From Neobacillus sp. YX16 (GTDB taxonomy: Bacteria; Bacillota; Bacilli; Bacillales; Cytobacillaceae): 64,000 nt of DNA. The notes below the pieces were generated by a model that was given only the letters and a program-made list of their open reading frames with translations, searched no databases and was not told the origin of the DNA. The DNA lies in the NCBI RefSeq assembly GCF_030123505.1, contig NZ_CP126115.1, forward strand, positions 4,602,001 through 4,666,000, in the 5' to 3' direction. Position numbers and translations under genes: made by a program. Within the stretch, counting starts at the first letter, position 1. Every line of letters starts with the position of its first letter. This document shows, piece by piece, positions 1 through 64,000 of the stretch.

Positions 1-815
<815 letters not shown>

Positions 816-1004
816 TCAATCTTCCCTTCCAGCAGTAATTATCTGCCGCTTTCTTTATTTTACCCTAAAAATGTCACAAAATCATCACTTGTAGCGAAAA
901 AGTAATATAAAAATTTGAATTTTCATAAAAATCAGCTAATTCATCAATATTCGGATAAGCTGATAAGTTATTGTACCGAATTCGTAATTCCATTTCAAAT
1001 CACA

Positions 1005-1382
1005 TCAGAATAACCATCTAAAAAAATAGGGTATAAAGATAATAATCCCAATCGCAACCGCAATAACAGCATAAATAAAAACAGCTCCTGCAGCTAAATC
1101 CTTTGCTTGTTTAGCAAGTGGGTGGTACTCCGCTGTAATCAAATCAACGACACGCTCTATTGCACTATTCATCAATTCTAAGGAGAAGATTCCACCTATT
1201 GCTAAAATGACAAATAACCATTCTAATTTATTGATTGAAAAAAATATCGAACACCCAATTACCACAATAGAAACCAATAAATGGATGCGCATATTTCTTT
1301 CTGTCCTAAGAGCTGTCTGAATCCCCGATAAGGCATAATAAAATGATTTCCATAAAGGAATACGTTTATCTTGTAAGTCCAT
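1005..1382 (-). CDS. dgkA: diacylglycerol kinase family protein, probably undecaprenol kinase
   Basis: Small integral membrane kinase of the DgkA family. In Gram-positive bacteria the family member acts mainly on undecaprenol, recycling lipid carrier for wall synthesis; that substrate is family knowledge, not visible here. The 125 residues contain three hydrophobic segments (roughly 30-50, 53-70 and 97-120) and the conserved block [13 protein letters not shown] with its catalytic and metal-binding glutamates. The ATG at 1382 lies inside the end of ybeY (17 bp overlap), so the two are probably co-translated. Confidence 0.93.
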
Positions 1383-1839
1383 AATCGTCTAAAATTTCCT
1401 TTTGTCTCGAAAACATTTTTTCTTCCTCTGCCTTTTCCATGTGATCATATCCCAGGAGATGGAGAAAACCATGGACAGATAAAAAGCCTAGTTCGCGAAT
1501 AAAAGAATGTCCATATTCCTTTGCCTGTTCTTCTGCCTTTGGTATAGAAATGATGATATCACCCAAGACACGCGGGAGCTCAGCCCCTATCAACTGTATT
1601 TCTCCTTCACCAAGCTCTTCCATTGCGAAGGAAATAACATCCGTGGGGGCATCTTTATCTCTAAATTCTTGATTAATTTCGTGAATTCTTTCATTGGATA
1701 CAAATGTAACAGAAACCTCGCTATTGTCTTCAACATTTTCTTTACCAGCAGCAAAATTTAACAGTTTCTCGATTTGTTCCATTTGCTCGGCAGACAGTTG
1801 ATTTGTTTCGTCCACTAAATCAATCATCAACTTGTTCAT
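1366..1839 (-). CDS. ybeY: endoribonuclease YbeY, rRNA maturation factor
   Basis: Zinc-dependent single-strand endoribonuclease needed for 16S rRNA 3'-end processing and ribosome quality control. The signature H-x3-H-x5-H is visible at H123, H127 and H133 in the block [11 protein letters not shown]. The 157-residue length is normal. It overlaps pgpH by 4 bp upstream and dgkA downstream, within one leftward operon that runs through era. Confidence 0.95.
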
Positions 1840-4004
1840 ACTTGTACCACCTTCTTCGTCATTTCTGGATATTCGATTCTCGAGTGGAAAATTCCCTTTA
1901 ACGTTTCACAAAACGAATGGGACACCGTTTCTAGTTCTTTTAATGTTAAATCACATTCATTTAATTGCCCATCCTGAAGCCTGTCTGAAACAATCTTCTT
2001 AACGAGCGATTCGATTGTTTCAGGCGTAGGCTGGTTAAGGGATCTAACTGCAGCCTCTACGCTGTCAGCAATACCCACAATAGCTGATTCTTTCGTTTGT
2101 GCCTTTGGACCAGGATAACGGTAATCTTCTTCCTTTACCTCTTGTTCGCCTTGTACAGCCTTATGGTAAAAGAACTTCAATAAAGTATTCCCATGATGCT
2201 GTTCAGCGATATGGATGATTTCTTTTGGCAGGTTATATTTTTTTAATATTGCCGCCCCATCTGTTACGTGTGAAATAATAATATTTGCACTTTTATCAGG
2301 CGGCAGCCGGTCATGCGGGTTTTCACGGTGCATCTGATTTTCTATAAAAAAGTTTGGACGTTTTGTTTTCCCAATATCATGGTAATAACAGCCTACCCTT
2401 GCAAGCAGACCATTAGCTCCAATAGCTTCACAGGCTGCGTCCGCTAAATTAGCAACCATAACACTATGGTGATAGGTCCCAGGTGCTTCCATTAAGATTT
2501 TCCTCAGAAGTGGATGATTAGGGTTTGAAAGCTCAATCAACTTCATTGTAGAGAGAATTCCGAAGCTGGTTTCAAATAATGGTAATAATCCCATCGTCAA
2601 AACAGCGGAACCGATACCTGAAAAAATGGCTGTTAAGATATAATACCCATATTCCAATCCTGAAAATTGTCCATTCGGTAAAAACATAAGTGCCCAAATG
2701 GTAAAAAGATTTACTGCTGCTGCAAAGGAACCTGCTTGCAGAATTTTAGAGCGCTGATTTTGGTCACTTAAAAAGAGCAAAGCTGCAAGGGAACTAAACA
2801 TTATATAAATCCCCACAGAAAAATTTAGCGTTCCAGAAACCCCTTCATTGAATAAAAGACTGCCAAAAATAGAAAAGATGATCGAAGAAAGAATCGCAAG
2901 TTTTTCATCAATTAATATCTTAATTAACATCCCGCCCATAGCGGCAGGGAATAAATAGCCAATTCCTGAATAGTTAAAAATTTGAAGCATGCTGACAATT
3001 TTCAAAATAAAAAACGTCAGTATAAAAATAATCCCAAACAAGAGCAGGTTGGTATGTTTCTTTTCCGGCTGCTCCTTCAATTGATAGAAATAGTAATAAA
3101 GTGACGAAAGAATAATTGAAATTAAGATAAATAAACCAATGAATGGTTTATAAGACTGTTTGTTGTCTAATAATCCTACTAGTTCTAACTGTCGAAATTC
3201 TTCCTGACGGATTAATTTACCCTCTTCAATAATAATTTGTCCCTGTAGGATTTTAACAGGCTCAACAGACTCTGCTTGTTGTTTACGCAGCTCTTCTGTA
3301 GCCTCTGGATCATAAAATTCATTTTGAATGACTGCATATCTGCCTAATTCTATGGCAGCATTTTTTAAGTCACTATTCAGGGTCGTAAATTTTAATTCTT
3401 CTTCCAGGCTTTTTTTTGCATTTTCTACATCATCTGCAGAAATCCGCTTGTTCATAACATTGTTAATGGCTGTTACCGTTAAGTCTTTTGCAATCGCTAA
3501 TTCATCATCGCTGGCTTGTACAAGTGCAGTAAAAACTCGCTCTGATAAATCCTTGATTACACGATCTGTTAATTTCGCCTTTAACATGGTTACTTCTTCT
3601 TCAATAGTTGGCTGCAGTACATCTATAGGTTCTTCCTCTGCCGCAATCTGTTTTTTCCTTTCATCCTCTATTTCTTCATTTACTTCTGTACCTGAGTCAA
3701 ATATGGATGATATCAAATCTACTTGATTAGATGAATATTCTTTTTTTAATGTATATACATCTTGAACTTGGTCTAATGCCTCTTGACGTTTTTTTTCTGT
3801 ACTAATTTTATCCTCTACCGTTGCTGGGGATCGAATTGTTTTCTCAGCTACTGTTAATAGGCTTATATCGAGTTTTTCAGGCTTTACATGTCCATACATA
3901 GAGGTAAATAGAATGATTCCTAAAACAACAAACACTAATACTCTGAAAAAGGTATAATCTAGAAGCTTTTTTATTTGAATTAAGTATTGCTGTATTTTTT
4001 TCAA
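1836..4004 (-). CDS. pgpH: 7TMR-HD family cyclic-di-AMP phosphodiesterase PgpH
   Basis: Membrane phosphodiesterase that hydrolyses c-di-AMP and so influences potassium and osmolyte homeostasis (function from Bacillus/Listeria PgpH). Order of parts: an N-terminal membrane anchor (about 18-38), a long extracytoplasmic region rich in charged helices, seven hydrophobic segments (about 285-480), then a cytoplasmic HD domain. The HD domain shows [18 protein letters not shown] and YYHDIGK at about residues 505-545. The 722-residue length fits the family. It sits 195 bp downstream of phoH, behind a terminator, so it probably has its own promoter. Confidence 0.93.
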
Positions 4005-4150
4005 CTAACTCCCCCCAAAAGCACCAAAAATAACCGTAGACAAGTATGTAAACACGCTTTATGTAAAATGATAACAGTTTTTCCCTCAAGTTTCACCCTC
4101 TAATAAATGATGGGCTATTTTTGCAAGCTATTTGTTATGAATATATGGCA

Positions 4151-4183
4151 AAAGGGATAAACCATTAGACGGTTTATCCCTTT
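4151..4183 (-). terminator. terminator-like hairpin after phoH
   Basis: A perfect 13-bp stem (AAAGGGATAAACC and its complement) with a 7-nt loop lies just past the phoH stop. On the minus strand it ends in CCCTTTT. The T-run is short, so termination may be partial, with some transcription continuing into pgpH. Confidence 0.7.
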
Positions 4184-4199
4184 ATCCTTTGCTTTAGCC

Positions 4200-5162
4200 T
4201 TACAGCGGCTTCTTTTCGTATGCCTCGACAATCCTGCCGACAAGCGGGTGACGAACAACATCGCTTTGATTTAAGAAAACAAAAGAGATTCCATTTACAT
4301 CTTGCAAGATTTTTTCTGCTGCAATTAGCCCTGACTTTGCACCTTTAGGTAAATCGATTTGCGTTTGGTCACCAGTTATAACCATTTTTGAACCGAAACC
4401 AAGCCTTGTCAGGAACATCTTCATTTGAGCATGAGTGGTATTTTGAGCCTCATCTAATATAACAAAGGCATCATCTAATGTCCGGCCCCTCATATAGGCT
4501 AACGGCGCAATTTCAATGGTTCCACGTTCTATTAACCTTTGAGTATGTTCGGCACCTAAAACGTCATTCAGTGCATCATATAGAGGTCGTAAATACGGAT
4601 CGACCTTTTCTTTTAAATCACCAGGTAAAAATCCAAGACTTTCACCAGCTTCTACCGCAGGTCTTGTTAGAATGATTTTATTTACCTGACCATTCTTCAA
4701 TGCATTTACTGCCATTACTACAGCTAAATACGTTTTGCCGGTACCCGCTGGGCCAATTCCAAATACAAGATCATTTTGTCTGATAGCCATTATATATTGT
4801 CTTTGCCCTAGCGTCTTAATTCGAATACTCTTTCCTTTAACATTTTTTGCTATTTCCTCATCATAAAGATTGTCAAAGTAATCAAGTGTGCCTTTTTGAG
4901 CCATTTGGATGGCTGACAAAACATCCCTTTGGCTAATGGTTACACCCTTTCTAATAACAAAAATTAGCTTATCTAGAATCTGACTAGCAAGCATCACTCT
5001 TTCTTCATCTCCAGAAAGACTGACAGATTCTCCGCGTGTGACAATCGATACTTCAAGCTCTTCTTCGATTATTTTTAAATTTGCATCCGCATTGCCAATC
5101 AGGGCAATCGCTTCTGTTGGATTTTCTAATTGTACATTTATTGTTTTTAACTTTACTGTCAT
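4200..5162 (-). CDS. phoH: PhoH family ATPase/RNA-binding protein
   Basis: PhoH-like P-loop ATPase of uncertain cellular role, possibly linked to RNA metabolism because its neighbour YbeY is an RNase. Walker A (GPAGTGKT) lies at residues 137-144 and Walker B (FVILDEAQN) near 233-241. An N-terminal KH-like segment precedes the ATPase core. The 320-residue length is typical. The start overlaps yqfD by 4 bp, giving a yqfC-yqfD-phoH unit. Confidence 0.93.
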   Translation of the reverse strand: MTVKLKTINVQLENPTEAIALIGNADANLKIIEEELEVSIVTRGESVSLSGDEERVMLASQILDKLIFVIRKGVTISQRDVLSAIQMAQKGTLDYFDNLYDEEIAKNVKGKSIRIKTLGQRQYIMAIRQNDLVFGIGPAGTGKTYLAVVMAVNALKNGQVNKIILTRPAVEAGESLGFLPGDLKEKVDPYLRPLYDALNDVLGAEHTQRLIERGTIEIAPLAYMRGRTLDDAFVILDEAQNTTHAQMKMFLTRLGFGSKMVITGDQTQIDLPKGAKSGLIAAEKILQDVNGISFVFLNQSDVVRHPLVGRIVEAYEKKPL

Positions 5163-6352
5163 TCAGGAGTCTCCTTGGGTATTGGTTGTCCAACCGCAAT
5201 ATTTTCGATAATTTTAAAGTGGATATCTAGGATAACTTTACCATTTTTAAACTCTTTGTGTAAAATTTTTTCATCTTTTATTATAGCTTCCTCATCTAAT
5301 CCACTTTTTATTTTATTTTTTGCTAAATCAATTGCATTTTTTTCGGCTTCTTTTTCCGTATACGTGCGGTTTGTTTCTTCTCGTGCTCTTAATGTTTCAT
5401 TTCCAATCGAGATAGGCAGCTCCCATTTTAGGAAATGAATTTTATTCACATTCTTTTCCGCTTCAAATTCCTGAAAATCCGGCTCGCCAAATCCCCAAAT
5501 AGGGATCTCTAGATTTCCTAAGATTAAAGAAAGTTTTTGCTTTTCCTGACCGTTGAATACAAAGAATTTTGTATCTAACGGCAATTCTACATGGCTTTTA
5601 TACCACGTTTCCCCCCAAACCTCTCCAATTGCTGCAACTTGCTGCGTTTGACCTTCTTTTCCAATTATACCGGATACTAACAATTGTCCAGCTTCAACAT
5701 GGTCATGTATATCAACCATTTTTTGTCCAGTTTCAACATACATAGAATCAATAACAGCCTTCTTTTTTGCAACCAGATTTCTTGGTGCAAGTTGTTCCGG
5801 CTTTTCGGGTTCCTTTTTCTCTACCACTTGAAGATGATAGGTTGTCCCCTTTAATTCCACACCTACCCAAGTAAGGTTACCAACATTATTAGTCAATTTC
5901 CTTTGAATCCCTTCTACGTTATCCACAAAAAATTGGACTTTACCAATTTTTACTCCCATCTTGTCCAATTCTTTGCGAATCTGATACTCCGTTGCAGGTT
6001 TAGCTCCCTTAATTTCAATTCCCCAAATGACATTTGATAAAAACATAATAATTACGAGGAAAAGAATAGCTCCACCAACAAACCCACTATTTTTCAATAA
6101 TCGCTTAAATAAAAAAGGCATCCCTGCCCTCTTTAAGAATTTGATGGAGCATTCTTTTTCTCTTGCATAATGTCGGATTTTCAAAGCATCACTGAGCCTC
6201 ATTGTAAAAGTAATCGTTTCAGTCCCATGTCGTTTTACATTCCAAATCATCAGGCCGTTCCTAGTAAGAACATTTAAAAATCTTTCTATTCCTCTTCCCG
6301 AAACTTTAACCGTTACTTTGCCAGAAAAAAATTCGATCCATTGGTTTTTCAT
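5159..6352 (-). CDS. yqfD: sporulation protein YqfD
   Basis: Membrane-anchored sporulation protein. In B. subtilis yqfC-yqfD belong to the mother-cell sigma-E regulon (established). The 397 residues have an N-terminal soluble part, one strong transmembrane segment (about 89-111, VGGAILFLVIIMFLSNVIWG) and a large extracytoplasmic region. It overlaps yqfC by 4 bp and phoH by 4 bp, so all three are probably co-translated. The biochemical role is unknown. Confidence 0.9.
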   Translation of the reverse strand: MKNQWIEFFSGKVTVKVSGRGIERFLNVLTRNGLMIWNVKRHGTETITFTMRLSDALKIRHYAREKECSIKFLKRAGMPFLFKRLLKNSGFVGGAILFLVIIMFLSNVIWGIEIKGAKPATEYQIRKELDKMGVKIGKVQFFVDNVEGIQRKLTNNVGNLTWVGVELKGTTYHLQVVEKKEPEKPEQLAPRNLVAKKKAVIDSMYVETGQKMVDIHDHVEAGQLLVSGIIGKEGQTQQVAAIGEVWGETWYKSHVELPLDTKFFVFNGQEKQKLSLILGNLEIPIWGFGEPDFQEFEAEKNVNKIHFLKWELPISIGNETLRAREETNRTYTEKEAEKNAIDLAKNKIKSGLDEEAIIKDEKILHKEFKNGKVILDIHFKIIENIAVGQPIPKETPE

Positions 6353-6651
6353 TTTGCTCCTCCTGGATTTTCATTTATATAAATGACCTGATCAATTTTC
6401 CCCTCAAGTAAAATCTCTTCAGGCAATATGGTTTTAATCACGAAAGAATTCCCTTTTATTTGCAATTGACCCTGCTTTAACAACAGACGCAATTCTTTTT
6501 CTGTAAAAGTAATCAATCCTCTATGGTTCTCAATGTATATATGGATTTGCCCAATCATCGTAATCCGGGGTAAATCCATCATGACATCTTGAGGAAGATC
6601 CATTTTTTGTGCCATCCAGTTCCGGACACGCAGGCCCCATTTTTTTGCCAT
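6349..6651 (-). CDS. yqfC: sporulation protein YqfC
   Basis: Small YabP/YqfC-family sporulation protein of about 100 residues, partner gene of yqfD in the sigma-E regulon of B. subtilis. A longer in-frame ORF reaches 6705, but translation should start at the ATG at 6651 (MAKKWGLRVRNW), which matches the family N-terminus and is preceded by an AAAGGGGG SD. That SD lies inside the 3' arm of a 20-bp terminator hairpin, and the seven T residues after the hairpin form the spacer to ATG. Expression must therefore overcome or bypass this structure. Confidence 0.9.
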   Translation of the reverse strand: MAKKWGLRVRNWMAQKMDLPQDVMMDLPRITMIGQIHIYIENHRGLITFTEKELRLLLKQGQLQIKGNSFVIKTILPEEILLEGKIDQVIYINENPGGAK

Positions 6652-6700
6652 AAAAAAAGAACCCCCTTTCATCTCATAATATGAAATGAAAGGGGGTTCT
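6652..6700 (-). terminator. terminator hairpin that buries the yqfC SD
   Basis: Arms 6658-6677 and 6681-6700 pair over 20 bp with one G-U wobble and a 3-nt loop, followed on the minus strand by a T-run at 6652-6658. It is a textbook intrinsic terminator for the gene at 6747. Its 3' arm is also the yqfC Shine-Dalgarno, and its T-run is the SD-to-ATG spacer. A sigma-E-like -10 (CATATTAT) spans the loop at 6676-6683. Transcripts started there would lack the 5' arm and leave the SD free, but no good -35 was found. Confidence 0.85.
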
Positions 6701-6746
6701 AGCACACCTTTTTCTATTGAATAAGAAGGCTTTCAAAATGAATTTT

Positions 6747-7181
6747 TTAGCTTTTTCTCGGGAAGTATGGCTTTTTCGCTCGTGGTTCACCTAGAATCTC
6801 AGCCCAAATAATCCCATTGATAATCGTTTTTTCGTCTGGTTTTTCAAATGGGATGTCGTCAGATACCTCTTCGATTCTGACAACTTTACTTGGCTGTAGC
6901 TGCTTTACTTGGCTTTTCGTGACAACTGGATTCTGCTTTATCTCTTGATATTTCTCCTCCATACTTTGCAAATCCGTTACCTTATTCGCAGGCTGGCCAG
7001 TAGAGATTTGTCCTTTGTTTCTTGGAACGCCCATCATTTGTTGTTCAACCTTTGTACGAAAATCATCAAATCCTTTTGCAGGAAGGGATTTTGTTCTTCT
7101 TCCAGAATTACTTTTACCCTTCGCTTTACCAAAGATTGATGAGAGAATTCCAGCAATAATTAAAAATAAAATGGTTTCCAT
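6747..7181 (-). CDS. hypothetical protein with N-terminal membrane segment
   Basis: Not recognised with confidence; it occupies the place of yqfB between floA and yqfC. The 144 residues begin with a short hydrophobic stretch (ETILFLIIAGILSSIFG) that could be an anchor, followed by a Lys/Ser-rich basic segment and a low-complexity polar linker. A conserved-looking C-terminal block (NGIIWAEILGEPRAKKPYF) closes the protein. The ATG at 7181 has a GGAGG six bases upstream and is preferred over the GTG at 7187. It ends at a strong terminator, so it is probably the last gene of the nfeD-floA unit. Confidence 0.75.
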   Translation of the reverse strand: METILFLIIAGILSSIFGKAKGKSNSGRRTKSLPAKGFDDFRTKVEQQMMGVPRNKGQISTGQPANKVTDLQSMEEKYQEIKQNPVVTKSQVKQLQPSKVVRIEEVSDDIPFEKPDEKTIINGIIWAEILGEPRAKKPYFPRKS

Positions 7182-7214
7182 ATCCACCCTCCTTCTTTAG
7201 GAAAAATTGGTGGT

Positions 7215-8207
7215 TTATTTGTCGTCTTTTTTATCACCAGTCATCTTGCCGATAGATCCGCGCATATCTGTATCAGCAGAAATATTTTTATAATTCATAT
7301 ATTCCATGACACTTATATTACCGGATTTTAATGCTTCTGCCATAGCCAGCGGCACCTCTGCCTCTGCCTCTACAACCTTTGCTCTCATTTCCTCTACTTT
7401 TGCCTTCATTTCCTGCTCAGTAGCGACAGCCATCGCCCTGCGCTCTTCTGCTTTTGCCTGAGCAATTTTCTTATCGGCTTCTGCCTGCTCCGTTTGCAGC
7501 TCAGCACCAATATTTCTGCCTAAATCAACATCGGCAATATCAATCGAAAGAATTTCAAAAGCGGTACCAGAATCTAATCCTTTTGCTAAGACTGTTTGCG
7601 AAATCAGTTCTGGACTCTCGAGCACTTTACTATGGTCGAGCGAGGAACCAATCGTCGATATGACCCCTTCACCTACACGTGCTACGACAGTATCTTCACC
7701 CGCGCCACCGACAAGACGGTCGATATTAGCACGTACGGTAATTCTCGCTTTTGCTTTTACTTCGATTCCGTTCATGGCAACACCTGCGATGAATGGGGTT
7801 TCGATTACTTTTGGATTTACACTCATCTGAACAGCTTCTAAGACATCACGCCCTGCAAGGTCAATTGCGGCACAACGTTCGAATGATAACTCAATGTTTG
7901 CACGGTGTGCAGCGATTAAAGCATTCACCACTCTATCTACATTTCCACCTGCCAGGTAGTGACTTTCGAGCTGATTTGTTGTTACGTTTAATCCTGCCTT
8001 ATGCGCTTTAATAAGCGGATTGACTACTCTGCTTGGTGTAACCCGTCTAAGTCTCATCCCTACTAATGTAAAGATACTAATTCGAACTCCTGCAGCAAGA
8101 GCAGAAACCCAAAGCATTACCGGAACAAAGGATAATAATATTCCAAGAAAAATTAGAGCCACAACGATAATACCAATCATAAATAAAGTTCCACTTGTTA
8201 ATTCCAC
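7215..8207 (-). CDS. floA: flotillin-like protein FloA
   Basis: Scaffold protein of bacterial functional membrane microdomains. It has an N-terminal membrane-inserted hydrophobic hairpin (about 8-38), an SPFH-like domain, and a C-terminal Ala/Glu-rich coiled coil (about 235-300). The 330-residue length is normal. It appears to use GTG at 8207, with a GGGGT-type SD upstream. It follows a NfeD-family gene by 27 bp, the usual NfeD-flotillin pairing, and the products are thought to work together at the membrane. Confidence 0.95.
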
Positions 8208-8234
8208 AGCACTTACCCCCTTGTTAGTCTTTCA

Positions 8235-8867
8235 TTATACTTTCCTAACTACAATACGTACCCCTTCAACCTTAATAACGGTGATTTTTGCATTCTGATC
8301 AATGAAGTCACCTTCAGTCACAACATCAATTCTTTCATTATTTATAACTGCTGTTCCTGATGGCCGTAATACTGTCAATGCGATTCCTTCTTTTCCTACT
8401 AAATCTGTACGGTTCACATTAGACACATAGCCATCCTCTTTTTTTGCAGAATCAAATAGTATCATTCGATTAAATAAAACCATTTTCTTGCCTAGGATCT
8501 TAATCATAAATAATAGGACAGCAATTGAAATACAAATAGCAATGAAAATGGATATTCCCATATTCAATGGATTTTCTCCTGCTATGAAAAGACTTGCGAT
8601 TAATGCTGCCAATCCTAGTGTTCCTGAAATGGCCCCTGGAAGAAAAAATTCTAAGAAAATTAGCATGATTCCTACAGCAAATAACATGATCGTTCCAAAA
8701 CCAGCAAGACCAGCTTGAAAATGTCCATAAAAGAAAAGAAGTAATGCAAATAAACCTATGAATCCTGATATTCCAAACTTTGACGAAAACAGCTCATAGA
8801 CAATAGCTGCCCCTGCAATCGTTAATAGCAGCGTTACAACGACTGGGTTTGTTAAAAACTCAACCAT
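8235..8867 (-). CDS. short NfeD family membrane protein
   Basis: NfeD-like partner of FloA. The 210 residues hold four hydrophobic segments (roughly 8-28, 33-52, 55-75 and 90-120) and a C-terminal OB-fold-like domain (about 145-210, GKEGIALTVLRPSGTAVINN). The ClpP-like serine protease domain of long NfeD proteins, present as I recall in the roughly 437-residue B. subtilis YqeZ, is missing. The start has a clear GGGAGGAT SD, and nothing upstream looks like a lost protease domain, so it seems a natural short form. Confidence 0.88.
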   Translation of the reverse strand: MVEFLTNPVVVTLLLTIAGAAIVYELFSSKFGISGFIGLFALLLFFYGHFQAGLAGFGTIMLFAVGIMLIFLEFFLPGAISGTLGLAALIASLFIAGENPLNMGISIFIAICISIAVLLFMIKILGKKMVLFNRMILFDSAKKEDGYVSNVNRTDLVGKEGIALTVLRPSGTAVINNERIDVVTEGDFIDQNAKITVIKVEGVRIVVRKV

Positions 8868-8936
8868 AATTATCCTCCCTTCATGTCGACACTATGTATA
8901 CGTTTTATATCCAAATAAGTTTCAAATTTCCAAAAT

Positions 8937-8968
8937 GAAAAACCGCAAGCTATACGCTCGCGGCTTTG
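8937..8968 (-). terminator. intrinsic terminator after yqeY
   Basis: GC-rich stem (AAGCCGCGAGC pairing with GCTTGCGGTTT, one mismatch) followed on the minus strand by TTTTT. It ends the rpsU-yqeY unit before nfeD. Confidence 0.85.
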
Positions 8969-8981
8969 GTTGTCAGAATAA

Positions 8982-9428
8982 TTATGAAAGGTGTTGTTGT
9001 ACGTATTTATTTACAAGTGACCCGTCTGCTTTACCCTTTACTTTAGGCATAATCGCAGCCATCACTTTTCCCATATCCGCTTTTGATTTTGCACCGACTT
9101 CAGAGACTGTTTCTTTAACAATTTCTGACAACTCTTCTTCGGAAAGCTGCTTCGGTAAATACAGTTCGACGATAGCCAACTCTGCACGCAATTTATCAAC
9201 AAGGTCTTGACGACCTGCTTTATCAAATTCATGGAGGGATTCTTTGCGTTGCTTCACTTCGCGAGAAAGGATAGTTAACTCTACTTCTTCGGAAAGGTCT
9301 TTTGTTCCAAGCTTAATCGCTTCATTTTGCAATGAAGCTTTTACCATCCGAATCGTTATGAGTTTGTCTTTTTCCTTATTTTTCATCGCTTGTTTCATGT
9401 CACTATTTAAACGCTCGAGAAGACTCAT
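8982..9428 (-). CDS. yqeY: GatB/YqeY domain protein
   Basis: Stand-alone YqeY protein of 148 residues, homologous to the tail domain of the amidotransferase subunit GatB that contacts tRNA. A helical N-terminal half ([20 protein letters not shown]) is followed by the conserved C-terminal block ([21 protein letters not shown]). Its exact role is unknown; the pairing with rpsU suggests a translation link. It lies 15 bp after rpsU. Confidence 0.93.
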
Positions 9429-9443
9429 TAATTACACCCTCTC

Positions 9444-9617
9444 TTAGAACTTACGTTTTCTTGCTGCTTCAGACTTTTTCTTACGCTTTACACTTGGCTT
9501 TTCGTAGAATTCGCGCTTTCTTGCCTCTTGCAAAGTACCAGTTTTTGATACTGTACGTTTGAAGCGACGAAGAGCATCTTCAAGCGATTCGTTTTTCTTA
9601 ACGACGGTTTTAGACAT
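9444..9617 (-). CDS. rpsU: 30S ribosomal protein S21
   Basis: S21 (bS21), 57 residues, a basic protein on the 30S platform near the anti-SD helix. The ORF extends upstream to 9674, but the ATG at 9617 ([20 protein letters not shown]) matches S21 N-termini and has an excellent GGAGGGAGGG SD. The C-terminus is the expected Arg/Lys-rich tail. A consensus promoter lies upstream at 9674-9702. Confidence 0.97.
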
Positions 9618-9673
9618 TCTCTTTCCCTCCCTCCGAAACACAACACACTTACATTCAATCCATGTACCTTGCA

Positions 9674-9702
9674 ATTATAATATATCATAGAAATTAGGTC
9701 AA
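9674..9702 (-). promoter_or_regulatory. sigma-A promoter of rpsU-yqeY
   Basis: On the minus strand TTGACC (9697-9702) is followed after exactly 17 bp by a perfect TATAAT (9674-9679), about 57 bp upstream of the rpsU ATG. Confidence 0.85.
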
Positions 9703-9829
9703 CTGTATTTCCAGAGTTGAATCAAGCTTTTGATATTTTTATTCATAAATCCACAATTTATTGAACAACCCACCATAAATTTGGCATGTCCTCCTCCCTC
9801 AGGCATAGAATTAAGTGAGGGGTGAAGAC

Positions 9830-10759
9830 ATGCTATACCTAGTATTATTTATTTTATTTATCTTATTATTTATATTCGGCATGACTATAATAAGGTTTGG
9901 ATTATTTAATTTATCGGGGAATAAGTTAAAAGGATGGCTGACAAAACTCACAAGTACACCACTAAAAGGTATGGTGACAGGCACCTTTGTTACTGCTTTA
10001 TTACAGAGCAGTTCAGCCGTCATGGTCATAACGATTGGCTTAATTTCAGCAAAAATCATGACTTTTCCTCAATCTATTGGGATTATTTTGGGTACAAATA
10101 TCGGTACAACCTTTAAAACAGAGCTAATTACTTTCAATCTTGATAAAATTCTTGTACCACTCGCTATAATTGGAGCCTTACTTACCTTTTTTAAACCTAT
10201 AAAGATTAGAAGCATTGGTATGGTCACCTTTGGAATCGCCTCAGTATTTACATCAATGAAAGGTTTTGAGCTTCTGGCTCGTCCATTAACTGAACTCCCA
10301 TTTATCAATAATTTTATCCTCTCCATTAACGACAATATCATTTTAAGTATTTTAACTGGAGCAGTTATAACTGCCATTATTCAATCTAGTACAGCTATGA
10401 CCGGAATCACCATGGGTTTTTTAACTGCAGGGCTGCTTCATCTTGATGCAGGAATTGCGATTGTGTTTGGGGCCAATATCGGGACATGTATCACTGCAAT
10501 GATTGCTTCGATTGGAGGCGGGAAAGAGTCAAGATTAGCTGCCTTTGCACACGTTTGGCTCAATGTAGCTGGCGTTTTACTCTTTACTCCTTTTATACCC
10601 GCTTTGTCCGAGAATGCGCATTTATTAGCGGATGAAAAAATGATTCAACTAGCACATATTAGTGTTATATTTAACGTCGTTTCATCCATTATGGTCCTGC
10701 CTTTTGCAACAAAATTTGGTGAAATGATCCTGAAGGTTCATGGTGAAAAAACAAAATAA
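9830..10759 (+). CDS. Na/Pi-cotransporter II family membrane protein (YqeW-like)
   Basis: Member of the Na+/phosphate cotransporter II-related family. It shows the two inverted repeats typical of the family, each carrying a QSS motif: LLQSSSAVMVITIGLI in the first half and IIQSSTAMTGITMGFL in the second, plus repeated GxNIGT motifs. About eight hydrophobic segments fill the 309 residues, with no PhoU tail. An upstream GTG at 9815 is possible, but the ATG at 9830 is well placed after GAGGGGTG. It is transcribed alone, convergent with deoC. The transported ion is inferred only. Confidence 0.88.
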   Translation: MLYLVLFILFILLFIFGMTIIRFGLFNLSGNKLKGWLTKLTSTPLKGMVTGTFVTALLQSSSAVMVITIGLISAKIMTFPQSIGIILGTNIGTTFKTELITFNLDKILVPLAIIGALLTFFKPIKIRSIGMVTFGIASVFTSMKGFELLARPLTELPFINNFILSINDNIILSILTGAVITAIIQSSTAMTGITMGFLTAGLLHLDAGIAIVFGANIGTCITAMIASIGGGKESRLAAFAHVWLNVAGVLLFTPFIPALSENAHLLADEKMIQLAHISVIFNVVSSIMVLPFATKFGEMILKVHGEKTK

Positions 10760-10765
10760 AGCACA

Positions 10766-10793
10766 AAAAAGACGGCCATGGCCGTCTTTTTTA
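10766..10793. terminator. bidirectional terminator between the Na/Pi transporter and deoC
   Basis: Perfect palindrome AAAAAAGACGGCCATGGCCGTCTTTTTT gives an intrinsic terminator on both strands (written here only as its 14-bp arm AAAAAAGACGGCCA and complement). The deoC stop codon (10791-10793) lies inside one T-run. Confidence 0.92.
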
Positions 10794-11465
10794 GTAATCC
10801 GAAGTAACCGTCAAGCCTTGAAGAATGGCAATTCCTGCACTTGCGCCAATTCTCGTTGCTCCTGCTTGAATCATTTTTTCGGTATCTGCTGTATTACGTA
10901 CCCCTCCGGAGGCTTTAACTCCAATATCAGGTCCAACCGTTTCTCTCATCAGCTTAATATCTTCAACCGTAGCACCGCCTGTCGAGAACCCAGTCGATGT
11001 CTTAACATAGTCTGTTCCTGCCTTAACTGCAAGCTCGCAGGCGTGAATTTTTTCTTCCCTTGAAAGCAAGCTTGCTTCAATGATAACCTTTGTTAATGCT
11101 TTACCCTTTGCAGCTTCAACAACTGCCCGGATATCTTTTTCCACTAACTCATAATTATTATCCTTCAAAGCACCGATATTGATTACCATGTCAACTTCGT
11201 CCGCACCATTCTCTATTGCATTTTTTGTCTCAAATGCCTTGGTTTCCGGAGTTGTCGCACCGAGTGGAAACCCAATAACAGTACAAACCTTAACGCCACT
11301 TCCACTTAATAAATCTCTCGCAGTACTAACCCAAGTGGGATTTACACAAACGGAAAAAAATTTATGCTCCTTAGCTTCTTGGCAAAGGGTCTCAATTTGT
11401 TGACGTGTAGCGTCCGCTTTTAACAATGTATGGTCAATCATCGAAGCAACATTGGCAGTAGCCAT
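10791..11465 (-). CDS. deoC: deoxyribose-phosphate aldolase
   Basis: Class I aldolase that splits 2-deoxyribose 5-phosphate into acetaldehyde and glyceraldehyde 3-phosphate in deoxynucleoside catabolism. The Schiff-base lysine is K155 in the block YVKTSTGF; the proton-relay aspartate is D92 in ADEVDMV. The 224-residue length is typical. It stands alone between mtaB and a convergent transporter gene, not beside nupC/pdp as in some Bacillus. Confidence 0.95.
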
Positions 11466-11523
11466 TTTACTAGCCCCATTTCTATAAAGAATTTGATACT
11501 AACATTAGAATACCCAAATCAAT

Positions 11524-11549
11524 AAAAAAAAAAGAACCTAAATAGGTCC
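11524..11549 (-). terminator. intrinsic terminator after mtaB
   Basis: GGACCTA pairs with TAGGTTC and is followed on the minus strand by ten T residues. It marks the 3' end of the hrcA-to-mtaB heat-shock operon. Confidence 0.85.
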
Positions 11550-12908
11550 TTAAATGGCAGCTTCTTCTTCCGTAAATACTTCAAGTTTTACTCGTTCATC
11601 TTCAACAATTCGGACAAATTGTCCCTCATTGTATGGATACCCAGCTTTTGAAATCTTCACTTTAACAAGTTTACCTATCATTTCTTCTGTTGCAGGGAAT
11701 ACCACTTTCAAATAATTATCTGTGTATCCTACATACAGTCCCTCTCTGAACTCTTCTTCGGGAATTACTTCTAATACATCATTTTCAAATTGTGATGCAT
11801 ATTCCTTAGCTAATTGATCAGAAAGGGCAATTAAGCGGTGAACTCGCTCATTTTTAACTTCTTCGTCCACTTGATCATCCATTCTGGCAGCAGGTGTTCC
11901 TGTACGCTTAGAATAAGGGAAGACATGTAGTTCAGAAAATTTATGTTCATTAATAAAATTATATGTTTCCATAAATTCTTCTTCAGTTTCACCAGGAAAA
12001 CCGACAATTACGTCTGATGTAACAGCAAGACCAGGAAGTACTTCTTTTAGGCGGTCTAATCTTTCGCCAAAGAATTCCATCGTATATTTACGACGCATTC
12101 TTTTTAAGACTGTATTTGAACCGGATTGAATTGGGATATGCAAATGACGAACAATAATATTTGAGTGTTTAATTACTTCAATTACTTCATCACTGATTTG
12201 ACTTGCTTCAATAGAAGAAATTCGGAGACGTGCAAGTCCCTTTACTTGGGCTTCTAAATCACGAAGCAGCAAGGCTAGGTTGTAATCCTTCATATCCTCG
12301 CCATATCCGCCTGTATGAATCCCGGTTAACACAATTTCTTTGTAACCCGCATCCACAAGCTGCTGTGCTTGACGAATGACTTCCTTTGGATCACGTGATC
12401 TCATTAGCCCGCGTGCCCATGGGATAATACAAAAAGTACAGAAGTTGTTACAACCTTCTTGTATTTTCAATGAAGCACGTGTACGATCGGTAAATGCAGG
12501 AACATCAAGCTCTTCATAGACACGATTTTTCATGATATTACCAACACCATTTATTGGCTGGCGTTCTGTCTTATACTGTTCAATATATTCAAGCATTTTC
12601 ACTCGATCCTGAGTTCCAACTACGATATCAACACCAGGTATTGCCATAATTTCTGCAGGTGATGTTTGCGCATAACATCCTGTCACACAAATTACTGCAT
12701 CGGGATTTTTGCGGACTGCACGGCGAATTACTTGGCGGCTTTTTTTATCGCCTGTATTTGTAACCGTACAAGTATTAATTATATATACATCAGAGATTGA
12801 TTCAAAATCAACTCGATCATAGCCTTCTTGCTTGAACAATTGCCAGATAGCTTCAGTCTCATAGTGATTCACTTTACATCCAAGTGTATGAAAAGCGACT
12901 GTTGGCAT
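11550..12908 (-). CDS. mtaB: tRNA t6A37 methylthiotransferase MtaB
   Basis: Radical SAM enzyme that converts t6A37 to ms2t6A37 in tRNAs reading ANN codons. It has an N-terminal UPF0004 domain with iron-sulfur cysteines (TLGCKVN, INTCTVTNTG, CVTGCYAQT), a radical SAM core with the CNNFCTFC motif near residues 150-157, and a C-terminal TRAM domain. The ATG at 12908 (MPTVAFHTLGCKVN) is nine bases from a GAGGAG SD and matches family starts. It is the last gene of the hrcA-led operon. Confidence 0.95.
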   Translation of the reverse strand: MPTVAFHTLGCKVNHYETEAIWQLFKQEGYDRVDFESISDVYIINTCTVTNTGDKKSRQVIRRAVRKNPDAVICVTGCYAQTSPAEIMAIPGVDIVVGTQDRVKMLEYIEQYKTERQPINGVGNIMKNRVYEELDVPAFTDRTRASLKIQEGCNNFCTFCIIPWARGLMRSRDPKEVIRQAQQLVDAGYKEIVLTGIHTGGYGEDMKDYNLALLLRDLEAQVKGLARLRISSIEASQISDEVIEVIKHSNIIVRHLHIPIQSGSNTVLKRMRRKYTMEFFGERLDRLKEVLPGLAVTSDVIVGFPGETEEEFMETYNFINEHKFSELHVFPYSKRTGTPAARMDDQVDEEVKNERVHRLIALSDQLAKEYASQFENDVLEVIPEEEFREGLYVGYTDNYLKVVFPATEEMIGKLVKVKISKAGYPYNEGQFVRIVEDERVKLEVFTEEEAAI

Positions 12909-12913
12909 TGTAT

Positions 12914-13666
12914 TCATCTCCTCATTAATTCAAAATGGTAGGAAATCGCCGCTAAAGCATAGAGTGGCGCAGTTTCCGTTCTTAATATTCGCGGACCTAA
13001 GCCGCAAAGAGTAAAGTCATTTTCTTGTAAAACGTTAACTTCTTCTTCAGCTAGTCCACCCTCAGGACCAAATACCAAAAGCAGCGATTCCCCTGGCTTC
13101 ATTTTTTGTAAGGTTGCAAAAAAAATAGATGTTTCCCCACTTCTACTTTCTTCTTCAAATGCAACTAATTTATAATGAAAATTTTTGCTTTTCTCAATCA
13201 AAGCTTTAAAATTCATTGGGCTGCTAATTTCAGGGACATATGCACGATGGGATTGCTCCGCTGCTTCTTTGGCAATTTTTTGCCATCTATCTACTTTTTT
13301 ACCGGCTTTTTTATCATCCCATTTTACGACTGAACGACGGGCAGCAAAAGGAATAAATTCACCGGCACCAAGTTCCGTGCCTTTTTGAATAATCCATTCA
13401 AGTTTGTCCCCTTTTGGAAGTCCGCTAGCAATCGTAATTGAAATAGGAAGCTCTGACTTCTCATCTTTCCATTGTACAACGTCTGCAACGACTTGTTCAT
13501 CGGTAATTTTTGCAATTTCACAAACTGCTGCATCCCCGTTTGGATCAACACAAATAATTTTGTCCCCGATTTCCATACGCATAACCTTTGTAATATGGTG
13601 ACGGTCATCACCATCAATCACAAAACTATTTTCATTTGCTCGTTGTTTAACAAAGTATCGTTGCAC
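12914..13666 (-). CDS. rsmE: 16S rRNA m3U1498 methyltransferase RsmE
   Basis: SPOUT-class SAM methyltransferase that methylates N3 of U1498 in helix 44 of 16S rRNA. An N-terminal PUA-like domain is followed by the knotted domain with LPKGDKLEWIIQKGTELG, FGPEGGL and LGPRILRTETAPLYAL. I prefer the GTG at 13666 (reads M-QRYF, as in the family), seven bases from a GAGGG SD, over the GTG at 13675, which touches the SD. About 250 residues; five bases separate its stop from mtaB. Confidence 0.93.
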   Translation of the reverse strand: MQRYFVKQRANENSFVIDGDDRHHITKVMRMEIGDKIICVDPNGDAAVCEIAKITDEQVVADVVQWKDEKSELPISITIASGLPKGDKLEWIIQKGTELGAGEFIPFAARRSVVKWDDKKAGKKVDRWQKIAKEAAEQSHRAYVPEISSPMNFKALIEKSKNFHYKLVAFEEESRSGETSIFFATLQKMKPGESLLLVFGPEGGLAEEEVNVLQENDFTLCGLGPRILRTETAPLYALAAISYHFELMRR

Positions 13667-13713
13667 ACGATGCACCCCTCTAAAACATTTTACTCTTCAT
13701 TGTACTGTATTAA

Positions 13714-13765
13714 ATTTCACTTTTAAAGAAGTGAAATAGAAAAAAGGGGCATTATCCCCTTTTTT
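13714..13765 (-). terminator. terminator after prmA plus a second hairpin before rsmE
   Basis: AAAAAAGGGG pairs with CCCCTTTTTT (13740-13765), giving an intrinsic terminator between prmA and rsmE. Immediately downstream, ATTTCACTT and AAGTGAAAT (13714-13737) form a second hairpin. Together they would lower expression of rsmE-mtaB relative to the chaperone genes. Confidence 0.75.
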
Positions 13766-13770
13766 AAGCA

Positions 13771-14712
13771 TTATACCCTCTTGGCAATAATCGCAACCCA
13801 ATCTTCCATTAAGATGGTTTCCATGATCTCAAATCCGGACTGAATGAGTCCTTCTTTTACTTGATCTTTCTTCTGCTGAATAATACCTGAGGCAATAAAA
13901 GTCCCTCCAGGTTTAACAACACGTGCTACATCATCTGTAAAACGTAGAATAACTTCGGCTAAAATATTGGCAACGACAACGTCAGCACAGTTCTCTTCTA
14001 CACCATCTAATAGATTATTTTGCGAAGTGGTTACTTTGCCGCTTACCTTATTAAGCTTTATGTTGAGTCGCGCTGAAGTGACAGCAACCTCATCTAAATC
14101 AAAGGCACGAACATCTTCTGCGCCTAACATGGCAGCAGCAATACTAAGAACTCCAGAGCCAGTACCGACATCAATTACCCTGTCACCCGGCGTGACAGAC
14201 CTTTCTAATGCTTGGATACACATGACCGTAGTCGGATGCGTTCCAGTTCCGAAGGCCATTCCAGGATCTAGTTCAATGATTAATTCATCACTGCTGACTG
14301 GAGTGTATATCTCCCAAGTTGGAACGATCGTAAACTTCTCTGAAATTTTAACTGGATGATAATATTTCTTCCATGCTGTAGCCCATTCTTCTTCATTCAC
14401 TTCACTAATGGTTACTTTATTTATTCCAATATCGATATTGTGGATGATCAGATTATTAATGGATTCTTTAATTGCATCTACAGTTTCACCTAGAAAGCTG
14501 TTAACTGGTAAATACGCTTTAACGATAACTCCTTCTTCAGGGTAATCATCTGGATTGAGTTGGTAGATTTCCCCGAACTGATCTTGCCTTTCCTTTGTTA
14601 GTTCAAAAGGATCTTCAATAACTACACCGCTGGCACCGGCCTCGTGTAAAATATGTGATATTGGTTCAATCGCTTCGTTCGTAGTGTGAATACTAAATTC
14701 AGACCACTTCAT
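13771..14712 (-). CDS. prmA: ribosomal protein L11 methyltransferase
   Basis: SAM-dependent methyltransferase that trimethylates L11. The ATG at 14712 ([14 protein letters not shown]) is chosen over the upstream in-frame start because it matches family N-termini and lies behind a TTGGAG SD. It has an N-terminal substrate-binding domain, then a Rossmann methyltransferase with [15 protein letters not shown] (motif I) and the [10 protein letters not shown] block. About 313 residues. It follows dnaJ by 17 bp within the heat-shock operon, the standard Bacillus layout. Confidence 0.95.
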
Positions 14713-14729
14713 TCTACCAACTCCAATCA

Positions 14730-15860
14730 TTACTCACCTTTAAAGGCTCGTTTTACTTTTGAGAAAAAACCCTCTTCATGTTCACCAATTGGTGAATTTC
14801 CACTAAGTTCAGCAAATTCCCGAAGAAGCTGCTTTTGTTTATCCGTTAACTTAGTCGGAGTAATAATACGGACGATTATGTGCTGATCCCCTGTTCCATA
14901 TCCGCGTACATTCGGAATCCCCTTACCTTTGAGTCGGAATTTTGTTCCTGTCTGCGTACCAGATGGGACCTTAACTTTTACTTTGCCATGCAAGGTTGGG
15001 ACTTCGATTTCATCTCCGAGCGATGCTTGAACAAAGGTGATAGGCATTTCACAATAAACATCGTCGCCATCTCTTTCAAAAAACTCATGCTCTCTTACGT
15101 GGAAAACAATGTAAAGATCACCTGATGGACCCCCGTTTATACCAGCCTCACCTTGTCCTGAAATCCTTAACTGTTGTCCATCGTCAATACCTGCAGGAAT
15201 TTTCACATGAATCTTTTTGCGTTTCTTCACCTTACCATTACCGCCACAGGTTGCACATTTATGCTTAATTTCTTTTCCTGTGCCATTACAATGGTGACAA
15301 ATACGGCGATTAACCACTCTGCCAAAAGGCGTATTTTGTTCAATATTTAACTGTCCTGTTCCATGACAGTGTTGACATGTTTCAGGCTTTGTTCCCTTTT
15401 TAGCACCCGACCCGCTGCATGTACTGCAGGTTTCTTCACGCGGAATTTCAATATCTGTTTCTTTTCCAAATGCTGCTTCCTCAAACGTAATTGTCATCGT
15501 GTACTGTAAGTCAGCACCTTGTCTAGGGGCATTAGGGTCGCGCCTGCGTGACCCGCCGCCGCCTCCAAAGAAAGTATTGAAAATATCCTCAAATCCTCCA
15601 AAACCGCCGCCAAAATCAGCGCCGCCTCCAAAGCCTTGATTTGGATCCGTATGACCGAATTGATCATAGTGTGCCTTTTTTTGATCATCGCTTAAAACCT
15701 CATAAGCTTCAGCGATTTCTTTAAATTTATCTGCAGCATCAGGCTCTTTGTTAATATCTGGATGATATTGTTTTGAGAGCTTTCGATATGCTTTTTTTAT
15801 CTCATCCTTAGAAGCACTCTTACTAACACCAAGCACCTCATAGTAATCTCGTTTACTCAT
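14730..15860 (-). CDS. dnaJ: chaperone DnaJ
   Basis: Hsp40 co-chaperone that delivers substrates to DnaK and stimulates its ATPase. It has an N-terminal J-domain with HPD (QYHPDINK), a Gly/Phe-rich linker, a zinc domain with four CxxCxGxG repeats ([32 protein letters not shown]) and the C-terminal substrate-binding domains. The ATG at 15860 ([12 protein letters not shown]) has a GGGAGTGG SD; the longer ORF start at 15884 is rejected. 376 residues. Confidence 0.97.
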
Positions 15861-15924
15861 GATTACCACTCCCGAATCTTTCACATAAAGATTATTCTAA
15901 CACAATAAAAACACAAATTACAAA

Positions 15925-15960
15925 GAAAAAGTCAAAGCCGATGCTGACTTTGACTTTTTC
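15925..15960 (-). terminator. terminator-like hairpin between dnaK and dnaJ
   Basis: A 13-bp stem (GAAAAAGTCAAAG and complement) with a 10-nt loop, with T-rich sequence in and after the 3' arm on the minus strand. Lying between dnaK and dnaJ, it may lower dnaJ-prmA-rsmE-mtaB output relative to dnaK. A repeat element lies just upstream of it. Confidence 0.65.
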
Positions 15961-15981
15961 ATCAGTTAGTAAGTCTATTAT

Positions 15982-16048
15982 TGTCCAGCTCCAGCGCCTA
16001 GGAAAAATTGAACTGCAATTTCCCCTGAACAAGGCGCTTCCGCTTTTC
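15982..16048 (-). repeat. dispersed structured element, copy a (short form)
   Basis: Short member of the dispersed family. Outer arms AGCGCC and GGCGCT and one inner hairpin are kept, while the central module found in other copies is absent. It reads on the minus strand from GAAAAGCGGAAGCGCC to CTAGGCGCTGGAGCTGGACA. It lies between the dnaK stop and the hairpin before dnaJ. Confidence 0.85.
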
Positions 16049-16052
16049 GCTT

Positions 16053-17924
<1,872 letters not shown>

Positions 17925-18524
17925 TTATTGATTCACTTTAACCATTGATGGACGGATAACCCGATCCTTTAACATATAACCCTTTTGGAATTCCTCAATG
18001 ACAATATTAGGGCCATAATTTTCATCCTCACCTGTCATAACCGCTTGATGGAAATTAGGATTAAATTCTTTTTCAACTGCTTCTATCGCTTCAACGCCTT
18101 CTTTTTTCAAAGCATCTAGTAACCCGCGATAGACCATTTCCATTCCCTGCAGCAACGATTTTGATTGCTCATTTTCTGCTTCTATTTTCAGAGCTCTCTC
18201 GAAATTGTCTAATGCAGGAAGCAAATCGATGGCTAATTTTTGCACTCTATATTTTTCACTGGCCTCGCTATCTAATCGAGTACGACGGCGGAAATTATCA
18301 AAATCAGCTTGAAGACGTAAATAACGATTATCTGCTTCTTCTAATTTACTGGTGAGGTTTTGAATCTCAGCAGCATAGTCTATATCCATTGAACCCTCTT
18401 CAGAATCCCCTGTTTCAGCAAATACAGTTTCAACTTCCTCTTCGGTAAGTTCAACTTGTTCATCCGTTTGAGAATCAATTTCCTCATTAATCGTGTTGTT
18501 CTTTTCTTTTGTCAACTTACTCAC
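17925..18524 (-). CDS. grpE: nucleotide exchange factor GrpE
   Basis: Promotes ADP release from DnaK. The 199 residues have a Glu/Thr-rich disordered N-terminus (about 1-50), a long coiled coil (about 50-110) and a C-terminal beta domain containing [10 protein letters not shown] and [16 protein letters not shown]. Placed between hrcA and dnaK as usual. A hairpin at 18591-18612 separates it from hrcA. Confidence 0.96.
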
Positions 18525-18590
18525 CTCCTTAAAGGATATTTAAACATTTATTGTAAAAGTTAATTTCATGAAAAGGAGGGCGAAAATAGA

Positions 18591-18612
18591 GTATTTCACC
18601 TAGGTGGAATAC
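18591..18612 (-). promoter_or_regulatory. hairpin in the hrcA-grpE spacer, possible mRNA processing site
   Basis: GTATTCCAC and GTGAAATAC pair around a CTAG loop. In B. subtilis the hrcA-grpE junction is an mRNA processing site whose downstream fragment is stabilised by a stem-loop. This hairpin sits in the same place, so a similar role is inferred. Confidence 0.5.
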
Positions 18613-18645
18613 GCAGTAATTCACCCTTACTCAATATTTCCACCC

Positions 18646-19677
18646 CTAATATTTTTGATACAGGTTTGTTAATACTGAGGTTAAATCCTTACTTAAAAAC
18701 TGCAGTAAGCTTATAACTCTGGAATATTCCATTCTCGTTGGACCAAGAATCGCAATGGTTCCCAATTTCTCAGTTCCAACCGAATAGGTTGCGGTAATAA
18801 GACTGCAATTTTCCATAGCGCTATTTTTGTTTTCTCTGCCGATTTTCACGTGAATACCAGCAGATTCATTTTTAATTAATGGGTAAATCCACTCTTCGTG
18901 ATCAATCATTTGTAATAGTTCACGAATTTTACTGATATCATGAAACTCTGGCTGGCTTAACATATTTGTCTTTCCGCCAAAAAAGAGCTTTTCATTAGCC
19001 GGCATTTTTAGTGAATCAGCAATAGTATGCATCATTAAATCATAATTACGGATATGCTGCCTTAGCAGCATTGCTACTTCCTTGTAGATTTTATCATTTA
19101 AATCTTCAAGAGCTACACCCGTTAACCGTTCGTTTAAAATGTTAACCGTTTTTTCCAAATCACTCGCATCCACTGAAGGAGGCAAATAAAATGTTCGGTT
19201 TTCAACATGTCCCGAATCAGTAACAAAAATTGCCACGGCAGTTTCCTTGTTTAAAGGAATGATTTGAATTCGTTTGAGCTTATTAAAACTGGCAGCAGGA
19301 CCTAAAACGATTGAAGTATAATTGGTTAGTTCAGATAAAATTTTCGCTGATTTTTGAATAATTGTTTCAAACTCAAAAATTTTCTCAGCAAAAATCGATT
19401 GAATAATCGAAATATCCTGCTTGTTTAATGCTTGAGGCGACAGCAAATGATCTACATAATACCGATATCCTTTTTCGGAAGGAACACGACCAGAAGAAGT
19501 ATGCGTTTTTTCAATATAGCCTAGATCTTCAAGATCAGCCATTTCATTCCGAATAGTCGCCGAACTAAATGATATTTCATCCTTTTTCGACAAACTCCTT
19601 GAGCCGACAGGTTGTGCAGACCGAATAAAATCATCAACAATAACCTGAAGAATCAATAATTGACGATCTGTTAACAC
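18646..19677 (-). CDS. hrcA: heat-inducible transcription repressor HrcA
   Basis: Represses class I heat-shock genes by binding CIRCE; its folding depends on GroEL. An N-terminal winged helix ([20 protein letters not shown] with [22 protein letters not shown]) precedes a dimerisation/GAF-like region. 343 residues. First gene of the operon and autoregulated through the CIRCE just upstream. Confidence 0.96.
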
Positions 19678-19692
19678 CTTTCATCACCTCTG

Positions 19693-19719
19693 TTAGCACT
19701 CATTGAAGTCGAGTGCTAA
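19693..19719 (-). promoter_or_regulatory. CIRCE operator
   Basis: Perfect CIRCE: TTAGCACTC, nine-base spacer, GAGTGCTAA. It lies between the hrcA promoter and the hrcA start codon. HrcA binding here represses the whole operon; this is the only copy in the window. Confidence 0.97.
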
Positions 19720-19730
19720 TTCTATTAATA

Positions 19731-19759
19731 AATTATCAAAAATAGGGGGATGGTGTCAA
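19731..19759 (-). promoter_or_regulatory. sigma-A promoter of the hrcA operon
   Basis: On the minus strand a perfect TTGACA (19754-19759) is followed after 17 bp by ATAATT (19731-19736). CIRCE begins 11 bp further downstream, at about the transcription start, the expected geometry for repression. Confidence 0.8.
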
Positions 19760-19800
19760 TCATTTGATATTAAGAAATTGCAAAGCTACCTAATCAGGGG

Positions 19801-20943
19801 TTAGTTTGTAACCCCTAAAAATGATTGAAAAACTTCATTTCCTAAAAGCCGCCCTGTTTTAGTTAAATATATATTGTCTTTTTTTACTTCTATCCATTTT
19901 TTTGCAATCAAATCAGAAATCTCATTTTCAAATAATTCCAGTGGGTCGATATCAAATTTTCCGATGAAATGAGATATAGATACTCCATCTGTTTTTCGCA
20001 GACCTAAAAACATTTCTTCTTCTATTTGTTCCGCTTTTGAAGTTTGGTGTTCCTGAAAGATAGGGAGGTTCCCGTTTTCAATTAGTTCCATATATTTTTT
20101 CAATGGTCCTGCATTCGAGCGTCTCCAGCCATCCACATAGCTGTGAGCACCTGCACCGAACCCATAATAGTAATCGTTATTCCAGTATGTTAGGTTATGT
20201 TTGCTTTCATAGCCAGACTTTGAAAAATTACTAATTTCATACTGATTAAATCCGTGCTTTTCCATTTGCTCCATAAGCAGTTCATACATTGCTGCTTCTG
20301 CATCCTCTCCCGGTGTAGGGAGTTTGCCTTTTTGCATAAGATTGTAAAAAACTGTCTTTGGTTCAATAATTAACGAATAGGCCGAATAATGTTGAATGTC
20401 TAGTGTAAAAGCTTGAGTCAATGACTCTTTAAAGTCAGTAATGGTTTGGGTCGGCAGGCTGAAGATTAAGTCAATGCTAATATTTTTGAAGCCAATAGAT
20501 TTTGCATTCTCTACTGTTTGGTAAACATCTTTTGCACGATGGACACGACCAATTTTCTTTAATAATTCATCATTAAAGGTTTGAACGCCAAGACTAAGTC
20601 GGTTTACACCTGCATCTTTTAATATTTGTAACTTTTCTTTTGTTAAATCACCTGGATTTGCTTCAAAAGTAAATTCAACATTTCTACTCATCGGTAAGTT
20701 CCGGGTTATACTCTCACAAAACCGTTCAAGCTGCTTTTCATTTAGGGAGGTCGGTGTCCCACCGCCCACAAAAATGGTTTGCAGTTTGTCAGCTGGATAT
20801 TTGTTCAATGTTAAGACCATTTCTTGCTCAAGTGCCTGCAAATATTCATCCACCGGCTGCCCTTTAAGAAATACTTTATTAAAATCACAGTAATGGCAAA
20901 TATGCTCACAAAAGGGTATATGGAGATAAGCAGCTTCAATCAT
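19801..20943 (-). CDS. hemW: radical SAM heme chaperone HemW
   Basis: HemN-like radical SAM protein, now regarded as a heme chaperone rather than a coproporphyrinogen oxidase. CEHICHYCDF gives the CxxxCxxC cluster site plus an adjacent cysteine; GGGTPT and the SLGVQTF block follow. 380 residues. The true start is the ATG at 20943 (MIEAAYLHIPFC) after an AAGGTG SD. The longer in-frame ORF to 20988 runs into a repeat element and is not real coding. Confidence 0.94.
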   Translation of the reverse strand: MIEAAYLHIPFCEHICHYCDFNKVFLKGQPVDEYLQALEQEMVLTLNKYPADKLQTIFVGGGTPTSLNEKQLERFCESITRNLPMSRNVEFTFEANPGDLTKEKLQILKDAGVNRLSLGVQTFNDELLKKIGRVHRAKDVYQTVENAKSIGFKNISIDLIFSLPTQTITDFKESLTQAFTLDIQHYSAYSLIIEPKTVFYNLMQKGKLPTPGEDAEAAMYELLMEQMEKHGFNQYEISNFSKSGYESKHNLTYWNNDYYYGFGAGAHSYVDGWRRSNAGPLKKYMELIENGNLPIFQEHQTSKAEQIEEEMFLGLRKTDGVSISHFIGKFDIDPLELFENEISDLIAKKWIEVKKDNIYLTKTGRLLGNEVFQSFLGVTN

Positions 20944-20959
20944 AATTTCACCTTCCTGG

Positions 20960-21160
20960 AAAAGCGGCAGCGCCTTCGGAACAAGCACAGCTTGTTCCTG
21001 CGGAGTTAATCTAAGGAGCTTTCCTTAGTGTCCAGGGGCGACAGGCATAAGACGAGCCGGCGGAAAGGTTGTTCTTTAACCTTTCTGACGGATTGACTTA
21101 TGACCGAGGAAAAAGTGACCTTTCTTTTTCCCCCGAGCCCCTAGGCGCTGCAGCTAGACA
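20960..21160 (+). repeat. dispersed structured element, copy b
   Basis: Plus-orientation copy between lepA and hemW. Outer arms AGCGCC...GGCGCT and a central hairpin AAAGGTT-GTTCTT-AACCTTT, with CATAAG/CTTATG and GGGGC/GCCCC pairs between them. The first hairpin module is larger here than in other copies (GGAACAAGC/GCTTGTTCC and CTAAGGA/TCCTTAG). It lies in the lepA-hemW leader region. Confidence 0.88.
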
Positions 21161-21231
21161 TTTTTTTCTAGTAAAAAAGAGGCTGGACTTTGCCTATTAA
21201 TAGACTCATCCTACCCTCCCTTTTTCGTTTT

Positions 21232-23067
21232 TTATTTTTTTGTATTGTTATCATCCATTTTTAGGACAGCCATGAAGGCTTCTTGTGGGACCTCAACAGA
21301 ACCAACCTGTTTCATCCGTTTTTTACCTTCTTTTTGTTTCTCGAGAAGCTTTCGTTTACGGGAGATATCTCCCCCATAACATTTAGCCAATACGTTTTTA
21401 CCCATGGATTTAATGGTTGAACGAGCAACAATTTTTTGACCAATAGCGGCTTGGACAGGAACTTCGAATTGCTGCCTTGGGATTAATTCCTTTAGCTTCT
21501 CAACAATGACTTTGCCGCGTTCGTAGGCAAAATCTTTATGAACGATAAAGCTTAAGGCATCTACCTTTTCAGCGTTTAACAATATATCCATCTTAACCAA
21601 GCTAGACGGTTTATAGCCAATTAATTCATAATCAAATGACGCATAGCCTCGGGTGCTAGATTTAAGCTGATCAAAGAAATCATAAACAATTTCTGCTAAC
21701 GGAATTTCATAGATGATGTTTACACGGTTTTCACCTTGGTATTGCATATTAATAAAAATACCACGCTTTTGCTGACACAGCTCCATTATCGCACCGACAT
21801 ATTCATTTGGAGCCATCATTGTTGCTTTTACGTATGGCTCTTCAACATGGTCAATTTTCTGTGGATCCGGAAGATTTGAAGGGTTATCCACTTTTATTTG
21901 AGTGCCATTTGTCATGTGTACATCATAGATAACACTTGGAGCTGTTGTAATCAAATCAATTTTGAATTCACGCTCAATCCGCTCTTGAATAATCTCCATA
22001 TGAAGAAGTCCTAAGAACCCACAGCGAAAACCAAAGCCTAGGGCTTGAGAAGTTTCCGGCTCAAATTGAAGCGCAGAATCATTTAACTGCAGTTTCTCTA
22101 ATGCTTCACGTAAATCATTAAATTTTGCAGTATCGATTGGGTACAAACCACAATACACCATTGGATTTAATTTACGGTAACCTGGAAGGGGTTCTGTTGA
22201 ACCATTTTTTGCATTTGTAATGGTATCCCCAACCCTTGTATCCCCAACATTTTTAATTGAAGCTGAAAGGAATCCAACGTCCCCAACGGTTAGCTCATCG
22301 ACCAGCGTCGATTTTGGTGTAAATACACCTACTTCATTTACTTCAAATTCAGCACCGGTTGCCATCATTTTAATTTTATCTCCTACTTTGACGCTGCCTT
22401 CAACAACTCGGATGTAGGCCACTACACCACGATAAGCATCATAAAGAGAATCAAAAATTAGTGCTTTTAATGGAGCATCAGGGTCACCAGTTGGAGCAGG
22501 GACAGTTTTTACCACCTGTTCGAGGATATCCTCAATCCCTATTCCCGCTTTGGCAGACGCTAAAACCGCTTCAGAGGCATCAAGTCCAATAACTTCTTCA
22601 ATTTCATTACGGACTCTTTCAGGCTCAGCACTTGGTAAGTCAATTTTATTAATAACCGGTATAATTTCAAGGTTATTATCCAATGCAAGATAAACGTTCG
22701 CCAAGGTTTGTGCTTCAATCCCCTGTGCGGCGTCAACGACCAAAACAGCACCTTCACAAGCAGCAAGGCTTCGAGAAACCTCATAAGTAAAATCGACGTG
22801 CCCAGGTGTATCAATCAGATGGAAAGTATACTCTTCACCATCTTTTGCTTTGTATTTTAATTGGACAGCATTTAACTTTATCGTAATCCCGCGTTCTCTT
22901 TCTAAATCCATCGAATCTAAAAGTTGAGCCTTCATTTCACGGGAAGTTAATGCATTTGTTTTTTCTAGGATACGGTCTGCTAATGTTGATTTCCCATGGT
23001 CAATATGGGCTATAATCGAAAAATTTCTTATATTTGATTGTCTTTTGAGTTTTTCTTCTCTGTTCAT
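21232..23067 (-). CDS. lepA: elongation factor 4 (LepA)
   Basis: Translational GTPase affecting translation initiation and stalled ribosomes. G motifs: AHIDHGKST (G1), DTPGHVDF (G3) and NKIDLP (G4); the LepA-specific C-terminal domain ends in [15 protein letters not shown]. 611 residues. The ATG at 23067 ([16 protein letters not shown]) has an AGGAG SD at eight bases; the ORF start at 23139 is rejected. A terminator separates it from yqxA. Confidence 0.97.
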
Positions 23068-23174
23068 GTATTTCACTCCTACTATAACTCGCACAATTAC
23101 ACTATTTTTGATTATATCAGTATGGGAAATAAGATTCAATTAAAACTGGATGGCGGGTTCTTATAATTAAAAAT

Positions 23175-23200
23175 AGCGGTTTCCATGATAGGACACCGCT
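23175..23200 (-). terminator. intrinsic terminator after yqxA
   Basis: AGCGGT...ACCGCT with an inner TCC/GGA pair, followed on the minus strand by ATTTTTAATT. It separates the gpr-spoIIP-yqxA sporulation genes from the housekeeping gene lepA. Confidence 0.75.
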
Positions 23201-23207
23201 GGAAATA

Positions 23208-23534
23208 TTATTTAGTTAAAAGATTGATAAGTTGTTCCGAAGCATTGGAAACACCTTCTGAAACCTTCTTACCCATCGAGGAAAAAATATTAAAGGCACT
23301 TATTTCCTCAAGCTTCTTTTTCTTTTCATCTATGTCATGACTCGATATTTCATTTCCCAAAAAAGTAGCTTTTACATGCTCACCATTGTCATTAATAGCA
23401 ACAGCATTTTGAAAATTCGGATCGTCGTAGCCCTTCATTTTATGAATACCGTCATTCGCCAGCTGCATCCCAGCTAAAACCGATATAAACATAATGGCTA
23501 AGATACAAAAAAATTTCAGCATGAACATTTTCAT
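23208..23534 (-). CDS. yqxA: YqxA-like protein (DUF3679)
   Basis: Small protein of unknown function following spoIIP, as in B. subtilis. About 108 residues with a hydrophobic N-terminal segment (FMLKFFCILAIMFISVLAGMQ), probably a membrane anchor or signal, and a charged exterior domain ending in an amphipathic helix. The ATG at 23534 is eight bases from AAAGGAG. Its start lies inside spoIIP's 3' end. Confidence 0.82.
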   Translation of the reverse strand: MKMFMLKFFCILAIMFISVLAGMQLANDGIHKMKGYDDPNFQNAVAINDNGEHVKATFLGNEISSHDIDEKKKKLEEISAFNIFSSMGKKVSEGVSNASEQLINLLTK

Positions 23535-23553
23535 TGGACATGCTCCTTTACTT

Positions 23554-24744
23554 CTATTGTTTATCCGTGGATTGCTCACCATCGGAATTAACTTTCTCTG
23601 CTTGCCAGAAATATTCACTAAAGACATCTGCAAGTGCGTCAGCTGAACGGTTTAACTCTTCGAAAGTATTATCCACACCGCCAAATTCCACTAAAATTAC
23701 ATTCTCAGACAAATTTTGATTATAGACACCGTTTTGCCCGGCACCCTGATTCATGTGAATTCCCCAGCTCAATCCCTTGTATTTCTCTTCAAGAAGATTA
23801 TGCAAATCACGTGCTAACTTTTCATTTTTTTCATGATTTGGATTTTTCCCGCCAATAACAAAAGCCAACTGTGCATATGCCTTGCCATTTATCATAACCG
23901 TCGTTTTATCTTTACGGCGTGCATCTCTATGGACATCAATAAAGTATTCCAATTCACGATTTTGAGCCATTGCCGTTTGGACTAATTCACCAGATTTCTG
24001 GTAAGTACCAGCCATTTTCACGGATCCCATAATATCAGTCTTATCAATAGAAGTTCCAATGCCTCTAGCCTCTAAGCTTTCCTTCAACTGATCGCCAATC
24101 TTGGTGACATTCAATTGTGAATGATAGGCAAGATTCGGATCGGTCACCCCCTGTAAATAGGGAAGGTATGACTCACGATTATGAGTAAAGTAAAGATGGA
24201 CCACCTTTTTATCACCTGTTGTAAGTGAGGGATTCGAAGGAATATCATCCTCGTTTCCTTTGTCAATACCTTCAATATTTTGCAATGACGCTTCTCGTTC
24301 TGCTTTCATTATTTCTAAAGGAGGTGAGGATTCAAATGGCATGTTCGTATAATTTGAACCTTGACCAGCTACGAGTATTTTCCCATCAAACTGAGCAAAT
24401 CCTGGAAGCTCCCGGCCTAAAAGACTTCTTGGGTCATTTAAATTAATATTGCTTGATAGCTTGAAAATTAAGTTGGTTAATTTAGGGCTCGCTGTTAAAT
24501 TATCTTCAATAGATAAGAAATGATGATTCTCCCAAGCCATAAGTTGGTAGAGCATTTTTCCATTTACTTGATTTGCAGCTGTATTAACAGAATTAGACAT
24601 TGGTCTAAACTGGGGCTTTAATGATGTTAACAGCCCACTGATGGAAAACACCAAAAGCATAAACAACAAAATAAAAGAGGTTACTTTTATTAGATTCGTC
24701 CCTTGCACCGTCAAAAACAATCCAGAATTCCTAGTAGATTTCAT
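23554..24744 (-). CDS. spoIIP: stage II sporulation protein P (amidase/endopeptidase)
   Basis: Peptidoglycan hydrolase of the SpoIID-SpoIIM-SpoIIP engulfment complex. It has one N-terminal transmembrane helix (about 23-45), then an extracytoplasmic amidase_3-like domain with VHLYFTHNRESYLPYL, the zinc-binding DVHRDARR and the C-terminal ENVILVEFGG. The ATG at 24744 follows a GAGGTGG SD. That SD is the 3' arm of a long hairpin whose 5' arm lies just after gpr, so read-through mRNA from gpr should be poorly translated. Confidence 0.93.
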   Translation of the reverse strand: MKSTRNSGLFLTVQGTNLIKVTSFILLFMLLVFSISGLLTSLKPQFRPMSNSVNTAANQVNGKMLYQLMAWENHHFLSIEDNLTASPKLTNLIFKLSSNINLNDPRSLLGRELPGFAQFDGKILVAGQGSNYTNMPFESSPPLEIMKAEREASLQNIEGIDKGNEDDIPSNPSLTTGDKKVVHLYFTHNRESYLPYLQGVTDPNLAYHSQLNVTKIGDQLKESLEARGIGTSIDKTDIMGSVKMAGTYQKSGELVQTAMAQNRELEYFIDVHRDARRKDKTTVMINGKAYAQLAFVIGGKNPNHEKNEKLARDLHNLLEEKYKGLSWGIHMNQGAGQNGVYNQNLSENVILVEFGGVDNTFEELNRSADALADVFSEYFWQAEKVNSDGEQSTDKQ

Positions 24745-24748
24745 GGTT

Positions 24749-24827
24749 CCACCTCTCAATTCGATTCTAGTAAATACTTATGACATTACTAGAATTGCTA
24801 GAACCATTATTCGCAATTGTGAGGTGG
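24749..24827 (-). promoter_or_regulatory. long hairpin in the gpr-spoIIP spacer that buries the spoIIP SD
   Basis: Outer arms 24749-24763 and 24812-24827 pair with one mismatch and one bulge; the inner stem 24764-24773/24786-24795 pairs perfectly over 10 bp. A 16-nt bulge and a 12-nt loop remain. The GAGGTGG SD of spoIIP is within the outer 3' arm. Only transcripts that begin upstream of 24812 carry the blocking 5' arm. A sporulation promoter inside the loop is plausible, but I could not assign -35/-10 boxes. Confidence 0.75.
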
Positions 24828-24838
24828 TCTCTTAAACA

Positions 24839-25972
24839 TTATCTTGTGTAGTAACCTGCATTTCCCTGATCAACATTACTATGAAGCGATGCATTTAACC
24901 CACTCGCAATCAAGTTGGCCATATCTTCAATAAATACATCCACTTCCTTAGGGGTAACCATTAGATTATGACCTAAAGGGGAAAGTACCTCATATATTAA
25001 TTTACGTTTTTCTTCCTCTTCTAAAGTTCCAATCATCCCTAGAAAGGTCTGACGGTGCTTTTCTTCTGGAAGATCATCATCGGTAAGTTTTTTTCGTTTC
25101 CCAAAAGTCATTCCCGCTGGTGCGAGGGCTCTTGAAGGACGATTTCCTTCCTTAAGCTCCTTGCCAAAATGCTTCAGGATATAATCAATCGTGTCACTTG
25201 TAATCGAAACAGCATCAACAACAGTCGGAACACCAATAGCGATGACTGGAACTCCTAGTGTTTCTTTACTTAATTCTTTTCTTTTATTTCCTACTCCAGA
25301 TCCAGGGTGAATGCCTGTATCCGAAACTTGGATGGTAGAATTCACCCTATCAATCGATCTAGCTGCTAATGCGTCAATAGCTATGACAAAATCAGGTTTA
25401 GTTTTTTCGACTACTCCAAAGATTATGTCGCTCGTCTCAATTCCTGTTAATCCCATTACCCCTGGAACTAGGGAGCTAACCGGACGATAGCCTTCCTCAA
25501 CATTTTCTGGCTGTAATTGAAACAAATGCCTGGTGATTAAGAGGTTCTCACAGACCATTGGACCAAGTGCATCTGGAGTAACATTCCAATTTCCTAAACC
25601 AACTACGAGACAAGAGGCATCTTTCTTAATCCCTGTTCCTTCTAGAAAGTGAGCAAATTCTTTGGCGAAAATTTCCTCCACCTTTTGTTGTAAAGGAGTG
25701 TCCTGCTGCCTAATCCCTTGTACTTCGAGGGTTAAATAGCGTCCTGCTTTTTTGCCAAGCTGTTGTGCTCCTGCATCTGTGATTTCTACTAAGGAGATTT
25801 TTATATCATCTATATCTTTTTCTTTAATAATGACTCCTTCAATTTGCGAGAGGTTCTCCCCCTGTTGAACTAAGCCTTCCCTATCAGCAATTACCATTTC
25901 TCTCGCTTCAATCGCTAAATCCGTTCGAATTGAATACTGGCTTAAGTCAATATTGGCATTCATGTTGTCCAT
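24839..25972 (-). CDS. gpr: spore germination protease GPR
   Basis: Aspartic-type protease that degrades small acid-soluble proteins early in germination. It is made as a zymogen in the forespore and trimmed at its N-terminus; the [14 protein letters not shown] block near residue 15 corresponds to the autoprocessing region. 377 residues, normal length. It is divergent from rpsT. A candidate sigma-G promoter lies at 26021-26051. Confidence 0.94.
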
Positions 25973-26020
25973 AAATTATTTATCGCTCCCATCGATTATT
26001 TAAAACTAGAAACTTCTTCC

Positions 26021-26051
26021 TATTTTTGCCCCTTTTCCGCTAAAACATTCA
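26021..26051 (-). promoter_or_regulatory. candidate sigma-G promoter of gpr
   Basis: TGAATG (26046-26051) and CAAAAATA (26021-26028), 17 bp apart on the minus strand, resemble the forespore -35 TGAATA and -10 CATACTA. This fits known sigma-G control of gpr, but the -10 match is only moderate. Confidence 0.4.
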
Positions 26052-26100
26052 AGTTTATTCTTATATGTAAATAATCTAGTATTGCAAAATAAGGTTTGGT

Positions 26101-26129
26101 TTGATAAAATATCACTTGTTCTGAATAAT
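26101..26129 (+). promoter_or_regulatory. candidate promoter of rpsT
   Basis: TTGATA (26101-26106), 17-bp spacer, AATAAT (26124-26129), ending about 60 bp before the rpsT start. Confidence 0.5.
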
Positions 26130-26188
26130 TGTGAATGAATGTAAAGTCGAGTTCATATAGTCTCGATTCTTTGTAGGAGGTGAAAGTA

Positions 26189-26449
26189 ATGCCTAACATT
26201 AAATCTGCTATTAAGCGTGTAAAAACAAGCGAAGCTCGTAATGCTCAAAATACAACTGCTAAATCTGCAATGCGTACGGCTGTCAAGAAAGTAGAAGCTG
26301 CTGTAACTCTTAACGATGCTCCTGCAGCTAAAGAAGCATTCTCTACTGCTGCTAGCAAACTAGACAAGGCTGCTGCTAAAGGACTTATCCATAAAAATGC
26401 TGCTGCCCGTAAAAAATCACGTCTTGCTAAAAAAGCTAACACTCTATAA
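26189..26449 (+). CDS. rpsT: 30S ribosomal protein S20
   Basis: bS20, 86 residues, a helical Lys/Ala-rich protein that binds the base of 16S rRNA. The ATG at 26189 ([18 protein letters not shown]) follows a perfect AGGAGGT; the GTG at 26180 lies in the SD itself. Transcribed alone between divergent gpr and convergent holA, as in B. subtilis. Confidence 0.97.
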
Positions 26450-26459
26450 TAAGAGAGCA

Positions 26460-26493
26460 TAAAAAAACGATTCCTGATTGGAATCGTTTTTTT
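26460..26493. terminator. bidirectional terminator between rpsT and holA
   Basis: AAAAAAACGATTCC and its perfect complement around TGATT give intrinsic terminators on both strands. Confidence 0.93.
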
Positions 26494-26497
26494 ATGT

Positions 26498-27514
26498 CTA
26501 CCTTTTTATTTTGAACAATAACAGCTCAATTAGTAGTGATTTATTCATGCCGCCCGTTTTCATCTGAAGGTCAGCATTCGCCAGCATGCTCATAAGGTTA
26601 GTTAATTCTTCATCTGTAAATTGATTAGCTTGTCCAGCAGCTAACTTTACCCGGAATGGATGAGCCTTTAAATAACCGGCCATTTGCTGTTGACCATAAC
26701 CTCTCCTTGAGAGCTCCTTCACCTGATAAATAAGCCTGAATTGGCCCGCAAGCAGTGCTAAAATCTTAATCGGTTCCTCATTTTGCTTTAATAAATCGTA
26801 ATATATTCTAAGTGCGTCTTCTGGTCTTCTTTGCACTACCTTCTCAATTAACGTAAAAATATTTTGCTCAAGGGATCTCGACACTAATTTTTCTACCATA
26901 GAAGCATTAATTTGTTTTTCGTCTGCAGCATACAAAGCTAATTTATCAACTTCACTTGTAATCATAAACATATTTGTACCCACAAGCGTAATCAGGAGTT
27001 CAAGTGCATCCGGGTCGAAAACAATTCCATTTTTTTTTGCTCTTTCCTTCACCCAATTTTTCAATTCGTACTCATTCAACTTCTTTGCTTCTACTGTAAC
27101 TGCTGTCCTTTTTAGTTCTTTGGTAATTTTTTTTCGTTCATCGAGCTTTTCATAAGGCGCCGATATAACTAAGACTGTATAGGGGGCAGGTTCTTTTAAA
27201 TACAACTCAAGCCGCGCTAGATTATGTTCCATTTTATCTTTTGTCTTCTCAGCGGTTAAAAACTTAGGATTATGTAAAAAGATGACTTTTTTCTCACCTA
27301 AAAAAGGAAAGGTTTCTGCGTCTTCTAGAGCAGTTTCAATAGGCGTTTCATCTAAATCATACGCAGTAAAGTTAAAATCCTTATCCTCTTCATCTAAAAC
27401 CTGATTAAGCAGCAATTGCTTCGTTTCATTGATTAAATATGCCTCTGTACCATATAATAAATAAATGGGAGCAATTTCCCGCTGTTTAATTTGTTTCCAA
27501 ATATCTAATACCAT
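26498..27514 (-). CDS. holA: DNA polymerase III subunit delta
   Basis: Delta subunit of the clamp loader, which opens the beta clamp. The 338 residues show the family N-terminus (IAPIYLLYGTEAYLINE), a degenerate P-loop region and the helical C-terminal collar domain. The ATG at 27514 has a GGGGAG SD eight bases upstream; the ORF start at 27538 is rejected. Located beside rpsT and comEC, as in B. subtilis (YqeN). Confidence 0.93.
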   Translation of the reverse strand: MVLDIWKQIKQREIAPIYLLYGTEAYLINETKQLLLNQVLDEEDKDFNFTAYDLDETPIETALEDAETFPFLGEKKVIFLHNPKFLTAEKTKDKMEHNLARLELYLKEPAPYTVLVISAPYEKLDERKKITKELKRTAVTVEAKKLNEYELKNWVKERAKKNGIVFDPDALELLITLVGTNMFMITSEVDKLALYAADEKQINASMVEKLVSRSLEQNIFTLIEKVVQRRPEDALRIYYDLLKQNEEPIKILALLAGQFRLIYQVKELSRRGYGQQQMAGYLKAHPFRVKLAAGQANQFTDEELTNLMSMLANADLQMKTGGMNKSLLIELLLFKIKR

Positions 27515-27824
27515 TTTCCAAGCTCCCCTTCGATTCACTTTCCATTATCTATCGTAATGAAGCTTGGACATTTTGACAAGTATTAAAAGGGAATTGACAG
27601 CTTTCTTAGAAAGCGCCAATTCCCGATCTATAATGAACGCCTGCAATTAAAGCCCTAGGATCTTTTAATTGCTTGGCGGAGTTACTTGTGTAAATTTAGT
27701 GTCACCTTTTTGCTTTAAAGTATTTGTGTCAACTCTTGTCAATATAGGAAGTAGATATTAAAAGCATGCTGGATTTTTTAAGTAAAAAAGCTTATACTAT
27801 TATGTGAAATAGGAGGGGTATACT
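27515..27824. other. intergenic region with two hairpins, holA/yqzM
   Basis: A 310-base non-coding stretch between divergent genes. It holds two hairpins. The first, 27589-27624, has GGGAATTG/CAATTCCC outside and GCTTTC/GAAAGC inside, split by a small internal loop. The second, 27638-27678, has CGCC/GGCG outside and GCAATTAAA/TTTAATTGC inside. Neither is followed by a convincing T-run on either strand, so they do not look like plain terminators. A -10-like TATACT lies at 27793-27798 for yqzM. Confidence 0.55.
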
Positions 27825-27959
27825 ATGAATGAATTTGAAAAGAATGTGCAAACTAAACGCAACGACGCAATTGATTCTGGAGTAGGTTTTGTTGTTTCTT
27901 TTGGTGTTTTTGCTCTAATGTTTATTATTGCAACCGTTATTAAAGTTGTCGGATCCTAA
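27825..27959 (+). CDS. yqzM: YqzM-like small membrane protein
   Basis: 44-residue protein with a polar N-terminus (MNEFEKNVQTKRNDAIDSG) and one C-terminal transmembrane segment. It matches B. subtilis YqzM in sequence as remembered and in position next to comEC. Strong AGGAGGGG SD five bases from ATG, and a terminator follows at 27988-28017. Function unknown. Confidence 0.85.
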   Translation: MNEFEKNVQTKRNDAIDSGVGFVVSFGVFALMFIIATVIKVVGS

Positions 27960-27987
27960 TCTAAATGCACTGCTACATAATTGTTCT

Positions 27988-28017
27988 TGGAGGCTGTAAA
28001 CCTTACAGTCTCTTTTA
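27988..28017 (+). terminator. terminator after yqzM
   Basis: GAGGCTGTAA pairs with TTACAGTCTC and is followed by TTTTACGTTTT on the plus strand. Confidence 0.75.
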
Positions 28018-28031
28018 CGTTTTCTGATAGG

Positions 28032-30365
28032 TTATTGCTTTATCTTATGTAAAACCGAAGAAAAGGTTCCACTCTCCTGATAAAACCTATAGGTGATCGC
28101 ACCATGGTCATCCGTCCTGTATACAGTTGTATTCCCAAGTTGTTCTAACACCTCGCTATGCGGATGACCATAACGATTATGCTCACCAACTGAAATCCAT
28201 GAGATAGCAGGTTTTATCTTATTTATAAATACCTCACTTGTTGATGTTTTACTTCCATGGTGTCCTGCCTTCAGTACATCTATATGCAAATCAGGATATT
28301 TCTTTATTATCCTTTCCTCTCCCTCCTGATCAAGATCGCCGCCAAAAAACCAATTAAGCCCTCCAATTTCCGCCATAATTGCAATCGACCCACTATTCCG
28401 CTCACCTTGAAAATTTGCTTCAGGACTTAGAACATAGAATGTGCTCTTTTCATTTTCCCATTGGCTCCCATCAGCGACCATAACAACTTGAATACCTTTA
28501 TTTTTTGCTTCCTGAATAATGGTTAACTTTGATTTTGATAATTCAGCAACTGATGGCATTAATATTTGTGTAACTTCTATTTCTTTTAAAAGTGCAAGAG
28601 TGCCGCCAATATGATCAGTATCACCATGTGTAAGAATAAGTTTATCTAATTTCCTTATCCCCTTTCCTTTCAAAAAAGGGACAACAACATCTCTCCCTAC
28701 TTCAAATGGTTTTGCTGCCTTTTTCCATTCGTCCTCTTCGAATTGAATGGTTCCTCCCGTATCAATTAAATAGGTACCCTTACCAAATGGGTAATGGATT
28801 AAAATACTATCTCCCTGGCCAACATCAATCATTGTGACTTCCCCAAACGGATTGGCCCAATTCCAGATGGTCTGGAAGGTAATCAAGGTAAACGCTAAAA
28901 AAATGACAATGATTTTCCTCTTTTGCTGAAAACTCGCTTCCCATATTAGAAAAATGGCGAGGATGATTACCATATAAATTATGAAGAGAAGGATATTTGG
29001 TCTTCCGGTTACAAGTTGGGCAAAAGATAGGTCTGCAAGTTTTTCAATAAGGGCATTGGCTAAGGTAATAATTTTCATAAATAAGTTAATCAGAATTGAA
29101 GGAGTATCACCAAATATTATTTGAATGAAATACAAGATATATAATCCAGGGAGAAATACAAACGAGAAGAGAGGAATATAGAGAAGGTTAGCAACAATAC
29201 TTATAAAAGAAATTTCGAAAAAATGATACAGTAAAATCGGCAAAGCTGCTAGTTGAGCAATAATGGAGGTGACAACCATTGCTGAAATACTTTCTTGATA
29301 CCGCGGGAAAATATTAGTGACAGATAAAATAATGGCATAGCTAACTGAAAACGATAACTGAAAGCCTGCATCTAAAATAATCAAAGGAGAAAATAATACA
29401 TAAATCAATAGGGTAAGGCTAATGGCATCGATTGGTGACAATTTTATTTGCTTCTTCCATCTTACAACCAATAAAACAAGGAAGATCATTAACACCGCAC
29501 GAATAACCGAAGGTGAAGCACCTGTTAATATCGCATATATCGGCAACAGAACGAGAAGAAAATTCATCATAAACTGCCTAGTCAATCCGATTCTAATTCC
29601 TAAATAAAAAACCATTCCGATTAATAAGGAAACATGAAGACCCGATATTGCCAATAAATGAACAATGCCCGTTTTTTGATAATTTATCAGCACCTCAGGA
29701 TCAAACATGCTTCTATCTCCAAATATTAATGCAGCTGATAGAGCGGCAATTTCTGAAGGGAAATTTTTTTCGAGGTATTTAATGCCAGTAAAACGTACTT
29801 CTTTAATCATGGTTAATGGAGTTGATTTAACTTCAGTACATTTATTAAGTGGGTGATCTTCTAATTCCACTATTTTATAAATCTGTTTTTCAGCTAAATA
29901 TTTCCGGTAGTTAAAGGCGTTTGGATTTTTGGCAATAGAAGCTTCTGTTAATACTCCCGTTACATGACATAAACGTCCATAAAAATTCGTATCTTTTAGC
30001 GCCTTTTTCTCTGCCTCTGTTTTAATTTTATATCGTATTAAAAGCTTTTCTTTATTCTTTATATCCAATGCGATAACCTGGAGCAAATCGCCATCAACTT
30101 TGGTATTTTCCGTATATTGTAGATAAAAGGTTGTCAGTGAATCCGGCAGCCTAGTCTTATTATGGGTAATCGTATGGTGACCGGTGAGAAAAAAAGTAAG
30201 AAAGAGGCAGATGACAATAAACATTTGTTGTTTAGAATACTTCTTAAACGTATAAAGGAGATAAAAATAAATAATGGAGCAAAGTAAGAAAGGGAGATAA
30301 AAGAAAAGTGAGGTTAAAACTCCTAATATGGCCGCAATTGCAAAAAAGAAGCATTTACTATTCAT
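28032..30365 (-). CDS. comEC: DNA internalization competence protein ComEC/Rec2
   Basis: Polytopic channel for uptake of transforming single-stranded DNA. It has an N-terminal membrane/OB part (DUF4131-like), the Competence domain with multiple helices (about 220-500) and a C-terminal metallo-beta-lactamase-like domain with THGDTDHIGG and HHGSKTS. 777 residues from the ATG at 30365, six bases after a GGAG SD. It follows comEB across a 62-bp spacer with a hairpin. No frameshift is seen, so the gene looks functional. Confidence 0.95.
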   Translation of the reverse strand: MNSKCFFFAIAAILGVLTSLFFYLPFLLCSIIYFYLLYTFKKYSKQQMFIVICLFLTFFLTGHHTITHNKTRLPDSLTTFYLQYTENTKVDGDLLQVIALDIKNKEKLLIRYKIKTEAEKKALKDTNFYGRLCHVTGVLTEASIAKNPNAFNYRKYLAEKQIYKIVELEDHPLNKCTEVKSTPLTMIKEVRFTGIKYLEKNFPSEIAALSAALIFGDRSMFDPEVLINYQKTGIVHLLAISGLHVSLLIGMVFYLGIRIGLTRQFMMNFLLVLLPIYAILTGASPSVIRAVLMIFLVLLVVRWKKQIKLSPIDAISLTLLIYVLFSPLIILDAGFQLSFSVSYAIILSVTNIFPRYQESISAMVVTSIIAQLAALPILLYHFFEISFISIVANLLYIPLFSFVFLPGLYILYFIQIIFGDTPSILINLFMKIITLANALIEKLADLSFAQLVTGRPNILLFIIYMVIILAIFLIWEASFQQKRKIIVIFLAFTLITFQTIWNWANPFGEVTMIDVGQGDSILIHYPFGKGTYLIDTGGTIQFEEDEWKKAAKPFEVGRDVVVPFLKGKGIRKLDKLILTHGDTDHIGGTLALLKEIEVTQILMPSVAELSKSKLTIIQEAKNKGIQVVMVADGSQWENEKSTFYVLSPEANFQGERNSGSIAIMAEIGGLNWFFGGDLDQEGEERIIKKYPDLHIDVLKAGHHGSKTSTSEVFINKIKPAISWISVGEHNRYGHPHSEVLEQLGNTTVYRTDDHGAITYRFYQESGTFSSVLHKIKQ

Positions 30366-30395
30366 GGTTTTCTCCAATTTGTTGGGGAGTATTTT

Positions 30396-30416
30396 AACGC
30401 CGGTTATACCGGCGTT
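30396..30416 (-). promoter_or_regulatory. hairpin in the comEB-comEC spacer
   Basis: AACGCCGG/CCGGCGTT, eight perfect base pairs with a 5-nt loop. There is no T-run on the minus strand, so it looks like an mRNA stability or processing element rather than a terminator. Confidence 0.5.
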
Positions 30417-30427
30417 ATTATGGGGGA

Positions 30428-30889
30428 TTATTGACTTATCTTACGAAAATCAATCACTGATTCTTTTAATTCTACCTTTTCGGTATTTACATTTGCTTGT
30501 TGGAATAACTCCACTGCATGAGGGTGATTCTTATAATCTTCTGCATAATAGACTGTCTTAATCCCAGCTTGGATTATGGCTTTACAACACTGCAGGCATG
30601 GAAAATGGGTAACATAAATTTCCGCTTCAGCTGTGGGGACACCAAATTTGGCACATTGCAGGAGGGCATTCATTTCGGCATGTATCGTCCTTACACAATG
30701 ATTATCGATGACATAACAGCCTTTATCAATACAGTGGTCTCCACCAGCGATTGAACCGTTGTAACCACCGGCAATAATTCTCTTATCTCTAACAATTGTC
30801 GCGCCCACTGTCAGCCGCGTGCAGGTACTTCTTAACGCCAGCAAATGACTTTGAGCCATAAAATATTGATCCCACGAAATGCGTTCCAC
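30428..30889 (-). CDS. comEB: ComE operon protein 2, dCMP deaminase family
   Basis: Zinc deoxycytidylate deaminase-like protein; its role in competence is not essential in B. subtilis. The zinc site is HAEMNALLQCAKFG plus PCLQC. The GTG at 30889 (M-ERISWDQYF) lies nine bases from GGAGGAG and matches the family start. At 153 residues it ends soon after the deaminase core; as I recall B. subtilis ComEB has about 189 residues, so this one lacks most of the C-terminal tail. Confidence 0.9.
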   Translation of the reverse strand: MERISWDQYFMAQSHLLALRSTCTRLTVGATIVRDKRIIAGGYNGSIAGGDHCIDKGCYVIDNHCVRTIHAEMNALLQCAKFGVPTAEAEIYVTHFPCLQCCKAIIQAGIKTVYYAEDYKNHPHAVELFQQANVNTEKVELKESVIDFRKISQ

Positions 30890-30968
30890 TTTCTCCAACT
30901 CCTCCAAATTTCGATATTTCTCTCTCTTAAGTGTAATATCTTAGACTTTAAATGGTCAATGAGTTTTC

Positions 30969-31604
30969 TTATTGGATTGTAATTAGATCCTTTAGCTTCT
31001 CAAAAGTTTTATCACCAATTCCGCTAATATTTTTCAAATCTTCAACGCTCTTAAACGGACCGCTTGTCTCTCTGTATTCCGTAATCGCTGCCGCTTTTGA
31101 AGGACCAATTCCCGGAAGGTTTTGCAACTGTGTTTCATCTGCTTTATTTACATTAACTTTTGCTTCTTTACCTGTACCGCCGCCAGTGTTCGAAGGATTA
31201 ACAGTTGTTCCTGCAGGTACGTTAATTCCTGCCTCTCCCTTTGCGGGGATATAAATAACCATGGCATCCTGTACATGTTCAGCAAAATTCACCTGGCTCT
31301 CATCAGCGTTTTCAGTTAGCCCGCCAGCACGATGGATAACGTCTATTACCCTTTCGCCCTGACTTGTTGAATATACACCCGGCATGGTAACCTGCCCCTT
31401 CACATCAACCATAATCATTTCAGGTTCTTGAATTTCTTCTTGTACTTGGGGAATATCCTTCTCTTCCTTTATTTCTTGCGGGACAATATTTTCTACGTCA
31501 CTTACAGAAGATTTACTTTCTTCTAAGAAATAGAAAATGGCAGCAAAAGCTATCATGACAGTAATGATCACATAAACTTTATGCTCATACATCCAGTCCT
31601 TCAT
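30969..31604 (-). CDS. comEA: competence protein ComEA, DNA receptor
   Basis: Membrane-anchored receptor that binds exogenous double-stranded DNA outside the cell. N-terminal transmembrane helix (about 10-27), Glu-rich linker, SLBB domain (about 65-115, VDVKGQVTMPGVYSTS) and C-terminal helix-hairpin-helix pair (VNVNKADETQLQNLPGIGPS and NISGIGDKTFEKLKDLI). 211 residues. First gene of comEA-comEB-comEC, divergent from comER. I found no convincing ComK box. Confidence 0.94.
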   Translation of the reverse strand: MKDWMYEHKVYVIITVMIAFAAIFYFLEESKSSVSDVENIVPQEIKEEKDIPQVQEEIQEPEMIMVDVKGQVTMPGVYSTSQGERVIDVIHRAGGLTENADESQVNFAEHVQDAMVIYIPAKGEAGINVPAGTTVNPSNTGGGTGKEAKVNVNKADETQLQNLPGIGPSKAAAITEYRETSGPFKSVEDLKNISGIGDKTFEKLKDLITIQ

Positions 31605-31691
31605 AAGTAATCCATCCTTTCAATTGGTATATTTCACTATCATATTTCATATTGTTATTAGAGAATCTGCATGCGAAGGAGGGTCGGAATA

Positions 31692-32516
31692 ATGAAAATT
31701 GGTATCATTGGTACCGGTAATATGGGGACTATTTTGGTTGAGGCTTTAATCGATGGAAAAGCAGTTTCCCCTTCTTCAATGGTTATTACAAATAGAACAA
31801 AAACAAAAGCGAAGCTGCTTAAAGATAAATATAAGGGAATAAGGGTTGGGGAAAATGCGGCTGAAGTGGCATCTCAATCCGATTTAGTGTTTATTTGTGT
31901 TAAACCCTTAGATGTCTATACCATTATTAATGAAATTAACCCACATTTAAATAATAGAAAATGTGTTATTTCCATTACAAGTCCTATTGATACAAGTCAA
32001 CTTGAAGCAAAGACAGCCTGTTCAGTAATAAGGGTTATTCCAAGCATTACAAACCGTGCATTAGCGGGAGTTTCACTGATAACATACGGTGAACATTGCA
32101 GTGAAAATTGGAAAACAAAAGTGGAAAGTATGTTTGCGAAGATTTCGATTCCAGTAAGTATTGAGGAGAATATAACAAGAGTGGCTTCTGATATCGTTAG
32201 CTGTGGTCCAGCATTTTTCAGTTATCTATTGCAGCGTTTTATCCTTGCAGCTGTAAAAGAAACGGATATTGATCAAGAAAGAGCAACAGTAATGGCAAGT
32301 GAAATGATTGTCGGCCTGGGAGAGTTATTAAAACAAGGCCATTATACATTACCTTCGTTACAAGAAAAAGTTTGTGTTAAGGGTGGTATTACTGGTGAGG
32401 GCATTAAGGTAATGGAGGAAGAGCTTGGAGATCTCTTTGAACATATTTTCCAAGCCACACATACAAAATTTAATGAAGACATAGAAAAAGTTAACTTGCA
32501 GTTCTATAAGCATTAA
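31692..32516 (+). CDS. comER: ComER, pyrroline-5-carboxylate reductase-like
   Basis: ProC-family NAD(P)-binding protein with Rossmann motif GIIGTGNMG at the N-terminus. It is divergent from comEA, as in B. subtilis, where it is not required for transformation; links to sporulation have been reported in other Bacillus. 274 residues from the ATG at 31692, after an AAGGAGG SD. Ends at a terminator overlapping yqeM's 3' end. Confidence 0.9.
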   Translation: MKIGIIGTGNMGTILVEALIDGKAVSPSSMVITNRTKTKAKLLKDKYKGIRVGENAAEVASQSDLVFICVKPLDVYTIINEINPHLNNRKCVISITSPIDTSQLEAKTACSVIRVIPSITNRALAGVSLITYGEHCSENWKTKVESMFAKISIPVSIEENITRVASDIVSCGPAFFSYLLQRFILAAVKETDIDQERATVMASEMIVGLGELLKQGHYTLPSLQEKVCVKGGITGEGIKVMEEELGDLFEHIFQATHTKFNEDIEKVNLQFYKH

Positions 32517-32566
32517 TTCGCCAAGGTTAGTCAAATTCCTTTATTTATTTTAAAAATAATTTTAAG

Positions 32567-32593
32567 AAGCCATCAATTTTAATATGATGGCTT
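32567..32593 (+). terminator. terminator after comER
   Basis: AAGCCATCA/TGATGGCTT stem with TTTTTTC after it on the plus strand. The convergent yqeM stop codon lies inside the loop region. Confidence 0.85.
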
Positions 32594-33334
32594 TTTTCTT
32601 GCAATAAAAAATATTCTTTCTGAATGATCCTGCGGCTCAATATTCTCGAAATCTGCACAAATCTCGAGGATTTCAAAGCCTGCCTCTTTTAACCATTCAG
32701 AATACTGTTGAACAGGGTAGGTTCTTTGGTAATGAAGTTCATCAAAACGATCATATTTTCCAGACTGTTCATCTAATATGAAAAAACTCAGTTCATGTTC
32801 TACACTATTTGGAAATTCACCGGCAAAGCTATTCCAAATGTAGGATAAATGATCATCTGCTAATGTAAAGGTTTGATTGATAAAAAGCTCAGAAATTTTA
32901 TAAGTAGAATGGACATCAAAGAAGAATATTCCGCTATTTTTCAGATGACTAAAAGCACTCGAAAAAGTATGTATCACGTCTTCATCAGATTTCAGGTAAT
33001 TTAAGGAATCACAAAAAATCCCAATAATATTAAACTCTTCGTGTCCTTCTAAATATGCCATATCTTGCTCAAAAAAAGGAATATTCAATCCTTCTTCCTG
33101 TGCTTTTGCCTGTGCAACACTAAGCATATCGGCAGACAAATCTACACCAGTAACGGAAAAGCCCTCCTGAGCAAAACGAACGGAGAGCTCTCCAGTACCA
33201 CATGCCAAATCAAGTAAATGGTTACCATTTACTTGATATTTATTCACTTTTTCTTTTACAAATCTAACCCATTCATCGTATGGAGCATCTTGCATGAGCT
33301 CGTCATATAAATAGGCAAACTGCTCATAACTCAT
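32579..33334 (-). CDS. yqeM: class I SAM-dependent methyltransferase YqeM
   Basis: Methyltransferase of unknown substrate, 251 residues. Motif I is HLLDLACGTGELSVRFA near residue 40, followed by GVDLSADML and an IGIFCDSLNYL block. Last gene of the yqeG-to-yqeM operon, overlapping rsfS by 4 bp. The position after ribosome-linked genes does not reveal its target. Confidence 0.9.
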   Translation of the reverse strand: MSYEQFAYLYDELMQDAPYDEWVRFVKEKVNKYQVNGNHLLDLACGTGELSVRFAQEGFSVTGVDLSADMLSVAQAKAQEEGLNIPFFEQDMAYLEGHEEFNIIGIFCDSLNYLKSDEDVIHTFSSAFSHLKNSGIFFFDVHSTYKISELFINQTFTLADDHLSYIWNSFAGEFPNSVEHELSFFILDEQSGKYDRFDELHYQRTYPVQQYSEWLKEAGFEILEICADFENIEPQDHSERIFFIARKKPSY

Positions 33335-33687
33335 GTTGTCAGCTCACTGCGAATATCCTCTAAAGGTGCATCGCCCCATAAGCGTTCTAACTTGTAGTAA
33401 CTTCTTTCATCACGATGGAATACATGTGCAACCACATCACCAAGGTCAATTAAGATCCATGTGGCTTCATCAAAGCCTTCCATTCTTCTTACATTATATC
33501 CATTTTCTTCTGCCTTTTCTTTAATTCCTCTTGCAATTGCCTGTACTTGTTTGTCAGAGTTTCCGTGACAAATAATAAAATAATCGGCAATTAAGGAAAT
33601 CCCCTGCATATTGAGAGCTAGAATATCTTCAGCTCTTTTATCATCCGCAGCCTTTACTGCAATTTTTAATAACTCTTGATTAGACAT
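33331..33687 (-). CDS. rsfS: ribosome silencing factor RsfS
   Basis: Binds L14 on the 50S subunit and blocks subunit joining under starvation. 118 residues, whole-length RsfS/Iojap domain with DYFIICHGNSDKQVQAIA and WILIDLGDVVAHVFH. Overlaps yqeK by 1 bp and yqeM by 4 bp. Confidence 0.95.
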   Translation of the reverse strand: MSNQELLKIAVKAADDKRAEDILALNMQGISLIADYFIICHGNSDKQVQAIARGIKEKAEENGYNVRRMEGFDEATWILIDLGDVVAHVFHRDERSYYKLERLWGDAPLEDIRSELTT

Positions 33688-34256
33688 TAATCAATCCTCC
33701 GCTTCATTACGAGATCATTATATGTTTGAAAGCTTTCCGGATAAACCGGTTGATTCTTTCTCATTAAGAATAGTATTGTATTTTTAACTGCTTGTATTAA
33801 TGCAGTGTCCAAATTTTCCTTGGCTAAGGCTCTGACTTCATCTACCCCTGGAAAATGGCGGCCAGGTTCAATATAATCTGCTAAATAAATTACTTTTTCC
33901 AGCAGAGTCATTCCTGGCCTTCCTGATGTATGGTAACGGATCGCATCCAGTACTTCCTTATCCTTTATCCCAGCTTCTTTTTCGACTAAGTAAGCCCCTG
34001 CTGGAGCATGCCACAACTCAGCATGATAGTGAAGTAAATCTTGAGGGAACTTTTGCGATAAAATAATTTGTTTCATTTCATCCTTAGGTCGAAATTTTGC
34101 ATAGTCATGAAAGATTGCAGCCATTTCTGCTTTTTTTTCATCAGCACCATATTGTTCCGCCAAAGCAATAGCCGTTTCCATGACTCCTAAGGTATGTTGA
34201 TATCTATGGTCTGTTAATTGGTCTTTAACAATTTTTAATGCCTCTTCACGTTCCAT
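33687..34256 (-). CDS. yqeK: HD-domain hydrolase YqeK (symmetrical Ap4A hydrolase family)
   Basis: YqeK-family HD hydrolases split diadenosine tetraphosphate to two ADP (established for B. subtilis/S. aureus members). Metal ligands: H in [15 protein letters not shown] in [12 protein letters not shown], and the later [10 protein letters not shown] and RYHTSG histidines. The ATG at 34256 ([14 protein letters not shown]) follows AGGGAGAA and overlaps nadD by 11 bp; 189 residues. Confidence 0.93.
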
Positions 34257-34815
34257 ATAAATGATTCTCCCTAATAAAATCAATTACCGAGTCGGGTAAT
34301 AAATAGCGTACCGTCATGCCTTGTTGTACTCTCTTTCTAATCATACTTGAAGAGACATCGATTGCAGGAACATCCACGTAGGTGATTGGATAATCCGTTT
34401 TTGAGCTGTATTCAGGTCTTTCAACACCAACAAATTGGACAAGTTCAATCAGTTCGTCAATTTTATGCCATTTAGGAAGGTACTCTATCATATCCGCACC
34501 GATGATAAAATAAAATTGATGATTTGGATACATTTCATTTAATATCCGCATGGTATCGACAGTAAATGAAGGACCCGATCTTTCGAACTCAATTTTTTCA
34601 ATTTTAAATGCTTCATTCCCTTTGATTGAGAGCTCCAGCATTTGCAAGCGTTCTTGATTTTCAACTGATTCTGATTTCTTCTTATGAGGAGGCTCTTGGT
34701 TTGGCATAAACCATACTTCATCAAGATTAAGTTTGGAGAGTACCTCATTAGCGATTAACAAGTGGCCGTAATGAGGCGGGTCAAATGTTCCTCCCAATAT
34801 CCCAACCTTCGGCAT
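34246..34815 (-). CDS. nadD: nicotinate-nucleotide adenylyltransferase
   Basis: Forms nicotinate adenine dinucleotide from NaMN and ATP in NAD synthesis. The nucleotidyltransferase motif [12 protein letters not shown] lies at the N-terminus and the C-terminal [10 protein letters not shown] block corresponds to ISSTxIR. 189 residues. Between yhbY (13 bp upstream) and yqeK (overlapping), the usual Bacillus order. Confidence 0.96.
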
Positions 34816-34828
34816 GACGAATCTCTCC

Positions 34829-35119
34829 TTATGGAAGTGTAATTTGTTTCTTTTCTACCGATTCTTTGTATAGGACAATGGTATTTCCAATAATTTGGAC
34901 AATGTCTGCATCTGTTCCCTTAGCAAGCTGCTCTGCGACAACGTTTTTATCTTCTTCACAATTTTGCAAAACACTTATCTTAAAAAGTTCTCTTGCCTCT
35001 AGCGCTTCCGCCACTTGCTTAACCATATTTTCATTTACCCCGCCTTTTCCTACTTGAAAAATGGGATCTAAATGATGGGCTTTCGATCGTAGATATCTTT
35101 TTTGTTTTCCTGTTAACAT
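34829..35119 (-). CDS. yhbY: CRM-domain ribosome assembly RNA-binding protein YhbY
   Basis: 96-residue CRM-domain protein associated with pre-50S particles. [19 protein letters not shown] opens the domain and the GKGG motif ([12 protein letters not shown]) is the RNA-binding loop. The ATG at 35119 is seven bases from GGAGG and overlaps the aroE stop; the ORF start at 35188 is rejected. Confidence 0.95.
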
Positions 35120-35952
35120 TTCACGCCTCCAAGCTGTTGTAGTACATTTTCTCTCATTCTTTTTACATCTGGGAATATTCCTGTCCATTTCTCAAAAGCA
35201 AGCGCTCCTTGATAAACAAACATTTCAACTCCATTTTGAACAGTTGCTCCCTTTTGTCTTGCTTCCATTAAAAATTGGGTCTCTAACGGGTTGTAAATAA
35301 TATCACAAACCAAGGATTGGGACTTTAAAAGTTTTAGGCTAATTGGCATTTCCGAAATTTTTGGGTACATCCCTATCATCGTCGTCTGAATCACCACATC
35401 ATATTCATTCAAATAAAGTTCTGCCTCCTCTAAAGATAAGGCTTTTGAGCTTGATTCATATGGACATGCATCAAGGAGTTCTTGGGCTTTAAGGACAGTT
35501 CGATTCGCAATATCAATTGCCAAAGGCTTCATTTTCGCCATTGTAAAATAAATCGCTCTTGCCGCCCCTCCAGCACCAATAACCAATACTTTCTTGTCAG
35601 AAAAAGATGTCATATAAGGATTTAATCCCTTAATAAACCCATATCCATCTGTATTATAGCCGACCAATTTTCCGTTCTCATTTACAACCGTATTAACTGC
35701 CCCAATGCTTAAAGCTAATTCATCAATTTCATCTAAAAAAGGAATGATTGTGCTTTTATGAGGTATCGTTATATTAAAGCCTGATATACCAATCGCCTTT
35801 AGTCCCTTAACAACTGTTTCTAATTCATCTCTTCGAACATGAAAAGGATGATAATGAGCATCGATTTCATAATAGGATAAGATATCATTGAGCATAATTG
35901 GTGACATCGAGTGGCCAATTGGATCTCCCAAAACCGCAAAAAGTTTCTTCAC
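35113..35952 (-). CDS. aroE: shikimate dehydrogenase (NADP+)
   Basis: Reduces 3-dehydroshikimate to shikimate in the chorismate pathway. N-terminal substrate site: GHSMSPIM and FNITIPHKS (catalytic Lys); NADPH site: GAGGAARAI, followed by NRT. 279 residues. Part of the yqeH-aroE-yhbY-nadD operon. Confidence 0.96.
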   Translation of the reverse strand: MKKLFAVLGDPIGHSMSPIMLNDILSYYEIDAHYHPFHVRRDELETVVKGLKAIGISGFNITIPHKSTIIPFLDEIDELALSIGAVNTVVNENGKLVGYNTDGYGFIKGLNPYMTSFSDKKVLVIGAGGAARAIYFTMAKMKPLAIDIANRTVLKAQELLDACPYESSSKALSLEEAELYLNEYDVVIQTTMIGMYPKISEMPISLKLLKSQSLVCDIIYNPLETQFLMEARQKGATVQNGVEMFVYQGALAFEKWTGIFPDVKRMRENVLQQLGGVKC

Positions 35953-35980
35953 CCTGTTTCTCCCCCATTTCCCTGTCTAT

Positions 35981-37090
35981 TTAGATTAAAGATTTACGGG
36001 TTAAGGTTTGTACACCCTTAGGCACGTATGCTGCTACCTTTACTCCTGGTTCGTTTATGGTGATCCAGCCTAGACCTGAAAAGACTACATCTGTTTTGGC
36101 ATCCTTAATCGTAAATTCTTGTTTCACTAATTCAGGAAATGATCCTAATTCATCTTTTCGAGGTGGAGCGAGCATTTCTCCAAGATGATTTTCATACAAC
36201 TCATCTGCATTATCTGTTTTTGTCCGATGGATATTTATTTCATTTGAGATATGGCAGACAAATGAAGTCCTGCCTCCGCTAATATAATCGAATCGAGCTA
36301 ATCCCCCAAAAAACAGGGTTTGTCCCTCATTTAATTGAAACACCTTTGGCTTAATTTCCTTTTTCGGTGTAATCACTTTTAAATCCTTTTTATCTACAAA
36401 GTGTGCCATTTGATGATGATTGATAATTCCAGGTGAATCAATCAATGCTTTGCCATCCTCAAGTGGAATTTTGATAATATCTAAAGTAGTTCCAGGGAAG
36501 TGTGAGGTGGTGATAATATCTCCCTCTCCGGTAACTTCTTTGATAATTCTATTAATAAATGTAGATTTCCCTACATTTGTACATCCTACCACATAGACAT
36601 CTTTTCCATTCCGCATTTCATCTATGGCAGCCGCTGTTTCTCTAATGTACTTACCTTTTTCAGCACTGACTAAGAAAACTTCTTCAGGTCTTAGCCCAAG
36701 CTGTTTTGACTCTTGTTTCATCCAATTAATCAATTTGTTATGTTTCACTGATTTCGGCAATAGATCTACCTTATTGCCCACTAGCAGAATCTTGTTGTTT
36801 CCCACAAAACGGTGTAATCCTGGCAGCCAGCTTCCATTAAAATCAAAAATATCCACGATCATAACAATCAGGGCATCAGTCTGTCCAATGCCATTCAATA
36901 TTTTCAAGAAGTCATCATCGGTTAAACTGACATCCTGAACTTCGTTGTAATGCTTTAGGCGAAAACAACGCTGACAAATAATACTATCCTTTTCGAGTGC
37001 TGATGCTGGTGCATAGCCTAATTCCTCGGGGTTTTCAGTCTGAACTTTTACTCCACAGCCCATACATAAATATTGCTCTTGTTCACTCAC
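35981..37090 (-). CDS. yqeH: ribosome biogenesis GTPase YqeH
   Basis: Circularly permuted GTPase needed for 30S assembly. An N-terminal zinc finger uses C9, C12, C39 and C42. The permuted order is visible: G4 (GNKVDLLP) and the VSAEKG block come before G1 (GCTNVGKSTF, about 170) and G3 (DSPG). 369 residues. Follows yqeG by 3 bp. Confidence 0.96.
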   Translation of the reverse strand: MSEQEQYLCMGCGVKVQTENPEELGYAPASALEKDSIICQRCFRLKHYNEVQDVSLTDDDFLKILNGIGQTDALIVMIVDIFDFNGSWLPGLHRFVGNNKILLVGNKVDLLPKSVKHNKLINWMKQESKQLGLRPEEVFLVSAEKGKYIRETAAAIDEMRNGKDVYVVGCTNVGKSTFINRIIKEVTGEGDIITTSHFPGTTLDIIKIPLEDGKALIDSPGIINHHQMAHFVDKKDLKVITPKKEIKPKVFQLNEGQTLFFGGLARFDYISGGRTSFVCHISNEINIHRTKTDNADELYENHLGEMLAPPRKDELGSFPELVKQEFTIKDAKTDVVFSGLGWITINEPGVKVAAYVPKGVQTLTRKSLI

Positions 37091-37093
37091 ACT

Positions 37094-37609
37094 TTAATCC
37101 TCCCATTGAATCATCCCTTTTCTTCTAAACCAATTCAAAATTCTTCGCTCAGCAAAACGGTTAAATTTAGTAAAAAACCCATCCGTTTGCGCAACAGGGA
37201 CCACTAGAATCGTATGAAATCCGCTTCGATTTCCACCTAAAACATCCGTTAATAACTGATCCCCAATGACAACTGCTTCTTCTTTTTTAATCCCCATTTG
37301 AGAAAGAGCCTTATTAAACGCTCGCACCATGGGTTTACGTGCTTGAAATATGAAAGGAATTTGTAATGGATCGGAGAATTCCTTTACTCGCATTTCATTA
37401 TTATTAGAAACAATTGTAACAAGTATATTGTGCTTTTTTATTTGTTCAAACCATTTGACAAGTTCAGGAGTGGCATTTGGACGATCCCATTCCACAAGCG
37501 TATTATCCAAATCAGTAATGATCCCCTTAACCCCTCTTTTTTTCAAGTCTTCGGGATGAATATCTAATATGCTTTTTACATGCTCATCAGGCAAAAATTT
37601 CTTTAACAC
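37094..37609 (-). CDS. yqeG: YqeG family HAD IIIA-type phosphatase
   Basis: 171-residue HAD phosphatase. Motif I is DLDNTLVEWD, motif II VSNNN, and the C-terminal GDQLLTDVLGGNRSG carries motif IV. Substrate unknown. First gene of the leftward operon ending at yqeM; the 400-bp spacer upstream is shared with sda. Confidence 0.93.
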   Translation of the reverse strand: MLKKFLPDEHVKSILDIHPEDLKKRGVKGIITDLDNTLVEWDRPNATPELVKWFEQIKKHNILVTIVSNNNEMRVKEFSDPLQIPFIFQARKPMVRAFNKALSQMGIKKEEAVVIGDQLLTDVLGGNRSGFHTILVVPVAQTDGFFTKFNRFAERRILNWFRRKGMIQWED

Positions 37610-37787
37610 TCAGCTTACACCTCATTAATTCATCTGTTTATCTGTACCATCATAACCAATTTTACCCTTAGTATCAAAATATAACTATTATAGCTGTATG
37701 GGTTTATTATTTGTCAAACTCAAACATTTTTGCTGTAAATTACGAAATAAAAAATATTTTTCGACAAAATCCTATAATTTACACATC

Positions 37788-37886
37788 TGTGGATAAAGTT
37801 ATTAACATTATACCCATTGTTTCAGTCACATTTTTATCCTTTATAAACAAATTAGTCACAAGTTATCCACTGTTAATTGTGAATAA
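37788..37886 (+). promoter_or_regulatory. DnaA-box cluster upstream of sda
   Basis: Within the 400-base gene-free stretch 37610-38009 there are three DnaA-box-like nonamers: a perfect TTATCCACA on the minus strand at 37788-37796, TTATCCACT at 37863-37871 (one mismatch), and TTATTCACA on the minus strand at 37878-37886 (fits TTATNCACA). In B. subtilis DnaA activates sda to couple replication initiation to the sporulation block, so the site arrangement fits. Nothing else was recognised in this spacer. Confidence 0.8.
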
Positions 37887-38009
37887 TTGGAAAGGTTGTC
37901 CAATTCAACTTAATTTGGTAGATTTAGGGTACACCAATTGAACCTACCATTTTATGCTTCATTACTATCTTTTAGTACCATTTATTTTTTATATGGAGGT
38001 GCTTCTCAC

Positions 38010-38150
38010 TTGCGTAAACTGTCAGATGAGTTATTAATTGAATCTTATTATAAAGCAAGAGAATTAAATCTAAGTCCTGAGTTTATCCATCTTATCGAAA
38101 CAGAAATTCATCGTCGTTCACTATTCAACAAAATGAAAATTTCATCTTAA
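38010..38150 (+). CDS. sda: sporulation checkpoint inhibitor Sda
   Basis: Small helical hairpin that inhibits the histidine kinase KinA and so delays Spo0A activation when replication is perturbed. 46 residues, starting with TTG at 38010 ([19 protein letters not shown]), nine bases after GGAGGT; the longer in-frame ORF from 37938 is not supported. The two-helix sequence closely matches remembered Bacillus Sda. A DnaA-box cluster lies upstream and a terminator downstream. Confidence 0.94.
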
Positions 38151-38162
38151 TATTTTACTTGC

Positions 38163-38184
38163 GACCCTTGAGGGTCTTTTCTTT
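38163..38184 (+). terminator. terminator after sda
   Basis: GACCC/GGGTC stem with TTTTCTTTT after it. Confidence 0.7.
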
Positions 38185-38186
38185 TG

Positions 38187-38216
38187 CAAAAAAATCAACG
38201 GCACTAATTAGCGCCG
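38187..38216 (-). terminator. terminator at the end of psd
   Basis: CGGCGCTA pairs with TAGTGCCG, followed by TTGATTTTTTT on the minus strand. The psd stop codon lies within the stem. Confidence 0.7.
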
Positions 38217-39004
38217 CCATTTTGGGCTGCCATGACTCCAATCCTTTCGCCAATCCTAATGTCCTTTGGTGTATGAATAGTAGAATCTAGTATAAAGGTT
38301 TCTTTTTGGAATAATAATACAATAGTAGACCCAAAACTAAAGTAGGCCATTTCCTCGCCTTTTTGAAGCGTCATTCCTTTATGCGTTTTTTCAATGGAAT
38401 TCACAAACATGGCCCCCACTTTCACGATAGCAACATGCCCGCTGGCTGTTTTCACTTCTGTAATCATTCGATAGTTTTTAGCCAACGTCCTAACACCATA
38501 TTTAAGACCCATTTTATTAACAGGATATGACTTTGAGCCAAGCGTCCACTGTTTAACAATGGTACCCTCGATAGGGCTATGTATCCGATGGTAATGACTT
38601 GGACTTAAATATAGAATCATATAAGTACCATGTAAATATTTATTTACTGTCTCCTGGCTGCCTAACATTTCTTGTATGGAATAAGTCTTACCCTTGACAA
38701 CCATTTCACTTGTTTGATTAATAGAACCGACATCCTCAATTACTGCATCTACAGGGCTAACCACCGTGTTTTCATTTGTGTCAATTTTTCGAACTTCTTT
38801 TCGCAGCGTCCTAATAAATAAATCATGAAGTGTGTGATACTCATGCAGAGACTTTTCCATTTCTTCCAGATTTAATTTATAAATCTTCGCGAACGAAGGG
38901 ACAACAAATCTGCTGATTCTAGAACGGGCAAAGCGCTGTAAAATAACTGATGTCCACTTCCCATTGGTAAGTTCTATCATTAGTCGATAAACGTGCTTAA
39001 ACAT
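38204..39004 (-). CDS. psd: phosphatidylserine decarboxylase
   Basis: Makes phosphatidylethanolamine from phosphatidylserine. It is made as a proenzyme that self-cleaves to form a pyruvoyl group; the cleavage site is FGST near residue 225 (between Gly and Ser). The block LYLSPSHYHRIHSP carries catalytic histidines. 266 residues. Divergent from pssA, which makes its substrate. Confidence 0.95.
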   Translation of the reverse strand: MFKHVYRLMIELTNGKWTSVILQRFARSRISRFVVPSFAKIYKLNLEEMEKSLHEYHTLHDLFIRTLRKEVRKIDTNENTVVSPVDAVIEDVGSINQTSEMVVKGKTYSIQEMLGSQETVNKYLHGTYMILYLSPSHYHRIHSPIEGTIVKQWTLGSKSYPVNKMGLKYGVRTLAKNYRMITEVKTASGHVAIVKVGAMFVNSIEKTHKGMTLQKGEEMAYFSFGSTIVLLFQKETFILDSTIHTPKDIRIGERIGVMAAQNGGAN

Positions 39005-39135
39005 TACATGACCCCCAAAAAGTGTAAAAATACTCTTTACGAAACTTCTTAAAAAGCTTAATATTAAATATAATAGATAAACCCAAAAAAATTAAAGTTC
39101 TCTTCCGGCTTGTTGAAAAGGAGTGGTGGAGCAAA

Positions 39136-39675
39136 ATGTTTTTATTAGACGTTTTTGATTCTACAATTAAGAAACTTAAGTCCCAAACTGCAAATGTTAT
39201 TACCTTAACCAATTTATCTTTTGGTGGATTTGCCATTATTTTCGCCATGGAAGGAAATTTACGATTAAGCTTGTTATTAATTTTTATCGCCGCATTAGCC
39301 GATCGTTTTGATGGTATGGCTGCTAGAAAGTTTAATATTGAATCAGAGCTGGGCAAACAATTAGATTCCATGAGTGATATTATATCATTTGGAGTGGCGC
39401 CTGCACTATTACTATATCAAGGAATCTTAAATGAATTTGGGGGACCTGGATCCTTCTTCACTGTTTTCTATATCGGTTGTGGAGCCTTTAGATTGGCTCG
39501 GTTTAATATCACAGAAAGTAATGGCTATTTTACTGGTCTGCCGATTACAGCAGCAGGGTGCCTGGCAACATTGAGCTTTTTAGCCATCCCATACCTGCCC
39601 GCTCAGACTTTTTTATTCATCATCATCATTTTATCATTCCTAATGGTAAGCCCCTTTAAACTTAAAAAGATGTAA
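39136..39675 (+). CDS. pssA: CDP-diacylglycerol-serine O-phosphatidyltransferase
   Basis: Integral membrane CDP-alcohol phosphotransferase that forms phosphatidylserine. The signature DG-x2-AR-x8-G-x3-D-x3-D is readable (residues about 57-82: DGMAARKF, then GKQLDSMSD). About five hydrophobic segments in 179 residues. Divergently paired with psd. A dispersed repeat starts six bases after the stop codon. Confidence 0.95.
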   Translation: MFLLDVFDSTIKKLKSQTANVITLTNLSFGGFAIIFAMEGNLRLSLLLIFIAALADRFDGMAARKFNIESELGKQLDSMSDIISFGVAPALLLYQGILNEFGGPGSFFTVFYIGCGAFRLARFNITESNGYFTGLPITAAGCLATLSFLAIPYLPAQTFLFIIIILSFLMVSPFKLKKM

Positions 39676-39680
39676 CAAGG

Positions 39681-39826
39681 AAAAGCGGAAGCGCCTTGAC
39701 AGGGAAAAATGCAGTTCAATTTTTCCTAGGGGCGACAGGCATAAGACGAGAGGCGAGAAGGTTGTTCTTTAACCTTCTTGACGGATTGACTTAGACCTGA
39801 GAGCCCATAGGCGCTAGAGCTAGACA
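39681..39826 (+). repeat. dispersed structured element, copy c
   Basis: Plus-orientation copy directly after pssA. Order of stems: outer AGCGCC/GGCGCT; hairpin GGGAAAAAT/AATTTTTCC; CATAAG with a one-base-deleted partner; central AGAAGGTT/AACCTTCT around GTTCTT. It ends in AGCTAGACA. Confidence 0.9.
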
Positions 39827-39831
39827 AGTAA

Positions 39832-39868
39832 AGCCCAGCAGGTATCTGCTGGGCTTTACTTTTTATTT
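39832..39868. terminator. bidirectional terminator between pssA and the M3 peptidase gene
   Basis: AAAGCCCAGCA pairs with TGCTGGGCTTT; T-rich sequence follows on the plus strand (ACTTTTTATTT), and TTTACTTG on the minus strand. Confidence 0.8.
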
Positions 39869-41665
39869 ATTTTCAGTTAATTGAAGGAACTCCTCAATAT
39901 CATCAATACAGATTTTTACTGCCTTTTCCCAGAAATCCTTTTGAACTAAATTCACTTGTAAATGTTTAGCTGCCAATTCCTCAACCGTCATGGAAGCAGT
40001 ATCTCTTAATAAGGCAATATACTTTTCCTCATAGCCTTTACCTTCCTCAAGAGCCTGAGCATAAATGCCCAGTGAGAATAAATAACCAAAAGTATATGGG
40101 AAGTTATAAAATGGTACTCCAGTGATAAAGAAATGCAGCTTGGATGCCCAAAATAATGGATGATATTCGTCCAAAGCCTCACAATACGCTTCCTTCTGAG
40201 CTCCTTCCATCAGTTCATTTAAAGTTTCAACTGATACTGGACCGCGCTTTCTTTCCTCATAAAAACGAGTCTCAAATAAAAAGCGAGCGTGGATGTTCAT
40301 TAACAGAGCAACCGTTCTTTGAATTTTATCATCTAGCAGGGCGAGCTTTTCCTCTTCATCCTTAGCATTTTTCACAGCTGCGTCAGCAACAATCATTTCT
40401 GCAAAGGTAGATGCAGTTTCTGCTACATTCATGGCATAACCGCGATTAAGATAATGTACTCCCCTCATTGCAAAGGAATGGAAGCCATGCCCTAATTCAT
40501 GAGCAAGTGTGGAAACATTTGAAGGTGTACCTGAATAGGTCATGAAAATACGAGATTCTTCACTTTCAGGGAATCCAGTACAGAAACCGCCAGGTGCTTT
40601 TCCAGGACGGTCTTCGGCTTCAATCCATTGGTTCTCAAATGCCATTTTAGCAAAAGCGGACATTTTTTCACCGAAAAGAGCAAAGTTTTGCTCAATAAAT
40701 TCAGCACCCTCCTGGTAAGAAACCTTTGACTCAGTTTTTCCATATGGAGCATCTAAATCAAACCAGCTTAATTTTTCAAGACCTAAGAGTTTCGCTTTAC
40801 GATTCATATATTCAACAAGGGGCTGTTTATTATCAGAAATGACTGCCCACATGGTTTCTAATGTTTCTTTTTCCATTCGATTAATAGTTAATGGTTCTTT
40901 CAATACATCTTCCCAACCACGTTTTTTATAAACATTTAAACGGAATCCAGAGAGATGATTTAATGTTTTCGATAAGTAATCACTTTGTTCATTCCATGAT
41001 TGTTCCCAGCTTTTAAATACAGCTTTACGTACTTCTCTGTCGGTGCTAGAAAATCTATTTGATGCCTGCCCAACAGAAAGCTGCCTTACCTCACCATTTT
41101 CCTCAACAGGAATCTTTATTTTACTAACAATAAGATCATACAATTGTCCCCAGCTATGGTAACCATCTACACCTAGTGAACTAATTAGGGCTTCTTCCTC
41201 AATCGAAAGCTTTTCTTTTGCTCGTACGCGGCGTTCAGTCAGTGAAAACGTCAATTCTTTTAGGAAATCATCTTCCAACACTAGTGTCCAAACATCATCA
41301 TTGATGGATGATAATAAGTTGTCAAATGCACTAAGTGCAGATTGAAAAGTAGCACTAAGCCCTGTTACGGTTGATTCAAGTGTATAAGCCTTTTTATCTT
41401 CAGTATTTTGTGCTTGAAGGCATCCCACAAATGCAGCTGCCTGACGAAGCTTCTTACCAGCGCTTTCAAAGTCTGATAGTAACTCTTTTAAAAAAATCTT
41501 ATCCTCAGCTGTATTGAAAGGGGACCAGTTTTTCACTTTGCTTTCAAATAGCTCAATTAATTCCTGTGTTACCTTTAAGTGGTCCGCTAGTTCAGCAGAA
41601 TTGCTTCCGCCCTTAAAAAATACTTCAAGATTCCAAACATCTGAATATGTAGTTGCTGTCATCAT
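39863..41665 (-). CDS. M3 family oligoendopeptidase (PepF-like)
   Basis: Cytoplasmic zinc metallopeptidase that cuts oligopeptides. The zinc site HELGHGFHS lies near residue 390, in the context STLAHELGHGFHSFAMRG, with a downstream glutamate in NVAETASTFAEM. The 600-residue length and layout (N-terminal helical domain, C-terminal catalytic domain) fit the M3B PepF family. Monocistronic, with GGGGG close to the ATG. Which Bacillus paralogue (YjbG or YusX) it matches is not clear. Confidence 0.92.
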   Translation of the reverse strand: MMTATTYSDVWNLEVFFKGGSNSAELADHLKVTQELIELFESKVKNWSPFNTAEDKIFLKELLSDFESAGKKLRQAAAFVGCLQAQNTEDKKAYTLESTVTGLSATFQSALSAFDNLLSSINDDVWTLVLEDDFLKELTFSLTERRVRAKEKLSIEEEALISSLGVDGYHSWGQLYDLIVSKIKIPVEENGEVRQLSVGQASNRFSSTDREVRKAVFKSWEQSWNEQSDYLSKTLNHLSGFRLNVYKKRGWEDVLKEPLTINRMEKETLETMWAVISDNKQPLVEYMNRKAKLLGLEKLSWFDLDAPYGKTESKVSYQEGAEFIEQNFALFGEKMSAFAKMAFENQWIEAEDRPGKAPGGFCTGFPESEESRIFMTYSGTPSNVSTLAHELGHGFHSFAMRGVHYLNRGYAMNVAETASTFAEMIVADAAVKNAKDEEEKLALLDDKIQRTVALLMNIHARFLFETRFYEERKRGPVSVETLNELMEGAQKEAYCEALDEYHPLFWASKLHFFITGVPFYNFPYTFGYLFSLGIYAQALEEGKGYEEKYIALLRDTASMTVEELAAKHLQVNLVQKDFWEKAVKICIDDIEEFLQLTENK

Positions 41666-41745
41666 GTTACCCCCTTATGTATGTACCCTTACATTATAAA
41701 TTTATTTTTTGAAAAATTCTATTATGTGTGTTTATATAAAAAATT

Positions 41746-41768
41746 GCTTGCGCAACGAATGCACAAGC
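41746..41768 (-). terminator. terminator after the YjcZ-like gene
   Basis: GCTTGTGCA/TGCGCAAGC (one G-U) followed by AATTTTTT on the minus strand. Confidence 0.8.
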
Positions 41769-41778
41769 TTTTGAGGAT

Positions 41779-41937
41779 TCAACAGCAAGTTGTATAATAC
41801 CACCAGCCGCCAAAGATTAAGACTAGTATTAATAACACGATGAAGAGTGCGTACCATCCGCCTCCTCCAGTTGCATAAGGAACAGGATAAACTGGATAAG
41901 GGGCTGGGTAGCAGGGATTTGGATAACCATATGACAT
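41779..41937 (-). CDS. YjcZ family small sporulation-type protein
   Basis: 52-residue peptide. The N-terminus is rich in Tyr, Pro and Cys (MSYGYPNPCYPAPYPVYP), followed by GGGG and a single hydrophobic helix (WYALFIVLLILVLIFGGWW) and a CC end. This is the layout of the YjcZ family found in spore-related small membrane proteins. The ATG at 41937 has AAAGGGGGT upstream; the longer ORF start is rejected. Function unknown. Confidence 0.82.
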   Translation of the reverse strand: MSYGYPNPCYPAPYPVYPVPYATGGGGWYALFIVLLILVLIFGGWWYYTTCC

Positions 41938-42018
41938 ATAAATACCCCCTTTCCCTTTTAATACTAGGTTATGTGCCTGTATACTTTTATGTATAGGCAC
42001 ATGCCGTTTTAATTAAAA

Positions 42019-42321
42019 GGCCGTGTTAAATTAGGCTGTTGATTTGTGCTCCACTAAGGAAAGCTTCTTTGAATAATCACCGCAGTGACAGGCCGTCTCT
42101 GCCTGTCACGAGGCGCTTCGCTTTCCGCAGGCGGTTCGGGAAGCCTCCTCGGCGCTAAAGCACCTGCGGGGTCTCCCCTGTCCCGTCCTCCTGCAGGACA
42201 TTGATTTACTTCCTCGAATCTGCCCACGCACGAAGAAAATGCGATAGCATTTTCGAGGAGTCTCGCGCCTTCCGCACAAATCAACAGGGTTCTAAAATCA
42301 ATAGTTACCTTTAACACAGCC
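42019..42321. repeat. GC-rich intergenic element with nested inverted ends
   Basis: About 303 bp, clearly more GC-rich than its surroundings. Outer ends GGCCGTGTTAAA (42019-42030) and TTTAACACAGCC (42310-42321) are inverted with one mismatch; inside them CTGTTGATTTGTGC (42036-42049) and its exact complement (42274-42287). Internal hairpins include GTGACAGGC/GCCTGTCAC (42085-42109) and GAAAATGC/GCATTTTC. No ORF in it looks real. I have seen similar GC-rich intergenic palindromic sequences in Bacillaceae genomes, but cannot name the family. Confidence 0.85.
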
Positions 42322-42323
42322 AA

Positions 42324-42361
42324 TTAAAAAAAACAGAGGCGGATATGTTCCGGCTCTGTTG
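42324..42361 (-). terminator. terminator after sigK
   Basis: AACAGAG.CGG pairs with CCG.CTCTGTT around AACATAT, then eight T residues on the minus strand. It directly abuts the GC-rich element. Confidence 0.88.
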
Positions 42362-42362
42362 C

Positions 42363-43079
42363 TCAGTTCTTTTTCTTTCGTTCTTTTTCAGCACGATAAA
42401 ATTCATGAAACATTTTCATTAGTGCGCGTTTTTCGATCCTTGAAACATAGCTTCTCGATATCCCCAATTCTTTCGCAATCTCTCGCTGGGTCTTTTCTTT
42501 TTGAAGGTCAAGGCCAAAACGGCCGACAATTACTTCTTTTTCTCTGTCGTCAAGGACATCGATATATTTCCGAATTTTTTCGAGTTCCATGTTCAACTGG
42601 ATGGTATCAATAACGTCTTCTGATTCGGATTTGAGTACATCAATCAGTGAGATTTCATTACCTTCTTTATCCTGTCCAATTGGGTCATGCAAAGAGACAT
42701 CTTTTTTCGTCTTCTTAAGTGCTCGAAGGTGCATGAGGATTTCGTTTTCAATACAACGTGCTGCATACGTGGCAAGCTTTGTTCCTTTCCCTTCGGAATA
42801 GCTCTCAATTGCTTTTATCAAACCAATCGTTCCTATTGAGATTAGATCCTCTGAATCCTCACCAGTATTTTCAAACTTTTTTACAATATGTGCTACAAGC
42901 CGTAAATTATGTTCAATTAACATATTACGAGCATGTGAGTCCCCTTCCGCCATCAACCGTAAATATTTCCTTTCATCTGCAGCAGATAGGGGCTGCGGAA
43001 AAGCATTGTTTTTAACATAAGAGACAAGAAATAAAAATTCCTTAATGAGATAACCAAGTGCTGTGAGAATCCCTGCCAT
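42363..43079 (-). CDS. sigK: RNA polymerase sporulation sigma factor SigK, uninterrupted
   Basis: Late mother-cell sigma factor. A 20-residue pro-sequence ([20 protein letters not shown]) precedes the mature start YVKNNAFPQ, the site removed by SpoIVFB in B. subtilis. Region 2 ([14 protein letters not shown], then [16 protein letters not shown]) and region 4 ([17 protein letters not shown]) are intact. 238 residues in one reading frame: there is no skin-type insertion, so no DNA excision is needed. The ATG at 43079 is six bases from GGGGGTGG. Confidence 0.96.
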
Positions 43080-43202
43080 GCACATCCACCCCCGTGCTTT
43101 TTTGGGCTTTGCCTATAACTAATTCCTATGTTATAAACAGGGTGATTGTGTCTGTCCAAAACATTTTATTTGAAAATAAAGGCTTTTATCACACTACAAA
43201 AA

Positions 43203-43234
43203 AAGCACTGACCTTTAAAAAGGTCAATGCTTCT
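43203..43234 (-). terminator. terminator after the 25-residue ORF, upstream of sigK
   Basis: AAGCAYTGACCTTT/AAAGGTCAGTGCTT-type stem with TTTTTTTGTAG on the minus strand. It separates the small-ORF region from sigK. Confidence 0.8.
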
Positions 43235-43236
43235 TG

Positions 43237-43314
43237 TTATTCTACACTTAGCTCCGCTGTTATTACACAGCCAATTGCCGCAGTTATGACCAAAGCCATC
43301 ACGATCATGAACAT
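43237..43314 (-). CDS. putative 25-residue membrane peptide
   Basis: Begins MFMIVMALVITAAIGCV and ends in an acidic tail (TAELSVE): one short hydrophobic helix with a single Cys. The SD AAGGGGTGG lies five bases from the ATG, and an intrinsic terminator follows three bases after the stop. Gene-like signals are good, but the family is unknown and it could be a leader peptide. Confidence 0.5.
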   Translation of the reverse strand: MFMIVMALVITAAIGCVITAELSVE

Positions 43315-43446
43315 ATTCTCCACCCCTTAAGATAGATCCTTTTATCTACTTCGAATTTATCACATTTTCACAGTATCTAACTTAAGGGGTTGTGAACATT
43401 TTGTTAACATACATTTATCGTTAATCATTTATTGTTATTTATGATT

Positions 43447-43509
43447 TCATTTTTTATTTTTCTTCTTTGCTTTCATGAAAAGAAACAATAAAAAGGTATG
43501 CACCGGCAT
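43447..43509 (-). CDS. putative 20-residue basic peptide
   Basis: A hydrophobic N-terminal half (VHTFLLFLFM) is followed by a run of Lys (KAKKKNKK). A perfect TAAGGAGGT SD lies ten bases upstream. Last in a series of five small ORFs spaced 26-36 bp apart. The shape resembles a membrane-active or membrane-anchored micropeptide; no homology is claimed. Confidence 0.4.
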   Translation of the reverse strand: MPVHTFLLFLFMKAKKKNKK

Positions 43510-43536
43510 TTTTCAACTACCTCCTTAATATCCTAA

Positions 43537-43596
43537 CTAGGTGGTGTCTTTCATACTCCATAAGCTTGCACCGCGTTTTTGAATTAAATAAATCAT
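43537..43596 (-). CDS. putative 19-residue peptide
   Basis: Starts MIYLIQKRGASLW; AAAGGTGGG SD six bases upstream of ATG; 36 bp after the first YrzI paralogue and 27 bp before the basic 20-mer. Too short to judge by sequence alone; listed because of spacing and SD. Confidence 0.3.
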   Translation of the reverse strand: MIYLIQKRGASLWSMKDTT

Positions 43597-43632
43597 TGTA
43601 AACCCACCTTTCTTTTTTTGTCATTTAAAGCC

Positions 43633-43773
43633 TTAATACATGCGATGAACGGATATCTGACGATCCTTCGTTGCTTCATATATTTTTTTAATTTGTTCTT
43701 GGTGTGCTGCTTCTTCGATACTCATCTCACGTTTATTGATGGTAATGGATAAGAATAAAATATTTAAGGTCAT
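43633..43773 (-). CDS. yrzI: YrzI family small protein, paralogue 1
   Basis: 46 residues. The family pattern MTLNILFLSITINKRE at the N-terminus is followed by a charged helix and ends in KDRQISVHRMY. GGGAGGTG SD. Third in transcription order of three tandem paralogues of identical length. In B. subtilis yrzI follows yrhC, the same neighbourhood. Function unknown. Confidence 0.8.
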   Translation of the reverse strand: MTLNILFLSITINKREMSIEEAAHQEQIKKIYEATKDRQISVHRMY

Positions 43774-43799
43774 GACTTTCACCTCCCATTAAGGGTTTA

Positions 43800-43940
43800 T
43801 TACATTAAATGATAAGCAGTAACTTGACGGTCTTTGTGCTGATCATATAACTTTTCAACCATTTCATTTCGCATTGCTTCTTGCAGACTTTCTTTACGTT
43901 TCTTAACTGTAATCGAAAAAAATAAAATATTAAGAGTCAT
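43800..43940 (-). CDS. yrzI: YrzI family small protein, paralogue 2
   Basis: 46 residues: MTLNILFFSITVKKRKESLQ, then an amphipathic charged helix and KDRQVTAYHLM. SD is AAGGAAG. 26 bp before paralogue 1 and 30 bp after paralogue 3. It shares the ITVKKRKESLQ block with paralogue 3, suggesting those two are the more recent duplicates. Confidence 0.8.
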   Translation of the reverse strand: MTLNILFFSITVKKRKESLQEAMRNEMVEKLYDQHKDRQVTAYHLM

Positions 43941-43970
43941 TTAAATACACTTCCTTTTTTTAGGGTTAAT

Positions 43971-44111
43971 TTATAGTAAATGATAAACCGACAATTGACG
44001 TTCCTTGTTTTGCTCAAAAAGTTTTTCTATCGTTTCATTCCGAGTTGCTTGTTGTAAACTTTCTTTGCGTTTTTTTAATGTAATCGAGATAAAAAATATA
44101 TTTAGTGTCAT
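43971..44111 (-). CDS. yrzI: YrzI family small protein, paralogue 3
   Basis: 46 residues: MTLNIFFISITLKKRKESLQ, then KERQLSVYHLL at the end. AAGGGGTGA SD. First of the tandem array in transcription order, placed directly after two tandem terminators, so the array should have its own promoter in 44112-44170. A TATAAA-like -10 is seen there but no clear -35. Confidence 0.8.
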   Translation of the reverse strand: MTLNIFFISITLKKRKESLQQATRNETIEKLFEQNKERQLSVYHLL

Positions 44112-44172
44112 AACTATCACCCCTTCCCTTTATAACCAAATTTGTTAATAATATCCATTAAACAGGCGCAAA

Positions 44173-44204
44173 AAGGCCGCAAGAAATTACTCCCTTGCGG
44201 CCTT
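44173..44204 (-). terminator. second of two tandem terminators before the YrzI array
   Basis: AAGGCCGCAAG pairs perfectly with CTTGCGGCCTT (11 bp), then TTTTGCG on the minus strand. Confidence 0.8.
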
Positions 44205-44218
44205 AATTTTAGGCACAA

Positions 44219-44249
44219 AAATACCGCAGGGCAGCACTCTCCCTGCGGC
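44219..44249 (-). terminator. first of two tandem terminators, after the 34-residue ORF
   Basis: CCGCAGGG/CCCTGCGG with a 9-nt loop, followed by TATTTTTGT on the minus strand. Confidence 0.8.
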
Positions 44250-44274
44250 ATGGATATGTTAGGTAACTAAAAAA

Positions 44275-44379
44275 TTAGTTAAGCAATCCATTCCTGTCGG
44301 TCGAATGCAAATTATTTACATATGCAGTTGTCATCCAAATAGTATTACCAGTGGCAGCAACCATTAATTTCATCATCAT
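44275..44379 (-). CDS. putative 34-residue peptide between yrhC and the YrzI array
   Basis: MMMKLMVAATGNTIWMTTAY start, polar C-terminus (NNLHSTDRNGLLN). GGAGG lies nine bases before the first of three consecutive ATG codons. Two tandem terminators follow. It is preceded by the yrhC terminator, so it is a separate short transcript. No recognised family. Confidence 0.5.
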   Translation of the reverse strand: MMMKLMVAATGNTIWMTTAYVNNLHSTDRNGLLN

Positions 44380-44507
44380 TTTCTTCGACCTCCTTCGGAA
44401 TTTTTTACTAACTACGGTAATTATATCCAGCAACATAACCTTTGTAAACCACTTTTTTGAAATTTTTTTAAAAATAGTTAAATTGCCTGGTTTATTCCAA
44501 AAAAAAT

Positions 44508-44528
44508 AAACGTCCCTGAGGAACGTTT
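44508..44528 (-). terminator. terminator at the end of yrhC
   Basis: AAACGTTCC/GG.ACGTTT hairpin followed by ATTTTTTTT on the minus strand; overlaps the yrhC stop codon. Confidence 0.8.
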
Positions 44529-44775
44529 ACCTTTGCTTGCCATCTTCTATATCCATAAGTTTAAGCTGGCACTGTTTCGATTGAATAAAAAGTAAAATCG
44601 AAACCGCTAAAAAGGACATAGAGGAGATCATCATTATATTTATATCCATCTCACTCTTAGTATCTGATGGAATTATTACACCTAAAAAGAAAAATACACC
44701 GACAGCGAGTAATACGACAGCAAATTGTTTAAAATCAACCATTTTTTCATAAAGACTTTTTGTTTGTTTATCCAC
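44527..44775 (-). CDS. yrhC: YrhC-like membrane protein
   Basis: 82 residues with two hydrophobic helices (about 15-35 and 45-65; FAVVLLAVGVFFFLGVIIP and MMISSMSFLAVSILLFI) and charged ends. Position right after mccB matches B. subtilis yrhC. Function unknown. A hairpin between mccB and yrhC suggests partly separate expression. Confidence 0.82.
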   Translation of the reverse strand: MDKQTKSLYEKMVDFKQFAVVLLAVGVFFFLGVIIPSDTKSEMDINIMMISSMSFLAVSILLFIQSKQCQLKLMDIEDGKQR

Positions 44776-44873
44776 TGTTGGTCACCTGCTTTTCTTTAAA
44801 TCTACTAAGCTACTTTAACATAAAAAACAGCATAAAAGAGTATGTAAATTTTAGAAAAACAAACAAAAATAAA

Positions 44874-44891
44874 TCCGGCATATAAGCCGGA
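44874..44891 (-). terminator. terminator after mccB
   Basis: TCCGGC/GCCGGA followed by TTTATTTTTGTTTG on the minus strand. Confidence 0.7.
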
Positions 44892-44902
44892 CAAAGAATT
44901 TA

Positions 44903-46036
<1,134 letters not shown>

Positions 46037-46963
46037 CTAAATCCCCCCTTCAAAAATCTTCTTACTTAGATAGCGTTCACTTCCATCTGGGAATATAACG
46101 ACAATATTCGCACCAACTTTGGCACTTTCTGCTTCCAACATGGCAGCCTTAAAGGCAGCACCGGATGAACTGCCAACCAATAATCCTTCTTTTGCTGCTA
46201 ATTCCTTTACAAACCAAAATGCATCCTCGTCAGAAATTGTATGAATGACATCAAAATAGTCTGGGTCCATATAACCGGGAAGAAATTCCATACCAATTCC
46301 CTCAGTTTTATGGGGACCTGATTCACCACCATTTAAAATCGAGCCTTCTGGTTCGACAATAACAGTCTTTATGTCTATATTTTGGTCTTTTAAATAACGA
46401 GCTGTACCCATAAAGGTGCCGCCTGTACCTGCGCCTGCAACAAATGTATTTATTTTCCCATCCATTTGTTCCCATAGCTCAGGTCCCAATGTTTTATAAT
46501 ACGTTTCAGGATTTGCAGGATTTCCAAATTGCTGTGGACAATAAGATCCAGGAATTTCCTTTAGAAGAGCCTCTGCTTTCGCAATGGCTCCTTTCATTCC
46601 TTTTTCAGTAGGAGTATGAACAATTTTCGCTCCAAGAGCTTTCATTAATTCTTGTTTTTCTATACTAAATTTCTCAGGAACACATAAAATAACCTGTACC
46701 CCTTTGTTTAAAGCAGCAAGCGCTAATCCGATCCCTGTATTCCCGGCTGTCGGTTCAATAACCGTTCCTCCTTTTTGAAGCTTTCCACTCTCGAAAGCCT
46801 CCCGCAAAAGTTCTACACCGAGTCGATCCTTTACACTGCCGCCTGGATTCATGAATTCCAGCTTAGCAAAAATACGTACATCATTTGGGAGAGGAAACTG
46901 TGAAATTTCTACAATAGGTGTATGTCCTATTAATTCATGGACATTTTTAAATATTCTCATCAT
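46037..46963 (-). CDS. mccA: cystathionine beta-synthase-type enzyme MccA
   Basis: PLP enzyme condensing O-acetylserine with homocysteine (B. subtilis MccA/YrhA). PLP lysine in NPGGSVKDRLG (near 43), phosphate loop GAGTGGT, TAGNTGIGLAL. 308 residues, no CBS regulatory domain. Start at 46963 or the adjacent ATG at 46960; SD is weak. Between mtnN and mccB. Confidence 0.94.
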   Translation of the reverse strand: MMRIFKNVHELIGHTPIVEISQFPLPNDVRIFAKLEFMNPGGSVKDRLGVELLREAFESGKLQKGGTVIEPTAGNTGIGLALAALNKGVQVILCVPEKFSIEKQELMKALGAKIVHTPTEKGMKGAIAKAEALLKEIPGSYCPQQFGNPANPETYYKTLGPELWEQMDGKINTFVAGAGTGGTFMGTARYLKDQNIDIKTVIVEPEGSILNGGESGPHKTEGIGMEFLPGYMDPDYFDVIHTISDEDAFWFVKELAAKEGLLVGSSSGAAFKAAMLEAESAKVGANIVVIFPDGSERYLSKKIFEGGI

Positions 46964-46983
46964 CCCACCAACCTTCTTGCTTA

Positions 46984-47679
46984 CTACCCTAATGCTTCCA
47001 CCATTTTCATAACTAGTGAAGCTGAGTGGGTTGCGGCCTGGTCAATAAATTGATCAAATGTTACTCCTGATTCTTTTCCTGCAATATCAGATAAGGAGCG
47101 AATAATCACAAAAGGCACCTCGAAACGATGTGCTACTTGCGCAATCGCAGCTGCTTCCATCTCAACCGCCTGTAATTTGTCAAACTTCGATCTTACAAAC
47201 TTAACACGCTCTGGGTCTTCCATGAATGAATCACCTGTTACTATTAACCCTTTAACAACTTGGAATTTATCCAGTTCTTTAGCAGCATTCTCCGCAACTT
47301 CAACTAATTTTCCATCTGCTAAAAATGCTGCCGGAAGCTGTGGTACCTGCCCATATTCATAACCGAAGGCAGTTACATCCACATCATGATGGCGGACTTC
47401 TGTAGAAATGACGGCATCCCCTACATTTAACTCTGGGTTAAAACCTCCAGCTGATCCTGTATTGATAATGCAGTCTGGTTTATATTTTTCAAGTAAAATG
47501 GTTGTCGACATCGCCGCATTTACCTTTCCAATTCCTGAGCGAAGCAAAATCACTTCTGCTCCATTCATTTGTCCAAAGGTAAACTCACATCCGGCTACAG
47601 TTTCTTGTGTTTGCCCCTTAATATTGTCTCTTAGTAATTTTACTTCTTCTTCCATTGCTCCAATGATGGCAATTTTCAT
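46984..47679 (-). CDS. mtnN: 5'-methylthioadenosine/S-adenosylhomocysteine nucleosidase
   Basis: Cleaves adenine from MTA and [19 protein letters not shown] start, catalytic block [13 protein letters not shown] with E near 173, and [10 protein letters not shown] with the catalytic Asp. 231 residues. With mccA/mccB it feeds SAH-derived homocysteine into cysteine. Confidence 0.96.
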
Positions 47680-47695
47680 GTCTAAAACCTCTCTC

Positions 47696-48334
47696 TTATT
47701 GTTTTTCTGCTTCCATTAACCAGACAAAATTATTGCAGCGTTTAAACCTAACGATAAACCCACTATTTTCTAAAATAGTTCTTAAGTTAGGAATGGTTGT
47801 ATAATATTCTGTTTCCAGATCTTTTGCAAGATTATGAAAGCCTTCTGCTTTTGCTTCTACGATTGCATTATTATAATCTTCTCCTGATTCAAACATCGTA
47901 TCCGCAAACACTATTCTACCACCTTTCGAAAGCAGCTTTCCATATTTGGCAATTGCTTCATCTTTTTCCTCATCGGTGAGGTGATGGAATGCATATGTTG
48001 AGACAATAGTATCAATATTTATTATTTCAGGAAAATGAAGAAAGTCACCTTCAAGAATTTTCACATTTGTTCCAAGCTTTGCTTCTGCAATTCTCCTCAT
48101 TGGAACAGACGGCTCAATTCCAGTTATATTCAATCCCTTTTCAAATAATTTTTTTGTCAGGTTACCGGTTCCAACACCAAACTCTACTACATGGCCCATT
48201 GAACGTTCTTTGACAGCTTCTAATATTTGCTCATATCCCGCAAAAACCTCTTTATATTCTCGATTATGTCCGCCAACACTATCATCATATGAATCAGCCC
48301 ATTGTTCAAATATATCTAAAAATTCACGTCCCAT
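47696..48334 (-). CDS. yrrT: class I SAM-dependent methyltransferase YrrT
   Basis: 212-residue methyltransferase opening the yrrT-mtnN-mccA-mccB operon. Motif [18 protein letters not shown] near residue 46, GIEPS acidic loop, and a conserved N-terminus ([16 protein letters not shown]). Substrate unknown. A probable CymR-controlled promoter lies upstream. Confidence 0.92.
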
Positions 48335-48357
48335 ACTGGAAACCTCCAGATCTCAAA

Positions 48358-48387
48358 CATATAATTCCTATAAGCATACTATGAATT
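48358..48387 (-). promoter_or_regulatory. yrrT operon promoter overlapping a putative CymR site
   Basis: On the minus strand TTCATA (48380-48385), 16 bp, TATATG (48358-48363). The same segment reads AATTCATAGTATGC then TTATAGGAATT (48363-48387), which resembles what I remember of the CymR motif, ending in ATAGGAATT. In B. subtilis this operon is repressed by CymR when sulfur is sufficient. Motif match is from memory. Confidence 0.55.
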
Positions 48388-48473
48388 TATTTTAAAAATG
48401 TTATCGCATCTTCCATCTCTTATTGCTTTAAAAAAGAATAATTACTAAAATGTTCATAGGGGAAAGGGTGATA

Positions 48474-48683
48474 ATGTTGAATTTTCAACTTGATTTTATT
48501 GAGGATAAAGTAGAATTCTTTGATGCAACAGATCTTAAAGTTTTGGAAAAGAAAATTGAAGTAAAAATTGAGGAAAATAAAGCAATTCTCTTAGGGGTAC
48601 ATTCAGTCTCTCATCAAATGTATGCAAATGACAAAGGTCAGACGTTTTATACTGCGGTCGTTCACTTTAAACGAAAAAAATAG
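48474..48683 (+). CDS. yrzA: YrzA-like protein (DUF2536)
   Basis: 69-residue cytoplasmic protein (MLNFQLDFIEDKVEFFDA start, HQMYANDKGQTFYTAVVHF end) matching remembered YrzA. The ATG at 48474 follows AAAGGGTGA; the ORF start at 48450 is rejected. Divergent from yrrT, convergent with yrrS across a bidirectional terminator. Function unknown. Confidence 0.85.
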   Translation: MLNFQLDFIEDKVEFFDATDLKVLEKKIEVKIEENKAILLGVHSVSHQMYANDKGQTFYTAVVHFKRKK

Positions 48684-48706
48684 GATGGACAGCCCATCCT
48701 ATTTTT
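48674..48706. terminator. bidirectional terminator between yrzA and yrrS
   Basis: AATAGGATGG/CCATCCTATT flanked by A-run and T-run; the yrzA stop codon lies in the stem. Confidence 0.88.
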
Positions 48707-48707
48707 A

Positions 48708-49373
48708 TTATTCAATGGCAGAAAGCTCTTCTACTTTAACTGGCTTCCAGCCTTCACCATCTACCCATTCAAGGTAGACATTGTATTTTTGTGTTTTATC
48801 CTTAGATGCAACGGTACTAAACGATCCAGTTCCAGATGCTTTATCCCGCCCTAACCAATATAAAGTCATATTACTTTCTTCCAACCCAGTTGCATAAGAT
48901 ATTGCCTTTCGCATTTCCTGCCAATCAACATGTGATTCATCATAAACCGGGGCATGTTCACCAGTTTGCACGGTACCTACAGGCTTCCAGGTAGGGTTCT
49001 CGATGGTTCTAACTACATTGGTAGTTCCATCTCCCTCGGTAATAACTGCCTGTGAGTCATCTTCCTGTTCAGGTGCTGAAGCTTCTTCACTCTCTTCATC
49101 AGCATTTTCCTCAGAATCTGTATCTCCCTCAGTTTCCCGGGCGGCGTCATTTTTTTCAGTATCTTTATCCTCTTTTTCTGAGGCTTGATTTTCTGTTGTT
49201 TTGGTTTCTTCCTTTTTGGGTGCTGCTTTATCGTCACCTGATAAGAAGATCGTATAGGCTACAAAGAAAATGAGTGCTAGCACAATGACAATCAGACTAT
49301 TTAAGATAATGTTCGTTTTCTTCCTTTTAGCTCGATAACCAGAACGTGAACCAGATTGGAAATCGTTACTCAT
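48708..49373 (-). CDS. yrrS: YrrS family protein (DUF1510)
   Basis: 221 residues: basic N-terminus, one transmembrane helix (about 24-45, IILNSLIVIVLALIFFVAYTIFL), a long Glu/Lys/Asp-rich disordered linker (about 50-115), then a C-terminal DUF1510 domain (NPTWKPVGTVQTGEHAPVYD... ending SAIE). Probably exported and wall-facing. Next to pbpI as in B. subtilis. Function unknown. Confidence 0.9.
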   Translation of the reverse strand: MSNDFQSGSRSGYRAKRKKTNIILNSLIVIVLALIFFVAYTIFLSGDDKAAPKKEETKTTENQASEKEDKDTEKNDAARETEGDTDSEENADEESEEASAPEQEDDSQAVITEGDGTTNVVRTIENPTWKPVGTVQTGEHAPVYDESHVDWQEMRKAISYATGLEESNMTLYWLGRDKASGTGSFSTVASKDKTQKYNVYLEWVDGEGWKPVKVEELSAIE

Positions 49374-49478
49374 ATTAAAATCCCTCCAAATAGAAAAGCG
49401 AAAGCGCCGCTAAACAATTATTATGGCTGTCAACATTCTAACATGAATCGAAAAGAACTTGAAGGATTTTCCCTTAAG

Positions 49479-51245
49479 TTAATACTTTTGTAATCCTTTG
49501 TCATATTCATATAACATTTTTACCATATCGGCAAATAATAAATTCACACCGCCTTCTGTATCCTGAACATCAAGATTAACGGCGACAAGCGCGTATTTAG
49601 GATTTTGATAGGGAAAATAGCCCGCAAACCACTTATTATGCAATTGTTTATCATTCTCGTATTTCCCTGTCTCCGCGGTTCCTGATTTCCCTGCAACCTC
49701 ATAAGGTAGGTCTTGAAACCATTTTCCAGTTCCATTCGGATTTACAACAACCTCTCTTAATAATTTCTGAAGCTTCATTGCACTGTAAGGTGAAATGGTA
49801 TCGCCAGATAATGCTTTATTATCGAAGGTAACCATCGTTGTACCATTTTTATACTCAATTTTCGAAGCAGTACGTACCATTTCTTTTTTACCGCCTCTTG
49901 CGATTGTGGCCATCATATTGGCTACAGCCAGCGGCGTTGCCCGAACCTCATGCTGACCAATCCCTGACATTGCTGCATAGTTTTGGTCCTTCTTAGCCTC
50001 TTCTGTTAAAAACACCCTGCCTTTATCTTCATCGACAAGCTGTTTAAAATTATCAGTATGATAAACTTCACCCTGCCAGCCGACCTTACCTGTTAACGAC
50101 AATTTCTCAGCATAATCCTCCAACATATTTTTATCTATTTTTTGCAGTTCCTTTGCCAGTTCTCCAAAGGTCCGATTACAGCTTCTCGCAAAGCTATCCG
50201 TAAAAGAGAGCATTCCATAATTATATTTGAGTTCAGGATCACCATTAATTTTCTTGCTGCAATCAAATAACCTTGTTGGGTCATCCAGATTATTATCAAT
50301 GGCAGCTGCTGCTACCACGGTTTTAAAGATGGAACCCATTATTTCTTGCTTTAGCATTCGATTCGTAATTCCAGAGCCGCTATAAGGATCACTTTGATTG
50401 ATAGCTGGGCGTGAAACGGATGCTAGGACACTATTGCTTTGGATATCAAGGAGCACTAACCCGCCCTTATTTATTGCATGCTGGTCCACTAATTCCTCCG
50501 ATTTCTGCTGTAAACTTTTATCAATCGTTGTTCTTACGTTTACTGGGTAAAAAGGGTTAGCAGGATCTACATACTTTACATTAATTCCGAACAACGGTGC
50601 CCCGTCACCATCAACGTGATAGACAAGTTTGGACTTTCCTTCTGGAAGTAAAAATTCATCAAAACTTTCTTCTAGACCTGAAACACCAATAAGTGTCTTC
50701 TCAGAGAGATCCTTATTTGAATAACGTTTTTTTAATTCTTCAGCGTTTTCTCCCGTTAACCCAATTAATTGCTCTGCGAGTATTTCGGTGCGTTCAAATT
50801 TCTTTTCAATGGCAAATACACCGGGTATTTCAAGCTTATTAATTTTTTCCATTTGTGAAGGTGTTAATTCCATTGGCTGTGGTTCTCCATATGCAAAAGG
50901 TTTATTTGCATCCTCTAAGGCGTTTTTTAAACTATTTTCTGAAATACCAGAAATAGTTGATACTGCTTCCATATCCCAATCCATATTTTTCAAAAAAGGG
51001 AAGAGGACAAGAACAGATACTTTCTTATGGGTAAGCAAATCTCCATTCCGGTCAAGAAAATTACCGCGCCCGTTATCGATGACTAATTCCTGTGTTCTTT
51101 GTTTCACACTTTCTTCCAATAGATTTACATTGTGCTTCGAAAAAGTCTCCGTTTGAACCAACTGAATCTGAATTAATCGCCCAGTGAGAATCAATAACCC
51201 AGCTACACAAAGGACGAGTAATCCTTTCATTCGTCTACGTATCAT
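49479..51245 (-). CDS. pbpI: penicillin-binding protein PbpI (class B transpeptidase)
   Basis: Peptidoglycan D,D-transpeptidase. N-terminal membrane anchor (about 7-25), PBP dimerisation domain, then transpeptidase domain with SxxK (SIFK, near 285), SxN (SCN) and KSGT (AGKSGTAE). 588 residues from the ATG at 51245. In B. subtilis pbpI (yrrR) is expressed in the forespore under sigma-F. The SD (GAGGTG) is the 3' arm of the greA terminator hairpin, and its six T residues form the spacer to ATG. Confidence 0.92.
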   Translation of the reverse strand: MIRRRMKGLLVLCVAGLLILTGRLIQIQLVQTETFSKHNVNLLEESVKQRTQELVIDNGRGNFLDRNGDLLTHKKVSVLVLFPFLKNMDWDMEAVSTISGISENSLKNALEDANKPFAYGEPQPMELTPSQMEKINKLEIPGVFAIEKKFERTEILAEQLIGLTGENAEELKKRYSNKDLSEKTLIGVSGLEESFDEFLLPEGKSKLVYHVDGDGAPLFGINVKYVDPANPFYPVNVRTTIDKSLQQKSEELVDQHAINKGGLVLLDIQSNSVLASVSRPAINQSDPYSGSGITNRMLKQEIMGSIFKTVVAAAAIDNNLDDPTRLFDCSKKINGDPELKYNYGMLSFTDSFARSCNRTFGELAKELQKIDKNMLEDYAEKLSLTGKVGWQGEVYHTDNFKQLVDEDKGRVFLTEEAKKDQNYAAMSGIGQHEVRATPLAVANMMATIARGGKKEMVRTASKIEYKNGTTMVTFDNKALSGDTISPYSAMKLQKLLREVVVNPNGTGKWFQDLPYEVAGKSGTAETGKYENDKQLHNKWFAGYFPYQNPKYALVAVNLDVQDTEGGVNLLFADMVKMLYEYDKGLQKY

Positions 51246-51278
51246 AAAAAACACCTCGTCAAAAGTTTTGACGAGGTG
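51246..51278 (-). terminator. greA terminator that buries the pbpI SD
   Basis: CACCTCGTCAAAA and its perfect complement (51252-51264 and 51266-51278), followed on the minus strand by TTTTTT and then directly by the pbpI ATG. The 3' arm contains the pbpI SD GAGGTG. Same architecture as at yqfC. Confidence 0.9.
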
Positions 51279-51311
51279 CTACTATTTCAAACATAAAGTT
51301 AAAAAAATCAA

Positions 51312-51788
51312 TTACTTAATAGAGACGATACGGACGCTCATTTCACCGCCTGGTGTTTGAACGGATACTTGATCGCCTACTTTTTTGCCGATTAGACTTC
51401 TAGCTATTGGAGAATCGTTTGAAATTTTTCCTTCAAACGGATCTGCCTCTGCACTTCCAACGATGGTATAAGTTTCTTCATCACCATCAGGAAGTTCCAT
51501 AAATGTAACTGACCTTCCTAAAGTAACTGAGTCAGTAACTGTGTCGCCTTCCACAATTATCTTTGCATTGCGAATCATATTTTCTAAAGTTGTTATACGA
51601 CCTTCAACAAATGCTTGTTCTTCCTTCGCAGAATCGTATTCAGAGTTTTCAGATAAATCTCCGAAACTTCTTGCAATTTTAATTCTTTCTACAACTTCTT
51701 TTCGCTTTACCGATTTTAAATGTTCAAGCTCCTGGACTAGTTTGTCTTTACCCGCCTGTGTCATTGGAAATACTTTTTCGATCGCCAA
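51312..51788 (-). CDS. greA: transcription elongation factor GreA
   Basis: Rescues backtracked RNA polymerase by stimulating transcript cleavage. N-terminal coiled coil with the acidic tip ([15 protein letters not shown] near 48-62) and C-terminal FKBP-like domain ([18 protein letters not shown]). 158 residues. Confidence 0.97.
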
Positions 51789-51949
51789 AACTTCTCACTC
51801 CTTCTAGTCTTCACAATCCCCCATAGATTGTGTTTGATAATGTTATGTAGGTATCACATAAATACATAGGAGCGCGTCCTCTAAAAAGGGCGCGCAGCTT
51901 GTATTCATCCAATATGGATTCATTTCAACCTAATCTTTAGGCTATTGTT

Positions 51950-52582
51950 TCATAAAATTGACTTTTGTTCAAGAATTGTTTGAATTTTTGTGACCATTAA
52001 ATCAATCGCCACATGATTTTGACCGCCTTCAGGGATAATGACATCCGCATATCTCTTAGTCGGTTCAATAAATTGATTGTGCATCGGACGAACCACATTC
52101 GTATATTGCTCAATAACTGAGTCCAATGTCCGCCCACGCTCTTTAATGTCACGTGACATCCTTCTGATAATTCGAATATCTGCATCTGTATCAACAAACA
52201 GCTTAATATCCATCAAATTACGTAACCGCTCATCTTCAAGAACAAGTATTCCTTCTAGTATAATAACATCTTTTGGTTCAACTTCAATGATTTCTTTCGA
52301 ACGGGTATGAAGCGAATAATCATAAACTGGCTTGTCAATAGGCTCATAACGTAACAGCTTTTCAATATGTTCGATAAGCAAATCATTATCAAAAGCCAGT
52401 GGATGGTCATAATTCGTCTTTAAGCGTTCTTCAAAGGGTAAATCACTTTGGTCTTTATAATAATAATCCTGTTGAAGCATGGTTATGGAATGACCTTTAA
52501 AGCTTTCATAGATTGCCTTTGTTACACTTGTTTTCCCTGAGCCGGAACCTCCGGCAACACCAATAACAACCGGTTTGCGCAT
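51950..52582 (-). CDS. udk: uridine kinase
   Basis: Phosphorylates uridine and cytidine in pyrimidine salvage. P-loop [13 protein letters not shown] at residues 7-19; LQQDYYYKD substrate region; [11 protein letters not shown]alker B-like. 210 residues from the ATG at 52582. It follows trhP2 by 4 bp. Confidence 0.96.
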
Positions 52583-52586
52583 CAAC

Positions 52587-53858
52587 CTAGTTCTCCTTTC
52601 GCATCATGTTGTTAGGGTAAACCGGTTTGTCCAATTTAAATTGTACAATTTGAAGCGGATGTCTTGCTGCATCCAGTTCATTACCTTTTTCATCCCAAAT
52701 TTTATCAATCACATGTGTAAAGTTTTGAATTTCCGGACCGAAGAATTCAACTTCCTGACCCGGTTTAAAGTGGTTTCGTTGTTGAAGTGTAACCATTTGC
52801 GTTTCTTCGTTGTAATCCAACACAAGACCGACAAATTCAAACTTTGTCTTGTTGCTATGATTACCAAACATTTGCTCTTTATACCCCGGAACACCTTCAA
52901 AAAACGCCGGTGCTGTTTCACGATTCGCACATTTGTCCAGCTCTTCTATCCACTCACGCTTAATGACGAAGTTGTCAGGGTCTGCACAATAGGCGTCAAT
53001 TACTTTTCGATATACACTTACCACCGTTGCAATATAGTGAATCGACTTCATTCGGCCTTCAATTTTCAAGCTGTCAATTCCAAGCTCAATCATTTGAGGA
53101 ATCGCTTGAATCAGATTAAGGTCCTTTGGACTCATAGCAAATGGTGCATCATTCTCACCATAAAGAGGAACTTCAGTGCTGCTGCCTTCTAGTTGATATA
53201 AATCATAATCCCAACGGCAAGACTGACAGCAGCCGCCTCGGTTTGAATCCCTCGCGGTCATGTGATTACTTAATGTACAACGTCCAGAATAAGCAATACA
53301 CATTGCTCCATGAATAAAGATTTCAATCTCAACATCGACTTTTTCTTTCATTTCTCTTATTTCTTCTGCACTCGTTTCACGTGCTAAAACGACGCGCTCT
53401 GCACCGCTTTCTTTCCAGAACTGAGCTGTCTTCCAGTTTGAAATGGATTGCTGCGTGCTGATGTGAATTTCAATTTCTGGTGCCAGTCTGCGGCAAGTTT
53501 CAATAATCAATGGGTCAGCAACAATTATCCCAGATATTCCGGTTTCCTTTAACCCAAGGATATAGTCTTCTAACCCAGCAATATTCTCGTTGTGAGCAAA
53601 AATATTGGTTGTTACGTATATTTTTGCTCCGAATTTTTTGGCGAATTCTACGCCGTCTTTCATTTCTTCAAATGTAAAGTTATCAGCGTTTGAACGTAAA
53701 CCATATTCCTGACCGCCAATAAATACAGCATCAGCCCCATATTGAACAGCAATTTTTAATTTTTCAAGATTTCCTGCCGGCGCAAGGAGTTCCGGTTTTT
53801 TCACAATCACACGTTTTCCATCAATGATTTCAGAAACATTATCCTTAACTGTATTCAT
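52587..53858 (-). CDS. trhP2: U32 family protein TrhP2, tRNA U34 hydroxylation
   Basis: Together with TrhP1 it makes 5-hydroxyuridine at tRNA position 34 from prephenate (established for B. subtilis YrrN/YrrO). The U32 signature is intact: [17 protein letters not shown] near 170-190, then GGCCQSCRW, giving the cysteines expected for an iron-sulfur site. 423 residues. Upstream of udk; separated from trhP1 by a repeat element. Confidence 0.92.
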
Positions 53859-53879
53859 GAATGAACCCCTCCTAATTTT

Positions 53880-54027
53880 TGTCTAGCTGCAGCGCCTAGG
53901 GGCTCGGGGTGATAAGCCAATCCGTCAGAAAGGTTAAAGAACAACCATCCCGCCGACTCGTCTAATGCCTTTGCCCCTAGGAAAAATTGAATTGCATTTT
54001 TCCCTGTGCAAGGCGCTTCCGCTTTTC
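53880..54027 (-). repeat. dispersed structured element, copy d
   Basis: Minus-orientation copy between trhP1 and trhP2, inside what is normally one operon. Outer AGCGCC/GGCGCT is intact; the central hairpin has one mismatch (ATGGTT against AACCTT) and the CATAAG/CTTATG pair is degenerate (CATTAG/CTTATC). The most decayed of the long copies. Confidence 0.88.
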
Positions 54028-54030
54028 TTT

Positions 54031-54960
54031 TTAATAAACTGTTTCTTTGAAAAAGAATCCTGTATCCAGTTTGCGATTTTCTGGCTGCACAGCCTCAATA
54101 GCTTCTAAAAGCTCGTCTTTTTTATCGTCGTATTGATCTGAGTCTTCAAAAAATAAGTCAATCGCTTCACGATATGCCTTTGTTACTGCAATAAGATAGT
54201 CAGAAGACTTTAAAATTCCATCAATTTTAAAGGAATCTACACCGGCTTCAAGCAATTCCTGCAGCTCGTCAATGATACAAATATCATTAGGACTCATAAT
54301 GTGAGTGCCATTCTCATCTTCAAAGATTGGATATTTATTTTCTCTTTCTTTATCATGTATGAACATGTTTTTTTCCATTTTACGGTTTTCGATTTCCATT
54401 ACTTTTCCTTGGTACTCATAATAGTTTCCAAGAAGTGAACGTTTCGATTGGAACATGCAGCTCATGCCATGGACCTGTACTTCTACTTCAACCTCAGCGT
54501 TTTCTTTGATTTCTACAATTGAGTCCATATTAATTTCACGCGCTAGGACTGCTCTTTTTGCACCCTTTTTCCCCCAATAGTTACATGAAAACCAATTTGT
54601 CCCAAGAGTTTCCGTACTCCAATGAAGCTTCATATTAGGGGCTGCCTCACGTGCGGTCATCAAGACAGCAGGATCACCAAAAATAATTGCATCTGCATTT
54701 GCTTCTGCTGCAAATTTAATATAATCACTTAATTCATTCATTTTTTCATTATGAAAAATAGCATTCATGGCAACATAGACTTTTTTATCTTTTGAATGTG
54801 CTAATTCTATTGCCTGCTTTACCTGTTCTCGGTTAAATTCACCCGCCAAGCGTAGTCCATATCTTTGTTCACCCACAACAAACGCATCGGCACCTGCTTC
54901 TGCTAGTGGCAATATATCGTTAACTGACAGTGGAGTAACTAATAACTCCGTTCTTTTCAT
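54031..54960 (-). CDS. trhP1: U32 family protein TrhP1, tRNA U34 hydroxylation
   Basis: Partner of TrhP2. 309 residues from the ATG at 54960 (MKRTELLVTPLSVNDI) after AGAGGTGA. The U32 core is recognisable (VEVQVHGMSCMFQSKRSLLGNY), but the later Cys cluster seen in TrhP2 is absent, as expected for this shorter partner. It lies 5 bp after trmR. Confidence 0.92.
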   Translation of the reverse strand: MKRTELLVTPLSVNDILPLAEAGADAFVVGEQRYGLRLAGEFNREQVKQAIELAHSKDKKVYVAMNAIFHNEKMNELSDYIKFAAEANADAIIFGDPAVLMTAREAAPNMKLHWSTETLGTNWFSCNYWGKKGAKRAVLAREINMDSIVEIKENAEVEVEVQVHGMSCMFQSKRSLLGNYYEYQGKVMEIENRKMEKNMFIHDKERENKYPIFEDENGTHIMSPNDICIIDELQELLEAGVDSFKIDGILKSSDYLIAVTKAYREAIDLFFEDSDQYDDKKDELLEAIEAVQPENRKLDTGFFFKETVY

Positions 54961-54965
54961 TTTAG

Positions 54966-55607
54966 TCACCTCTTCTTTTTACTAATAGCAATCCCATCAC
55001 CAACAGGGAGAATGACTGTATGATAATCAGGGTGATTCATCAGCCAATGATTGAAGTTATCTATTTTCCTAACAAGATTACGAATCCTTTTTGATTCAAT
55101 CTCTGATTGTGTAACAAGACCTTTAAATAAAACATTATCTGTTATGATGACACCATCAACACTAAGGTATTTGGAATACATCTCAAAGAATTTTTGATAT
55201 TGACCTTTTGCAGCATCCACAAAAATGGTGTCGTATGGGGCTTGTTCACGTACAAGCTCCTCAACCTCAAGGGCATCACCTTTAATCAATATAATCTGTT
55301 CGCCATGCTTTGAACGACCTAGATATTCTTCTGCAGCCTGTATTCTTTCTAAATCTCTTTCTATCGTAACAATGCACGCATTTGGCAGCGCCTCGGCCAT
55401 TCGTAAGGCAGAATAACCAATTGCAGTACCTACCTCAAGAATTTTTTTAGAGTTTTGAATTCTTAAAAATTGAAGCAATGCTTCAATTCCTACAAGCTCC
55501 ATAATTGGTACCTTATTTTCTAATGCATAATTTTCCATTTCGATAAACAAGGGTTCACGTCCTGGAATCAGTTCCTCAATATAAGAATGCAGTTTATCAT
55601 TCAACAA
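54966..55607 (-). CDS. trmR: tRNA 5-hydroxyuridine methyltransferase TrmR
   Basis: O-methyltransferase that converts ho5U34 to mo5U34 (established for B. subtilis TrmR/YrrM). Motif KKILEVGTAIGYSALRMA near 54-71, FVDAAKGQYQKF, and DNVLFKG are the catechol-type O-MT motifs. 213 residues. With trhP1 and trhP2 it completes the wobble-base pathway. Confidence 0.93.
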   Translation of the reverse strand: MLNDKLHSYIEELIPGREPLFIEMENYALENKVPIMELVGIEALLQFLRIQNSKKILEVGTAIGYSALRMAEALPNACIVTIERDLERIQAAEEYLGRSKHGEQIILIKGDALEVEELVREQAPYDTIFVDAAKGQYQKFFEMYSKYLSVDGVIITDNVLFKGLVTQSEIESKRIRNLVRKIDNFNHWLMNHPDYHTVILPVGDGIAISKKKR

Positions 55608-55674
55608 ACTGCCATCACCTGCCTCTAGCTATTAAAAGCATTGTAACCAATATAATGCTGTTTAGACATGAAAA

Positions 55675-55698
55675 AATAGCGTTCAAAGAAACGCTATT
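55675..55698 (-). terminator. terminator after mltG
   Basis: AATAGCGTT/AACGCTATT followed by TTTTTC on the minus strand. A weaker hairpin (CAAGG.GGAAA/TTTCC.CCTTG, about 55735-55766) lies between it and mltG. Confidence 0.82.
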
Positions 55699-55773
55699 GT
55701 CTGCTCATAAAACACTTGAACTATTTTAACATAATCAAGGAGGAAAGAAAACCATTTCCCCCTTGTGTTCTTA

Positions 55774-56910
55774 TTAATTATTATTGGTAATGTGCTCTGC
55801 TTTTGCAGCGTTATGTTCCTCTAGAGTCTTTGTAAAAATAACATCCCCTCCTGCTGTAGCAAGGAAATATAAATACTTCGTTTCAGATGGATTTATTGCT
55901 GCCTCGATTGAATCTTTCCCTGCATTCGCAATAGGACCAGGAGGAAGTCCCTTATGTTTATAAGTATTATAAGGTGAATCTACTTCTAAATCCTCGTATA
56001 AGACTCTTTCCTTGTGTTTCCCTTGTGCATAAAGAACCGTTGGATCTGTTTGCAAAGGCATCTCTTGTTCTATTCGATTATAAAATACACTCGAGATATC
56101 TTTACGATCAGCTTTTTGCGTTGCCTCTTCTTCAATCAAGGAAGACATGGTCAACAACTGGTGTGCTGTAAACTCCTCTTCACTAAGTTCTGCTAAATAT
56201 GGTGTAATCACTTTTCTTGTCTGTTCTAACATCGTAACAATCATTTCTTCTACAGTTGGATTTGGCTTGTAGAAAGGATAGGTTGCAGGAAACAAATAGC
56301 CCTCAAGAGGGTATTTAATATTTGGATTCAGTATATCTGTTGTTAATAAATCAGGAAATTTCGCCATCATTTTTTGAATAAATGTTCGATCATTTAATTG
56401 ATTAAACACTTCTTCTTCCGGTATATTTACTGTCTTAGCAATGATTTGGGCGATTTCCTTTAACTGTTTACCTTCTGGTATGGTAAGCTGGAAAGCAGCC
56501 TTTTGCAATACTTTTCCGGTTTTCAAGCGATTAATAATTTCTGGTATCTCCATGGAAGGACTAAGTTCATATTCCCCAGCCATAAAACCAGCTTCATTTT
56601 TAAATTTCACATAGTATTTAAAGACTTTAGCATTTTTAATGATTCCGTTTGCTTCTAATTTCTCAGAAATCCCCGTTACGGATGACCCGATTGGGATTTC
56701 TACTTTTTTCTGAACTTTACTATCCTTGTCAACAGGCTGCAGTGCTGACTTGATGTAGAGATAACCCCCTCCGCCGATAAAGACGAGGATTAAAATTGCC
56801 ACGATTGTAACAATTAAAACAATTCTACGAACAATTCTTGCTTCGCTTTGGTGCTCTAGCATTTTCTTTCGAATTACCTCTTTTTTCGAGTTTGTCTCTT
56901 CTGTTGACAT
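55774..56910 (-). CDS. mltG: endolytic transglycosylase MltG
   Basis: Membrane-bound lytic transglycosylase thought to set glycan chain length. One N-terminal transmembrane helix (about 24-52, VRRIVLIVTIVAILILVFIGGG), LysM-like subdomain, then the YceG catalytic domain with the glutamate in MSSLIEEEATQKADR (near 260). 378 residues. Confidence 0.94.
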   Translation of the reverse strand: MSTEETNSKKEVIRKKMLEHQSEARIVRRIVLIVTIVAILILVFIGGGGYLYIKSALQPVDKDSKVQKKVEIPIGSSVTGISEKLEANGIIKNAKVFKYYVKFKNEAGFMAGEYELSPSMEIPEIINRLKTGKVLQKAAFQLTIPEGKQLKEIAQIIAKTVNIPEEEVFNQLNDRTFIQKMMAKFPDLLTTDILNPNIKYPLEGYLFPATYPFYKPNPTVEEMIVTMLEQTRKVITPYLAELSEEEFTAHQLLTMSSLIEEEATQKADRKDISSVFYNRIEQEMPLQTDPTVLYAQGKHKERVLYEDLEVDSPYNTYKHKGLPPGPIANAGKDSIEAAINPSETKYLYFLATAGGDVIFTKTLEEHNAAKAEHITNNN

Positions 56911-57059
56911 CTAATTGTCCCTCCCATATAACCAGTGAAACATCTATCTTTCAAACTCTTTTTTTCTCAGTAAGAAATAGCGTATCAAATATTATTTCAG
57001 CATATTATGCGAAAAATGTCAATTTTTGATGAAGTTATGAAACGCTTTCACTACACATC

Positions 57060-57096
57060 AAAAAAAAAAGCGACCCCCTCATCAGGACCGCTTTCT
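57060..57096 (-). terminator. terminator after yrzB
   Basis: AAAGCGGTCC.../...GTCGCTTT imperfect stem followed by ten T residues on the minus strand; ends the ireB-ruvX-yrzB unit. Confidence 0.8.
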
Positions 57097-57102
57097 AAAG
57101 TA

Positions 57103-57393
57103 TTATTCTTCGTCTTCTTGTTCGTCGTAGAAGGTATTGAGCATTTCTTCTACCATGTCCCATTCTTCCTCGGTTTCAATTGGAATTAATTCACCTTCGC
57201 CATCCTCATCATTAGGATTGAAGGCATAGGCATGAATCTCAGGACCCTCTTCATCGTCTTCCACTCCACCTACTTGTTGAAACAATACATAAGACTTGCC
57301 AAAATCCTCTGATTCAAATGTAAAAAGTACTTCACATAGTTGTTCATTACCTTTTTCATCTACAATTGTAATTTGATTTTCACCGTGTTCCAT
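57103..57393 (-). CDS. yrzB: DUF1292 family protein YrzB
   Basis: 96-residue, strongly acidic cytoplasmic protein (many DE runs, for example [21 protein letters not shown] C-terminus). Conserved N-terminal beta segment ([21 protein letters not shown]). Always near ruvX/ireB in Firmicutes. Function unknown. Confidence 0.92.
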
Positions 57394-57405
57394 ATCTTCA
57401 CCTCA

Positions 57406-57822
57406 TTAATTTTTGCTATCAAGATAGCCTTGTAATATCATCATGGCTGCCATTTTATCAATAACTTTTTTTCGCTTTTTCCGGCTGACATCCGCTTCAA
57501 GCAAAACCCGTTCTGCTGCCATCGTCGTTAAACGCTCGTCCCATAAAATGGTTGAAACTGAAAATTGACTTTCAATTTCCTCTGCGTATCGCTTGCTGGC
57601 TTCACCACGAGGTCCAATGGAACCATTCATATTCTTTGGCAGCCCAATAACAACTTGACTGATTCCATACTCTTTTATTAATTGACCAATTTCATCAAAA
57701 CCAAACTTATTTTTTTCTTCGTCGATTTTGAGGGTTTTGAGGCCCTGTGCAGTCCAGCCGAGCTCATCGCTAATAGCAATCCCAACTGTCTTAGAGCCAA
57801 CATCTAATCCCATAATCCGCAT
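57406..57822 (-). CDS. ruvX: putative pre-16S rRNA nuclease YqgF/RuvX
   Basis: RNase H-fold nuclease of the YqgF family, implicated in 16S rRNA 5'-end processing and often annotated as a Holliday junction resolvase. Motifs: [12 protein letters not shown] (catalytic Asp), [10 protein letters not shown] and WDERLTT; 138 residues. Three bases after ireB. Confidence 0.94.
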
Positions 57823-57825
57823 TTT

Positions 57826-58092
57826 TTAACCCTCACGTCGTTGATTTAAATAGGATTTAACCAATTCCTCAATAATTTCATCCCGTTCAAGTTTACGAAT
57901 GATATTCCTAGCATCCCGATGACGGGGAATATAGGCAGGATCCCCGGACAGTAAATATCCGACGATTTGATTAATTGGGTTATACCCTTTTTCCTGCAGG
58001 GCCTCATAAACTTGAAGAAGAACATCATTTACGTCATGTTCAAAAGGCTCTTCAGGAAAATTAAATCTCATCGTTTTATCAAATGAGCTCAT
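57826..58092 (-). CDS. yrzL: IreB family regulatory phosphoprotein (YrzL)
   Basis: 88-residue UPF0297 protein; the Enterococcus homologue IreB is phosphorylated by the PASTA kinase IreK and affects antibiotic resistance. [12 protein letters not shown] start with N-terminal Ser/Thr, and the [19 protein letters not shown] block. The ATG at 58092 follows GAGGTG. With ruvX and yrzB it forms the classic alaS-ireB-ruvX-yrzB block. Confidence 0.94.
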
Positions 58093-58173
58093 CACTTGCA
58101 CCTCGCATTTTTAGTAGAGGAGATAACTATACCGCGCCATGGCGCTGCCACTTTATAGTTTAGTGTCTAGCTA

Positions 58174-58312
58174 CAGTGCCTAGGGGTTCGGGGTCATAAG
58201 CCAATCCGACAAGAAGGTTAAAGAACAACCTTCTCACCGGCTCGTCTTATGCCTGTCGCCCCGAGGAAAAAATGAACTTCTTTTTTCCCTGTGCAAGGCA
58301 CTTCCGCTTTTC
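58174..58312 (-). repeat. dispersed structured element, copy e (covarying outer stem)
   Basis: Minus-orientation copy between alaS and ireB. The outer stem is AGTGCC/GGCACT instead of AGCGCC/GGCGCT: both sides changed together, keeping pairing. The central hairpin AGAAGGTT/AACCTTCT and CATAAG/CTTATG pair are perfect. One of the best-preserved copies. Confidence 0.9.
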
Positions 58313-58347
58313 TAGTTACCACCATTTTACACTACTTTGTCTCATTA

Positions 58348-60981
58348 TCAAATTGATTTCACCCATTCGTCTACGAATTGCAGGGCAGAGTCTAGTTTTT
58401 CTGGATCTTTTCCACCAGCTTGCGCCATATCAGGTCGACCGCCGCCTCCCCCGCCGCAGCGTGTGGCAACTTCTTTGATTAATTTACCCGCATGGTATCC
58501 TTTGTCAATTAAATCCTTTGTGACAGCAGCGATTAAATTAACTTTCCCTTCATTTACACTTCCGAGAAGGATGACAGCTGATCCGACTTTTTGCTTCAAA
58601 TCATCCGCCATATTACGCAAATTGTTCATATCAGATGCTTGGACCTTAGCAGCCAATACTGTAACACCGTCAATTACTTTTGCTTTCGATACAAGGCTGC
58701 CAGCTTCAATATTTCCTAATTTAGCTGCAAGTGATTCATTTTCACGCTGAAGTTGTTTGATTTCAGACATTAAGACTTCAATTCGATTAACAACTTCTTT
58801 AGGATTGGTTTTCAACTTATCAGCTGCATCCTTTAATAACCCGATTTGATCATTCATCAATTGGTAAGCTGACTCACCTGTAACGGCCTCAATTCTCCTT
58901 GTTCCCGCACCGATTCCGCCTTCAGAAACGATTTTAAATAGACCAATCACAGATGTATTTGGGACATGACAGCCTCCGCAAAGCTCTAAGCTATAATCGC
59001 CTACTTTAACAACACGAACGATATCACCATACTTTTCACCGAAAAGAGCCATTGCACCCATTTCTTTTGCTTCAGCAATCGGTTTGAGACTAATATTTAC
59101 TTCAATATTTCTCCAGATTTGCTCGTTAACAATTTTCTCAATTTCCTCGAGTTCTTCCGGCTTCACTTGACCAAAGTGCGAGAAATCAAATCGGAGACGA
59201 TCTGGTTCCACGAGTGAACCTGCTTGGTTTACATGTGTTCCGAGTACATCCTTTAATGCTTGATGAAGCAAGTGGGTAGCCGTATGATTTTTGATAATTT
59301 GCACTCGATTAACTTGATTCACACTTGCTGTCACTTTTGCATTAGTTTTTAATATTCCTGACTCTACCACAGCTTTATGAAGATTTTGACCATTTGGCGC
59401 TTTTTGTACGTCCTTTACAGCAACGGCAACACCTTCTGCATAAATCATTCCACGGTCTGCAATCTGCCCGCCGCTCTCTGCGTAGAATGGTGTTACATCA
59501 AGAATTAATTGAATCTCGTCACCACTAAATGCTTCCTCAATCAATTCACCATTTTTAATGATTGCCACAACCGTAGAGTTTGTTTGAAGCTGGTCATATC
59601 CAACAAATTCACTTTCTACCTTAATGTCTCCTAGTACGCCGCCTTGAACCTGCATACTATCTACATCCTGGCGAGCCGCACGAGCACGTTCTCGTTGTAA
59701 TTCCATTTCTATTTCAAAACCAGCGTGGTCTACCTTCATTCCCTCTTCTTCTGCATACTCCTCGGTTAATTCAACGGGAAAACCATAAGTGTCATACAGT
59801 CGGAAAATATCACTTCCAGAAATCGTATCGCTGCCTTTTTCCTTTTCTTTTTTGATTACATTGCCTAATATGGATAAGCCTTCATGCAAAGTTTCATGGA
59901 AGCGTTCTTCTTCATTTTTAATCACTTTCTGGATAAAATCTGTCTTGTCTTTTACCTCTGGATAGAAATCATGCATGATTTCCCCTACCACTGGAACAAG
60001 TTCATACATAAAAGGACGATTAATATTAATTTGTTTTGCATAGCGGACTGCCCGGCGAAGTAAACGTCGTAATACATATCCGCGTCCTTCATTTGATGGC
60101 AATGCTCCATCACCCACAGCAAAGGCAACTGTACGTATGTGGTCGGCAACTACTTTAAATGCAGTATCCTTTTCTTTATCCTCGCCATATTTCACACCGG
60201 AAATCTCTTCGGTTGCTCTGATAATAGGGATAAACAAATCAGTGTCAAAGTTAGTTGGTACATTTTGGACAACGGAAGCCATTCTTTCTAAGCCCATGCC
60301 AGTATCAATATTTTTCTTTGGCAGCGGTGTATACGTACCGTCCGGATTATGATTAAACTGAGAAAACACCAGATTCCAAACCTCTAAATAGCGCTCATTC
60401 TCGCCGCCTGGATATAATTCTGGATCTGTCGGGTCATCCCCATACTCTGGACCGCGGTCATAGAAGATTTCGGTATTCGGACCACTTGGGCCTTCACCAA
60501 TATCCCAGAAATTCCCTTCAAGACGAATGATTCGTTCCTCTGGTATCCCAATTTTCTTATTCCAAAGCTCAAATGCTTCGTGGTCCTCTGGGTGAATCGT
60601 AACGGAAAGAAGTTCAGGATCCCAGCCGATCCATTTTTTATGTGTTAAAAACTCCCATGCCCACTCAATCGCTTCCTCTTTAAAATATTCTCCAATGGAA
60701 AAGTTGCCGAGCATTTCGAAAAACGTATGATGGCGTGCTGTTTTCCCAACGTTTTCGATATCATTGGTGCGGATTGATTTTTGAGCATTTGTAATTCTTG
60801 GATTCGCTGGAATAACACGGCCATCGAAGTATTTTTTTAATGTGGCTACACCACTATTAATCCATAATAATGTTGGATCTTCATGAGGAACAAGCGACGC
60901 ACTAGGTTCAACAGTATGCCCTTTCTCCTGGAAAAAATCTAAAAACATTTTACGAATTTCTGAACCAGTCAAGTATTTCAT
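58348..60981 (-). CDS. alaS: alanyl-tRNA synthetase
   Basis: Charges tRNA-Ala and edits Ser/Gly mischarging. N-terminal class II catalytic domain ([29 protein letters not shown]), editing domain with [11 protein letters not shown] and CGGCHVPNT, and the C-terminal DHHA1/C-Ala part ([16 protein letters not shown]). 877 residues, full length. Controlled by a T-box leader; AGGAGG SD. Confidence 0.97.
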
Positions 60982-61007
60982 ATTTAGTAAACCTCCTTTA
61001 ATTTGAA

Positions 61008-61126
61008 AGCATAAGCGCCTTGGTCAGCCCCGACAAGCAAAAGTTCTTCTGCAAGAAAAGTCCACTTTTTGACTTTTATTGTCGAAGTTTTTTTGACCTC
61101 GAGTGGCTGGGCGCTGACGCTAGATA
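61008..61126 (+). repeat. dispersed structured element, divergent copy f in the alaS leader
   Basis: Outer AGCGCC (61014-61019) and GGCGCT (61110-61115) and the GCTAGA end are kept, but the central module is different: CAGCC/GGCTG and CGACAA/TTGTCG stems replace the usual one. Lies between the T-box terminator and the alaS SD, so it is transcribed in the leader. Confidence 0.65.
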
Positions 61127-61142
61127 TAATTTAAAAAAGAAC

Positions 61143-61393
61143 ACAAAAAAGCCCTCATCCCTAACAGGGACGAGAGCTAACTCGCGGTACCACCCTGATT
61201 ATGAACACAAAAACTTTGGTGTTCATCTCTCAAATAATGCCTTAACGCGGCAAGAACGGCAGTGGTTAGCTGCACTCCGGACTAGCTTCTGTTATCCTTC
61301 ATCTAGAGCTTCTCACAGCCAAGGAAGCTCCTCTCTTAAAGATGGACTACAACATAATAAGGTCCTTCAACATGTTAATCCAAAATATTCTAT
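61143..61393 (-). promoter_or_regulatory. T-box riboswitch of alaS
   Basis: The T-box AGGGTGGTACCGCG is perfect on the minus strand at 61183-61196. It is followed by a terminator (AGCTCTCGTCCCT/AGGGATGAGGGCT, then TTTTTT, 61144-61177). Uncharged tRNA-Ala should stabilise the antiterminator. About 190 nt of structured Stem I-III precede the T-box; a GCT alanine codon at 61284-61286 is a candidate specifier, not proved. Confidence 0.95.
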
Positions 61394-61399
61394 AAAGGG

Positions 61400-61428
61400 A
61401 TTATAGCCACACAAAAAACGTTTGTCAA
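61400..61428 (-). promoter_or_regulatory. consensus sigma-A promoter of alaS
   Basis: Perfect TTGACA (61423-61428), 17 bp, perfect TATAAT (61400-61405) on the minus strand. The TGA stop of the upstream gene (61425-61427) lies inside the -35 box. Confidence 0.95.
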
Positions 61429-62519
61429 TCTGATGGCGCGGGTTCCTTTACTTTTTCGTGCATGAAATGATTTTTAGCATGAATTATGCTTACTTTAAGG
61501 ACAACAAGAACAGGTACAGCAACAATCATTCCAAGGATTCCGCCTATTTCACCACCTGCCGTTAAAGCAATCATAATCATTAATGGGTGCATATGCAGAC
61601 TTTTTCCCACAATATAGGGAGACAATATATTTCCTTCTAAAAATTGCAGTCCAAAAACGATGACGATGGTTATAAGCACTAATTTAACGGATCCCGTGGC
61701 AGCGATAATGACGGCTGGAACAGCTCCAATAATTGGACCAAAATACGGGATTACATTTGTGACCCCAATAATCATACCTAAAAGTAGAGGATATTTTAAA
61801 TGGAAAATCCAAAATAAAATCGAGGAAAGACTTCCGATAATAAGACAAACAAAAAGCTGTCCTCTAATGTAGCTACCTAGTGATTCATCGATATCCTTAA
61901 GAAATCGTGTTCCTTTTCTGCGCCATTTTTTAGGTGTTATATACCATACTGCTCTTTTTATGAGACCGAAATCCTTTAACATATAAAAAGCAATAAAAGG
62001 GATAAGCATGATGGCAAAAGCAAAGTTCAAGAAGTTCAGCAGGGAATCAACGATAACGTTTAGTAGTGAATCTAATCTTTTTTCAAAACCAATGATCCCT
62101 TCATTGATTTGTTCTTGAAGCCCATCTGGCCATTCACGTGTATGCGATTGAAGTTCCTTTATCCAGTTTCGATATTGCTCTGCTAAGATGGGAGCACTTT
62201 CTGCAAGATCTCTAACTTGTGAAATAAATGCAGGAATTCCTTTGTAGAGAGTTAAACCAATACCACCAAAAAACAGAAAATAAATCAGAAAAATCGCAAT
62301 CCCGCGATGTAAGCCTTTTTCATGGAGTTTTTCAACAATAGGGTGGAGCAAATATGTAATAAATCCACCAATAAAAAAAGGCAGGATAATCACTATCGCC
62401 ACTCTTACAATCGGTAACCAGACAAATCGAATTTTCAAAAATACGTAAAGGGCAATGAGTAAAAGAAGTAAAAAACCGATCCTATAAAACCATTTAACCC
62501 GAATTTCCACCGATACCAA
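61425..62519 (-). CDS. yrrI: AI-2E family transporter (YrrI)
   Basis: Polytopic membrane protein of the AI-2E/PerM family, 364 residues with about eight hydrophobic segments and the conserved block YFGPIIGAVPAVIIA. Family members include exporters of AI-2 and Na+(Li+)/H+ antiporters; the substrate here is unknown. The start is TTG at 62519 or GTG at 62510; an AAGGAGG SD fits the GTG less tightly, so the exact start is uncertain. Its stop is in the alaS -35 box. Confidence 0.88.
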   Translation of the reverse strand: MVSVEIRVKWFYRIGFLLLLLIALYVFLKIRFVWLPIVRVAIVIILPFFIGGFITYLLHPIVEKLHEKGLHRGIAIFLIYFLFFGGIGLTLYKGIPAFISQVRDLAESAPILAEQYRNWIKELQSHTREWPDGLQEQINEGIIGFEKRLDSLLNVIVDSLLNFLNFAFAIMLIPFIAFYMLKDFGLIKRAVWYITPKKWRRKGTRFLKDIDESLGSYIRGQLFVCLIIGSLSSILFWIFHLKYPLLLGMIIGVTNVIPYFGPIIGAVPAVIIAATGSVKLVLITIVIVFGLQFLEGNILSPYIVGKSLHMHPLMIMIALTAGGEIGGILGMIVAVPVLVVLKVSIIHAKNHFMHEKVKEPAPSD

Positions 62520-62576
62520 TGCCTCCTTATTACCATTATTCTTAGAGACAAATACCGGATTTATACATGTAGCAAA

Positions 62577-62603
62577 AATCCCCCTCTACATAGAGGGGGA
62601 TTC
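62577..62603 (-). terminator. terminator after yrzQ
   Basis: AATCCCCCTCTA/TAGAGGGGGATT followed by TTTGC on the minus strand. Confidence 0.85.
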
Positions 62604-62606
62604 ATT

Positions 62607-62741
62607 TTAGAATAAAGCTCGTTTAACCTTTCTTGACATTCGTTTCATTTGACGGCCAGACATCATGTTGTTTCTCTGTGCAAGATTATAGGCTGCCATT
62701 CCAACTCCAAATGCAACAACGGAAGTCATCACTTTATTCAT
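62607..62741 (-). CDS. yrzQ: YrzQ-like small protein (DUF3918)
   Basis: 44 residues: MNKVMTSVVAFGVGMAAYNL forms a short hydrophobic helix, followed by a Met/Arg/Lys-rich basic tail (GRQMKRMSRKVKRALF). GAGGTGAG SD. Matches remembered YrzQ/DUF3918 in size, layout and place. Function unknown. Confidence 0.82.
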   Translation of the reverse strand: MNKVMTSVVAFGVGMAAYNLAQRNNMMSGRQMKRMSRKVKRALF

Positions 62742-62822
62742 ACGTCTCACCTCTTCTGTAGTTTGACAGTGCTCTTTTGTTTTGTGCTTACTGTCTACCT
62801 TCAGTACCTCAGTGTTTCCACT

Positions 62823-63014
62823 TTATATGGTGTAACGACGCTCTTCCTCTTCAAACAAGTCATCTAAGGAGCTGAGTGTACCATCTTCTTCGACTTGATG
62901 GGTATTGATAATACCTTTGGCAAGAGACAATTCAATAAAACAGCTCCAGCAATAATATTGGTTTATTCCGATTTTGCCGATATCCTTGCTCTGACAATTG
63001 GGACATTTGAACAT
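62823..63014 (-). CDS. yrzR: YrzR-like zinc-ribbon protein
   Basis: 63 residues with CPNC (C4, C7) and CWSC (C22, C25), a zinc ribbon, then an acidic helical C-terminus. It follows yrrD by 12 bp; the AGGTG SD is good. Function unknown. Confidence 0.8.
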   Translation of the reverse strand: MFKCPNCQSKDIGKIGINQYYCWSCFIELSLAKGIINTHQVEEDGTLSSLDDLFEEEERRYTI

Positions 63015-63026
63015 GAAAAGAACACC

Positions 63027-63542
63027 TCACGTATGATTAACGTCTACGATGATGGCATCCTTTCCGATCGCAGGGGGCTTCTCGGAATGTATAATCTGTT
63101 TCCCATCTGTGATATCCGAAAAGAAACCATCCGTAATTTCGTACCCTACGATTGTGCCCAATTCTTCATGAAAATATACATCCTGTAACAATCCTAGTGA
63201 CTCTCCGCTCTTAGAAATCATCATTTTTCCGTTTAGAGAGTGTTGATGGTTAAGGGTATATTCTGGAGTTGTTTTTAGTCTTTCAAGGCTGTCATCATCT
63301 TCAATCATGACCCCATCCCAGCCAAAAGATGCTACATCTCGAATGTCCAGAAAATAGGTTTGTTTGAAGAAAGCGCCTTTCTTGACCATAAGGCCTTTTA
63401 CCACCCCTTCGTTTGTGATACACAAATCAGTAACTTCACCAATTTTTGCTCCTGTGCTGCATTCAAAGACTGGCTGTCCTTTTAATAAAGAAAATGTTCG
63501 CAGAGTGTCCCACCTCCTGTGAACATTTATAGTTTTAGTCAT
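63027..63542 (-). CDS. yrrD: PRC-barrel domain protein YrrD
   Basis: 171 residues with two PRC-barrel-like repeats (LLKGQPVFECSTGAKIGEVTDL and LNGKMMISKSGESLGLLQDV). PRC barrels often bind RNA or proteins; no specific role is known. Overlaps the 3' end of recD2 by 8 bp. Confidence 0.9.
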   Translation of the reverse strand: MTKTINVHRRWDTLRTFSLLKGQPVFECSTGAKIGEVTDLCITNEGVVKGLMVKKGAFFKQTYFLDIRDVASFGWDGVMIEDDDSLERLKTTPEYTLNHQHSLNGKMMISKSGESLGLLQDVYFHEELGTIVGYEITDGFFSDITDGKQIIHSEKPPAIGKDAIIVDVNHT

Positions 63543-64000
63543 TTACCATGAAATCATAAGGTGTAAGGTTTTCCATGCCAATCATTGGGTTGACCTGCAT
63601 TAATCTTTCTTCTGCTGATAGTCCTGGTTCATCTACAGTTTCTTCAACTTCCGGAGAATCCTTGACTGATATCATCTCCTGAAGCTTTTGGGATAATGTG
63701 GTTTGTCTGCTTAGTTCATCCGCTCTTTCCACACCCATCCTTAATGCTTCCTCTTCACCACAAAGGATTAGGGACTGTTTACTTCGAGTTATCGCTGTAT
63801 AGATAAGATTCCTGCGTAACATTCGAAAATAGCTTCTTGTAATAGGAAGGATAACAATCGGGAATTCGCTTCCCTGAGATTTATGTACCGAACAACAATA
63901 AGCATGAGTAATTTGATTCAAGTCCTGTCTTGTATATTCAACTTCATTTCCTTCAAAGGAAACGTATACCATATCTTGTTTTTCTGTATTTTCTTTTGCA
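63535..64000 (-). CDS. recD2: RecD2 family DNA helicase, C-terminal part (cut by window end)
   Basis: C-terminal 155 codons of an ATP-dependent RecD-like 5'-3' helicase; the frame stays open to the window edge. The UvrD_C_2-type block HAYCCSVHKSQGSEFPIVIL and NLIYTAITRSKQSLILCG carry superfamily 1B helicase motifs V and VI. A conserved acidic tail follows. Confidence 0.93.
   Translation of the reverse strand, partial: AKENTEKQDMVYVSFEGNEVEYTRQDLNQITHAYCCSVHKSQGSEFPIVILPITRSYFRMLRRNLIYTAITRSKQSLILCGEEEALRMGVERADELSRQTTLSQKLQEMISVKDSPEVEETVDEPGLSAEERLMQVNPMIGMENLTPYDFMVND

What the first reader, a model, noticed from the sequence alone, without database searches (positions are those of the whole stretch)
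43447..44111. Array of five tightly packed micro-ORFs with three YrzI paralogues
Three 46-residue YrzI paralogues, a 19-mer and a basic 20-mer are spaced 30, 26, 36 and 27 bp apart, each with its own SD. As I recall B. subtilis has one yrzI at this locus. Identical length with diverged sequence (MTLNI..F.SIT..KR...RQ) suggests retained, selected copies. This looks like a polycistronic micropeptide operon of unknown function between sulfur metabolism and sigK.
Basis: partly seen in the sequence, partly recalled or inferred. Interest (0 to 1): 0.75.

Follow-up and report, generated by a model that had tools for sequence, protein, structure and literature searches.

The report
YrzI micropeptide operon with translation-sensing leader
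A soil bacterium carries a row of tiny genes, related to a little-understood Bacillus operon, behind a conserved RNA leader that may sense when protein synthesis falters.

Summary
On the minus strand lie three 46-codon YrzI genes, a 19-codon and a 20-codon ORF, with the gaps stated and an SD each. They behave as real genes: all three YrzI pass Pfam PF09501, and dN/dS is 0.10-0.23 in frame against 0.9-6 in control frames. The array itself is not new. It is the yrzI operon of Bacillus, and the 19-mer corresponds to the ORF after yrzI in B. subtilis-type genomes, most likely S1025, the first characterised substrate of the ribosome-associated RNase Rae1.

It has a near-consensus promoter, a frame-conserved leader ORF, a helix over that ORF's SD whose two strands change together between lineages, and two tandem terminator-like hairpins. 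Each of 60 sampled genomes of the genus has one match, within 600 nt upstream of yrzI in 59. Print lists a B. subtilis yrzI fusion as a reporter for protein-synthesis inhibition and shows yrzI rising together with bmrCD, whose leader was shown to be a ribosome-mediated attenuator. I infer a translation-sensing attenuator ahead of a micropeptide operon that Rae1 may shut. Antitermination is not shown (folding gives it little support), nor is the peptides' job.

The parts
44420..44448 (-). SigA-type promoter TTTACA-17-TATAAT (11 of 12 matches)
   Evidence: similar TTTACA-17-TATA(A/C)T upstream of yrzI in related loci (92 of 107 loci passed the promoter pattern, one of them, L093, being this window again)
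44170..44414 (-). leader RNA of the yrzI operon (5' end approximate, to the T-tract of hairpin T2)
   Evidence: fold z-score -4.78, 0 of 100 shuffles as good (on 44112-44414); covariance model R1 (from 44219-44414 and 27 relatives): one match in each of 60 of 60 genus genomes, within 600 nt upstream of yrzI in 59
44384..44390 (-). P1c 5' strand GGTCGAA, overlapping the leader ORF's SD
   Evidence: complement in the leader follows the SD type across lineages
44299..44305 (-). P1c 3' strand TTCGACC (in the H-S-T codons of the leader ORF)
   Evidence: P1b ATTCC:GGAAT and P1a 5' end:stop-codon region extend the helix in the fold
44275..44379 (-). leader ORF, 34 codons (MMMKLMVAATGNTIWMTTAYVNNLHSTDRNGLLN)
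   Evidence: SD AAGGAGG; frame kept through 14 different ATG-to-TTCGAC distances, 42 of 46 Neobacillus-type leaders in one phase; peptide itself not under purifying selection
44247..44294 (-). P2, candidate antiterminator: GGAATGGAT with ATCCAT(G)CC just before and into the 5' arm of T1
   Evidence: pairs nearly invariant in Neobacillus, no covariation; own pairing stronger than cross-clade in Neobacillus (n=40) and two Bacillus groups (n=14, 11), not or weakly in others; rarely the predicted partner when P1 is masked: 6 of 25 leaders
44217..44249 (-). terminator-like hairpin T1 (GCCGCAGGG...CCCTGCGGT, then ATTTTT)
   Evidence: not listed by the scan (loop of 9)
44170..44202 (-). terminator-like hairpin T2 (GGCCGCAAGG...TCTTGCGGCC, then TTTTT)
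   Evidence: not listed by the scan, perhaps because the stem extends into the T-tract
43971..44111 (-). YrzI-1 (46 aa)
   Evidence: PF09501 1.3e-12; dN/dS 0.15, control frames 0.91 and 3.1
43800..43940 (-). YrzI-2 (46 aa)
   Evidence: PF09501 1.4e-14; dN/dS 0.15, control frames 0.88 and 2.0
43633..43773 (-). YrzI-3 (46 aa)
   Evidence: PF09501 2.3e-16; dN/dS 0.10, control frames 1.7 and 6.0
43537..43596 (-). 19-codon ORF, S1025-type peptide ending ...MKDTT
   Evidence: found in 48 of 50 loci; dN/dS 0.23, control frames 1.0 and 1.7; K-D near the stop shared with the B. subtilis-type MLRMELLMHYTMEKDQV
43447..43509 (-). 20-codon basic ORF (MPLHxxxLSLxFKxKKK type)
   Evidence: found in 47 of 50 loci; dN/dS 0.17, control frames 1.1 and 3.5
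43237..43314 (-). 25-codon hydrophobic ORF (MFxVVMALVITGAIGCVISAELSVE type); operon membership uncertain
   Evidence: found in 45 of 50 loci; dN/dS 0.09, control frames 2.0 and 6.2; a near-palindromic terminator-like site at 43209-43226 follows (listed on the + strand)

Best explanation
This is the Neobacillus version of the yrzI micropeptide operon. A SigA-type promoter makes a leader RNA holding a small ORF. In the untranslated RNA the 5' end folds back on the end of that ORF (P1) and hides its SD; two terminators then end most transcripts. A ribosome that starts on the leader ORF but moves slowly (antibiotic, lack of charged tRNA) holds P1 open, the strand GGAATGGAT becomes free, pairs with the strand at the base of terminator 1 (P2) and lets transcription run on into three YrzI proteins, a 19-mer and a basic 20-mer. 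When translation is brisk, Rae1 can cut the mRNA in the 19-mer while it is read and turn the operon off. Shown here: the ORFs and their selection, the leader's conservation and link to yrzI, frame conservation of the leader ORF, lineage-wise compensation in P1c. From print, for B. subtilis: response to protein-synthesis inhibition and Rae1 sensitivity. Inferred: that the leader is a transcription attenuator, that P2 is the antiterminator, that Rae1 cuts this 19-mer, and anything about what the peptides do.
For: Coding. Leader. SD type GGTCGA has TCGACC in 51 of 54 leaders and TCAGCC in 1; GGCTGA has TCAGCC in 16 of 16 and TCGACC in 0; GGTTGA has TCAACC in 6, TCAGCC in 5, TCGACC in 2 and none of these in 3 of 16; shuffled sequence gives 1-2%. 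Frame: 42 of 46 in one phase over 14 distances. GGAAT pairs with the 5' end in the predicted fold of 30 of 39 leaders holding the motif, and a mask over the start region, as a ribosome would give, removes this in 25 of the 30. P2 in Neobacillus and two Bacillus groups. Specificity: one leader in each of 60 of 60 genus genomes, 59 within 600 nt of yrzI; 13 of 398 class genomes, 12 of them with PF09501 29-108 nt downstream of the match. Print: yrzI-luciferase listed as reporter for inhibition of protein synthesis (PMC7604286); yrzI and bmrCD mRNAs up on tRNA-maturase depletion (PMC10100781); yrzI 5x and bmrB-C-D 4-14x up in a whiA mutant (PMC10714963); S1024, S1025, S1026, yrzI, bmrC and bmrD among Rae1 candidates (PMC10632193); bmrCD controlled by a leader ORF with proposed terminator, antiterminator and anti-antiterminator (PMC4191407). 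A 234-nt RNA, ncr2184, lies upstream of yrzI in B. subtilis (PMC3574147), inside the leader if G488 is strain 168; the yrzI-yrhG intergenic transcript of B. amyloliquefaciens is named a small-protein-coding transcript (PMC4634765).
Against: After masking, the freed strand goes to the P2 strand in only 6 of the 25 leaders and elsewhere in 19, among them the window. T1 was recognised in 28 of 39 free and 29 of 39 masked folds, so the mask does not remove it. Antitermination is thus not supported by equilibrium folding. Inside Neobacillus the helices hardly vary and give no covariation signal. P2 has no support in L079, L088, L090 and L097-L100 and little in L081, L082 and L084. One leader ORF (L064) is out of frame. 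The authors who saw yrzI mRNA rise on tRNA-maturase depletion speak of stability, not antitermination. The E-K pair of the B. subtilis-type ORF is M-K here. I saw no expression data for this genome.
Confidence: 0.55

Rival explanations
1. The leader is a separate small RNA that ends at its own terminators; yrzI has its own control, and the increase under translation stress is mRNA stabilisation only.
For: ncr2184 was catalogued as an Hfq-associated sRNA (PMC3574147); the yrzI-yrhG transcript had been listed as an sRNA (PMC4634765); authors speak of stability for the tRNA-maturase effect; folding gives no antitermination.
Against: The leader model matches almost only beside yrzI. A frame-kept ORF with its SD in a compensating helix is unusual for a plain sRNA. 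A 301-nt feature at yrzI stands in what reads as a 5'-UTR table for B. licheniformis (PMC3871023; table heading not seen). Whether a second promoter lies between T2 and YrzI-1 was not tested systematically.
Confidence: 0.3
2. The operon is a toxin-antidote-like set: YrzI harms when over-made, the 19-mer or Rae1 keeps it in check, and the tandem copies raise dosage.
For: I recall from Leroy 2017 (not held here) that YrzI over-expression was harmful and S1025 eased it; unverified. A hydrophobic start and a charged rest would fit a membrane-active or sticky peptide.
Against: No toxicity data were seen in the passages read. The fourth copy (G000:C1:6175172-6175288) stands without leader or 19-mer in the stretch printed.
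Confidence: 0.2
3. Neutral gene amplification of a small ORF, without a retained role for each copy.
For: Copy number varies from 1 to 4 per locus.
Against: dN/dS 0.10-0.15 for each copy and separate positional orthologue sets.
Confidence: 0.03
4. The leader ORF is a functional small protein of its own rather than a regulatory ORF.
For: Good SD, frame conservation.
Against: Its first 23 codons show pN/pS 0.77, as control frames do (0.72, 0.58); its last 11 hardly vary at the nucleotide level (pS 0, pN 0.03).
Confidence: 0.07

Closest known systems
yrzI operon of Bacillus subtilis (yrzI, S1025, S1024; Rae1 target)
   Same: YrzI family (PF09501), followed by a 17-20 codon ORF ending near K-D; same kind of leader ahead.
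   Different: Three YrzI copies instead of one; 46 instead of 49 aa; M-K instead of E-K in the small ORF; the basic 20-mer and the 25-mer were not recognised in the B. subtilis-type loci listed.
bmrB-bmrCD ribosome-mediated attenuator of B. subtilis (PMC4191407; abstract and passages read)
   Same: Leader ORF, intrinsic terminator, helices that exclude each other; bmrCD and yrzI appear together in three published settings; both serve as translation-inhibition reporters.
   Different: In bmrB the terminator lies inside the leader ORF; here two hairpins follow it and the leader ORF's SD is itself in a helix; the operon makes micropeptides, not a transporter. Antitermination was tested there, not here.
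Bac_small_YrzI family, PF09501 / TIGR02413
   Same: All three over the Pfam cut-off.
   Different: Two of three fall below the NCBIfam cut-off of 47.05 bits (44.9 and 36.7). Pfam's title 'probable sporulation protein' was neither supported nor tested here.

Membership tests
YrzI family (PF09501, TIGR02413) | profile score over the curated cut-off | tested here: met
   Pfam 3 of 3 over 23 bits; NCBIfam only 1 of 3 over 47.05 bits
yrzI operon (B. subtilis type) | yrzI followed by an S1025-type short ORF | tested here: met
   pattern found in 101 of 106 loci including the window; D at the conserved place in 99 and K in 91 of the 101 (the pattern itself asks for a D near the end, so the D count is partly built in)
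Rae1 substrate (S1025 type) | E-K codons at the cleavage place (recalled from Leroy 2017, not held) | tested here: not met
   ATG AAA (M-K) in the window; GAG at that place in 43 of 101 loci. So it is filed as an S1025 homologue, not as a Rae1 substrate
Rae1 substrate (S1025 type) | Rae1/YacP present | tested here: met
   PF05991 E 3.6e-60 in the own genome; uninformative, as 376 of 398 class genomes have it
Rae1 substrate (S1025 type) | translation-dependent cleavage in vivo | not testable with these tools
   needs 5'-end mapping with and without rae1
ribosome-mediated transcription attenuator | leader ORF with SD and kept frame (translation itself not testable here) | tested here: met
   42 of 46 Neobacillus-type leaders in one phase over 14 distances
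ribosome-mediated transcription attenuator | intrinsic terminator between leader ORF and genes | tested here: met
   two hairpins with T-tracts; not listed by the generic scan
ribosome-mediated transcription attenuator | antiterminator that excludes the terminator, and a helix that excludes the antiterminator | tested here: inconclusive
   P1 and P2 share a strand and P2 touches the base of T1, with support in three groups; but masking P1 yields P2 in only 6 of 25 leaders and does not remove T1
ribosome-mediated transcription attenuator | induction by translation inhibitors | not tested
   published for B. subtilis yrzI as a table entry (PMC7604286); nothing seen for this genome

The most novel reading that the evidence does not exclude
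The yrzI operon is a translation-stress module gated twice by the ribosome. A leader ORF whose own SD sits in a lineage-covarying helix opens two terminators when ribosomes slow down, and Rae1 closes the operon through the 19-mer when they recover. Its peptides act on the translation machinery. The leader would be a conserved RNA element of Bacillales that Rfam 15 does not list.
Probability: 0.33. Interest if true: 0.8.

Novelty: new variant of a known kind. Interest (0 to 1): 0.55.

Why it matters
yrzI is in use as a marker of translation inhibition and its neighbour S1025 was the first characterised Rae1 substrate, yet the papers seen here call its peptides of unknown function. A conserved leader with lineage-wise compensation gives a concrete cis element to test, offers one logic for the two Rae1 targets bmrCD and yrzI, and makes the role of these micropeptides in translation stress open to direct experiment in laboratory strains.

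Tried and rejected
Rfam: only a T-box elsewhere at gathering level, and no match at its family's gathering score in 43200-44800. The generic promoter/terminator scan listed the promoter but neither T1 nor T2, and found no more promoter-like sites than shuffles (7 against a mean of 8.3), so the promoter rests on conservation. Covariation inside Neobacillus: no more than in shuffles (2 pairs with changes on both sides against a mean of 1.4; 0); the case for P1c rests on comparison between lineages. Antitermination by folding: not supported. Rae1 co-occurrence: every one of the 51 PF09501-bearing class genomes appears among those with PF05991, but so do nearly all others, so it says nothing. AlphaFold2 of YrzI with 42 sequences gave one helix, pTM 0.34: too weak, and no fold search was made. 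No Pfam match for the 19-mer, 20-mer, 25-mer and leader peptide, no NCBIfam match for the last three. Pairing of T1's 3' arm with T2's 5' arm as a second antiterminator was considered and not tested: the arms are near copies, so cross-pairing is expected anyway.

Limits of the counts: dN/dS uses only pairs of equal length under 25% apart. The 50 loci are not all independent: L036 is nearly the window, L066 and L075 come from one genome. ORF searches use patterns taken from the family. Of 107 loci, 15 failed the promoter pattern and were left out of the leader counts; 91 of the 92 kept had a readable SD (L093 counted there although it is the window); 83 of 92 were usable, 39 of 91. Of the 51 PF09501-bearing class genomes 39 gave no match to the leader model, B. 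subtilis-type ones included.

Literature searches: yrzI (12 papers; passages of 9 seen, the other 3, on earthquakes, surgery and statistics, not opened), Rae1/S1025, Rae1/yrzI operon, YrzI family in tandem (0 papers), toxicity, ncr2184 (1 paper), S1026/S1027 (the one paper opened from it for this, PMC7098656, held only a stray match in its references), attenuation with bmrB terms. None of the passages seen describes attenuation of yrzI. Leroy 2017, DiChiara 2016, Condon 2018, Deves 2023 and Hutter 2004 are not held, so it may be in print there. S1025's 17 aa, its E-K site and YrzI toxicity are recalled.

Full report
What is there. Three YrzI ORFs, a 19-mer and a basic 20-mer lie on the minus strand at 44111..43447 with gaps of 30, 26, 36 and 27 nt and an SD each. 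All three YrzI pass PF09501; one of three passes the stricter NCBIfam cut-off. YrhC, a cystathionine gamma-lyase, a cysteine-synthase-type gene and MtnN lie upstream, SigK downstream. The window lies in a 6.23-Mb single-contig genome with a fourth YrzI copy at C1:6175172-6175288, which has an SD but, in the stretch read, no leader or 19-mer beside it. The nearest named relatives are Neobacillus, several of them N. niacini.

Are they genes? PF09501 was found in 60 of 60 sampled genomes of the genus, 1 to 7 matches each. A scan of named genome contigs gave 49 loci; with the window that makes 50, holding 1, 2, 3 or 4 tandem YrzI in 10, 20, 19 and 1 of them. The 19-mer was found in 48, the 20-mer in 47 and a 25-codon hydrophobic ORF in 45 of 50. 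Over pairs under 25% apart, dN/dS is 0.15, 0.15 and 0.10 for YrzI-1, -2 and -3 (9 niacini-clade loci), 0.23 for the 19-mer, 0.17 for the 20-mer and 0.09 for the 25-mer; the two other frames give 0.88 to 6.2. In a tree of 111 YrzI rows each of the window's copies falls with its positional orthologues (sets of 10, 10 and 11 rows, support 95/91, 97/93 and 99/93); copies 1 and 2 belong to one set of 22 rows (98/90). The tree has only 46 columns and many open forks.

What the 19-mer is. In the genus of G221 (44 of 44 genomes with PF09501), taken as Bacillus in the strict sense from genome size and sequence, the ORF after yrzI in the loci listed reads MLRMELLMHYTMEKDQV or a variant of it. [quoted passage not shown] That this ORF is S1025, 17 aa long with the cut at E-K, is recalled, since Leroy 2017 is not held. 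In 101 of 106 loci the pattern was found; D stands fourth from the end (stop counted) in 99, K before it in 91, and before that GAG (E) in 43 and ATG (M) in 30 (the pattern asks for a D near the end). The window has M-K-D-T-T. So the 19-mer is an S1025 homologue; whether Rae1 cuts it is open. A Rae1 gene is in the genome.

The leader. Upstream of YrzI-1 lies TTTACA-17-TATAAT, then an SD, a 34-codon ORF and two tandem hairpins with T-tracts. The stretch 44112-44414 folds better than all of 100 shuffles (z -4.78). The same order was read in the bulk of the named loci and in many of 23 other loci inspected, B. subtilis-type ones included. Of 107 loci examined 92 passed the promoter pattern and 15 did not (L093 is the window again). 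A covariance model built on 28 leaders found one match in each of 60 of 60 genus genomes. In 59 of 60 it lies within 600 nt upstream of yrzI on the same strand; in G050 the nearest copy is 2.09 kb off. In 398 genomes of the class it found 13; 12 also carry PF09501, 29 to 108 nt downstream of the match, and one (G148, E 0.0016) has none. The model is insensitive: 39 of 51 PF09501-bearing class genomes gave no match, among them B. subtilis-type genomes whose leaders were read directly.

The SD helix. Among 91 leaders with a readable SD, those with GGTCGA carry TCGACC in 51 of 54 and TCAGCC in 1. Those with GGCTGA carry TCAGCC in 16 of 16 and TCGACC in none. Those with GGTTGA carry TCAACC in 6, TCAGCC in 5, TCGACC in 2 and none of these in 3 of 16. 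Shuffled sequence would give 1 to 2%. The GGCTGA type occurs in the B. subtilis-type genus and also in B. infantis (L080). This is change on both strands of a helix that covers the leader ORF's SD; related leaders are not independent, so it is a few events, not 91. Within Neobacillus the helix hardly varies, so add nothing.

The leader ORF. In Neobacillus-type leaders the distance from ATG to TTCGAC takes 14 values, all in one phase, in 42 of 46 leaders. L064 and L084 are out of phase; in L081 and L082 the script chose an ATG overlapping the SD, and the reading keeps the H-S codons in frame. Yet the peptide is not conserved: in the niacini clade codons 1-23 have pN/pS 0.77, as control frames do (0.72, 0.58), and codons 24-34 hardly vary as nucleotides (pS 0, pN 0.03); in the B. 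subtilis group the first half gives 1.42 and the second again pS 0. So passage of ribosomes seems to matter, and the end of the ORF is kept as RNA.

How it may work. In the predicted fold of 30 of 39 leaders holding GGAATGGAT this strand pairs with the 5' end (P1); masking the start region, as a ribosome would, removes that in 25 of the 30 (first seen on 21 leaders). The freed strand can pair with ATCCAT(G)CC just ahead of and into T1 (P2). P2's own pairing is stronger than cross-clade pairing in Neobacillus (-12.8 against -9.2 kcal/mol, n = 40) and in two Bacillus groups (-17.5 against -10.0, n = 14; -16.8 against -11.0, n = 11), not in L079, L088, L090 and L097-L100, and little in L081, L082 and L084. 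Against this stands that after masking only 6 of the 25 go to the P2 strand, 19 go elsewhere, the window among them, and that T1 is recognised as often with the mask (29 of 39) as without (28 of 39). P1, P2 and T1 can be drawn as a chain of exclusive helices, like the anti-antiterminator, antiterminator and terminator proposed for bmrB (PMC4191407, abstract and passages), but the antitermination step is inference.

What print adds. PMC7604286 lists a yrzI-luciferase strain as a reporter for inhibition of protein synthesis, beside yheI and bmrC fusions (passages); its source, Hutter 2004, is not held. yrzI and bmrCD mRNAs rise on RNase P or Z depletion (PMC10100781, passages) and yrzI and bmrB-C-D in a whiA mutant (PMC10714963, passage). 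yrzI rises slightly in a sigW mutant (PMC3498285, passage) and 4.3-fold in a yhfW mutant (PMC7317962, passage). ncr2184, a 234-nt Hfq-associated RNA between yrzI and yrhG (PMC3574147, passage), falls inside the leader if G488 is strain 168, which I infer from coordinates only. PMC4634765 names the yrzI-yrhG transcript of B. amyloliquefaciens a small-protein-coding transcript earlier listed as an sRNA (passage). PMC3871023 lists features of 301 and 541 nt at yrzI in what read as its 5'- and 3'-UTR tables for B. licheniformis (passages; headings not seen).

Verdict. The array is a new, triplicated member of a known operon. The leader is the interesting part: conserved, found almost only beside yrzI, with a kept reading frame and lineage-wise compensation, ahead of a gene listed as answering translation inhibition. 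I put 0.55 on a translation-sensing attenuator (0.60 before the recount). What the peptides do remains open.

Noticed in passing
window 42054-42279: A 226-bp GC-rich repeat; 52 matching pieces in the genome. A similar-looking stretch lies just after the fourth YrzI copy (L004).
   Followed up: partly
L072 (Neobacillus cucumis DSM 101566), upstream of position 3001: No promoter or leader ORF found next to yrzI; a stretch that by eye resembles that repeat lies between a T2-like hairpin (397 nt upstream) and the gene, perhaps an insertion that parts leader and array.
   Followed up: no
G050:C5:180463-182550: Leader and nearest yrzI copy are 2.09 kb apart, the only such case of 60.
   Followed up: partly
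window 41779-42000: Small hydrophobic ORF with a Gly-rich, Trp/Tyr-rich end downstream of sigK; looks like a YjcZ-type sporulation protein (recalled, not tested).
   Followed up: no
window 61163-61379, minus strand: T-box leader, 101 bits.
   Followed up: no
L064 leader: Leader ORF frameshifted relative to the other Neobacillus leaders although promoter, helix and hairpins remain.
   Followed up: no
downstream of T2 in Neobacillus leaders: GGATAT(G) after T2 could pair with CATATCC before T1 and enclose both hairpins (seen by eye in the alignment; not tested).
   Followed up: no
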